Shown here one piece after another: positions 1 to 38,211 of a DNA stretch of 38,211 nt. The number at the start of each line of letters is the position of its first letter. The first letter of the stretch is position 1. The stretch spans positions 1-38,211 of the forward strand of contig JADGQV010000009.1 of NCBI GenBank assembly GCA_017881465.1. The letters are read 5' to 3'. A program made the position numbers and the translations under genes. A model generated the notes under the pieces. It was not told where the DNA came from. It did no database searches and saw only the letters and a list, made by a program, of their open reading frames with translations. Source of the stretch: Gemmatimonadaceae bacterium (GTDB taxonomy: Bacteria; Gemmatimonadota; Gemmatimonadetes; Gemmatimonadales; Gemmatimonadaceae).

Positions 1-27
1 GGGGTTAATACCGAGCTGTTACGGGTC

Positions 28-699
28 TCAAGGATAGAGAAAATCGAACCTCACACCCCGGTGGGCCCTACGCTTTTTCTTCGGTAAATACCGGAAAAGT
101 TGAGCCGGTCTACCCCGGCCTTCGCTGCGCCATTCGTCCATAGGTTCGACGAGCCAGGCAGCCTGGAGGGCACGCCGGAAGCTGGCTTTGTGCAGACGTT
201 TATCCAGCAGCAACTCATACATTTGTTGGAGCTCGCTGAGGGTAAACGTCGGGGGGAGAAGCCTGAAGGCGATAGGCGCCTGATCGAGGCTGCTCTGGAT
301 GGCCTTGGTGGCACCCTCTACCATGGCGCGTTGCCTGGGAGCCAGAGGCCGTAAGTCCGCAGCCTGGAACCAGGCGTAACCGGCGCGGGGTGCTGCGGTC
401 TCGTGGGGGACGAGCCCGAGATAAGCCACCGACACGTCAGTTTCGCTCGGGTGCCGCTTGCCATCACCAAACGCGCCAATCTGTTCCACCCAGGTTGGCA
501 ATTCGCCAAGCGCATCCTTCGCGACGGTGGTTGCGGCGGCCTCGAGCGTTTCGCCGGTTTGCGGGATTCGCCACGGCAGGGACCATCGCTCCCGCTCGCT
601 AGAGTTTCGCACCAGCAGGATCGCGAGTTCATTGCCCATTGCCGTCACCAGAACTGCATCGACGGTATAAGGGGCGGTCCTGAAAAGGCGTTCGCGCAT
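28..699 (-). CDS. nrtR: NrtR-type Nudix-domain transcriptional regulator
   Basis: A 223-residue protein with an N-terminal Nudix-fold domain (about residues 10-125) followed by a winged-helix domain (about 150-215), the architecture of NrtR regulators of NAD metabolism. The stretch WVEQIGAFGD followed by DVSVAYLGL matches the NrtR-type Nudix domain (EQLYTFGD...SVAYLAL). The Nudix catalytic box is degenerate: after GETLE the usual REXXEE signature reads AKDALGE, so hydrolysis is unlikely and the domain probably senses a ligand such as ADP-ribose (family knowledge). No NAD gene is visible in the window; target genes may lie beyond the left edge, 27 bp downstream of the stop. The ATG at 699 lies just below a promoter with an internal dyad, suggesting autoregulation. 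NrtR-like rather than an active Nudix hydrolase is fairly sure; the exact regulon is not. Confidence 0.85.
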   Translation of the reverse strand: MRERLFRTAPYTVDAVLVTAMGNELAILLVRNSSERERWSLPWRIPQTGETLEAAATTVAKDALGELPTWVEQIGAFGDGKRHPSETDVSVAYLGLVPHETAAPRAGYAWFQAADLRPLAPRQRAMVEGATKAIQSSLDQAPIAFRLLPPTFTLSELQQMYELLLDKRLHKASFRRALQAAWLVEPMDEWRSEGRGRPAQLFRYLPKKKRRAHRGVRFDFLYP

Positions 700-707
700 C
701 GTAGTCC

Positions 708-737
708 GAATTAGTCACTTTCTGCGACTAAAGTCAA
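708..737 (-). promoter_or_regulatory. nrtR promoter, probably leaderless
   Basis: On the minus strand a -35-like TTGACT (732-737) is separated by 18 bp from a -10-like TAATTC (708-713). Only 8 bases separate the -10 from the ATG (697-699), so the start of transcription would fall within about two bases of the start codon. No Shine-Dalgarno sequence fits in that space. The assignment is by eye against the sigma-70 consensus. Confidence 0.5.
711..731. promoter_or_regulatory. dyad operator candidate inside the nrtR promoter
   Basis: TTAGTC (711-716) and GACTAA (726-731) are perfect inverted 6-bp arms separated by 9 bp. The dyad fills the spacer between the candidate -35 and -10 of the regulator gene that follows. 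A regulator bound there would block its own promoter. That NrtR is the ligand is inferred from position only. Confidence 0.6.
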
Positions 738-866
738 GGTCGCATGAGCGTGAATTTTTGCGGAATGACGTCGGCGCTTAGCGGCGGGCGTCTAGAGGCG
801 GGCGACTAGTGATATAACAATGCAGCTACTGAATCGTTAACGATTGAGTCCTGAAAACTGATCGGC

Positions 867-2656
<1,790 letters not shown>

Positions 2657-2657
<1 letters not shown>

Positions 2658-2938
2658 CAGTGGCTTATCGTGCCTTTTTTGCTGGTATCGATGTCGGACG
2701 AGGAGCCGGTTTTGAAGAAGAACGCCGTCATGTTCTTGGTGAGGAAGGCCCGTGCCTGTGGGTCCATCACGTTGAGCCCGTAGTGATTGATCAGCATCGT
2801 CTGCTGCTTGGCCCAATCGGCCCAGCACTGCGTGCAGATTTCTTCGACGACACGGGCCCCGATGGGGCCGGGAAAGGGAGGCTTCACGAATCCTGCGCGC
2901 GTCTGTCCGCAACGCGCGCAGGTTACAGTCTCAGGCAC
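2657..2938 (-). CDS. YggX-type Fe(2+)-trafficking protein with zinc-ribbon-like cysteines
   Basis: A 93-residue protein. Residues about 28-75 closely match the YggX family (oxidative damage protection, Fe(II) trafficking): GARVVEEI, WADWAKQQTMLINHYGLN and MDPQARAFL correspond to the conserved core of Escherichia coli YggX. Unlike that protein it has two CxxC pairs, C7/C10 and C35/C38, spaced like a small zinc ribbon. The C-terminal 18 residues (from FKTGSSS) are polar and probably flexible. It sits between a di-iron desaturase gene (8 bp upstream) and a GH3 gene (1 bp overlap), all on one strand, so one transcript is likely. An iron-handling role beside a di-iron enzyme makes sense but is inferred. 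Family assignment is good; the function of the cysteines is unknown. Confidence 0.8.
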
Positions 2939-2946
2939 CTGCGGTC

Positions 2947-3696
2947 CTACCTGCGCGCGTACGAGATTTCAGCCAGACCGAAAATAGAGAGCAGCCGGAG
3001 ATAGACCCAGCCGATGTCTAGCTCATACCACTTTGCCTTGAACTTCGCGGAGTGCGGGTCGGCGTGGTGATTGTTGTGCAGCTCCTCGCCGCCGAGCCAG
3101 ATGGCGATGGGCAAGATGTTCCGGCTCTCGTCCTTCACGTTGAAGTTCCGATAACCAACCGCATGGCCGACACCGTTGATGATTCCAGCCGCCCAGAACG
3201 GGATCCAGATCATCTGCACGCCCCAGACGACCGCTCCGACGAAGAATCCAAACAGGTAAACGTCGACCGCAAGCATGACGAGGATGCCAACCCAGTTGAG
3301 CGGAGACAGCAGGTGTCTCTCCAGCCAGTCATTGGGAGTGCCCTTTCCATATTTATCGAGAACCCCAGGCTGGCGAACGGTCTTTCTATAGTAGAAGGCC
3401 CCTTTCAGAATGATGTTGCGGAGGCCTTCCATTAACGGGCTGTGTGGATCGCCCTCGCGGTCGGCAAACGCGTGGTGCTTGCGATGGCAAGCGACCCATT
3501 CCTTGGTCACAATGGCGGTCGAAAGCCACAGCCATAGCCGCATCGGAAGCTCGGCAAGGAAGTGCAGCTTGACGCTGCGGTGGGTCTGGGCACGGTGCAG
3601 AAACAGGGTGACGGACACATTGGTTAGATGTCCCGCTACAATCACGAACAGAATCGGCTTCCACCACGCCGTTGCCCAACTTCCAAAATCCGGCAT
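2947..3696 (-). CDS. Fatty acid desaturase (acyl-CoA delta-9 type)
   Basis: A 249-residue integral membrane desaturase, short for the family but with all three histidine clusters that hold the di-iron site: HRAQTH (about residue 34), HRKHH (about 71) and HNNHH (about 208). Hydrophobic segments near residues 12-32, 50-65 and 125-165 give the usual two membrane hairpins with the histidines on the cytoplasmic side. The family inserts a cis double bond into acyl chains using O2 and an electron donor, adjusting membrane fluidity. The ATG at 3696 follows a GGAG motif. It is the first gene of an operon with the YggX-like protein and the GH3 lipoprotein. Substrate form (acyl-CoA or lipid-linked) cannot be read from sequence. 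Confidence 0.9.
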   Translation of the reverse strand: MPDFGSWATAWWKPILFVIVAGHLTNVSVTLFLHRAQTHRSVKLHFLAELPMRLWLWLSTAIVTKEWVACHRKHHAFADREGDPHSPLMEGLRNIILKGAFYYRKTVRQPGVLDKYGKGTPNDWLERHLLSPLNWVGILVMLAVDVYLFGFFVGAVVWGVQMIWIPFWAAGIINGVGHAVGYRNFNVKDESRNILPIAIWLGGEELHNNHHADPHSAKFKAKWYELDIGWVYLRLLSIFGLAEISYARR

Positions 3697-3729
3697 TACT
3701 TACTCCGTTTATCTAAGGCTTACACCTGC

Positions 3730-3758
3730 AATCTACCCGGACAGCACGCACAATCCAA
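3730..3758 (-). promoter_or_regulatory. Candidate promoter of the desaturase operon
   Basis: On the minus strand TTGGAT (3753-3758) and TAGATT (3730-3735) are 17 bp apart. Transcription would start near 3723 and give a leader of about 27 nt carrying GGAG before the ATG at 3696. Weak consensus match; judged by eye. Confidence 0.35.
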
Positions 3759-3770
3759 ACGACCACAGCA

Positions 3771-5774
3771 CTATCTCGTAACGGGCCCGGGCGGGTTCGC
3801 GTTTGGGGGTCTGCCCCATGTATCGTTTAAGGGATTCCAGTCGGGAACCGACGGATCGGGCCAGAGTCGCACACCGATGACATTTCCACGAACGGGAATC
3901 ACCGCATCGAACCGATTGCCCCGCGCCCAGATATTCACTGGCAGCGAGAAGTCCTGAGTCGTCCCATCGGCGTAGGCAACCCGCAGGCGTACCGGAAATG
4001 GAACCGACGTGAACCGGTGAAGCGCTAGCGTTGCGAACGTCTGTCCCTCAGAAGTCCGCGTCGACACGCTGTCGATGCCGATGTCGAGGACATCCGTCGT
4101 GTAGAAGAAGCTGCGCCAGAACCAGGAGAGATCCTCTCCCGCCGAATTCTCGATACTGCGGAAGAAATCTCCAGGGGTGGGATGCTTGAACGCCCAGGTC
4201 CGGGTGTATTCCCGGAATGCCATATCGAACATTTCGGGGCCGATGACGTGATTGCGCAGGGTCAACATGACAACAGCCGGTTTGCGATATCCGATCGCTC
4301 CGAGTGCTGAAGGGTCGATGTTGTCTGGTGCAGTCATCAGTGGGGATTGAGTTCTCTGCGTTACGGCGTCGCCCCAGTTTCGCAGATAGCCGGGATACGC
4401 GCTCTGCCCTGGATAGCGTGCCTCAATGGCGAATGCGTTGAGATACGTGTTGAATCCTTCGTCCATCCAGGCGTAGCGGCGCTCGTTGGACCCGACAATC
4501 ATGGGAAACCATTCGTGCCCATGCTCGTGATTGATGGTCCCGAAGATCGACGCCGGATCATCGTTACCGTAGTGCACCATTACGAACATCGGGTATTCCA
4601 TTCCACCGACCGGTCCGGCGACGCTCGTCGCCTGTGGATAGGGGAACGGGAAAAAGAGCTGCGAGTACTGTCTGATCGTCCACTGCGTCTGCTCGGCGCC
4701 CTGCTCCCAGGCCTTTCCGGCTTTCGGGAATTCGTAGTAGGCCTGTGCCAGAATTCCGTTCCAGCTGGTTGCATCCCATCTAAAGTCCGGAGCGCCTGCC
4801 CATGCGACGTCGTGGACATTCCGTGCGCGGAACCGCCACGTCCTGGTGCCCGGTTTCGGCTGGGTCTTCGCGGCAGCTGCCTCCGCCTGCGTGATGATCT
4901 GAACTACGTCGCTGCTACGTGCTGCCGTCGACAGCCTGCGGCGCTGTTCGGAGGTTAGAACGTCTTCGGGATTCTGGAGCACGCCGCTGCCGGCGATCAC
5001 GTATCCGGCCGGCACTGTGACCGAGTAATCGAAATCGCCGTATTCGAGATAGAACTCCCCCTGCCCCAGATACGGATCTGTGTTCCAGCCGCGAACATCG
5101 TCATACACGGCCATCCGCGGATACCACTGTGCGATCTCGTACAGGGTGCTGTCCCGTCCCATCCGATCCGATCCGTGCTCCGGGATTCTGAACGAAAAGT
5201 GGATCGAGATCGTCGCCTTCCCCCCGCGCGGCACCAGCGGAGAGGCAAGATCGAGACGCATCATGGTATCGTTGATTCTGGGTCGCACGGATGCGCCGTT
5301 CACGCGCACGTCGCTCAAGTTGTATCCACCCTCGAACCCCCTCACCCCCCAACGCGAATCGGCGGGGAAAAGCGCCGAGCCTTTGCTGCCGGTGCGATAG
5401 AGATTCTGATCCACCTGGACCCAGACGTAGCGGAGCGTGTCGGGAGAGTTGTTTGTGTACCGGATCTCCACAGAGCCGGTGAGCCCGGTGGTCCCGGTGT
5501 CGAGAGTGGCAGCGATCGTATAGTCTGCGCGCTGCTGCCAGTAATCAGGGCCCGGAGCGCCGCTCGCCGAGCGGTATCGGTTCGGCCCGGGCCAGTCCAT
5601 GCGGTTTGTCGTCGCGAATGGATCGTCGCGCTGCGTGTCGAATATCGAGCGGGAGCGTCGTACCGCCCCTGATGTGCTGCCCGCCAGAGTATCCATCCGT
5701 AGCGGGGCGAGCACCACTGGACGCTGCTGCGCACATGCAGTCAGCGATATGAACAGGAAAGCGTATGATTTCAC
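3771..5774 (-). CDS. M1-family-like zinc metallopeptidase (lipoprotein)
   Basis: A 667-residue protein with the gluzincin active site: HEHGHEWFP (HExxH, about residue 413) and WMDEGFNTY carrying the third zinc ligand about 20 residues on. GGMEYPMFV (about 390) corresponds to the GAMEN substrate loop of M1 aminopeptidases. The N-terminal half is a beta-rich M1-type domain; the C-terminal part is also beta-rich. The GTG at 5774 gives a short lipoprotein-type signal ending LTAC. An ATG at 5852 would add 26 residues before the hydrophobic segment and has an AAGG motif, but lies upstream of a candidate promoter. The protein is probably exported and lipid-anchored, and trims peptides. The start is uncertain; the family is clear. 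Confidence 0.87.
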   Translation of the reverse strand: MKSYAFLFISLTACAQQRPVVLAPLRMDTLAGSTSGAVRRSRSIFDTQRDDPFATTNRMDWPGPNRYRSASGAPGPDYWQQRADYTIAATLDTGTTGLTGSVEIRYTNNSPDTLRYVWVQVDQNLYRTGSKGSALFPADSRWGVRGFEGGYNLSDVRVNGASVRPRINDTMMRLDLASPLVPRGGKATISIHFSFRIPEHGSDRMGRDSTLYEIAQWYPRMAVYDDVRGWNTDPYLGQGEFYLEYGDFDYSVTVPAGYVIAGSGVLQNPEDVLTSEQRRRLSTAARSSDVVQIITQAEAAAAKTQPKPGTRTWRFRARNVHDVAWAGAPDFRWDATSWNGILAQAYYEFPKAGKAWEQGAEQTQWTIRQYSQLFFPFPYPQATSVAGPVGGMEYPMFVMVHYGNDDPASIFGTINHEHGHEWFPMIVGSNERRYAWMDEGFNTYLNAFAIEARYPGQSAYPGYLRNWGDAVTQRTQSPLMTAPDNIDPSALGAIGYRKPAVVMLTLRNHVIGPEMFDMAFREYTRTWAFKHPTPGDFFRSIENSAGEDLSWFWRSFFYTTDVLDIGIDSVSTRTSEGQTFATLALHRFTSVPFPVRLRVAYADGTTQDFSLPVNIWARGNRFDAVIPVRGNVIGVRLWPDPSVPDWNPLNDTWGRPPNANPPGPVTR

Positions 5775-5800
5775 TTTCGAGCGCCATTGTTTGAGAAAGT

Positions 5801-5829
5801 TTCGTAAGCTGTACCCTCGTGTTAAGCAA
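5801..5829 (-). promoter_or_regulatory. Candidate promoter of the M1 peptidase gene
   Basis: On the minus strand TTGCTT (5824-5829) and TACGAA (5801-5806) lie 17 bp apart in the 119-bp space between the two divergent genes. If real, it favours the GTG start at 5774. Modest consensus match. Confidence 0.3.
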
Positions 5830-5893
5830 CGTAAGGGCCAATGCTCCTGCATGTACCTTGCGATACTCGGGTGCTGCCGATAGCCTCTCCGCA

Positions 5894-6997
5894 ATGGCTC
5901 GTCCGAAAGTCTTGGAATCCCTCGTGGAGGGGCACGCGACACCCGAAGGCACGCGGTGCTTTCAACAGCGATTCGCCAGGACTCAGCCGGATTATTTCTA
6001 TCGGCCCATCTCCGGAGGCACCCTCGTGTCGTCGCTCGGATTGGGTACCTATCTCGGCGATTGCGACGACTCCGAGGATGCACGGTACACGTCAACGACC
6101 AAGGCCGCGCTGGAGAGAGGCGTGAACCTGCTCGACACCGCGATCAACTACAGGTGTCAGCGCTCCGAGCGCGCGATTGGGCAAGCTGTCCGCACGAGTA
6201 TCGCGACCGGTGCCATCAAGCGGGAAGAAGTTGTCGTTTGCACCAAAGGCGGATACATCCCGCTCGACAGAACTCCGCCCGCCACTAAAGAGGGTTATCG
6301 GGGCTTTCTGGACAGCGAATACTACGGGCCCGGCGTGATGCGGCCCGCTGACGTCGTCTCCGGCGGCCACTGTCTCGCGCCAGGCTATCTGGACGATCAG
6401 GTCCAGCGTAGCAGAAAGAATCTCGGGCTCGCCGTCATTGACATCTACTATCTCCACAATCCCGAGCAGCAGCTGGATGTAGTGCCTCGTCCGAAGTTTC
6501 TGACCGTCATGAGGGATGCGTTTTCGACGCTGGAGAAACACGTCAGCCGAGGAGTGATTGGCAGCTACGGGTGCGCGACCTGGAATGGACTCAGAGTCCC
6601 GCCTGAATCGCGAAGCTATTTGAGTCTCGAAGAGTTGGTGGCGATTGCGCATGAGATCGCCGGTGAGGATCATCACTTCAGAGTCATCCAGCTTCCCATC
6701 AACTTGGCGATGACCGAAGCGGTACGGGTGCCCACTCAATACGTGGGAGACGATATGGTTCCTTTGCTCGAGGCCGCCAGCCGGCTCGGCATTTCGGTGG
6801 TAGGGAGCGCTACGTTGATGCAATCCCAGCTGGCACGAGCGCTCCCGGAACAGGTGCATTCCGCCTTCCCGGGATTCAGGACCGACGCCAGGCGCGCGAT
6901 AGCGTTTTCGCAGTCGCTTCCCGTCGCGGCCGCGTTGGTAGGAATGAAATCGCTCTCGCACCTCGAGGAAAACCTCGCACCGCCCAGTATCGGTTAG
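5894..6997 (+). CDS. Aldo/keto reductase
   Basis: A 367-residue TIM-barrel oxidoreductase of the aldo/keto reductase superfamily. The catalytic tetrad is visible in order: Asp and Tyr in LLDTAINY (about residues 79-86), Lys in CTKGGY (about 118) and His in YYLHNPEQQ (about 188). The N-terminal GLGTYLGD is the usual first-strand motif. These enzymes reduce carbonyls with NADPH; the substrate is not deducible. The ATG at 5894 starts MARPKVLESL; an in-frame upstream ATG at 5819 adds 25 residues without family similarity. The next gene starts 10 bp downstream on the same strand, so the two are probably co-transcribed. It is longer than typical AKRs (about 320), with an extra segment between the Lys and His positions. 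Confidence 0.85.
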   Translation: MARPKVLESLVEGHATPEGTRCFQQRFARTQPDYFYRPISGGTLVSSLGLGTYLGDCDDSEDARYTSTTKAALERGVNLLDTAINYRCQRSERAIGQAVRTSIATGAIKREEVVVCTKGGYIPLDRTPPATKEGYRGFLDSEYYGPGVMRPADVVSGGHCLAPGYLDDQVQRSRKNLGLAVIDIYYLHNPEQQLDVVPRPKFLTVMRDAFSTLEKHVSRGVIGSYGCATWNGLRVPPESRSYLSLEELVAIAHEIAGEDHHFRVIQLPINLAMTEAVRVPTQYVGDDMVPLLEAASRLGISVVGSATLMQSQLARALPEQVHSAFPGFRTDARRAIAFSQSLPVAAALVGMKSLSHLEENLAPPSIG

Positions 6998-7007
6998 CGA
7001 TTACGAC

Positions 7008-8027
7008 GTGATCGAAATGGCTCAACAGGAAATGAGAGTGCCCGTCCATCACCGGCCAGAAGGCGGGTTCAGGAATCCGTGGCCGTCTGCGCAAGTGCAC
7101 GGGTTCCTGGATTTCCTCAAGTGGTCGCTGATCGAGCGGCGGCGAAATCCACGTCGCCCTGATCCCGACCCCGGCACATTCGCGCGAGTCGCTCCACAGT
7201 TTGTGGTGCCACGCGCCGCGCCGGACCAACTGACGATCACGTGGGTCGGACACACGACCTTCCTGATCCAGATCGCGGGGCTCAACATCGTCATCGACCC
7301 CATCTGGAGCGAGCGTGCTTCGCCGATTCAGTTCCTCGGGCCTCGGCGCTGGGTCCCGGCGGCTGTGGAGTTTGACCGTTTGCCCCCGATCGACGCCGTA
7401 GTGCTCTCGCATGACCACTACGATCACCTCGATGCCGCGACCATCTCACGCATCGCCCGGCGTTATCCGGCGGCAGTATGGTACGCGCCGCTGGGGGTAG
7501 GCGAGTTTTTGCGGCAACGCGGAGCACGCGAGGTTACGGAACGAGACTGGTGGCAGGAGAGTGCGATCGGAACGCTACGCCTGACTTGCGTTCCAGCTCA
7601 GCATTTCTCCGGCAGAACTCTCGGCAAGCGCAACAATACTCTCTGGTGCGGGTGGACGTTCCGTTCCCCGCTTCAGGCGCTGCTTTTCGCTGGGGACACC
7701 GCCCTTCATCCCGAATTCGGAGCCATCGCCAACCGCTGTGGACCGTTCGATGTGGCGATCCTGCCGATCGGAGCCTACGAGCCTCGATGGTTCATGGGCT
7801 CGGTCCATATGAATCCTGAAGACTGCATGAAGGCGGTTGCCCAATTGTCGGCGGCACAGAGCGGCAGACGTATTGCAATGGCCGCCGCGCATTGGGGAAC
7901 GTTCAAGCTCACCGACGAGCCGATGGACGAGCCGCCGGCGAAGATGCGCGAGCAATGGCTGGCATCCGGTCTCGACACCAACGACCTCTGGATCATGCGA
8001 CATGGCGAGACGCGCACAATCCGATAA
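7008..8027 (+). CDS. Metallo-beta-lactamase-fold hydrolase, NAPE-PLD/UlaG-like
   Basis: A 339-residue metallo-beta-lactamase-fold protein. ITWVGHTTFLIQ and IDPIWSERASP are the strands typical of the N-acyl-phosphatidylethanolamine phospholipase D branch, and HDHYDHLD (residues 135-142) gives the HxHxDH metal motif. Further ligands are likely His in PAQHFSGR, Asp in FAGDTALHP and His in AAHWGTF. Relatives hydrolyse phosphodiester bonds in lipids or nucleotides; the substrate here is unknown. The start may be the GTG at 7008 or the ATG at 7017, with almost no effect on the protein. It follows the aldo/keto reductase by 10 bp. I see no signal peptide. Confidence 0.82.
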   Translation: MIEMAQQEMRVPVHHRPEGGFRNPWPSAQVHGFLDFLKWSLIERRRNPRRPDPDPGTFARVAPQFVVPRAAPDQLTITWVGHTTFLIQIAGLNIVIDPIWSERASPIQFLGPRRWVPAAVEFDRLPPIDAVVLSHDHYDHLDAATISRIARRYPAAVWYAPLGVGEFLRQRGAREVTERDWWQESAIGTLRLTCVPAQHFSGRTLGKRNNTLWCGWTFRSPLQALLFAGDTALHPEFGAIANRCGPFDVAILPIGAYEPRWFMGSVHMNPEDCMKAVAQLSAAQSGRRIAMAAAHWGTFKLTDEPMDEPPAKMREQWLASGLDTNDLWIMRHGETRTIR

Positions 8028-8137
8028 TCACTGCGCGCGGTCGAGATTCATGCTTGCACGTGATTGGGAATGTGGCAGCTTTGTTGTGCGCGAATCTTGC
8101 TATCCGTTCTACGAACCCTCCTACACGGAGCATTCCC

Positions 8138-8527
8138 ATGGCTGCAGCCAAGAAGTCCAGTCGTTCAAAGAGCGCCAGAAAGAGGTCGCGGTCCGGATCC
8201 TCCGGACGTAAGCGTGGAGGTGCAAAGAAGCGCGCCACCAAACGAAGCTCCGGAAGTGCGCGCAAGTCACCGCGCCGCGGTGGGCGGAAATCCTCGGCCA
8301 AGCGCAAAAGCAGCGGGCGTAAAGCCTCGAAGCGGAAGTCGAGCCGTCGCGTTTCCGGACGAAAGGGAGGAGCGCGCAAGAGCAGCGGCCGTAGCCGCTC
8401 TCGTCGTAGATCGCAGTCTCCCGCGGCTCGCGTGAAGCGCGTTGCCAGCGGGGTCGTTCACCAGGCTGCAGACTTGGGCGAGCGCGCCGTCGACACCGTT
8501 ACTGAGTTCGTCCAGGACCGCTTCTAG
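8138..8527 (+). CDS. Histone H1-like lysine/arginine/serine-rich basic protein
   Basis: A 129-residue protein of extreme composition: about residues 4-100 are almost entirely Lys, Arg, Ser, Gly and Ala, in short degenerate repeats such as SGRKASKRKSSRR. The C-terminal 30 residues differ (VKRVASGVVHQAADLGERAVDTVTEFVQDRF without the first residues) and form a likely amphipathic helix. The tail resembles eukaryotic histone H1 and bacterial Hc1/AlgP-type proteins that bind and compact nucleic acid. The ATG at 8138 has GGAG nine bases upstream. No sharp domain can be assigned to the basic part. DNA or RNA binding is inferred from charge, and the helical tail could serve for oligomerisation or anchoring. 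Confidence 0.75.
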   Translation: MAAAKKSSRSKSARKRSRSGSSGRKRGGAKKRATKRSSGSARKSPRRGGRKSSAKRKSSGRKASKRKSSRRVSGRKGGARKSSGRSRSRRRSQSPAARVKRVASGVVHQAADLGERAVDTVTEFVQDRF

Positions 8528-8540
8528 CTCCAGCGTTGTT

Positions 8541-8574
8541 CGACAGCCGCTCTGCTAACCGGCGGCGGCTGTCG
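8541..8574 (+). terminator. Candidate hairpin after the basic-protein gene
   Basis: CGACAGCCGC (8541-8550) and GCGGCTGTCG (8565-8574) are perfect 10-bp inverted arms with a 14-nt loop, beginning 13 bp after the histone-like gene's stop. It reaches into the end of the converging hydrolase gene. There is no T-run, so it may be an RNA-stabilising hairpin rather than an intrinsic terminator. Confidence 0.45.
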
Positions 8575-9370
8575 CGCCACGGCTGTCGTGTGCCCGCAGC
8601 CACTTCTCAACTTCGCTGAATACGCGCTCGCGGCCGTAGTCGACGGTGATGATGTGTCCCGCGCCTTCGGTCCAGACGAGTTTTTTTTCTTTCGCCCCGA
8701 GTTCCTCGAGGGCAAATGTCGCGACATCAGGGGAGACGCGCGGGTCTTCCCGCGACTGCACAATCAGAGTCGGAGCGGTCACTCCGGGAAGAGATTTCCT
8801 CGCGCGAGTCATCACCTTCGAGAGCTCGAAGAGAGCGCGCCCAGTTACGGCGCCGTAAGCAAGGTTTTTTTCGCGCTCGATTGGATCATGAATCGAGCGG
8901 GGATTCCTCCCGTCTAGTTCTCCAGCCAGTCCTCCCCAAAGCCAGTGCGTTGCCGCCGCGAGGCGGAGCAGCCGCGGCATGCCCAGATAAGGCGCGATCA
9001 GAATCAGAGCTGAAATATCCCCGACCTCCGCGGCGAGCAGAACAGCGAGCGCTCCGCCCATCGAGAGTCCGACGACGCTGACCGCATTGTTCCGGGCACG
9101 CATCTCGAGGAGGGAGCTTCTGGCCGCATCGATCCATTCGTCGGCACGGGATCGAGTGAAGGCGTCCATGGTGCGTCCGTGCCCGGGCAGAAGCGGGACG
9201 AGTACGCCGTACCCCGCCTTGTGTAACCTCCGGGCAAGCAGGGAGAGCGTCTGCGGAGTGTCTCCAAAACCATGCAGGAGGAGGACTCCGTGTGAGCCCT
9301 CCTCCTGCATGTCAATCATTTCAGCCCCTTTTCGTACAACGGCTGCGTCAGCGTCTCGCCGATCGACCAT
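8555..9370 (-). CDS. Alpha/beta hydrolase, carboxylesterase-like
   Basis: A 271-residue alpha/beta hydrolase. GVLLLHGFGDTP (about residues 28-39) is the oxyanion-hole loop, GLSMGG (about 98-103) the nucleophile elbow with Ser, SREDPRVSP (about 210) supplies the Asp and GAGHIITVD (about 239) the His. The short cap and the VPLLPGHG segment resemble Est30/EstA-type carboxylesterases and monoacylglycerol lipases. No signal peptide, so cytoplasmic. The ATG at 9370 is preceded by GAGG and lies 9 bp after the Crp-family gene's stop, so both are probably on one transcript. A second Met (MIDMQEEG) 17 residues in is an alternative start. Confidence 0.85.
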   Translation of the reverse strand: MVDRRDADAAVVRKGAEMIDMQEEGSHGVLLLHGFGDTPQTLSLLARRLHKAGYGVLVPLLPGHGRTMDAFTRSRADEWIDAARSSLLEMRARNNAVSVVGLSMGGALAVLLAAEVGDISALILIAPYLGMPRLLRLAAATHWLWGGLAGELDGRNPRSIHDPIEREKNLAYGAVTGRALFELSKVMTRARKSLPGVTAPTLIVQSREDPRVSPDVATFALEELGAKEKKLVWTEGAGHIITVDYGRERVFSEVEKWLRAHDSRGATAAAG

Positions 9371-9379
9371 TCATCCTCA

Positions 9380-10114
9380 TTATGGGGACATCTCTCTCGC
9401 AATGGGAACCGCGGAATCTCCGTTCCAGTTCTCGCCGAATGAGGACGTCAGTGAACCGGGCTCGATCAGGAAAGTCATGCCTTTTCTCTCCGCGATTCCA
9501 GCCGAGACCAGGCGGCTCAGCGCCAGAGCGATCGATTCTCTCGTGGCACCGACCATCTCGCAGAGCAGTCGATGATGGGTGTTCTCCAGCTTGAGGCGGC
9601 CGTCGGATGTCGTGAAACTGCGGTCGGTGCTGAGATGCGTCAGCGTGGATATCAGACGCTGATCAACGTTCAGGGCCGCTAGCTCGTGAAGTTTCTCGAG
9701 CAGATAGGCTCGCTCCGACATTATCTGAGACAATAGGGGAATCGTCTGAGCGGGACGCTCCCTCACGAAGGCGCGGAACTGCGCTGCGCTTAGAAACATG
9801 GTCTTCGTTTCTTCAGATGCGTTTGCGTCCGTGACGTAGTGACTGTTGGGAGACAGTCCCTCGCTTCCAAATGTCTGTCCCGCGGTGGCGATGACAGGAA
9901 CGAATCCACGTCCAACCTTTATCTTGTTGCGCAGAATGACGTGGCCCTCGAGAACGATGAATACGCCGTCTGCCGGAACGCCGCGCTGATAGAGTTGAAA
10001 TCCGGGAGGCCAGTTTGCCTTCGCGCCGTACGCGCCGATGGGCGTTACTTCTTCGGGAGTGAGATGTGAGCGTCGCACTCCTGCTTGCCCGTTTCTCATC
10101 TGGCTGTCTTTCAT
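9380..10114 (-). CDS. Crp/Fnr-family transcriptional regulator
   Basis: A 244-residue regulator with a cyclic-nucleotide-binding-like beta-roll (about residues 30-130, containing FIVLEGHVIL and GQTFGSEGL), a dimer helix, and a C-terminal winged helix (about 165-225). The recognition helix reads ATRESIALALSRL; the Arg-Glu pair matches the two residues of E. coli CRP that read the GTGA half-site, while the third contact (Arg) is Leu here. No FNR-type N-terminal cysteine cluster is present. The phosphate-pocket signature of cAMP binders (RxS/T) is not obvious, so the effector is unknown. I prefer the ATG at 10114 over an upstream TTG at 10162, which would place the palindrome at 10147 inside the coding region. 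Confidence 0.83.
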   Translation of the reverse strand: MKDSQMRNGQAGVRRSHLTPEEVTPIGAYGAKANWPPGFQLYQRGVPADGVFIVLEGHVILRNKIKVGRGFVPVIATAGQTFGSEGLSPNSHYVTDANASEETKTMFLSAAQFRAFVRERPAQTIPLLSQIMSERAYLLEKLHELAALNVDQRLISTLTHLSTDRSFTTSDGRLKLENTHHRLLCEMVGATRESIALALSRLVSAGIAERKGMTFLIEPGSLTSSFGENWNGDSAVPIAREMSP

Positions 10115-10146
10115 TCGTTTCTCGTCGAGCAGTCGTCTAACGCAAT

Positions 10147-10160
10147 GTCCGGGCCCGGAC
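10147..10160. promoter_or_regulatory. 14-bp perfect palindrome upstream of the Crp-family gene
   Basis: GTCCGGGCCCGGAC is a perfect GC-rich palindrome centred about 40 bp upstream of the ATG at 10114 and about 30 bp past the stop of the M28 gene. It could be an operator of the regulator or a processing hairpin between two co-directional genes. There is no T-run. Confidence 0.4.
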
Positions 10161-10183
10161 AAGACGAGTGATGACTTCGCATT

Positions 10184-12283
10184 TCAGGTTTTCCGTAGCA
10201 ATTCCGTCGCCATCTGCAACGCACGCGTCGCTGCATCAAAACGTTGGGCAAGATCTGTCAGCTCTTGCCCGACAGCAGTTTGGTCACCAAGCCGGATCGC
10301 TTCATTCACCGACGGCAGGACCATTGTGGAATAGCCGTTGTTCTCGTCGGCAGCGTAAATGAGGTTTCTGAACCAGGGTCGAGTCACAAGGCCCTGTGGT
10401 CTTGTAAGCTTGCGTTCAACTTCGAGCAGACTCGCATTGACCTGCTTCGCGGTTCCCGGTGCCAGCTGAGCCGTAAGTGCTCGGTCCCGCCCGGCATTGA
10501 ATGCCACCGCCGCATCCTCCATTCTCCCGATTGCCGTGGTCAGCCCGGCGGCGGAGACTTTCCAGCGCTTGTCGGCAATTACCTGGTCAACCTGCGATCC
10601 GAACCGTCGCATCGTCCGCGCGAATTCCACATAGTCGTACGGCAGGATCTCGGAGTTTGCAATGCGCAGTAGCGTCGCAGCTCCGATACGCGCGGTGGTC
10701 GCATGGACCTCGAAGTTCGGGTCGCCGAACTTCGACATCCAATGATACGAATCGTACGCCGAGTGATAGACGCCCGTTGGTCCACCAAAACCCCAATCGG
10801 CGATCGGAATGCCTAGATGATTGTAGAATCCGGCGAAGTCGGAGCCACCACCCGGATCGCCCATTTGTGGCTCGAGTGAATCCGCCGCAAGATTGGCGCG
10901 CTTCCTCCATACATCGTACACACTGCCCTGGCGGCTCGGATCAGGAACCTCCTTCGCGACATCCCGCAGCAGCGCGCGAAGTGATGGCGATCCCCCGCCG
11001 CTGAAGTTCGGGCCCTGCGCCACGTCGTCCTGGTTGAGATAGGCGACGGCGCTCTTGCTCAATCGCAGCGAATCGTCTTCCACATACTCCGTCGATCCGA
11101 GCAATCCCCACTCTTCCGCGTCCCACGTCGCGAACACTATTGTGCGCTTTGGTCGCTTCCCCGCCTTCACCTGCTCCGCGATCGCGCGCGCCGCTTCCAG
11201 CACACTCACAATGCCACTCACGTTGTCCGCCGCCCCCGGTCCCCACGCATCGCGGTGCCCGCCGATCATCACTATTTCATCCGGGAATTCGCTTCCGCGA
11301 ACGACCCCGAATGTGTCCCAGATTTCCTTGTAAGGATTCGTCATGGCATCTGTCGTCACCGCCATCCGCGCTTGCACAGGGCCGGGTCCGACGTGGTATC
11401 GGAAAGGTAGGCCTCCCTGCCAAGGTTGCGGGATGGATTTTCCCATCAGCCCGCGGAGAAGCTCGGTGGCGTTTCCGTAAGAGATGGGCAGCACCGGAAT
11501 GTGAGGTACGTCCATCTGCGACAGAGGGATCCGCTTCGCGTTGGTCGTACTGGGATATCCAGGCGTGCTCGGATCGCCATCCGGGTTCATGACGCTTCCG
11601 CGCTGAATTCCCTGTGACGGCCTCATCGGACCGATGGGATATACATCTCCGCGCACATAGCCATCGTCGGCGGGATCGCTGTAGATCATCAGCCCGACCG
11701 CTCCATGCTTCTCGGCCTCCCGAGCCTTGATGCCGCGATACGACCGGCCATACCGGGCGATCGCAATCTTTCCCTTGACCGAGACGCCCATCGAGTCGAG
11801 CTGCGCGTAGTCCTCGATCAGCCCATAGTTCACGTACACTACTTCACCCCGCACATCTCCGGCTGCCCCATACCCGTTGAAGGGCATCACCTGCGGAAAT
11901 GCAACCGATGTCGTGTCCTCGGGAATTGCACCTTCCTGTAGATTCAGCTCGATCAGATCAGGCGCGATTCGCCATACTCGCGTGCTCAGCGGATGCGGCA
12001 TCCATACGCTGTATGAGCGCACTTCCGTCTCTAGACCCCAGGATTTCATCTGACTCACCACGTAATCGCGGGTTCGCGCCTGCGCCGATGTTCCGGCCAT
12101 ATGAGGCTGGAATGAAAGAAATTTCGAGTGCGCGGACGCGCTCGACGGCGATGGGCGGCTGATGACATCGGCTTCCGCGGCGTGTTCGGCCGCTGCCGAT
12201 TGGGGCGAGTATCCGGGAGTCGTCTGCGCGCGGAGCGGAAGAGCGAGCACGAGCGTTATCGAGAGCGCGAGTTGTCTGTTCAT
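10184..12283 (-). CDS. M28 metallopeptidase, glutamate carboxypeptidase II-like, secreted
   Basis: A 699-residue protein with the three-domain order of glutamate carboxypeptidase II/PSMA: an N-terminal part split by a PA domain (about residues 110-270), the M28 catalytic domain (about 290-540) and a helical transferrin-receptor-like dimerisation domain (about 560-699). Zinc ligands are in GGHRDAWGPGAADN (about 335-350), the catalytic Glu pair in WDAEEWG (about 388) and the last His in TGVYHSAYDS (about 505). MNRQLALSITLVLALPLRAQ is a clean signal peptide and fixes the start at 12283; a longer open frame upstream lacks it. The family cleaves C-terminal acidic residues or folate polyglutamates; here nutrient peptide turnover is likely. 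The upstream gene ends 49 bp before. Confidence 0.9.
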   Translation of the reverse strand: MNRQLALSITLVLALPLRAQTTPGYSPQSAAAEHAAEADVISRPSPSSASAHSKFLSFQPHMAGTSAQARTRDYVVSQMKSWGLETEVRSYSVWMPHPLSTRVWRIAPDLIELNLQEGAIPEDTTSVAFPQVMPFNGYGAAGDVRGEVVYVNYGLIEDYAQLDSMGVSVKGKIAIARYGRSYRGIKAREAEKHGAVGLMIYSDPADDGYVRGDVYPIGPMRPSQGIQRGSVMNPDGDPSTPGYPSTTNAKRIPLSQMDVPHIPVLPISYGNATELLRGLMGKSIPQPWQGGLPFRYHVGPGPVQARMAVTTDAMTNPYKEIWDTFGVVRGSEFPDEIVMIGGHRDAWGPGAADNVSGIVSVLEAARAIAEQVKAGKRPKRTIVFATWDAEEWGLLGSTEYVEDDSLRLSKSAVAYLNQDDVAQGPNFSGGGSPSLRALLRDVAKEVPDPSRQGSVYDVWRKRANLAADSLEPQMGDPGGGSDFAGFYNHLGIPIADWGFGGPTGVYHSAYDSYHWMSKFGDPNFEVHATTARIGAATLLRIANSEILPYDYVEFARTMRRFGSQVDQVIADKRWKVSAAGLTTAIGRMEDAAVAFNAGRDRALTAQLAPGTAKQVNASLLEVERKLTRPQGLVTRPWFRNLIYAADENNGYSTMVLPSVNEAIRLGDQTAVGQELTDLAQRFDAATRALQMATELLRKT

Positions 12284-12332
12284 TCCCTGCAGATTCCTGT
12301 GTTTTGGGCTCAGTGCCGTTGAAGGAGCGGTG

Positions 12333-12944
12333 CTATTCGTCCAGCTGTTCGAGCGCGGAGGAGATGGCTTCACGAAGTCTTGCTTCGCCCTCTACTCCCG
12401 GAGCGACGCCGCCCGCAAGTGAATTGAACTTGGACAACATCTCTGCTTCCACGAATTTGTCGGGGTGCCGCACTCCGAGCGACTCCAGAGAGCGAACCGC
12501 TAGGCGGCGAAGGAGTGACAGAGTCGAGCTATCCAGCTCCGCCAACGGTCGCGGATCGGCGGGCGCTGCCACTAATGCACGGTCCCGCTTGCGCCTCGGG
12601 GCGTCGAGAAGAGACGAGATCGATCCCAGCTTTACGACGAAGGACCCCGGTGTATGCTCCCGCCATTCAGTTACGACACCACGTCTTCGTAGTGCCGGCA
12701 AAAGCGCGACGATCGCCGCGCGCACGGCGGAGACTCCGCCGGGACTCTGGTTGCCGCGTCCGGTTATCAGCAGAACTTCGCTCGTCCGGCTGACCTGTCG
12801 CTCGCGCAACCATGCTTCGGTACGATGGCGCGCATCCGCGGCGGTCGGCAGCGACTCCCGAAGATTCAGAATGTTCTTCGCCCCGAACTCGGCCTCGTCG
12901 AAAGCCTTCCAGACGGAATAAAGGGAGATCCTACCGGATCGCAT
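12333..12944 (-). CDS. Smr-domain protein
   Basis: A 203-residue protein. LNLRESLPTAADARHRTEAWL (residues about 27-46) and VLLITGRGNQSPGG (about 57-70) followed by AVRAAIVALLPALRRRGVV match the Smr domain found at the C-terminus of MutS2 and in stand-alone nucleases, where the TGxG loop is conserved. The usual LDLHG motif is altered to LNLRE, which removes a conserved histidine and may affect nuclease activity. The C-terminal half (about 110-203) is helical and unfamiliar. Its start overlaps the upstream phosphatase gene's end by 14 bp. Nucleic-acid cleavage or binding is the family role; I cannot say which target. Confidence 0.7.
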   Translation of the reverse strand: MRSGRISLYSVWKAFDEAEFGAKNILNLRESLPTAADARHRTEAWLRERQVSRTSEVLLITGRGNQSPGGVSAVRAAIVALLPALRRRGVVTEWREHTPGSFVVKLGSISSLLDAPRRKRDRALVAAPADPRPLAELDSSTLSLLRRLAVRSLESLGVRHPDKFVEAEMLSKFNSLAGGVAPGVEGEARLREAISSALEQLDE

Positions 12945-14550
12945 TCTGAAGTATATGACCGTCCAGTTTTTCCTGCGGTGTTACACGCACGATCGCCGCC
13001 AGAGTAGGGGCCATGTCTACCACCCTCGCAAATTCCGCAAAGCGTCCAGGCCTGATGTCATTCCCGTAGAAAATGATCGGGACGTGCGCGTCCGAGTCGT
13101 TGGGGCTTCCGTGCTGCGCCTGGTAGCTCCCCAACCAGTAGTTGTAAGGCGCCAGCGTCACCACCAGAGCCACCTTGCCCTCGTCGGCAAACATATGCAG
13201 CCATCTGCGCGCGACTCTGTCCTTCACCGTGTCGGCCCGCGCCAGCTCGGAAATCCTGTCGGCGCGCGCAACCCCCGGCACACGAAGAAAGTCGGCGCGG
13301 AGCGCGCGCAGGAGGGAATCCTGATTGATCTTTGCTTTCGCCAGAGCCAGCCGGTCCAGCTCCAGCACACCACCGTCGAACGAAAAACCAGTGCCGTTGT
13401 AGACGCCAAAGATGTAGTTGAGTCCGTAGCCCGGCACCCCGCCTTCAGAAAGCGAGTTGCTGAGTCGTTGCAGAACCGGCCGCACGTTGACGCGGATCGC
13501 TCCGGTGTTTGGATCGTGCGCGTGAACTTCCGGAAACGGCGTAAGACCGTGATCCGCCGTGAGAGCGATGACGACTTCGTTCTGATTTCGAATGCGGAAG
13601 AGTGAATCCAGGAACGCGCCCAGCGATCGATCGAGACGAAGTATCTGATCGTGCAGCTCTCGGGAATCGGGCCCATAGCGGTGACCGACTGCGTCGGTCG
13701 TGGATAACGAGATCGCCAGCACATCGGTCTGTGGACCCGTGCCGAGCTTCAGCGCATTGACGCCAGCGAGCGCGAAATCGAGCGTCAGCTCGTCCATCCA
13801 TGGAAACTCGGCGAGCACGCGGGCAGCCGTATCCGGCGAAGTGGGCTCGACATGCGGAAACAGGAACCCAGTTCCACCGGACTCCGTTGGAACGCTGTCC
13901 GGTTCGGAATACGCGCTGTCCGGTAGCAGCAGCTGCCACGCACGCCCGGCAAAACTCGCGGGAAGCATGCGCGCATTGAATGCCTTCACCCAGTCGGGAA
14001 GAACAGCACCGTAGTACGTGCTCGTCGTGAATCTTCCGTTCGGGGAGTACCAGAAGACGGGCTGTTTCGACCTTCCGATCGGAAGAATCGCGGCGCGGTC
14101 CTTTCTCGATACCGAGAGCACACGAGTGCGCGGATCGTTCGCGATGAGCCAGTCGCTGAGCGTGGTGCCACGAAAGCGAAATGGCGATGCTCCGGGACCG
14201 GGTGCATCGATGAGCGTGACTGTGGTGTCGTTCACGCCAGCAGTATTTGCGGAGATACCGGTGTGAACCGGAAAACGACCTGACATCGTCTCTGAATGGC
14301 CAGGTGCCGTCTCCGTGATCGCGTGATCCTGAAATGCGTTCGTGAAAACGGCGCCGCCTCTGTAGAGTTTGCCCAATCCGCCGGTGAGTTGCGGCTCGAA
14401 CCGCGACAGATAGTCCGGCCGCATCGCGTCAATCGTGATGAACAGCACAAGCTTGGATCTGGAGGTGCCAGGGGCCTGAGAGCGCGCGGGTGTTGCGACC
14501 TGGATAGCCAGTACGATTGGCAGCAGAATGCTTATTAGGCGCCGAGTCAT
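12931..14550 (-). CDS. Secreted alkaline phosphatase superfamily protein (PafA/nucleotide pyrophosphatase-like)
   Basis: A 539-residue member of the alkaline phosphatase superfamily. A signal peptide (MTRRLISILLPIVLAIQVATP) fixes the ATG at 14550; a Met 12 codons earlier is less likely. FITIDAMRPDYL carries the first metal Asp, HAITETAPGHSETMSG (about residues 75-90) the threonine nucleophile region, STTDAVGHRYGP (about 285) and ADHGLTPFPEVHAHD (about 335) further metal ligands. The pattern resembles PafA, a calcium-activated phosphate-irrepressible phosphatase, and NPP enzymes. It most likely releases phosphate from organic esters in the periplasm. The next gene overlaps it by 14 bp. Confidence 0.87.
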   Translation of the reverse strand: MTRRLISILLPIVLAIQVATPARSQAPGTSRSKLVLFITIDAMRPDYLSRFEPQLTGGLGKLYRGGAVFTNAFQDHAITETAPGHSETMSGRFPVHTGISANTAGVNDTTVTLIDAPGPGASPFRFRGTTLSDWLIANDPRTRVLSVSRKDRAAILPIGRSKQPVFWYSPNGRFTTSTYYGAVLPDWVKAFNARMLPASFAGRAWQLLLPDSAYSEPDSVPTESGGTGFLFPHVEPTSPDTAARVLAEFPWMDELTLDFALAGVNALKLGTGPQTDVLAISLSTTDAVGHRYGPDSRELHDQILRLDRSLGAFLDSLFRIRNQNEVVIALTADHGLTPFPEVHAHDPNTGAIRVNVRPVLQRLSNSLSEGGVPGYGLNYIFGVYNGTGFSFDGGVLELDRLALAKAKINQDSLLRALRADFLRVPGVARADRISELARADTVKDRVARRWLHMFADEGKVALVVTLAPYNYWLGSYQAQHGSPNDSDAHVPIIFYGNDIRPGRFAEFARVVDMAPTLAAIVRVTPQEKLDGHILQNAIR

Positions 14551-14576
14551 TAGTGCCTTTGGGAGTCTGTGTTTGC

Positions 14577-15065
14577 TTACTTGCACTGCGCGGGCGCGCC
14601 CGCGGGAAGTCCAAACGCCGTCGTGACGGCTATTCGCCAGCCTTCGGGCGTCTTCACGAAAATCCGCTCGGAGACGCCGCTCGAGGTCGTGTCCTTCTGC
14701 GTCACCGTGTAACAGTAAGTCCCGTACACGACTCCGGGGACAATTGGCAGCACGCGTAGATTCCGGGCGACGAGAGTGTCGGGCCAGGTCGAATCGCGGC
14801 GCGCACTCCAGCCCTCGTACCCGAGCTCCAACCCCGCTGGCCCGTTGCGTCCCAGCGCGCTCGTGTGAAGATAGGTGGCGAGATACCGCGCGCGGTCATG
14901 TTTGTGTATCGCGTCTATGTTCTCTTCGAACACGCGCCGCGCCTCGACCGTGTCGGACGTGCTCGACAACGATGGTGACGGACCGTTATTGGCCGGCATG
15001 GGCGCGCACCCTAGTGCTACGAACAAGGCGACGAGCCGGCCAGACGAGAATCTCGTCGATGCCAT
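14577..15065 (-). CDS. NTF2/SnoaL-like (DUF4440-type) lipoprotein, function unknown
   Basis: A 162-residue protein with a lipoprotein signal (MASTRFSSGRLVALFVALGC) and a low-complexity Ser/Pro linker. The rest (about residues 40-162) has the helix-then-sheet pattern of NTF2-like folds: ARRVFEENIDAIHKHDRARYL, and the terminal GVSERIFVKTPEGWRIAV strand pair typical of DUF4440 proteins. No catalytic residue can be named. The ATG at 15065 is the only start giving the signal. It lies 67 bp after argD and 26 bp before the phosphatase gene on the same strand, so it may be transcribed with either. Confidence 0.72.
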   Translation of the reverse strand: MASTRFSSGRLVALFVALGCAPMPANNGPSPSLSSTSDTVEARRVFEENIDAIHKHDRARYLATYLHTSALGRNGPAGLELGYEGWSARRDSTWPDTLVARNLRVLPIVPGVVYGTYCYTVTQKDTTSSGVSERIFVKTPEGWRIAVTTAFGLPAGAPAQCK

Positions 15066-15132
15066 GCATCTCTGCGGAAAATGTCCCCGCAATCTTAACC
15101 GGAGACGCCGCGATTGGCGACTCCGGCTTCCG

Positions 15133-16350
15133 CTATTGGCCGATGATTCTCTCGAGGATCTGCACGCCACGCATCAGATCGTCCCGATCCATCACGAGCG
15201 GCGGAAGGATGCGGAGTGTGTGTTCTCCGGCTGTAAGCGCGAGCAGACCTTCGTCCCACCCGCGCTTCACGATCTCGTTCGCTGATTCGACCACATCGAG
15301 ACCCCAGATGTAACCGGTTCCACGAATCGCCCGCACCTTTCCGGAGCGCCGAGCGACCGTATCGAGCTGCTTCCCGAGCCATGCGCCGTTTTCACGAACG
15401 GCTCTCAGCAAAGATGGATCCGAGAGCCGGTCGACGACGTACCCAGCAACCGCAGCTACGAGAGGTCCGCCACCGAAGGTGGTTCCGTGATCTCCCGGCT
15501 GGATTGTCGCTCCGATTTCCTCTGACACGAGAACCGCGCCCATCGGCAACCCGCCCGCCAAAGGCTTGGCAAGCGTCAGCATGTCAGGAACGACTCCGAC
15601 GTTCTCGTACGCGAAAAAGTGTCCGGTGCGTCCAAGCCCGCATTGAATCTCGTCGAATATCAGAGCTATCCCGCGCTCGGTGGTCATTGCCCGAATGCGG
15701 CGAAGAAATTCGGAATCGAGTACGCGCACTCCGCCCTCACCCTGGATCGGCTCGACAATTACCGCGGCGACAGTTTCTCCATCGAGGACGGTATCGAGAT
15801 CACGAAGGTCGCGCTCGCAGATGGAAACCCCGCCGGCGAGTGGGCGGAATGGCGCGCGATACGACGGGCGATCGGTCGCGGCGAGAGACGCGAAGAGCCT
15901 GCCGTGAAAGCTTCCACGCAGAGCGATGATCTCGACCTTCGCATCGGTGCCGGTCTTCCTGGCCCACCGCCTCGCGAACTTGAACGCGCCCTCGTTCGCC
16001 TCCGCCCCTGAGTTGCAGAAAAACACCTGCGCTGCGAATGAGCGCTCGACTAGCTTGGCGGCTAGCTGCTCACCGGCCGCCGTTTGATAGAGGTTCGATG
16101 TATGGATCAGGCCTGTGCTCAGCGCCTCGCTGATCACCTGCGCAACCCCCGCATCTCCGTAACCAAGCGCATTCACTGCTATCCCGCTGGCAAAATCGAG
16201 ATATCGCTTGCCACCGGAGTCGATGAGCTCTACGCCTTCTCCCCTCACAAGCTGCATCGGTGCGCGCTTGTAGGTCGGAAGTAGGGCAGATGGCTCCGAA
16301 GAAGGAATGGTCACGACTTCCTCTTCGAGTGGGAGAGTGACGGCGGTCAT
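15133..16350 (-). CDS. argD: Acetylornithine aminotransferase
   Basis: A 405-residue class III PLP aminotransferase. FFCNSGAEANEGAFKFAR (about residues 110-127) is the cofactor-phosphate region, IFDEIQCGLGRTGHFFAYE (about 225-243) the Asp that pairs with the pyridine nitrogen, and TLAKPLAGGLPMGA contains the Schiff-base Lys (about 259). GTTFGGGPLVAA completes the phosphate site. The enzyme converts N-acetylglutamate semialdehyde to N-acetylornithine. Assignment as argD rather than ornithine or GABA transaminase rests on the locus: its ATG overlaps the argB stop by 4 bp (ATGA). Length is normal. Confidence 0.92.
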   Translation of the reverse strand: MTAVTLPLEEEVVTIPSSEPSALLPTYKRAPMQLVRGEGVELIDSGGKRYLDFASGIAVNALGYGDAGVAQVISEALSTGLIHTSNLYQTAAGEQLAAKLVERSFAAQVFFCNSGAEANEGAFKFARRWARKTGTDAKVEIIALRGSFHGRLFASLAATDRPSYRAPFRPLAGGVSICERDLRDLDTVLDGETVAAVIVEPIQGEGGVRVLDSEFLRRIRAMTTERGIALIFDEIQCGLGRTGHFFAYENVGVVPDMLTLAKPLAGGLPMGAVLVSEEIGATIQPGDHGTTFGGGPLVAAVAGYVVDRLSDPSLLRAVRENGAWLGKQLDTVARRSGKVRAIRGTGYIWGLDVVESANEIVKRGWDEGLLALTAGEHTLRILPPLVMDRDDLMRGVQILERIIGQ

Positions 16351-17114
16351 AGGGCAACGCTCTGAGATTGAGTGATGAAAGTGCCGCGTTCGCCATCGCT
16401 GAGACCGGCCAGATCGCAGATCCTCACACGGGCAACTCCAGCATTGAGTGCGGCTTCAGCCGATTCGAGCTTGGCCGCCATCCCGCCGACTGCAATGCCG
16501 TTCGCAGCCAGCTCACGGGCGGTTTCGGTGCTCAGGCTCGAAATGACTTCGCCCTCACCATCGCGAACGCCTTCGACATCGGCGATCAGTAGCAGCTCGT
16601 CCGCCTCGAGCGCGGCGGCAATAGCGGCGGCGGCATCGTCGCCATTTACGTTGAGCGGACCGCCATTCGGGCTGGTCGCGTTGTACCCAATCGGCGAGAT
16701 CACGGGCAAGTAACCCGCGTTCAGTAGAGTGCGAAGCAGATCGGCCTTTACAGTGACGGGTTGACCCGCAAATCCGAGAGACGCCGCGTCGATCAGTTCC
16801 GCGCCGATCAGAGCCCCATCTTCTCCAGATATGCCCACCGCGGGCAGACCGGCAGCAACCATCGCATTCACGAGTCGCTTGTTCACGACGCCCGACAGCA
16901 CCATGCGCAGAAGCTCGAGATCTCCCTCTGATGTGACACGCCGTCCGCCGACGAATGCTGGTTCCCTTCCCAGAGCGCTCTGCATTGCGGACATCTCGTC
17001 ACCGCCCCCGTGCACCACGCAAAGCTCTCCTGGGCCGGCATTCCACGCCTCGCGAAGGATAGTTGCCAGGTGTGAATCGGCCTGTGCCCGTCCTCCGATT
17101 TTCACGACCCGCAT
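16347..17114 (-). CDS. argB: Acetylglutamate kinase
   Basis: A 255-residue amino-acid kinase. VKIGGRAQ at the N-terminus, VVHGGGDEMS (about residues 33-42) and GRRVTSEGDLELLRMVLSG (about 57-75) are the ArgB nucleotide and substrate motifs; NVNGDDAAAAIAAAL (about 156-170) contains the Asp near the ATP phosphates, and GGMAAKLESA the conserved Lys. It is shorter than arginine-sensitive ArgB (about 300), lacking the N-terminal helix that mediates hexamer formation and arginine feedback, so control may rest on ArgR. LysZ kinases look similar but no LysW carrier gene is visible. Its ATG overlaps the argC stop by one base (TAATG). Confidence 0.92.
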   Translation of the reverse strand: MRVVKIGGRAQADSHLATILREAWNAGPGELCVVHGGGDEMSAMQSALGREPAFVGGRRVTSEGDLELLRMVLSGVVNKRLVNAMVAAGLPAVGISGEDGALIGAELIDAASLGFAGQPVTVKADLLRTLLNAGYLPVISPIGYNATSPNGGPLNVNGDDAAAAIAAALEADELLLIADVEGVRDGEGEVISSLSTETARELAANGIAVGGMAAKLESAEAALNAGVARVRICDLAGLSDGERGTFITQSQSVAL

Positions 17115-18088
17115 TATGCCGGCAACCCCGCCTGCTCACTCAGGCCCAGGAGAACGTTCGCGTTTTGCAGCGCCTGTCCCGCGGCACCTTTTACCAGGTT
17201 GTCGATCGCCGAAATGATGATGAGCGTGGGTTGGCGCACGTTGGCTGCCTTGGCAATGCTCACGCGCACGACGTTCCGGCGCACGACGTCGCGGAGCGAC
17301 GGCGGCTGGTCTGCGATCTCGATGAAGGGTTCCCCGCGATAACAATCGCGCCAGAGCGCCGACGGATCTTCTGCGTACTCGTTCACCGGCACGGTGATCG
17401 TCGCAAGAATTCCGCGAGCGACCGGAAGCAGGTGGGGCGTGAACAGTATGTCATTGTCCCTGCCACCCAGCTCTTTCGCAACCGCCTGCATCTCGGCGAT
17501 GTGCCGGTGCTCATTCCCCACGGCGTAGGCGCGGAAGTTCTCCGCGACCTCGGCGAACAGCAGATCGGGACGAGCGGAATAGCCGGCGCCGGTAACGCCA
17601 CTGGCAGCCGATACATTTATGGTAGCACCCGGCACTACCCAGCCTTCCTTGAGCAGTGGCGCGATCGCGAGCAAAATGGCAGTTGGGTAGCAACCGGGGT
17701 TCGCCACGATCTCCGCCCCCGGAATCTTCGCGCGCATCAGCTCGGTAAGACCATACGGCGCTTCAGTTTGATTGATTCCAGCGCCTGCCCCCGGTCTGAA
17801 ATCGGATGAGAGATCCACCACCCGTGCTCCGGTCGCGCGTGCGTTTCCGACCCACTTGGCAGATGCCCCATGCGGAAGCGCGGTGAAGACAACCTCCGCC
17901 TTGTTCAAGGGGGCGTCCTCGGTCGCGACATAAGTCACCTCCGTCACTCCAATGCGGGCGCGCTGCCCCCGCTGCTCGTTGGCAGAGGCGAAGGTGAGCT
18001 CGAGCCTGGGGTGCCGTGCGATCAGCCCGCACAGCTCCCGACCCGCATATCCGCTCGCGCCGAGGACTCCCACCGGAACTTTATGCAT
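17114..18088 (-). CDS. argC: N-acetyl-gamma-glutamyl-phosphate reductase
   Basis: A 324-residue dehydrogenase. VGVLGASGYAGRELCGLI (residues about 6-23) is the NADP-binding loop, NPGCYPTA (about 129-136) holds the catalytic Cys, and HRHIAEMQ supplies the His. It reduces N-acetylglutamyl phosphate to the semialdehyde, the third step of arginine synthesis. It is the first gene of argC-argB-argD, all overlapping by 1-4 bp. The ATG at 18088 lies inside an ARG-box dyad and about 7 bases below a candidate -10, so the message may be leaderless and directly repressible by ArgR. Confidence 0.94.
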   Translation of the reverse strand: MHKVPVGVLGASGYAGRELCGLIARHPRLELTFASANEQRGQRARIGVTEVTYVATEDAPLNKAEVVFTALPHGASAKWVGNARATGARVVDLSSDFRPGAGAGINQTEAPYGLTELMRAKIPGAEIVANPGCYPTAILLAIAPLLKEGWVVPGATINVSAASGVTGAGYSARPDLLFAEVAENFRAYAVGNEHRHIAEMQAVAKELGGRDNDILFTPHLLPVARGILATITVPVNEYAEDPSALWRDCYRGEPFIEIADQPPSLRDVVRRNVVRVSIAKAANVRQPTLIIISAIDNLVKGAAGQALQNANVLLGLSEQAGLPA

Positions 18089-18108
18089 AAGGAATGCATA
18101 ACATTACA
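18074..18108. promoter_or_regulatory. Paired ARG-box operator over the argC promoter and start codon
   Basis: TTATGCAT (18081-18088) and ATGCATAA (18094-18101) form a perfect dyad around a 5-bp centre. Read as two ARG boxes (consensus TGAAT-N4-ATTCA), the cores are 18074-18087 and 18095-18108 with 6 and 7 of 10 matches; the inner half-sites ATGCA and TGCAT are 7 bp apart, as in enteric double ARG boxes with 3-bp separation. The argG operator has the same geometry. Binding would cover the -10 and the ATG. Confidence 0.7.
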
Positions 18109-18123
18109 CTCCCTGCACGTCAA
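18095..18123 (-). promoter_or_regulatory. argCBD promoter, probably leaderless
   Basis: On the minus strand TTGACG (18118-18123) is followed after 17 bp by TATGCA (18095-18100). Transcription would begin about seven bases downstream, at or next to the A of the argC ATG (18088). The -10 coincides with an ARG-box half-site. Confidence 0.6.
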
Positions 18124-18160
18124 TGATCCTGGTCGTCCGCTCGCGCAATGCTTTCCGCGG

Positions 18161-18177
18161 TGCTAAACTCACCTCCG
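18161..18177 (+). promoter_or_regulatory. Candidate extended -10 of argR
   Basis: TGCTAAACT (18161-18169) resembles an extended -10 element. Seven bases separate it from the GTG at 18177, so an argR mRNA would have little or no leader. No convincing -35 is seen and no Shine-Dalgarno sequence precedes the GTG. Confidence 0.35.
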
Positions 18178-18638
18178 TGGCCAACAAACGCGAACGACAC
18201 GACACAATCCTCGAGATCGTAGGCGCTCGAGTCGTGAGCAGCCAGGAGGATCTCCGGAAGATGCTGCTCCAACGGGGGTGGGACGTAACACAGGCGACGC
18301 TCTCCCGCGACCTCCGGGAGTTGCGGCTCGCCCGGGTCCCGACTCCGGAAGGCGCCAGATACGCAATTACAGACGGCAGCATAGAGGAAAGCAGAGCCGC
18401 GCTCGATACCCTACTGCCGCAGCTTTTCCTCCGCATCGATGGTGTTAGCGAGATGCTGGTTTTGCGCACGGTCCCTGGAGGCGCTCAGCCCATCGCCGCT
18501 GCTCTCGACGGCGAGGGATGGTCCGATGTCCTTGGCACCGTCGGAGGTGACGACACGATTCTGATCATCTGTCGCTCCGTCGCCGCCCGGGACCGCGTCC
18601 TCCGGCGCCTCAAGGCTCTCGCCGGAGAACCCGGATAA
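18177..18638 (+). CDS. argR: Arginine repressor
   Basis: A 153-residue ArgR. The N-terminal winged helix (about residues 1-70) has SSQEDLRKML and the recognition helix TQATLSRDLREL; the C-terminal oligomerisation and arginine-binding domain (about 80-153) contains GTVGGDDTILIICRS, the GTxxGDDT signature whose Asp pair binds L-arginine. ArgR hexamers bind paired ARG boxes and repress arginine synthesis. I chose the GTG at 18177 because it gives the normal length (about 150) and begins just before the conserved KRERHDTIL; the frame extends 18 codons upstream to 18123 without similarity. The gene is divergent from argC (88 bp apart) and 65 bp upstream of argG, and operators flank it on both sides. 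Confidence 0.92.
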   Translation: MANKRERHDTILEIVGARVVSSQEDLRKMLLQRGWDVTQATLSRDLRELRLARVPTPEGARYAITDGSIEESRAALDTLLPQLFLRIDGVSEMLVLRTVPGGAQPIAAALDGEGWSDVLGTVGGDDTILIICRSVAARDRVLRRLKALAGEPG

Positions 18639-18642
18639 AGCA

Positions 18643-18671
18643 TTGACGGGCCTGGCCGGACCGATTAAATA
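18643..18671 (+). promoter_or_regulatory. argGH promoter
   Basis: TTGACG (18643-18648) and TAAATA (18666-18671) are 17 bp apart, in the 65-bp gap after argR. Transcription would start near 18678, with a leader of about 26 nt carrying a GAGG motif (18695-18698) ahead of the GTG at 18704. The -10 lies inside ARG box 1. Confidence 0.6.
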
Positions 18672-18698
18672 TTCAGTCATACTGAATACTTATTGAGG
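18660..18698. promoter_or_regulatory. Tandem ARG boxes upstream of argG
   Basis: Two 18-bp ARG boxes (18660-18677 and 18681-18698) are separated by exactly 3 bp, the spacing of the enteric double boxes. Box cores are CGATT-AAAT-ATTCA (8 of 10 matches) and TGAAT-ACTT-ATTGA (9 of 10). The inner arms TATTCAGT and ACTGAATA form a perfect dyad around CAT. The boxes cover the -10, the start of transcription and the ribosome binding site. Confidence 0.82.
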
Positions 18699-18703
18699 CG
18701 CCT

Positions 18704-19966
18704 GTGATCCGTACGATTGCCCTTGCCTACTCCGGTGGGCTCGACACATCCATCATCGTCCCCTGGCTCAAGGAACGGTACGGCGCTCGCGTCATCTGCA
18801 TCGCCGCGGACATTGGCCAGGGAAACGAGCTGGAGGGCGTGCGGGCGAAAGCGATCGCATCGGGTGCCGACGAGTGCTACGTCGAAGATCTGCGCCAGGA
18901 ATTCGTGGAAAAGTTCGTGTGGCCCACCCTCCGCGCTGGCGCTATCTACGGTCGGAAGTACCTCCTCGGCACCTCAATGGGGCGCCCTCTCATCGCGCGC
19001 CGGCAAGTCGAGATTGCGCGCCAGGTTGGGGCCGACGCGCTGGCTCACGGCTGCACCGGCAAAGGGAACGACCAGGTTCGCTTCGAGCTGACGTACGCCG
19101 CCTTTGCGCCGGATCTCCCGATTATCGCGCCCTGGCGCGAGTGGGATATTCGGAGCCGCGAGGACGCGATTGCCTACGCCGAGTCCCACCGGATTCCCGT
19201 CGCGGCGACGAGGGAAAAGATCTATTCCCGTGACCGGAATATCTGGCATATCTCTCACGAAGGTGGCGTCCTCGAGCAGCCAGCCACCGCCCCACCGGCT
19301 GACCTGTTCATGCTAACGACCGCTCCGGAAAACGCTCCCGACGAGGCCGAGGAAGTCACGATCGGGTTCCTCAATGGAACTCCGGTGTCGGTAAATGGGG
19401 CCGAGCTCGACGCGGTGGACCTCGTCGTCGCCCTCAATACGATTGGTGGACGGCATGGCGTCGGCCGAATCGATCTCGTCGAGGATCGTCTGGTCGGGAT
19501 GAAGTCGCGTGGCGTCTACGAAACCCCAGGCGGTACCCTGCTCTATTCCGCTCACAGCGAGTTGGAGCAGCTGGTGCTCGATCGCCGCACTCTTGCCGCC
19601 AAGGATAACATCGCTCCACGCTACGCGGATCTCGTGTACGAAGGCCGCTGGTGGACAACCGAGCGCGAGGCATATGACGCTTTCGTGAACGTGACACAGG
19701 AGCGCGTCACCGGGTTCGTGACACTCAAGCTCTTCAAGGGATCTGCATCGGTGGTCGGGCGCGAGAGCGAGTACGCTCTTTACGACGAGCGTTTCGTCAC
19801 GTTCGGCGAAGACGACGTTTACGAGCAGAGCGACGCTGCCGGATTCATACGCCTCTACGGACTCTCTGCGCGCGTTCGCGCCATCCGGGATCAGGAGCTG
19901 GCTGCGGCTGCACAGCGCAAGAGCGAAACGAAGGCTAAGGAGCCCGCGGCTCTGGCCATAGCTTGA
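18704..19966 (+). CDS. argG: Argininosuccinate synthase
   Basis: A 420-residue enzyme joining citrulline and aspartate with [12 protein letters not shown] (residues 8-16) is the ATP-pyrophosphatase P-loop, [13 protein letters not shown] (about 113-125) the conserved substrate loop, and [15 protein letters not shown] (about 178-192) another family signature. The C-terminal helix ends in a variable Lys/Ala-rich tail (from about 405). The GTG at 18704 starts immediately before the conserved [11 protein letters not shown] and after a GAGG motif. It lies downstream of paired ARG boxes, so ArgR repression is expected. Its end lies 17 bp before the argH ATG; the two form an operon. Confidence 0.96.
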
Positions 19967-19971
19967 CCGGC

Positions 19972-19977
19972 AAGGAG
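19972..19977 (+). promoter_or_regulatory. Ribosome binding site that sets the argH start
   Basis: AAGGAG lies six bases upstream of the ATG at 19984. It decides that start over an in-frame TTG at 19963, which overlaps the end of argG and has no such signal. Confidence 0.75.
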
Positions 19978-19983
19978 ACCGCC

Positions 19984-21414
19984 ATGTCGGACCACGCATC
20001 TCACAAGCTATGGGGAGGACGCTTCTCGACTCCCACCGCGGCTGCTCTGGAGGCACTCAACCGCTCCATCGGCACCGATTATCGCCTCTGGCCGTTCGAT
20101 ATCAATCTATCTCAGGCTTGGGCCGTGGCTCTTTGGGGAGCTGGAGTCCTGACGCTCGAGGAAAGCAAGAAAATCGAGCGCGGGCTCGCTATGGTCGGCC
20201 AGAAGCTCGCGGCCGGAGCGCAGCCGCTCTCATCCGATGAGGATGTGCACACGCTGATCGACCGGATGCTTCACGATGAAGTGGGGGACGTAGCCTCGAA
20301 GCTTCACACCGGCCGCAGCCGGAATGATCAGGTAGCTACGGCGACGCGCCTCTGGTCGATGGACGCGTGTACGAAGCTCGATATCACCGTCCGCAATCTG
20401 CAGCGGGTCATGTTCGATCACGCCGCGACGTTGGGCGACGTGCTGATGCCGGCATACACGCATCTGCAGCGCGCTCAACCCGTATCCGCTGCACACTGGA
20501 TGTTGTCGCACTTCTGGCCGCTCGAGCGGGATCGGGCGCGGATTGCTTCGGCATCACGGGCCGCGGCGGTGCTGCCGCTCGGCTCGGGTGCGATCGCGGG
20601 GTGTGCGTTCCCGATCTCACGAGTGCTCCTCCAGGGCAGCCTCGGTTTCAGCTCTGTGTCGCAGAACAGCATTGACGCCGTTGGGGACAGAGATTTCGTG
20701 GCCGAGTTGTTGTTCGCGGTGGCAATGACGGCCACGCATCTCTCGCGACTCGCCGAAGATCTGATCATTTACGGCTCGAGCGAGTTCGGATTCGTTCAGT
20801 TCGGCGATGCGTTCACAACGGGCTCGAGCATGATGCCGCAGAAACGCAATCCCGATGCGTTGGAGCTTGCGCGTGGATCAGGTGCGCGCGCCATCGGTGA
20901 TCTGACGACGCTTCTGGCGACTCTCAAGGGCTTGCCCAGCGGCTATAACAAGGATCTGCAGGACGACAAGCGCGTGTTGTTCGACGCGGTTGACACGATT
21001 CTGCTCGTGCTCCCGGCTGTGGCCGGGGCGCTCCAGGAGATTCGGTTCAACGCCAGGCGAATGCGCGCCGCGCTCTCGAGCAGCATGATGGCGACTGATC
21101 TCGCCGACTATCTGGTAGAGAAGGGAGCCACCTTTCGCGAAGCCCATTCTGCAGTCGGGTCACTGATTCGCGAAAGTGAGCGCGAGGACTGCGAGCTTGA
21201 CGCTCTGCCCAACGCGTCGTTCAGGGCTGCGCATTCACTGTTCGGCGACGACGTTCTCGACTGGCTCGAGCCGGCGCGCTCGGTGGCGCGTCGTGACGTT
21301 CCCGGCGGTACAGGTCCAACCGCTCTCAGCGCGCAGCTTCGCTTCGCGCATGAGGCGCTGTGGCCTGTAGCCGAAGCAGCACGAGGTAACGAACTGGTGC
21401 TTCGCACGATCTAG
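19984..21414 (+). CDS. argH: Argininosuccinate lyase
   Basis: A 476-residue member of the fumarase/aspartase superfamily. KLWGGRFSTP (residues about 7-16) opens the domain, DEDVHTLIDRML and LHTGRSRNDQVATATRLW (about 108-125) are substrate-binding stretches, YTHLQRAQPVSAAHWML holds the catalytic His region, and GSSMMPQKRNPD (about 280-291) is the fumarate-lyase signature with the catalytic Ser loop. It releases fumarate to give arginine, the last step of the pathway. It is co-transcribed with argG and followed by a strong terminator at 21432. Length is normal. Confidence 0.95.
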   Translation: MSDHASHKLWGGRFSTPTAAALEALNRSIGTDYRLWPFDINLSQAWAVALWGAGVLTLEESKKIERGLAMVGQKLAAGAQPLSSDEDVHTLIDRMLHDEVGDVASKLHTGRSRNDQVATATRLWSMDACTKLDITVRNLQRVMFDHAATLGDVLMPAYTHLQRAQPVSAAHWMLSHFWPLERDRARIASASRAAAVLPLGSGAIAGCAFPISRVLLQGSLGFSSVSQNSIDAVGDRDFVAELLFAVAMTATHLSRLAEDLIIYGSSEFGFVQFGDAFTTGSSMMPQKRNPDALELARGSGARAIGDLTTLLATLKGLPSGYNKDLQDDKRVLFDAVDTILLVLPAVAGALQEIRFNARRMRAALSSSMMATDLADYLVEKGATFREAHSAVGSLIRESEREDCELDALPNASFRAAHSLFGDDVLDWLEPARSVARRDVPGGTGPTALSAQLRFAHEALWPVAEAARGNELVLRTI

Positions 21415-21431
21415 AGAAAGACAGCTCCGAC

Positions 21432-21461
21432 AAAAAAGGCGCATAATTGTGCGCCTTTTTT
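21432..21461. terminator. Bidirectional intrinsic terminator between argH and the barrel gene
   Basis: A run of six A, stem GGCGCA, loop TAATTG, stem TGCGCC and a run of six T. The hairpin works on both strands: it follows argH by 17 bp and lies 5 bp past the stop of the converging gene. Confidence 0.92.
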
Positions 21462-21466
21462 CAAAC

Positions 21467-22027
21467 CTAGAACATCAGTCCGAGCGTGATTGGGACAAAG
21501 TGAATTACACCACCTTTCGCCGGCTCGCGTGATATGAAGTGGTATCTCGACTCCAGGAAGCTCGCGATGGGTCCCAATCCGAATGTCACTCCGAGTCCTG
21601 CATTCAGTCCGAAATGGTTTTCCGACTTGGATCCCGCTGAATCGAGCCTGGTGTTGTACAGCCCTCCGCCTGCGATGATGTAGCTCTTTGCGCTCGTTCC
21701 CGGGAAGGCGTAGATCACATTGCCCAGTAGACCGGCGATTCGAAAACCGTAAGTATTGGTCGGTCCGGCTTGCGTCGAAACGACGTTCTTGCGCGAGAAG
21801 TTGTTATAGATCCCGTCAAATCGAAGCCCAATCGATAGCTCGGCTACGCCGACCGCGAGGGCGACTATCCCATTGAATCCAGTAACCTGAGTGTCGCCCA
21901 ACTTCCCAACGGGTATGGCCGCGCCTCCGCCAATTCCGAGGGCATACGTCTTCTGACCGGCTGCTTCATTTGAGAGTACAACTGAAGCAAGAACCGAAAT
22001 AGCTATGACTTGAAGAAGTCGCTTCAT
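21467..22027 (-). CDS. Outer-membrane beta-barrel-like protein, function unknown
   Basis: A 186-residue protein with a signal peptide (MKRLLQVIAISVLASVVLS, cleavage near AAGQ) that sets the ATG at 22027. The mature part alternates amphipathic strands rich in Gly and aromatic residues (KTYALGIGGGAAIPVG, ELSIGLRFDGIY, GFRIAGLLGNVIYAF, YIIAGGGLYNTRLD, GLNAGLGVTFGLG) and ends in FVPITLGLMF, a C-terminal barrel strand with aromatic end residue. This matches small eight-stranded outer-membrane barrels of the OmpA/OmpW or porin-family (OMP_b-brl) kind. No enzymatic motif is seen. Confidence 0.78.
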   Translation of the reverse strand: MKRLLQVIAISVLASVVLSNEAAGQKTYALGIGGGAAIPVGKLGDTQVTGFNGIVALAVGVAELSIGLRFDGIYNNFSRKNVVSTQAGPTNTYGFRIAGLLGNVIYAFPGTSAKSYIIAGGGLYNTRLDSAGSKSENHFGLNAGLGVTFGLGPIASFLESRYHFISREPAKGGVIHFVPITLGLMF

Positions 22028-22076
22028 CTTATCCACCCAAGGAAGTTCATCATCGTAGGGGCTGTGAGTTGGCACC

Positions 22077-22105
22077 AATATAACGAGAGGACCGCATCGG
22101 ACCGA
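22077..22105 (-). promoter_or_regulatory. Weak candidate promoter of the barrel gene
   Basis: On the minus strand TATATT (22077-22082) is a good -10, with TCGGTC (22100-22105) 17 bp upstream as a poor -35. It would give a leader of about 43 nt. Confidence 0.28.
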
Positions 22106-22127
22106 AAAGCAAGAAAGGTATAGATTT

Positions 22128-22153
22128 AATTATCCTCAAATATTAGGATAATT
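22128..22153. promoter_or_regulatory. 26-bp perfect dyad abutting the MerR-like gene start
   Basis: AATTATCCT (22128-22136) and AGGATAATT (22145-22153) are perfect 9-bp inverted arms around an 8-bp AT-rich centre. The right arm ends one base before the ATG at 22155. Such a dyad is the expected operator form for a dimeric MerR-like protein, which the next gene encodes. Confidence 0.72.
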
Positions 22154-22154
22154 T

Positions 22155-22547
22155 ATGGCTCGTGCGTATACTATTGCCACAGCGGCACTTACCATAGGAA
22201 CTCCCATCAAGTGGCTCGACAACGTCTTATCGCACCAGCGCGTTTCTGGAGTCGCGCAGGAGCGCCAGGGAGTATCTCGTCGGCTCACAGTTGAGGGCTT
22301 GGTTGTGTTGGCGTTAGCAGTTTTGCTGATCCAAGAACTCGGGCTGCCCACGTCAAGGGCGATCGCAGTGGCCGAGGGTCTCGCGAAGAACCAAGGTCGA
22401 TTTGCCGGGTCACGAGGATTGAATCTCGCACTCGACATATCGTCATTTCGGGCAGAGTTGCTCGAACGGCTGGAAACCGCCGTCGAAATCGCGCCCGTCC
22501 CAAGACGTGGTCGTCCCCCAAAAACCCAAACGGGGCGCCTCGACTGA
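22155..22547 (+). CDS. MerR-like DNA-binding protein with AT-hook-like tail
   Basis: A 130-residue protein I do not recognise as a named gene. The first 75 residues follow the MerR winged-helix pattern: YTIATAALTIGTPIKWLDN as helix-turn-helix, then QGVSRRLTVEGLVVLALAVL and LIQELGLPTSRAIAVAEGL as wing and second helix pair. The C-terminus carries RRGRPPK (about residues 116-122), an AT-hook-like minor-groove motif. No cysteine or effector domain is present. A perfect AT-rich dyad lies directly upstream of the ATG, suggesting self-regulation. There is no Shine-Dalgarno sequence. Alternatives are an antitoxin-like repressor, but no toxin gene is adjacent. Confidence 0.6.
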   Translation: MARAYTIATAALTIGTPIKWLDNVLSHQRVSGVAQERQGVSRRLTVEGLVVLALAVLLIQELGLPTSRAIAVAEGLAKNQGRFAGSRGLNLALDISSFRAELLERLETAVEIAPVPRRGRPPKTQTGRLD

Positions 22548-22556
22548 GACGCCCCG
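22531..22556 (-). terminator. Terminator of the cold-shock gene
   Basis: CGGGGCG (22531-22537) and CGCCCCG (22550-22556) pair around a 12-nt loop, with two further pairs (CT/AG) possible inside. Reading the minus strand, the hairpin lies 29 bp after the csp stop and is followed by a T-rich tail (22516-22530). It overlaps the last codons of the converging MerR-like gene. Confidence 0.7.
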
Positions 22557-22585
22557 CCAGATTGTGCCAGTGAAGCGGACGTGGC

Positions 22586-22795
22586 TTAAGAAGCCTTCGT
22601 CACGTTCTCGGCAGCCGGACCCTTCTGACCCTCGACGATGTCGAACTCTACAGCATCACCTTCAGCAAGGGACTTGAAGCCCGAGCCGGAGATCGCACTG
22701 TAGTGAACGAAGCAATCCTTCTGCCCGTTGTCAGGTGTGATGAATCCAAAGCCCTTCGCGTCGTTGAACCACTTCACTTTGCCGGTCGTACGCAT
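22586..22795 (-). CDS. Cold-shock protein (CspA family)
   Basis: A 69-residue single-domain cold-shock protein. [15 protein letters not shown] contains RNP1 (KGFGFI, residues about 14-19) and CFVHYS (about 28-33) is RNP2, with Cys in place of the usual Val/Ile or Phe at its first position. [22 protein letters not shown] completes the OB fold. These proteins bind single-stranded RNA and DNA and melt mRNA structure. The ATG at 22795 follows AGGAG by about 8 bases. A leader of about 140 nt precedes it, as is usual for temperature-responsive csp genes. Confidence 0.96.
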
Positions 22796-22934
22796 TCCCT
22801 ACTCCTGGAGAAATTGTGTCTTGGGGAGCTGAAACACGCCCGACCCTCGACAATCTGATACGCGGGTCTCTCTAACCCCGCATTGGACTTGAACCCGTAG
22901 CAAGGGCATTCACCCGTACTCCTGGCTCCGACTT
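22796..22934 (-). promoter_or_regulatory. Long 5' leader of the cold-shock gene
   Basis: About 140 nt between the predicted transcription start and the ATG. It contains a GCGGG/CCCGC stem (22862-22866 with 22777-type arm at 22877-22881) and two copies of ACGGGT on the minus strand near 22892 and 22913. A structured, temperature-sensitive leader is typical of cspA; here it is inferred from length and hairpins. Confidence 0.5.
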
Positions 22935-22940
22935 GGCGGA

Positions 22941-22969
22941 AAAATAGCAAGGACCGGCTGAGCAGACAA
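22941..22969 (-). promoter_or_regulatory. Cold-shock gene promoter
   Basis: On the minus strand TTGTCT (22964-22969) and TATTTT (22941-22946) are exactly 17 bp apart, just below the stop of the upstream gene at 22979. Confidence 0.55.
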
Positions 22970-22978
22970 TAGGAGAAT

Positions 22979-23404
22979 TCAGAGCCCTATCCTATGTGCC
23001 CCCGTTACGAAATACTCAGTTTCCCCAAAACATGAAGTGGGCACTCCCCGGTGTTGTTCATAGGTCAGCGACACTTGTTTACCGGCATTCTGCTCGATGA
23101 CGTGGGCAACCGAGTCATTCCGGACGGTAAAAGTGAAGATTTGAGGCATCGTTCCTGGCAGATTTGCCATGGCGAGCTCGCCTTCCCACGTCTTACAAAG
23201 CCACCCTTTCTTGGAAATCTTCTGGATATAGCCAGCACGTTCGCCCGACGCATAGGTGTAGCCGAGCGCTATCCAGATCCAGAGAGCAATGATGATCACG
23301 GGAACGAGGAGAAGAAAGAGCAACGCGATCAACACCTTGTTTCGCGTTTTTTTTACCGGAGCGGGAGCAATCGGGGTCTCCGTAATTTCCGGGGTATCAG
23401 CCAT
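22979..23404 (-). CDS. Single-pass membrane protein, conserved-looking, function unknown
   Basis: A 141-residue protein. A Pro/Thr-rich cytoplasmic head (residues 1-17) and a basic KKTRNK stop precede one long transmembrane segment (about 24-48, [21 protein letters not shown]). The remaining 90 residues lie outside and contain [25 protein letters not shown], a distinctive stretch followed by two further cysteines; C70 and C125 could form a disulfide. I do not recognise a named family. The ATG at 23404 has GGAG upstream. It is divergent from ispG with only 35 bp between the starts. Confidence 0.7.
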
Positions 23405-23439
23405 CAGAGCTCCATGGAAGGGAAGCTGCGTGCCGCTTC

Positions 23440-24729
23440 ATGCAGCGCTCGCGAGAGGGAATTAGCTTTCAAATTCAACACACGCAAGAACCGTTGACCA
23501 TTATCGCGCGCAGAAAGACTGCGATTGCCATCGTAGGTGGCGTACCCGTCGGGTCGGCCCATCCTATCGTCGTGCAGTCCATGACAAACACCGATACCGG
23601 CGACGCCTCGGGTACAGCTCTCCAGGTAGCGGAGTTGGCGAGAGCGGGAAGCCGCCTGGTCCGTGTGACGGTCAACAACGACGACGCGGCTCGCTCTCTG
23701 CCGGAGATCGCGAGCAGACTCGCTGACATGGGCGTCTCGGTTCCGCTGATCGGAGACTTCCACTACAACGGTCATTTGCTGCTTGCGAAGTATCCCGCGG
23801 CGGCAAAGACACTCGCCAAATACCGAATCAATCCGGGCAATGTGGGTGGAAAGCGGCGCGACGAGAATTTTCGAACGATCATCCAGATAGCACTAGACAA
23901 CAACAAGCCCGTCAGGATCGGTGTGAACTGGGGCTCGCTCGACCAGGATCTCCTCACGACGCTGATGGACGACAACGCACGTGGCGCCCAGCCGCGTGCC
24001 GCGAAGGAAATCTACATCGAGGCGATGATCCAGAGCGCGCTGCGGTCGGCGTTCATCGCCGAAGAGATGGGACTCGGTCATGACCGCATCATCATTTCGG
24101 CGAAGGTATCGGGCGTTCAGGATCTCCTGGAGGTCTACCGCCAGCTCGCGGCCCGATGCGATTATCCGCTGCATCTCGGTCTCACCGAAGCAGGGATGGG
24201 CTCAAAGGGCGTCGTCGCCAGCACGGCAGCGCTGTCGATCCTGTTGTCGGAGGGAATTGGAGACACAATTCGCGTTTCCCTGACTCCGCGCCCCGGTGGA
24301 GATCGGACAGAAGAGGTTAACGTCGCACAGCAGATCCTTCAGTCGCTCGAGCTGCAGAGCTTCAATCCACAGGTCACCGCGTGTCCGGGGTGTGGCCGCA
24401 CTACGTCGACTTTCTTCCAGCACATGGCGGAAGACATTCAGACCTATTTGCGGGACCAAATGCCGGCGTGGCGCGACCGGTATCCCGGTGTGATAGAGAT
24501 GAAAGTGGCGGTGATGGGGTGCATCGTCAACGGGCCGGGAGAATCGAAGCACGCGAATATCGGCATCTCCCTCCCCGGTACTTCCGAGGAGCCGAAGGCG
24601 CCGGTGTACGTCGACGGCAAGCTGATGGTCACCCTCAAAGGCGACACGATCATTCCGGAGTTCTTGAGGATGCTCGAGGAATACGTCGAGAAGACCTACG
24701 GCGCGGGGATGCCGGCTACGCTCGGATAG
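23440..24729 (+). CDS. ispG: 4-hydroxy-3-methylbut-2-enyl diphosphate synthase (IspG/GcpE)
   Basis: A 429-residue enzyme of the MEP isoprenoid pathway, which reductively opens the cyclodiphosphate MEcPP to HMBPP. The TIM-barrel domain begins with [14 protein letters not shown] (about residues 42-55) and carries [13 protein letters not shown]; the C-terminal domain holds the [4Fe-4S] cysteines C315 and C318 in CPGCGR and C361 in [10 protein letters not shown], where the Glu is the fourth ligand. Length is that of the two-domain bacterial form with a modest insertion. The ATG at 23440 has a GGAAGGGAAG stretch upstream at a loose distance, so the exact start is uncertain. Confidence 0.95.
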
Positions 24730-24737
24730 CGCTTGCT

Positions 24738-25346
24738 TCAGCCGGCGAGTGTTTGAAGCTCGCCGGAAGCCTTGTCCAGCTCCGCCATTATCGGAGCATC
24801 GAATCCGAGCTCACGAAGTCTTTCGTAGACTTGACGATACCAGCGGCCTATTCCAGCTCTGTCCCCACCGAAGCGACCCCAAATTGTCTCGGGATCCACG
24901 GTTCTCCGTAAGTCCGATATGATCGATGACGCATTGTGAACCTTGTCGGCGGCGCAGACCCAGCGCGCTTCTTCGCTCGCACCTGCGAGCCGCTCCAGAT
25001 AGTCTACCTTGCGGTCCTCGCCCGAAAGCTCCACTCCGTCGTCGTCGTGCTTGCGGTAGGTGACGGCCAACACCGTATCCAGAACCTTCGCGCCGAATTT
25101 GTCACCGATCCGCTGCTCCAGCATCTCCCGGGTATAGCCCTCCCGAACACTGTCCTCGATCACATCGTGCAGGATTCCGGAGACGATCGTATCGCTGTCG
25201 CGGCCATATCGAGTGAGAATCACCGCCACGTTCGCGGGGTGCGTGAGGTAGGGAAGCTTCGTTCCCTTTCGCACCTGGCGGTCGTGATGCTTGGCCGCGA
25301 ACGCGAGTGCGTGATTGATCGCGTCGGAGTAACCGGTGACTGTCAT
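24738..25346 (-). CDS. HD-domain hydrolase, SpoT/MESH1-like
   Basis: A 202-residue HD-superfamily protein. The metal ligands are H36 (LTHPANV), H60-D61 (GILHDVIED) and D134 (CAADKVHN), the spacing of the RelA/SpoT hydrolase domain; residues HHDRQVRKGTKLPYLTHP match the SpoT/MESH1 N-terminus. There is no synthetase, TGS or ACT domain, so it is a small alarmone-hydrolase-like enzyme, possibly for (p)ppGpp or another nucleotide. Its ATG overlaps the fRMsr stop by 4 bp. The ligand is inferred from family only. Confidence 0.82.
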   Translation of the reverse strand: MTVTGYSDAINHALAFAAKHHDRQVRKGTKLPYLTHPANVAVILTRYGRDSDTIVSGILHDVIEDSVREGYTREMLEQRIGDKFGAKVLDTVLAVTYRKHDDDGVELSGEDRKVDYLERLAGASEEARWVCAADKVHNASSIISDLRRTVDPETIWGRFGGDRAGIGRWYRQVYERLRELGFDAPIMAELDKASGELQTLAG

Positions 25347-25837
25347 TGCTTCAATGTTGCGAACCAGGACACGAGTCGTTCGAGCCCTTGCTGGTCTTCT
25401 GCCTTGAACGCATCAAGCTGGCCAGAATCTATGTCGAGAACCGCGATTAAATCACCCCGTCGATCGAGAACGGGGACGACGATCTCGGATCGGGATCGCG
25501 CATCACAGGCGATGTGCCCGGGAAATTTTTCGACATCTGGGACAATTACGGTTTTCATTTCCGCGGCGGCTGTCCCGCACACCCCCCGGCCAAACGCAAT
25601 ATCGAGGCAGCCGAGGCTTCCCTGGTACGGCCCGACTCGGAGAAGCTGTCCGGGGACGACCACGCGGTAGAAGCCTGTCCATAGATGGCCGAACGCATGA
25701 TGCACCAGAGCGGCCATCGTGGCCATCGCCGTGACATCGTCATTCACGCCCTCAAGAATGGCATCGCTGTGTCCCCTCAATTCGGCGTAGGCGCGAGCTT
25801 TCGGGACATTTCTCAGATCAGGAATTGTTTCGGTCAT
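25343..25837 (-). CDS. Free methionine-(R)-sulfoxide reductase (GAF domain)
   Basis: A 164-residue GAF-domain protein. The three cysteines C77, C87 and C111 have exactly the spacing (10 and 24) of E. coli fRMsr (C84, C94, C118), and GRGVCGTAA, VPDVEKFPGHIACD and SEIVVPV are family signatures. It reduces free methionine-R-sulfoxide with thioredoxin, an antioxidant repair role. It overlaps the downstream HD gene by 4 bp and follows the Wzc-like gene by 6 bp, so the three are on one transcript. Confidence 0.92.
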   Translation of the reverse strand: MTETIPDLRNVPKARAYAELRGHSDAILEGVNDDVTAMATMAALVHHAFGHLWTGFYRVVVPGQLLRVGPYQGSLGCLDIAFGRGVCGTAAAEMKTVIVPDVEKFPGHIACDARSRSEIVVPVLDRRGDLIAVLDIDSGQLDAFKAEDQQGLERLVSWFATLKQ

Positions 25838-25843
25838 TGCCGG

Positions 25844-27568
25844 TTACCGCGCTGTCGCGAGCTCCGGCTGAAACGCTCCTGATTGTCGTGTCGCCCCGAG
25901 CATTTCTTCGCGCGTCTCCAGCTGCGGCATTTCCGCATCCCATAACACGAGTCCGTGAATGCGCATGTCCGCTCTGCGAAGGTTGTCCACCGCGGTTTTG
26001 AGACCCCCCACTGTGGTGTGGGCGATTCGCGCACAGAGGATCACATCCGGAGCCGGGATGATGCTGCTGGCGCTCCGCTGGACGTAGCTGGTTGGAGCCG
26101 CGATGATGATGAAGTCATAGCGTCGCTGCATGCGAGCGAGCTCTTTGCGCACGTCCTCGACGACATTTGCCTCCGGAAGTCCGGAGCGCCGCGTACCGCT
26201 CGGAAGCACATCGAGCGGACGGTCGCGGCCGATGGTCGTCGGAACGATGGCTTCCGGCCAGGTTGAGCTGCCCGTGATGATTCCCGAGAGCCCGGGGTCG
26301 GGTCGGATTCGCAGGACGCTCGCGACGCTGCATGTGGTCGGATCGACGTCGACGAGCAGAGTACTGCGCGCCTCGTAGGCTGCGGATGCAGCAAGGTTCG
26401 CCGCGACAGTCGCGACAATGCCCGGGTCGTCGCCAGTAATCGTGACGATAGGGACGCTCGCTTCGATCGACGCGATGTGCAAGTAGAGAGTTCTGTAACT
26501 CTCCGACACGACATCGATCAGCGGTGGTGCCTCGACATCCGCCTGCCGGCGGCTTCTTTCCACGACGACTTCCGGCGGCTTGATCACAGTGAGCACGCGC
26601 GAACCGCTTATCTGCTCCGCCTCACGCGGGTCAGCGATGTGCGGCCGTTTGAGCTCCGTTCCGAACGATGCCGCAAATCCAACCGCGAGTGCGAGCACTA
26701 CCGCGGCGGCAAGCATCGCCCACGGTGGCGCACCCACGTTGGCAAGCTCCCGGGCATGCGCCGACTCACGGTCGATGCGAGCGTTTTTCTGACTTATCTG
26801 ATCCAGCTGTCCTGCCGCAGCCGTATAGTTCTGCTGGGCGGTCGCGCGCTGAGCGACAAGCTTTGTCGTATCTACCGTTATGACGGGCTTCACAACCGGA
26901 GCGGCAGTCGGGCGTATCAGCGCTAGCTTTCCTCGTATCTCACCGCGTTTTGCATCTGCGATCGCCTGTATTTGACGGCCAATCGCGTTTGCTCTCGACG
27001 TCAGCGACAGATACACCGGGTCCACTGTTCCCACGCCACCATACATATTTCGGTCGCGCTCAACGTCCGCCAAAGAGTCGAGTAGTACCCGAACTTTAGG
27101 ATCAGCCGCCACCGGGGGTGATGCAGCAAGCGCGCGATAGGAGGTGGGAAGGGGAGCGTTCTCGACTCTGTCGATCAAACGATTGAGCGTCGCGAGCTCT
27201 GCGCTCAGAGAATCACGTTGCGCACGGACTGCCGGCGGGAAGGTATCTATGACAGCTGCCGGAACGGGCATCAGAGCGCGCCGTGTTGCATTCAGCACGG
27301 AGTCCGTGAAAGTCAGCTCGGCCAGATAGCGGCCCCTCGCCGCGACGGTTGGGCCGGAATCAGCTCGGGTCTCGATTTTCGCGGCTACTGCTAGCGCCTT
27401 TCGCGAAGCATTTCTCGGAACGAGGACGAACGCGATCAATGCCCCGACAAAGACCACGCCGCCAACGATGCCAAACACTACGACCCGGCGAAGCGCGTTC
27501 CTGGCACGTGCCGCCATCCAGAGGTAGGCCGAGCCGCCGCTCATCCGTGCAATGCTATGAACGTTCAT
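25844..27568 (-). CDS. Wzc/BY-kinase-like membrane protein with degenerate P-loop
   Basis: A 574-residue protein with two transmembrane segments (about residues 28-50 and 277-300) bracketing a periplasmic, partly coiled-coil region, then a cytoplasmic P-loop-fold domain (about 330-574). This is the layout of Wzz/Wzc polysaccharide co-polymerases with BY-kinase domain. In the ATPase domain the Walker A should read PGEGKS but is PGIVAT: the lysine is Ala. The Walker B region FIIIAAP lacks the usual Asp. Walker A' (TLLVDVD) is kept. There is no tyrosine cluster at the C-terminus. It is therefore probably a pseudokinase with a scaffolding or sensing role. No polysaccharide genes are adjacent. Confidence 0.72.
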   Translation of the reverse strand: MNVHSIARMSGGSAYLWMAARARNALRRVVVFGIVGGVVFVGALIAFVLVPRNASRKALAVAAKIETRADSGPTVAARGRYLAELTFTDSVLNATRRALMPVPAAVIDTFPPAVRAQRDSLSAELATLNRLIDRVENAPLPTSYRALAASPPVAADPKVRVLLDSLADVERDRNMYGGVGTVDPVYLSLTSRANAIGRQIQAIADAKRGEIRGKLALIRPTAAPVVKPVITVDTTKLVAQRATAQQNYTAAAGQLDQISQKNARIDRESAHARELANVGAPPWAMLAAAVVLALAVGFAASFGTELKRPHIADPREAEQISGSRVLTVIKPPEVVVERSRRQADVEAPPLIDVVSESYRTLYLHIASIEASVPIVTITGDDPGIVATVAANLAASAAYEARSTLLVDVDPTTCSVASVLRIRPDPGLSGIITGSSTWPEAIVPTTIGRDRPLDVLPSGTRRSGLPEANVVEDVRKELARMQRRYDFIIIAAPTSYVQRSASSIIPAPDVILCARIAHTTVGGLKTAVDNLRRADMRIHGLVLWDAEMPQLETREEMLGATRQSGAFQPELATAR

Positions 27569-27624
27569 CCGTCAAAGATTCACTGAGTATGGCGCGCGCG
27601 CGAGAGGGTCCGTTCTTGGGAGGG

Positions 27625-27705
27625 CATCCCGGCACTACGGACCGAGATCGCGCTTGTGTTCCCGTCAACGACGCAATCTAAACGCCGTTCGGTCGTGCCG
27701 GGATG
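27625..27705. repeat. 11-bp inverted repeat flanking a REP-like element
   Basis: CATCCCGGCAC (27625-27635) and GTGCCGGGATG (27695-27705) are perfect inverted arms 59 bp apart, the right arm merging with the hairpin at 27701. The arrangement resembles a small repetitive extragenic palindrome. Only one copy is visible here, so repetition cannot be shown. Confidence 0.45.
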
Positions 27706-27746
27706 ACAAAAGCGGCGGGGCGAACGCTCCGCCGTTTTTGTCATCC
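27701..27746. terminator. 21-bp stem hairpin downstream of the cupredoxin gene
   Basis: Bases 27701-27721 pair with 27726-27746 around a GAAC tetraloop; all pairs are Watson-Crick except two G-U. AAAA and TTTTT runs lie inside the stem. It begins 5 bp after the stop of the minus-strand cupredoxin gene, where it would act as an intrinsic terminator in either direction. Confidence 0.8.
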
Positions 27747-27751
27747 AAATC

Positions 27752-28273
27752 TTACTGAACCGTGATGACACCCTTCATGTTCAGAGCAAGGTGTGGAACG
27801 CAATGATACGGGTACTGGCCGGGTTTGATGTTGCCGAACGAGATCGTGACCGACTCGCCGGGGTTCATCTTCATGTTGCTGGAGAGCTCACCCATCTTGT
27901 CCGTGCCCATGTTGGCATCGAGCTGGGCTTTGACATCGGGCGAAATCGTTGCGGGATCGAACGCGACGTTGTGTGGACCGCCGCCCACGACCACGAACTT
28001 GACGCCATCTCCCTGCTTAATCGTGAAGTTGGAGGGCTCGAACCGATAGCCCTTTGCATCTCCGAGCATGTTTACCGTCTTGGTTACACCGGTAATTGGA
28101 GCCATCGCGACAGCGCCGCCAGTCGTGCCGGTGGTTGTCGTACCGGTAGTGGTAGTCGTCGTCGAGCTCGTATCCACCGCGACGTGCGTCGTATCAGCAG
28201 GCTTCTTTTCTCCGCCTGCGCAGGCACCGAGCGTAATTACTCCAACCGCAACCGCGAATCCGTAGAACCGCAT
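27752..28273 (-). CDS. Type 1 copper (plastocyanin/azurin-like) lipoprotein
   Basis: A 173-residue cupredoxin. MRFYGFAVAVGVITLGAC is a lipoprotein signal with lipobox LGAC; a Thr-rich linker (about residues 35-50) follows. The cupredoxin domain has FTIKQGDGVKFVVVGGGPHN (first His ligand about residue 103) and YPYHCVPHLALNMKG, giving Cys, second His and Met of the type 1 site. It is a periplasmic or surface electron carrier. The ATG at 28273 gives the signal; upstream frame lacks it. A CRP-consensus site overlaps its -35. Function as a carrier for a nitrite reductase or oxidase is possible but unsupported by neighbours. Confidence 0.88.
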   Translation of the reverse strand: MRFYGFAVAVGVITLGACAGGEKKPADTTHVAVDTSSTTTTTTGTTTTGTTGGAVAMAPITGVTKTVNMLGDAKGYRFEPSNFTIKQGDGVKFVVVGGGPHNVAFDPATISPDVKAQLDANMGTDKMGELSSNMKMNPGESVTISFGNIKPGQYPYHCVPHLALNMKGVITVQ

Positions 28274-28314
28274 CTTTATCAGGCCTCCCAGAGCCGTACA
28301 GTAGTGCACTTACA

Positions 28315-28344
28315 AGTTTATTTTTTTACTTCACAGATTGTGAA
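28315..28344 (-). promoter_or_regulatory. Promoter of the cupredoxin gene
   Basis: On the minus strand TTCACA (28339-28344) and TAAACT (28315-28320) lie 18 bp apart. Transcription would start near 28307. The -35 is part of the CRP-type palindrome. Confidence 0.5.
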
Positions 28345-28354
28345 TTTATTCACA
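28330..28354. promoter_or_regulatory. CRP-type site with a third half-site
   Basis: TGTGAATTTATTCACA (28339-28354) is a perfect dyad and a perfect match to the CRP consensus TGTGA-N6-TCACA. A further TTCACA at 28330-28335 pairs with the same TGTGAA, giving three alternating half-sites. The centre lies about 40 bp upstream of the predicted cupredoxin start of transcription, the class II activation position. Confidence 0.75.
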
Positions 28355-28426
28355 AGCTCGCTAACATGCAATTGATGCAGCACCTTCGCCTCTCATGATT
28401 CGTGCCCTGATGCTGAGGCGCGCCGG

Positions 28427-29140
28427 ATGATTGCAATCCCCGCGCTCGACCTGCGAGGCGGCGCGTGCGTTCAGGTCGCAGCTGGCTCCTACGACCAGGA
28501 GCTAATCCGAATTCCCGATCCCGTTGGAGTCGCCATTGCCTGGAGGCAATACGGATTCCGGCACCTTCACCTGGTCGACCTGGATGCAGTGGCGGGACGG
28601 GGAAACAACGCGCCCGAAATTCAGGCGATTCTCGGAGCGACCGACGTTGAGGTACAGCTGGGCGGAGGAATACGAAGCAGGGAATTGATTCAGCGCTCGC
28701 TCGACGATGGAGCCCAGCGCGTAGTCATTGGCACGCGTGCGCTGGAAGACCCCGATTGGCTCGCGGAGATGAGCGGTCTTTTCCCGAGCTGTATCGTCGT
28801 CGCCGCGGATGTCCGCGATCGGAAGATCCTGTCTCACGGCTGGACGCGCACCCATCCTAAGCTCGTACTGGACCTCGTTGAAGAGCTCAACGGGCTGCCT
28901 CTCGCGGGCGTACTGGTGACCGCCGTCCATCGGGAGGCAGCGATGCACGGAACGGATTTGCCGCTCATGGAGGACGTCGCCGAGACGGCGGATTTTCCGG
29001 TCTTTGCATCGGGCGGGCTCGGAAGCCTCAACCATCTGCGCGCCTTGGAAGACCGCGGTGTCGCGGCCGCCATCGTTGGGATGGCGCTTTATAGTGGTGC
29101 GATGGATCCGCGGGCTGTGGCCGAGGAATTCGCGGAATAG
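28427..29140 (+). CDS. hisA: HisA-like phosphoribosyl-ProFAR isomerase, divergent
   Basis: A 237-residue (beta-alpha)8 protein of the HisA/HisF family. D8 in PALDLRGG, D128 in AADVRD and T165 line up with the catalytic triad Asp8, Asp127, Thr164 of Thermotoga HisA, and VQLGGGIRS and FASGGLGS are the two phosphate loops. The loop after T165 is unlike HisA: the conserved DxxRDGTxxG reads AVHREAAMHG. It sits alone, not in a his operon. It may be the real isomerase or a paralogue with another substrate. The ATG at 28427 is clear, but no Shine-Dalgarno sequence is apparent. Confidence 0.75.
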   Translation: MIAIPALDLRGGACVQVAAGSYDQELIRIPDPVGVAIAWRQYGFRHLHLVDLDAVAGRGNNAPEIQAILGATDVEVQLGGGIRSRELIQRSLDDGAQRVVIGTRALEDPDWLAEMSGLFPSCIVVAADVRDRKILSHGWTRTHPKLVLDLVEELNGLPLAGVLVTAVHREAAMHGTDLPLMEDVAETADFPVFASGGLGSLNHLRALEDRGVAAAIVGMALYSGAMDPRAVAEEFAE

Positions 29141-29171
29141 GCGCTACTGCCGCGTCGACGCTCTCCGGTCG

Positions 29172-30434
29172 TCAGAACAAACTGATCGTGCGTGGATCCA
29201 ACTTCGATGGATCGCCGACATACGCGAAGCGGAAGCCTTTCATGTATTTCCTCGCCACTCTCTGAACCGCTTCGGGGGTTACACTCTTCAACTCGTCCAC
29301 GAAGCGATCGGCTTCCCGGTAGTCGCCTTCATAAAGCTGTGATCGCGCCAGGAAGTCCGCCTGGGCCGCGTTGGTTTCGTTGTCGAGGAAGTATTCAGTT
29401 ATGAACTGTTCTTCGAGCTGCTTGAGCCCAACCGGGTCGAGCATTCCCTGCTGGAGATCCACGATCGCCGCGCGCATCAGCTTCAGTGTCGTGTCCGGAG
29501 CAACCGTCGAGACGTACAGTCCCCCCGTGGTCGCCGCCCGATCGACAAAAGGTGCGTGCACATCATAGGTAAGATTCTCCCGGGTCCGAATCTCCGCGAA
29601 CATGCGGCCGGTCAGAACCGATGTCGCGACTCTGAGCGCCTGATAGTCTTCGCCACCCGCGAGCGGGCCACTGTAGTAGCCCAGTATGTAGTTGGTGGGC
29701 AGCTGGCGACGCTCGATCACGACCGCTGTCTGTGCCTCGGGAATACGCGGAGGCGCAGTCCACCTGTAGCTGCCGCGAGGAAGCTGCCCGATCGATTGGT
29801 TCACGAGCCGCTCGATGTGTGCGCGGTCGACGTTCCCCACCACGACCAGCAGCATTCGGGACGTCACGAATTGTGTGCGGTGATACTCACGCAGTGACGC
29901 CGAGTCGACAGCCTGGATCGATTTCTCGTTGCCTACGACCGAGACCGCATACGGGTGGCCCACATAAGTGATGCTGTCCGCGAGATAGTCTGCCAGCGCA
30001 TCGGGATCATCTCTCCGCTGTCTGATTCCGGACAGGTATTGAGCCTTCACCAGGCTTATTTCCGACTTGGCCAGGTTCGGATGCATTACCCGATCGGCGA
30101 ATATCGACCAGGTGGAATCGAATACTTCAGTGCTCGAGCGGATTCCAAACATCGTCCAGTCTGCGTTCGGAGCAACTACCATCTCGCTCCCCAGAAGCGA
30201 CATCGCGCGACGCAGCGAATTCTTGGGGAACTTTTTGGTTCCGCGCTCGGAGACATCGAGCAGGATGGGCTCGATCCCCGCGTTCGCCTCAGTGACCTGC
30301 CGGGCTCCGCCCAACAAATAGAGGTTTGCCGCGACGACGTTGTTGGCGTCGTTCTGCCGCAAAATGACGTGCACGCCCGATACATCAAAGCTCGTAGTGG
30401 CCGTTGCCAGCGCCAGCGCAATTGAAAGCAGCAT
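29172..30434 (-). CDS. M16 peptidase-like protein, non-catalytic partner
   Basis: A 420-residue M16 (pitrilysin-family) fold protein with two M16 domains (about residues 15-200 and 200-400). The zinc motif HxxEH is missing: the equivalent position reads AGIEPILLDVS. The second domain keeps TRENLTYDVHAPF and the Arg/Tyr region that in M16 heterodimers binds substrate. A hydrophobic N-terminus (LLSIALALATATTS) suggests export. It pairs with the catalytic M16 gene directly upstream, with a 1-bp TGATG overlap, as in alpha/beta processing-peptidase pairs. It is likely the substrate-binding subunit. Confidence 0.85.
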   Translation of the reverse strand: MLLSIALALATATTSFDVSGVHVILRQNDANNVVAANLYLLGGARQVTEANAGIEPILLDVSERGTKKFPKNSLRRAMSLLGSEMVVAPNADWTMFGIRSSTEVFDSTWSIFADRVMHPNLAKSEISLVKAQYLSGIRQRRDDPDALADYLADSITYVGHPYAVSVVGNEKSIQAVDSASLREYHRTQFVTSRMLLVVVGNVDRAHIERLVNQSIGQLPRGSYRWTAPPRIPEAQTAVVIERRQLPTNYILGYYSGPLAGGEDYQALRVATSVLTGRMFAEIRTRENLTYDVHAPFVDRAATTGGLYVSTVAPDTTLKLMRAAIVDLQQGMLDPVGLKQLEEQFITEYFLDNETNAAQADFLARSQLYEGDYREADRFVDELKSVTPEAVQRVARKYMKGFRFAYVGDPSKLDPRTISLF

Positions 30435-31834
30435 CAGCGTGTCCCCGCCATCACCAGGTCTTCTGGAGCGAGCTTCAGCGACTGCCGTGCATCAGGCGCA
30501 ATGAGAACTCCCGCAATGTGCGGCTTCCCCACGATGTAGCGGCGCGCATACGCGCGGAGGTCCCCAAGTGTCTGCTGTGCCATGTAGTCAACGTATCCCA
30601 TGTAATACTCGAGGCTGGCGACGCTCCACCAGAACCCCAGCGTGTGCGCAAACCCCGAGGCCCGCTCACGATCGAATGCGGAAGTTACAGCGCGATGCGC
30701 CTTGACCGCCTCGAGCTCGTCCGATGTGAAGTAGCCCGGGGTATCGAACTTCGCTATCTCGCCGTAGAGGGCCGCGAGCGCTTCGCGAAGCTGTTCAGGC
30801 GATGTCTGTCCGCTGATTGTAATCGGTCCGGTGTGATTGAGCGTGTAGTAATTGACGCCCACGGCTTGCCATAGTCCGCTGTCGACAAGCCTTTGCTGGA
30901 ACTGCGACCGTGGATCGTTCATCACGTCCGAAAAGACGTCCGCCGCGTACGTAGACTTGGGATCCAGTCCGACGCTCGGACCCTGCCACTGAACCTGCAC
31001 GGTCACCGCGCCCACGGGTGCCTCAACGAGCACTCCCTGGCTTTTCCGAAGAGGAGGAATAGTCGGAATCGGATCGGCGACGAATGGGTCGGCACCGCGA
31101 CCCCACTGCCCTAGCTCCCGCTCGGCGAGAGCAAACACAGCTGCAGGGCTCACATCGCCGGCAACGATCAGAACAGAGTTGTTCGGGACATAATACTTGT
31201 TCTGAATGACGCGCATTTTTTCGGGCGTCGTGGTCAGTACTATCTGCCGGTTACCGATTACATCCTTTCTGCTGAAGTTGCCGGGATAAAGCTTCGCATC
31301 CGCCTGGCGCGAGAGCTCGAAGAACGGGCTCGATTCATTTCGGTCGTACTCCCCGATTACAACCTGCCGCTCCCGCTCGAGCTCGTCGCGACGGAACAAC
31401 GGGCCTTTCAGCGCCGTGGCCAGCAGCTCGATTCCGTTTCCCAGCTTTTCCGCGGGGACGGTCATGTAGTAGTTGACTCTTTCTTCCTGGGTGGTTCCGT
31501 TGAACACCGCTCCGAGGTCCGACGCCCTGTCCCAGAATTGATTGGGCTCCGGATACTTCGAATTGGCGCGGAAGAACATGTGCTCGTACATGTGAGCCAG
31601 TCCTTCGTACTCGGGGGTCTGCGTAAACGACCCGTTCTTTACGTCGATTTCGATCGTCGCTAATGGGACACCGTGGTTTTCGACGACGATTACCTCGAGG
31701 CCATTAGCCAGAACCTTCCGTTGAATGATCTTCGCGAGCTCCGCTCGCTGGCCCCGCGCCTGCATCGGAGCGAGTACCGATACGAGAAGCACAAGAGTGG
31801 CGCAGTAACGCCAGACACCTTTTCTTTCGGACAT
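30434..31834 (-). CDS. M16 zinc metallopeptidase, catalytic subunit
   Basis: A 466-residue M16 peptidase. The inverted zinc motif is present as HMYEH in GLAHMYEHMFFR (about residue 82), and the third ligand Glu in ERQVVIGEYD is about 77 residues on. MSERKGVWRYCATLVLLVSVLAPM is a signal peptide, so it is exported. A second, non-catalytic M16 domain forms the C-terminal half. Together with the following gene it makes an exported M16 pair. Its ATG at 31834 overlaps the start codon of murB on the other strand, and no Shine-Dalgarno sequence is seen. Confidence 0.9.
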   Translation of the reverse strand: MSERKGVWRYCATLVLLVSVLAPMQARGQRAELAKIIQRKVLANGLEVIVVENHGVPLATIEIDVKNGSFTQTPEYEGLAHMYEHMFFRANSKYPEPNQFWDRASDLGAVFNGTTQEERVNYYMTVPAEKLGNGIELLATALKGPLFRRDELERERQVVIGEYDRNESSPFFELSRQADAKLYPGNFSRKDVIGNRQIVLTTTPEKMRVIQNKYYVPNNSVLIVAGDVSPAAVFALAERELGQWGRGADPFVADPIPTIPPLRKSQGVLVEAPVGAVTVQVQWQGPSVGLDPKSTYAADVFSDVMNDPRSQFQQRLVDSGLWQAVGVNYYTLNHTGPITISGQTSPEQLREALAALYGEIAKFDTPGYFTSDELEAVKAHRAVTSAFDRERASGFAHTLGFWWSVASLEYYMGYVDYMAQQTLGDLRAYARRYIVGKPHIAGVLIAPDARQSLKLAPEDLVMAGTR

Positions 31835-32789
31835 GTCAGATTCTGGGAAAGCCCGCTCGGACTACTACGGGCAATTGATAACTCGGCTCGACGCCAAGAG
31901 GCTCAAGCGCAATGAGCCTCTTGCTCAATACACCACATTCAGGATTGGTGGTCCAGCCGATCTCTTTTACGATGCAACATCGGTCGAGGAACTGGCAGGG
32001 GCAGTTACTGCCGCCCGGGAGCTCGGACTCGAGTATTTCGTGCTCGGACTCGGCGCCAACATTCTCATCGGCGACAAGGGGTTCCGCGGCCTGATCATCC
32101 GCAATACCTCGAGCCACCTCGAGTTCTTCAATGACGGAAGACTCTGGGTCGAGAGCGGTGCGGTGATGGCGAAGTTGATACCCCAGGCCGTCGAGCGCGG
32201 GCTGTCGGGGCTCGAACACTACGTTGGAATCCCCAGCACAGTCGGCGGGGCCGTCTGGCAGAATCTACACTTTCTCTCACCTGCCCCAGACCGTGAGAGA
32301 ACGATGTTCATTGCCGAGATCTTTCAGACGGCCGAGCTGCTGACCTACGACGGGAAGCGGAAAACCGTCGACAGGGAATACATGCAGTTCGGCTACGACA
32401 CGAGTACGCTCCACAAGCAGCGGGACATCGCGCTGGCGGTGACGTTCCAGCTCGAGCCCGGGGACAAATCGGTGATGCATCGCATCATGCAGGAAAACCT
32501 GAGCTGGCGGGGCGGCAAGCATCCCTGGCTCGAGTATCATCCCAGCGCCGGCTCGATCTTCAAGAAGATCGAAGGCGTGGGAGCCGGCCGCCTGATCGAT
32601 CAGGTCGGATTGAAGGGTTTCCGACATGGTGATGCCCAGATCTCCCACATCCACGCGAACATCATGGTTAATCTCGGGAAGGCAACCGCGAAGGATGTCC
32701 GCGAGCTAATCACGATGGCGCAGGACAAGGTGCATGAGCGGTTCGACCAACATCTCGAAGTGGAGATAGGATTCATCGGCGAGTTCTGA
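31833..32789 (+). CDS. murB: UDP-N-acetylenolpyruvoylglucosamine reductase
   Basis: A 318-residue FAD enzyme of peptidoglycan synthesis, which reduces UDP-GlcNAc-enolpyruvate to UDP-MurNAc. YTTFRIGGPAD (about residues 32-42), GLGANILIGDKGFRGLII (about 65-82) and GIPSTVGGAVWQN (about 131-143) are FAD-binding motifs; SAGSIFKKI (about 243-251) and HANIMVNLGKATAKDV provide the Ser and C-terminal substrate loop. It has the type II-like C-terminal domain. The ATG at 31833 shares bases with the M16 start on the opposite strand (CATG). No ribosome binding site is visible there. Confidence 0.93.
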   Translation: MSDSGKARSDYYGQLITRLDAKRLKRNEPLAQYTTFRIGGPADLFYDATSVEELAGAVTAARELGLEYFVLGLGANILIGDKGFRGLIIRNTSSHLEFFNDGRLWVESGAVMAKLIPQAVERGLSGLEHYVGIPSTVGGAVWQNLHFLSPAPDRERTMFIAEIFQTAELLTYDGKRKTVDREYMQFGYDTSTLHKQRDIALAVTFQLEPGDKSVMHRIMQENLSWRGGKHPWLEYHPSAGSIFKKIEGVGAGRLIDQVGLKGFRHGDAQISHIHANIMVNLGKATAKDVRELITMAQDKVHERFDQHLEVEIGFIGEF

Positions 32790-32794
32790 TTCGA

Positions 32795-34747
32795 TCAGGT
32801 CGCCGATAGCTGCTCCGCACGTTCCGTCACCGCCGTCCAGTTTTCAAGGGCGATGTCGAGCCGACGCCGTGTTTCGTCCAGCTCCCTGCCGGCGATCAGA
32901 GATTTTTCGGTTCCCTCGCGGCTCGTGTAGAGCTCGGGATCCTCGAGCAGCGCCGTAAGCTCCACGATCTTTTTCTCGAGTGCAGCAACCTCTTTCTCCG
33001 AGTCCTCGACTCGCCGACGTACTTCGCGAAGCGCTGCACGGCTCTCGACTCCCTGTGCTTCGCGCCGTTTGGTCGTCTTATGCTCCTTGACCCGTCGCAA
33101 CGATTCCTGCTCCGCGGCCGTGACTGCGGCCGCGTGCTCGCGCTCCCGACTCTGCTCCTCCCATTCGGTGAAGGATCCGGGGAAATCGGTGATGTGGCGT
33201 TCATGCAAAATCCACACTCGCGACGTCAGCGCCTCCAGCATCGCGCGGTCATGGCTAACCAGCAGTATCGTTCCTTCGTACTCCCCGAGGGCGTCCTCGA
33301 GTGCTTCCACCGATTCAATGTCGAGGTGATTGGTCGGCTCGTCGAGTAGAAGGAAGTTCGCCCGGCCGAGTACCATCATCGCGAGCGCGACCCGAGCCCG
33401 CTCTCCACCAGACAGCGTGTCGGCTCGACGCTGAGCTTCATCGCCGGAAAATCCGAACCTGGCGAGATGACCCTGAACCTGTCGGCGTTCCCATTGTGGC
33501 CTTAGCTCGCTTATGACGTCGTAGAGCGTTCGATCCATCGGCACCTGCGCCATATCCTGGCGGTAGTAGCTCGGCTGAACGGAGCCGCCTACCCTCAACT
33601 CTCCGCCTGAGACATCGCGCTCGCCCATTAGCGCACGAAGGAACGTCGATTTCCCACTGCCGTTCGGACCGACGAAGCCGACAACATCGCCACGCTGAAT
33701 GGTTGCGGTAAAGTCCGAGATCAGGGTTCTTCCTTCGACCTCCAGCGTTACACTCCGCGCTATCGCGACCTGATCGCCGCCTCGCGCTGATACATCGAGT
33801 CTCAGCCCCATGGCGCTCCCTTCTTCCGCGGTGGGAGAGCTGAGTCGCGGAGCTCTGCTGAGCCGCTTGCGCCTCCCTTTGGCCTGTTTCGAGTTCTGGC
33901 CAGCGATGTTGCGCCTGATGTAGTCCTCCTCTTCGGCTATCACCTTGCGCTGTTTATCGTAGGCGCGGCGCTGGCTTAGCCTTCGTTCTTCCCGCTGCAC
34001 CACGAATGATTCGTAGCTTCCCGAATACGCGACCGCACTTCCGCCCTCGAGATGAAGCACGTGATCCACTACGTTGGCGAGAAATGCACGATCATGACTG
34101 ATCAGCAAGACCGTCTTGTCGGTATTTCGAAGGTAATCCTCCAGCCAGCGCGTCGTTTCCAGATCGAGGTGATTCGTTGGCTCATCCAAAAGCAGGACAT
34201 CGGCGGCACTCACCAGTTGCCTCGCCAGACCAAGCCTTCCGCGTTCACCACCACTCAACTGTTCGAGCGGCTGGGTCCGGGCTTTCTCCGCATTGAAACC
34301 CAGTCCCTGCAGGACGGCATCCACCCGTGGAGTGAAAGTATATCCGCCTTCGCGATCAAATCGCTCGAGGTCGCGATCATACTTGGCAAGCATTTGCGGC
34401 ATCGCGGACTCACCTACCTGCGATAGGAGGTTGGCCTGTTCGGCAAGGGAAAGCTCCAGCGCGAGCAGATCGGCGAACTCCCCTGCGCCAGCTTCCCACA
34501 CTGTCTTGGCCCCACCGAAGTCACGGTGTTGCTCGAGGAGGCCGAAACGCAGGCCGGGCTGGCGTGTGACGACTCCTTCGGTCGGCTGATACGTGCCGAT
34601 AATCAGGCGGAAGAGCGTCGTCTTGCCGCTTCCGTTCCGGCCGAGGATCCCCCAACGATCGCCCCGCCCTACGGTGAATGTTATTCCCCCGAAGATCTTT
34701 GACGCGCCGAATTCGACACCGGCATTCGAGACTGATACCTGAGTCAA
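32795..34747 (-). CDS. ABC-F family ATPase (Uup/EttA-like)
   Basis: A 650-residue soluble protein with two ABC ATPase domains. The first has Walker A GRNGSGKT (residues 36-43), LSGGERGRLGLARQ and LLLDEPTNHLD; the second GPNGSGKS (about 358), LSGGERARVALAMM and LLLDEPTNHLDIE. A linker (about 240-300) and a C-terminal coiled coil (about 555-650) complete the ABC-F pattern of ribosome-associated or DNA-repair-related (Uup) factors. There is no membrane domain. I prefer the TTG at 34747, which overlaps the previous stop by 4 bp like every other junction of this operon; a GTG at 34768 would add 7 residues. It ends 5 bp from the converging murB. Confidence 0.9.
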   Translation of the reverse strand: MTQVSVSNAGVEFGASKIFGGITFTVGRGDRWGILGRNGSGKTTLFRLIIGTYQPTEGVVTRQPGLRFGLLEQHRDFGGAKTVWEAGAGEFADLLALELSLAEQANLLSQVGESAMPQMLAKYDRDLERFDREGGYTFTPRVDAVLQGLGFNAEKARTQPLEQLSGGERGRLGLARQLVSAADVLLLDEPTNHLDLETTRWLEDYLRNTDKTVLLISHDRAFLANVVDHVLHLEGGSAVAYSGSYESFVVQREERRLSQRRAYDKQRKVIAEEEDYIRRNIAGQNSKQAKGRRKRLSRAPRLSSPTAEEGSAMGLRLDVSARGGDQVAIARSVTLEVEGRTLISDFTATIQRGDVVGFVGPNGSGKSTFLRALMGERDVSGGELRVGGSVQPSYYRQDMAQVPMDRTLYDVISELRPQWERRQVQGHLARFGFSGDEAQRRADTLSGGERARVALAMMVLGRANFLLLDEPTNHLDIESVEALEDALGEYEGTILLVSHDRAMLEALTSRVWILHERHITDFPGSFTEWEEQSREREHAAAVTAAEQESLRRVKEHKTTKRREAQGVESRAALREVRRRVEDSEKEVAALEKKIVELTALLEDPELYTSREGTEKSLIAGRELDETRRRLDIALENWTAVTERAEQLSAT

Positions 34748-35841
34748 GAACGCAGCACGATCGAACACGCTGCAAGGCAGCGCTCGAGCGATTCCATGGT
34801 GTGGTCACCCATGTGGCCAATGCGAAAGGTGGAGCTCTTCAACTTGCCGTAACCGGTTCCGACTACAATCCCGCGCTTTGCCACTGCGGCAGTGAAGGCT
34901 TCCGCCGGGACATCCGAGGGAAGCCTGATGGTGGATACCGTCGGCGATTGAGATCCGAGAGGAGCGATGTTGCCCAACTTCTTCCCCGTTTCGTCGCTGA
35001 TCTTTGTAATCCATTCCTGTGTGCGGATAGCCATTGCCTTGTGCCGTGCCCAGCGGGCCTCGAGCCCCTCTGCCGCAATCGATTTGGCCTGCGCTTCCAG
35101 CGCGTAGAGCAGAGTGAGCGCCGGCGTGCTCGGCGTTTGGTTCCGCCGCGCGTACGCATCCAGCTCGACAAGGTCGAAATAGACGCCGCGACCGTGGGTG
35201 CCATTGGCCTGATCGATGAAGCTCGTCGATGCGACAGCGAAAGAAAGACCCGGCGGAAGGGCCAGCGCTTTTTGCGAGCCGGTCAGAACGTAATCGAGCT
35301 TCCATTCATCGAAATGAAGCTCAGATCCGCCAAGTCCGCTCACGCTGTCGATCAGGCAGGCAATACCGTGGCGGTGTGCGCAATCCGAGATTGCGCGCAC
35401 ATCGTTCAACGCGCCGGTCGATGTCTCGGAATGAACTACTGTGATGGCGGTGTATTTTCGCATCGAGAGACGCTCGTCCAGCTGGGGAATCGCGTGCACC
35501 TGTCCCCACGCGACTTCGTAGCGATCAACATCGCGCGCGCACATCGACGCGATGTGCGCGAATCGCTCCGAGAACGCTCCGTTCACCAGACAGAGGATCC
35601 GGCCCGGAGCAGCGCAGCGGATCGCAGCCTCCATCATTCCGGTCGCCGACGATGAGCTGATGTAAACCGGGCGCTCCGTCTTGAATATGGGACGAAGGCC
35701 CTGCTGAAGCCGCTCGAAGAGTTTCTCGAACTCCGGCCCGCGATGTGGAATCATCGGCTGAAGCATGGCCGTCATGATTTCTTCGCGAACTTCGGTCGGT
35801 CCTGGCAGGAAAAAAGTGCCGAAGGTTGTTATGGGGATCAT
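34744..35841 (-). CDS. Class V aminotransferase, likely phosphoserine or serine-glyoxylate type
   Basis: A 365-residue class V PLP aminotransferase. LPGPTEVREEI at the N-terminus, SSSSATGMMEAA (about 62-73), D165 in ACLIDSVSGLGG and K191 in GSQKALALPPG match alanine-glyoxylate/serine-pyruvate aminotransferases and the archaeal type of phosphoserine aminotransferase. Its ATG overlaps the serB stop by 4 bp. Set between serB and serA in one operon, it most likely converts 3-phosphohydroxypyruvate to phosphoserine (SerC function). That role is inferred from context; sequence alone would allow alanine-glyoxylate transamination. Confidence 0.85.
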   Translation of the reverse strand: MIPITTFGTFFLPGPTEVREEIMTAMLQPMIPHRGPEFEKLFERLQQGLRPIFKTERPVYISSSSATGMMEAAIRCAAPGRILCLVNGAFSERFAHIASMCARDVDRYEVAWGQVHAIPQLDERLSMRKYTAITVVHSETSTGALNDVRAISDCAHRHGIACLIDSVSGLGGSELHFDEWKLDYVLTGSQKALALPPGLSFAVASTSFIDQANGTHGRGVYFDLVELDAYARRNQTPSTPALTLLYALEAQAKSIAAEGLEARWARHKAMAIRTQEWITKISDETGKKLGNIAPLGSQSPTVSTIRLPSDVPAEAFTAAVAKRGIVVGTGYGKLKSSTFRIGHMGDHTMESLERCLAACSIVLRS

Positions 35842-36482
35842 TCCAGTATGAGTTCTCTCAATTGGTCGAAATTCTCGATCACGAAATCGGCGCGCTGCAC
35901 AACGGGCTCGCGTCGCATGAATCCAGTAAAGGCGGCGAAGCTATCCACGACGGGTTTGATTTCGCAATCCGTCATGCCATCTCCGACTGCCAATATCGGA
36001 CCCCTGAGACCCATGTCGCGTACAGTCGTCCGTTTCCCGTTCTGCCGCGTTAGAAGAGACCGCTCATCGAACCCGGCGTAATTTCCCTCTTCGTCGAAGA
36101 AGATGGACACCGCGTGGACTTGCTGTTCGTCAACTCCCAGCTCCCTGGCGAGAGGCAATATCGCCTCACGCAGTCCGCCGCTGACCATCACCAGATCTAT
36201 CCCATGTGCTCGGAGCTCGGTAAGTGTTTCCCGGGCGCGCGGCGCAATGCGCTCGACGTATGCTCGCCCCAACCGCTCGATTTCCGCCATGGCGGGCTTC
36301 ACCGCATGCATCCTTTCACCATAAACGGCTTCGATCGGAAGTTCCCCCTTCATCGCCCTTGCCGTCAGCTCGGCGCTCCATGCTTCGACGTCAGCACCAC
36401 GCAATGCGGCCAGCCAGTCAATTCCTTCGATACCGCTCAACGTCGAGTCGACATCGAAGACAACGGAATTGAAGCGGCTCAC
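35838..36482 (-). CDS. serB: Phosphoserine phosphatase (HAD superfamily)
   Basis: A 214-residue HAD phosphatase. FDVDSTLSGIEG (residues about 9-20) has the nucleophile D10 and general acid D12, VMVSGGLREAI (about 100) is motif II with Ser, and AVGDGMTDCE (about 170) motif IV. The cap between motifs I and II is the SerB type. It dephosphorylates phosphoserine, the last step to serine. The GTG at 36482 overlaps the previous stop by 4 bp and begins at SRFNSVVFDVDST; the longer frame to 36581 adds residues without similarity inside the upstream gene. Confidence 0.88.
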   Translation of the reverse strand: MSRFNSVVFDVDSTLSGIEGIDWLAALRGADVEAWSAELTARAMKGELPIEAVYGERMHAVKPAMAEIERLGRAYVERIAPRARETLTELRAHGIDLVMVSGGLREAILPLARELGVDEQQVHAVSIFFDEEGNYAGFDERSLLTRQNGKRTTVRDMGLRGPILAVGDGMTDCEIKPVVDSFAAFTGFMRREPVVQRADFVIENFDQLRELILE

Positions 36483-37846
36483 AGGATATTCCCGGGTGCG
36501 AGAATTCCAAGAGGGTCCAGCTCTCTCTTTACTGCCGTCATCATTGCGATCTGTAGCCCATTCATCTGGAGCGGAAGCCACCTGCGCTTGATCTTTCCGA
36601 TCCCATGCTCCGCCGCTACCGTGCCGCCAAGTGCAAGCACGCGTTTTAGCGTCTGCTCGACAACCCCTTCTATGGTAGCGAGCTCTCGCGCATTACGAGC
36701 AATGAAATTCTGATGAGGGTGCCCGTTACCGACGTGACCATAGATCACCGCTTGCTCAACACCACGGTCCGCAGCAAATGCACGGGCAGTTCGAATTGCC
36801 TCGCCGACCTTATGATACGGCACCGCCCAGTCGGTAGAAACCTTTCTCCCGCCTGCATCGCGGTACCTGGTTCCCCGCTCATTCATCGTCGATGGAACAC
36901 TGTGACGAATTTTTCGGGCTTCTCTCAACCTTGCCTCACCATCAAAAACGAGCGGATCGAAATCCGGAGCAATTGATTCGATGAGTTCGCCCCATCTGCC
37001 AAGTGTGGAATCGAGATCATCGCCAACTTCTTCTTCTACGTATATCATCGCCGTCGATCCGTCCGGCAACATTCCACCCTGAGCCACAGTGCGCGCGATT
37101 CCGATTGCCTGATCGTCGAAGTACTCAATGCACCGCGGCGCTACCGTACCCGACTCTCGCGTCGCCACCACGAATCTCAGCGCTTCCTCCTCCGTCCTGA
37201 AGAAGACCGCGAGTCCGACAACGTGAGCCGGGAGCGGTAGCAGAGCGAGCTCGGCTTCCACCACGATTCCGAGGGTACCTTCGCTCCCGATGAACCAATC
37301 GATGGGATCGTGGGCAAGTGCGTAGCCGGCGGTGTTCTTCTCGAGATTGGTTCTCCGAAACTCCATCAGCTCGCCGTTTGCCATCACTACCTTGAGTGCC
37401 TGCACGTGCTTCCGCGCTGCACCGTACTTGAACGTGCGAGCCCCGGACGCGTTGCAGGCAATCGCTCCGCCAATCGTGGACTCTTCTTCGCTGGTCGGGT
37501 CTGGAGCGAAGAGAAGACCGGCCGTTGCCGCGGATCGCTTAATTTCGCCGACAAGCGCCCCCGGCCCAACCTTGATCGTTCTTGCCCTTTCGTCGATCGC
37601 TGAAATGCGATCGAGTGCGCGAAGGGAGAGGAGCACGCCCTTGTCGGTAATGGATGCAGCCGTCGTGCTCGTCTGTGCGCCCGCACATGTGATCGGCGTG
37701 CGGTCAGTCGCCGCTTGACGCAGCAGCTCGACGACTTCCTCCACCGATTCAGGTCGAGCTACCAGCTCTGGAACCAGATGAAGACCGGATGCATCGGCTG
37801 AATAAGCTTCCCTGACACTTTTGTCGCTGCTTAGGCCGACACTCAC
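36479..37846 (-). CDS. FAD-linked D-2-hydroxyacid dehydrogenase (GlcD/D-lactate/D-2-hydroxyglutarate type)
   Basis: A 455-residue VAO-family flavoenzyme. The PCMH FAD domain (about residues 30-215) has PITCAGAQTS, PDPTSEEESTIGGAIACNASG and GAARKHVQAL; the C-terminal FAD-oxidase_C domain contains HVGNGHPHQNF (about 370) and AAEHGIGKIKRRW, the metal/substrate histidines of D-lactate, glycolate and D-2-hydroxyglutarate dehydrogenases. It lies between serA and serB with 4-bp overlaps on both sides. SerA-type enzymes are known to make D-2-hydroxyglutarate, so this enzyme may recycle it. Substrate is inferred from context. Confidence 0.86.
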   Translation of the reverse strand: MSVGLSSDKSVREAYSADASGLHLVPELVARPESVEEVVELLRQAATDRTPITCAGAQTSTTAASITDKGVLLSLRALDRISAIDERARTIKVGPGALVGEIKRSAATAGLLFAPDPTSEEESTIGGAIACNASGARTFKYGAARKHVQALKVVMANGELMEFRRTNLEKNTAGYALAHDPIDWFIGSEGTLGIVVEAELALLPLPAHVVGLAVFFRTEEEALRFVVATRESGTVAPRCIEYFDDQAIGIARTVAQGGMLPDGSTAMIYVEEEVGDDLDSTLGRWGELIESIAPDFDPLVFDGEARLREARKIRHSVPSTMNERGTRYRDAGGRKVSTDWAVPYHKVGEAIRTARAFAADRGVEQAVIYGHVGNGHPHQNFIARNARELATIEGVVEQTLKRVLALGGTVAAEHGIGKIKRRWLPLQMNGLQIAMMTAVKRELDPLGILAPGNIL

Positions 37847-38211
37847 CCGGAATGAAAGCAGACGACGGCAGCAGACGACACATCAGGAAGACGAAGCAGC
37901 GATTCGCGGATCGTCTCGCTTACGTCTCCATCGACCGACACGGCGGCAAGAGCCTGGCCTCCTTGAGCCAGACGCGCCTGATGATATTCGGCGATGTTGA
38001 CGCCCGCCTCGCCGAGTAGGGTTCCCACGCGGCCAATCACGCCTGGAACATCGTTGTTGGTGAGGATCAGCAGTGTATCGCGCGGTTGAATGTCCACGTG
38101 GAAAGCGCCAATTCGCGTGAAACGCGCGGCTGCACCTGGTTGTGCGGTTCCAGTAATCGCAATTTCCTGCATTCCGCCGCTCAATCTCACTTCGACCGCA
38201 TAGGGATTATC
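37843..38211 (-). CDS. serA: D-3-phosphoglycerate dehydrogenase, C-terminal part (cut by window edge)
   Basis: Only the last 122 codons are inside the window; the reading frame stays open to the edge. The segment RLSGGMQEIAITGTAQPGA is the end of the ASB domain, and LILTNNDVPGVIGRVGTLLG, GVNIAEYHQAR and GGQALAAVSVDGDVSE form an ACT domain, as in long type I SerA where it mediates serine feedback. No start belongs to it here; an in-frame GTG at 38190 is internal. Its stop overlaps the downstream dehydrogenase ATG by 4 bp. SerA oxidises 3-phosphoglycerate as the first step to serine. Confidence 0.9.
   Translation of the reverse strand, partial: DNPYAVEVRLSGGMQEIAITGTAQPGAAARFTRIGAFHVDIQPRDTLLILTNNDVPGVIGRVGTLLGEAGVNIAEYHQARLAQGGQALAAVSVDGDVSETIRESLLRLPDVSSAAVVCFHSG

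Follow-up and report, generated by a model that had tools for sequence, protein, structure and literature searches.

The arginine repressor gene of a soil Gemmatimonadota bacterium, argR, is located between argC and argG, raising the question of whether the tandem imperfect palindromes at 18660-18698, ahead of argG, serve as an operator for that repressor and, if so, which other genes carry the same site. The window considered here, i.e., the whole stretch of DNA that was analysed (38,211 bp), corresponds to contig 113 of a 2.58-Mb Gemmatimonadaceae genome. It includes argC, argB and argD, ordered in this manner on the minus strand and divergent from argR, argG and argH on the plus strand:

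15133-16350, minus strand: argD (TIGR00707, 414.5 bits)
16347-17114, minus strand: argB (TIGR00761, 201.8 bits)
17114-18088, minus strand: argC (TIGR01850, 297.8 bits), with its start codon inside the right half-site of its own operator
18177-18638, plus strand: argR, arginine repressor (PF01316, PF02863 and TIGR01529), with a GTG start picked by homology
18704-19966, plus strand: argG, with a GTG start (NF001770, 590.4 bits)
19963-21414, plus strand: argH (TIGR00838, 515.3 bits)

The mechanical ORF of argR begins with an ATG at 18123; homology favours the GTG at 18177. The predicted product matches PF01316 (N-terminal winged-helix domain, 65.0 bits) and PF02863 (C-terminal arginine-binding domain, 76.4 bits) above cut-off, as well as TIGR01529 (131.0 bits, with a cut-off of 130.45), and is the sole match to PF01316 in the genome. 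Its relatives in the PDB are Bacillus subtilis AhrC (1f9n), the closest solved structure by sequence, and the arginine repressor entries 3ere, 3fhz, 3laj and 3lap. Two stretches, VTQATLSRD and GDDTI, align to AhrC and correspond to what we take to be the recognition helix and the GDDTI motif, respectively. The presence of the GDDTI motif is consistent with a hexamer that employs arginine as co-repressor.

Other features were seen elsewhere in the window. The sequence AAAAGGCGCATAATTGTGCGCCTTTT (21434-21459) is a likely bidirectional terminator between argH and a convergent gene at 21467. At 22128-22153, an AT-rich palindrome, AATTATCCTCAAATATTAGGATAATT, is found directly ahead of a 130-residue ORF (22155-22547) for which no Pfam match was obtained; in L033, which, like L032 considered below, is a Gemmatimonadetes metagenome genome, a small gene after argH has a similar palindrome, TATCCTC...GAGGATA, ahead of it. 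A perfect TGTGA-N6-TCACA dyad of the CRP/FNR type, TGTGAATTTATTCACA (28339-28354), lies between a cupredoxin-like gene (27752-28309, minus strand) and hisA (28427, plus strand), and a gene for a Crp-type regulator is present at 9380-10162.

Examination of the region ahead of argG revealed the following elements:

18643-18648, plus strand: putative -35 element of argG, TTGACG, with TTGAC invariant across the argG loci of the genus
18660-18677, plus strand: ARG box 1 of the argG operator, core CGATT-AAAT-ATTCA, 8/10, kept across the genus
18665-18671, plus strand: putative -10 element of argG, inside ARG box 1, TTAAAT with N16 or TAAATA with N17, of weak consensus
18670-18688, no strand assigned: central dyad, perfect 8+3+8, TATTCAGT-CAT-ACTGAATA, containing the argG inner half-sites
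18681-18698, plus strand: ARG box 2 of the argG operator, core TGAAT-ACTT-ATTGA, 9/10, kept across the genus
18695-18698, plus strand: GAGG, putative Shine-Dalgarno sequence of argG, at the end of ARG box 2, as read from the sequence

When scored by script against TGAAT-N4-ATTCA, the core of box 1, CGATTAAATATTCA, starting at 18662, gave 8/10 matches and that of box 2, TGAATACTTATTGA, starting at 18683, gave 9/10, in agreement with the sequence itself and with the original prediction. The gap between the two 18-bp boxes is 3 bp, such that the claim of enteric spacing also stood, the canonical Escherichia coli design being one in which a pair of 18-bp boxes, with 3 bp between them, overlaps the promoter (PMC6640053, PMC3293853). 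The inner half-sites, ATTCA (18671-18675) and TGAAT (18683-18687), are separated by 7 bp and, as had been noted, form a perfect dyad. The site therefore presents the form of an ArgR operator, namely a pair of imperfect 18-bp palindromes whose cores are TGNAT...ATNCA, separated by 2-3 bp. With a score of 17/20, the argG pair is the top-scoring tandem in the window, as compared to a maximum of 15 among 60 simulated windows, and 20,000 simulations based on the composition of the local 66-bp intergenic region never reached 17/20. The pattern ATKCA-N7-TGMAT has two matches in the window, against an expectation of 0.09, with two matches being obtained in none of 100 shuffles, and is found at only four places in the whole genome, two of which are argC and argG. 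Matches to this pattern at C55 and C99 were rejected as targets; the genes that they fall within, or at the start of, have no connection to arginine (dihydropyrimidinase-like and pyruvate phosphate dikinase-like, named by eye from their translations), and a fuller model did not recover these matches, which were taken as chance occurrences.

To gauge conservation, 17 congeners containing argR were compared and the window's own genome was added, giving 18 argG loci. In the type I gene order, as in the window, argC is divergent from argR-argG, whereas in the type II order (L014-L019), argG is divergent from argR-argC. The argG site and its N7 spacing are conserved across the 18 loci and the flanks diverge, with the GATTAAATAT.C and TGAATA.TTAT columns of the footprint being near 2 bits and the N7 spacer and flanks mostly at about 0.2-0.9. 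Type II species present ATACG (ATACA in L018) as the left half-site at argG, such that the dyad is lost, and the right box and the ATTAAATAT core are retained. This argues that it is the boxes, and not the perfect dyad, that are kept by selection. As a separate observation, argR is inverted between L014-L019 and L002-L013 of this one genus, with the operators remaining with their own target gene.

The conserved TTGAC upstream of the boxes was found at both argG and argC. At argG, it is present in 18 of 18 loci of the genus; its distance to the right half-site is the same in 17 of these and shorter by 1 bp in L013. From this, we infer a promoter; a strict consensus promoter scan at argG gave no match. 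As such, of the earlier claim that the boxes lie over the -10 element of a TTGACG-N17 promoter, the TTGACG portion is borne out by its invariant TTGAC, and the putative -10 element is weaker than that claim suggests. Translation of argG would start at the GTG at 18704, with the GAGG of box 2 upstream, unlike the layout at argC and the argA-like gene described below.

The two-box geometry had likewise been noted at argC, and is indeed found there, with ATGCA and TGCAT also being 7 bp apart:

18072-18110, minus strand: argC operator, comprising boxes at 18093-18110 and 18072-18089, with the inner dyad ATGCA-N7-TGCAT at 18083-18099
18118-18123, minus strand: putative -35 element of argC, TTGACG, followed by N17 to TATGCA (18095-18100) and then 6 nt to the ATG (18086-18088)

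Because the outer half-sites of argC are weak, the signal there is mainly the central dyad. Across 17 loci (the L011 region being masked), the argC operator, TGYAATGTTATGCA-N7-TGCATAA, is almost invariant, and TTGAC is found at a fixed distance in 16 of the 17 argC loci of the genus.

The difference between TGAAT at argG and TGCAT at argC had been ascribed to one repressor with a relaxed third half-site base. In support of this, L013 (genome G001) presents TGCAT at argG, where its congeners present TGAAT, and in L032, the arrangement of the window is swapped, with TGAAT at argC and TGCAT at argG. Among family argC right half-sites, TGCAT is seen in most genera and TGAAT in several (L253, L255-L257, L264 and L268). 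Together, these sites show TGAAT and TGCAT to exchange at orthologous positions. The relaxed base is not new in itself, both letters already appearing in published consensuses, i.e., TGAAT in E. coli, TGCAT in Streptomyces and ATKCA in B. subtilis, where the consensus CATGAATAAAAATKCAAK permits the third-base change (PMC5291005).

Further targets were sought with R1, a sequence-only model built from 29 distinct argG and argC sites and run over 31 genomes. In the congeners, R1 recovers the argG and argC sites, that is, its own building set. In 16 genomes, one further place each was obtained, with E-values (about 0.005-0.2) that are weak by themselves, yet all 16 places front one orthologous acetyltransferase gene, the site in the window's genome being C161:1664. 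The product is a GNAT protein of 190-200 residues (PF00583) that matches the ArgA models PRK05279 (1e-20) and TIGR01890 (1e-17), as well as amino-acid acetyltransferases in the PDB. Because it scores under the equivalog cut-offs of amino-acid N-acetyltransferase models (93.5 vs. 154 and 73.9 vs. 344 bits), the gene is termed argA-like. A role in arginine synthesis is supported by the failure to find argJ (TIGR00120 gave no match in this 93%-complete genome), by the presence of an argA relative in 40 of 41 family genomes and by its proximity to R1 sites, being in many of these genomes only a few kb away on the same contig. Matches to argE in the genome were found only under the TIGR01892 cut-off.

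No ARG box was found in argF upstream regions across the genus and none was seen upstream of carA, pointing to a regulon narrower than in E. coli. The targets that had been expected, argF, argJ and carAB, thus failed to appear, with the argA-like gene instead being the third. As an aside, in the Acidobacteria L075 and L076, clear tandem TGAAT boxes are found upstream of an argF-related gene, unlike argF of the window's genus; the L076 example reads TGTAATTATTCATAAGAGTGAATAAAAATTCA.

At the level of the family, an R1 match (E <= 3) was obtained in 45 of 49 genomes and in 29 of 30 genera, 3 of the 49 genomes belonging to the window's own genus. A composite site was found at argC, argG, argR or the argA-like gene in all 27 family loci examined, these being the best match per genome, such that the figure does not describe genome-wide precision. 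The site accordingly recurs at other arginine genes of the genome and in relatives. The enrichment upstream of arginine genes in related genomes, strong and found where it had been looked for, together with the presence of argR in the same cluster, upholds the proposal of a coordinated regulon under one repressor. In other families of the order, the argG operator has an inner spacing of 6, i.e., boxes 2 bp apart, a spacing shared with argR of E. coli, where boxes are otherwise generally 3 bp apart (PMC3293853). A spacing-6 argG model re-finds argG in genomes outside its building set (e.g., G076, G060, G074, G044, G019, G058, G040 and G054).

The argC promoter reads TTGACG-N17-TATGCA-N6-ATG and that of the argA-like gene TTGCGC-N17-TATACA-N6-GTG. 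In both, the right half-site, [AG]TGCATAA, opens with the start codon, a layout directly visible in 15 of 16 argA-like genes; in the sixteenth (L204), the palindrome is read on the opposite strand and, by inspection, its reverse complement is GTGCATAATCAC. Across the family, the dyad starts exactly 11 nt before argC, with a spacing of 7, in 21 of 25 loci examined. No Shine-Dalgarno sequence is visible immediately before the argC or argA-like start codon. Because these genes start within the right half-site, 6 nt past the predicted -10 element and with no such sequence, their mRNAs are predicted to be leaderless. We thus lean toward the view that argC throughout the family, along with the argA-like gene in the window's genus, would be leaderless, with a start codon that is part of an ArgR half-site, such that the constraint of repressor binding would fix the first codons (Met-His-Lys or Met-His-Asn) and ArgR would cover the -10 element, transcription start and start codon in one step.

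The 19-bp inverted repeat at argG could also be imagined to act at the RNA level, giving the argG leader an attenuator or a hairpin that blocks translation, rather than as protein-binding DNA, given its perfect 8-bp stem, 3-nt loop and position just ahead of the Shine-Dalgarno sequence. However, the type II left half-site, ATACG or ATACA, pairs poorly with TGAAT and the box sequences are still conserved, the predicted argG start point falls at the left arm or past it, neither a T-run nor a terminator-like site is seen, and at argC and argA the same motif overlaps the start codon of an mRNA predicted to be leaderless. As the type II species do not keep the dyad, a hairpin was rejected as very improbable. 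Little credence can likewise be given to the dyad being the operator of another regulator, whether a dimeric repressor or an activator. Although the central part alone resembles a simple 17-19-bp palindromic operator, the box sequence, 3-bp spacing and half-sites fit published ArgR consensuses (PMC5291005, PMC6640053), sites of this type gather at arginine genes throughout the family and the neighbouring regulator gene is argR. Finally, promoters are AT-rich and ARG boxes both AT-rich and degenerate, but a chance resemblance can be dismissed given the genome-wide pattern count, the shuffles and simulations, the R1 scans of genus and family, and the conservation of the boxes above their flanks in the genus footprint.

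It is thus highly likely that 18660-18698 is an operator of the ArgR encoded immediately upstream, acting within an arginine feedback regulon. Against this can be set the weak -10 element of argG, the degenerate outer half-sites, especially at argC, the lack of a site at argF and carA, and the score of the argA-like product under the equivalog cut-offs. The sites, their conservation and genome-wide specificity, the identity of ArgR and the switching of the half-site base were established by computation; arginine dependence, hexamer binding and repression are drawn from characterised ArgR proteins. By this reasoning, when arginine is plentiful, arginine-loaded hexameric ArgR would bind the two 18-bp boxes at argG, covering the -10 element of the argGH promoter together with the stretch that is transcribed first, and blocking transcription by occluding RNA polymerase. 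TGAAT and TGCAT would both be usable half-sites. ArgR would also bind two further operators, the equivalent one over the argCBD promoter and another at the argA-like N-acetylglutamate synthase gene elsewhere in the genome, such that the committing and last steps of arginine synthesis would be shut off together. The argG operator is, as such, very probably one of three sites, at argC, argG and the argA-like gene, of a classical feedback switch in a phylum that has been little studied.

Like the E. coli system, with its boxes over the promoter, this one combines tandem boxes, here over a predicted promoter, with TGAAT half-sites (PMC6640053, PMC3293853), yet differs in that argC presents TGCAT, the argC and argA-like operators contain the start codon, and argF and carA have no site. 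Streptomyces ArgR shares the TGCAT half-site (consensus AWTGCATRWWYATGCAWT, PMC5291005) and tandem boxes at argC and argG, and one predicted Streptomyces ARG box overlaps a start codon (PMC3293853). By contrast, the argG half-sites are TGAAT in nearly all species of the window's genus and, unlike in the Streptomyces argCJBDR operon, argR is here divergent from argC or argG. In B. subtilis, the argC operator also differs, with boxes 11 bp apart and a single box inside the gene (PMC3293853).

In the literature searched, with most subscription journals lying outside the search, no paper on ArgR in Gemmatimonadota was found. It is very probable that what is described here is an ordinary ArgR operator and regulon, with the novelty lying in the phylum, the argA-like target and the operators in which a start codon is embedded. 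The analysis offers a concrete predicted ArgR regulon for Gemmatimonadota, in which orthologous operators of a single repressor family switch the third base of their half-sites, and in which a repressor site would double as the first codons of two genes. Moreover, the motif marks out the enzyme that is likely to begin arginine synthesis in these genomes.
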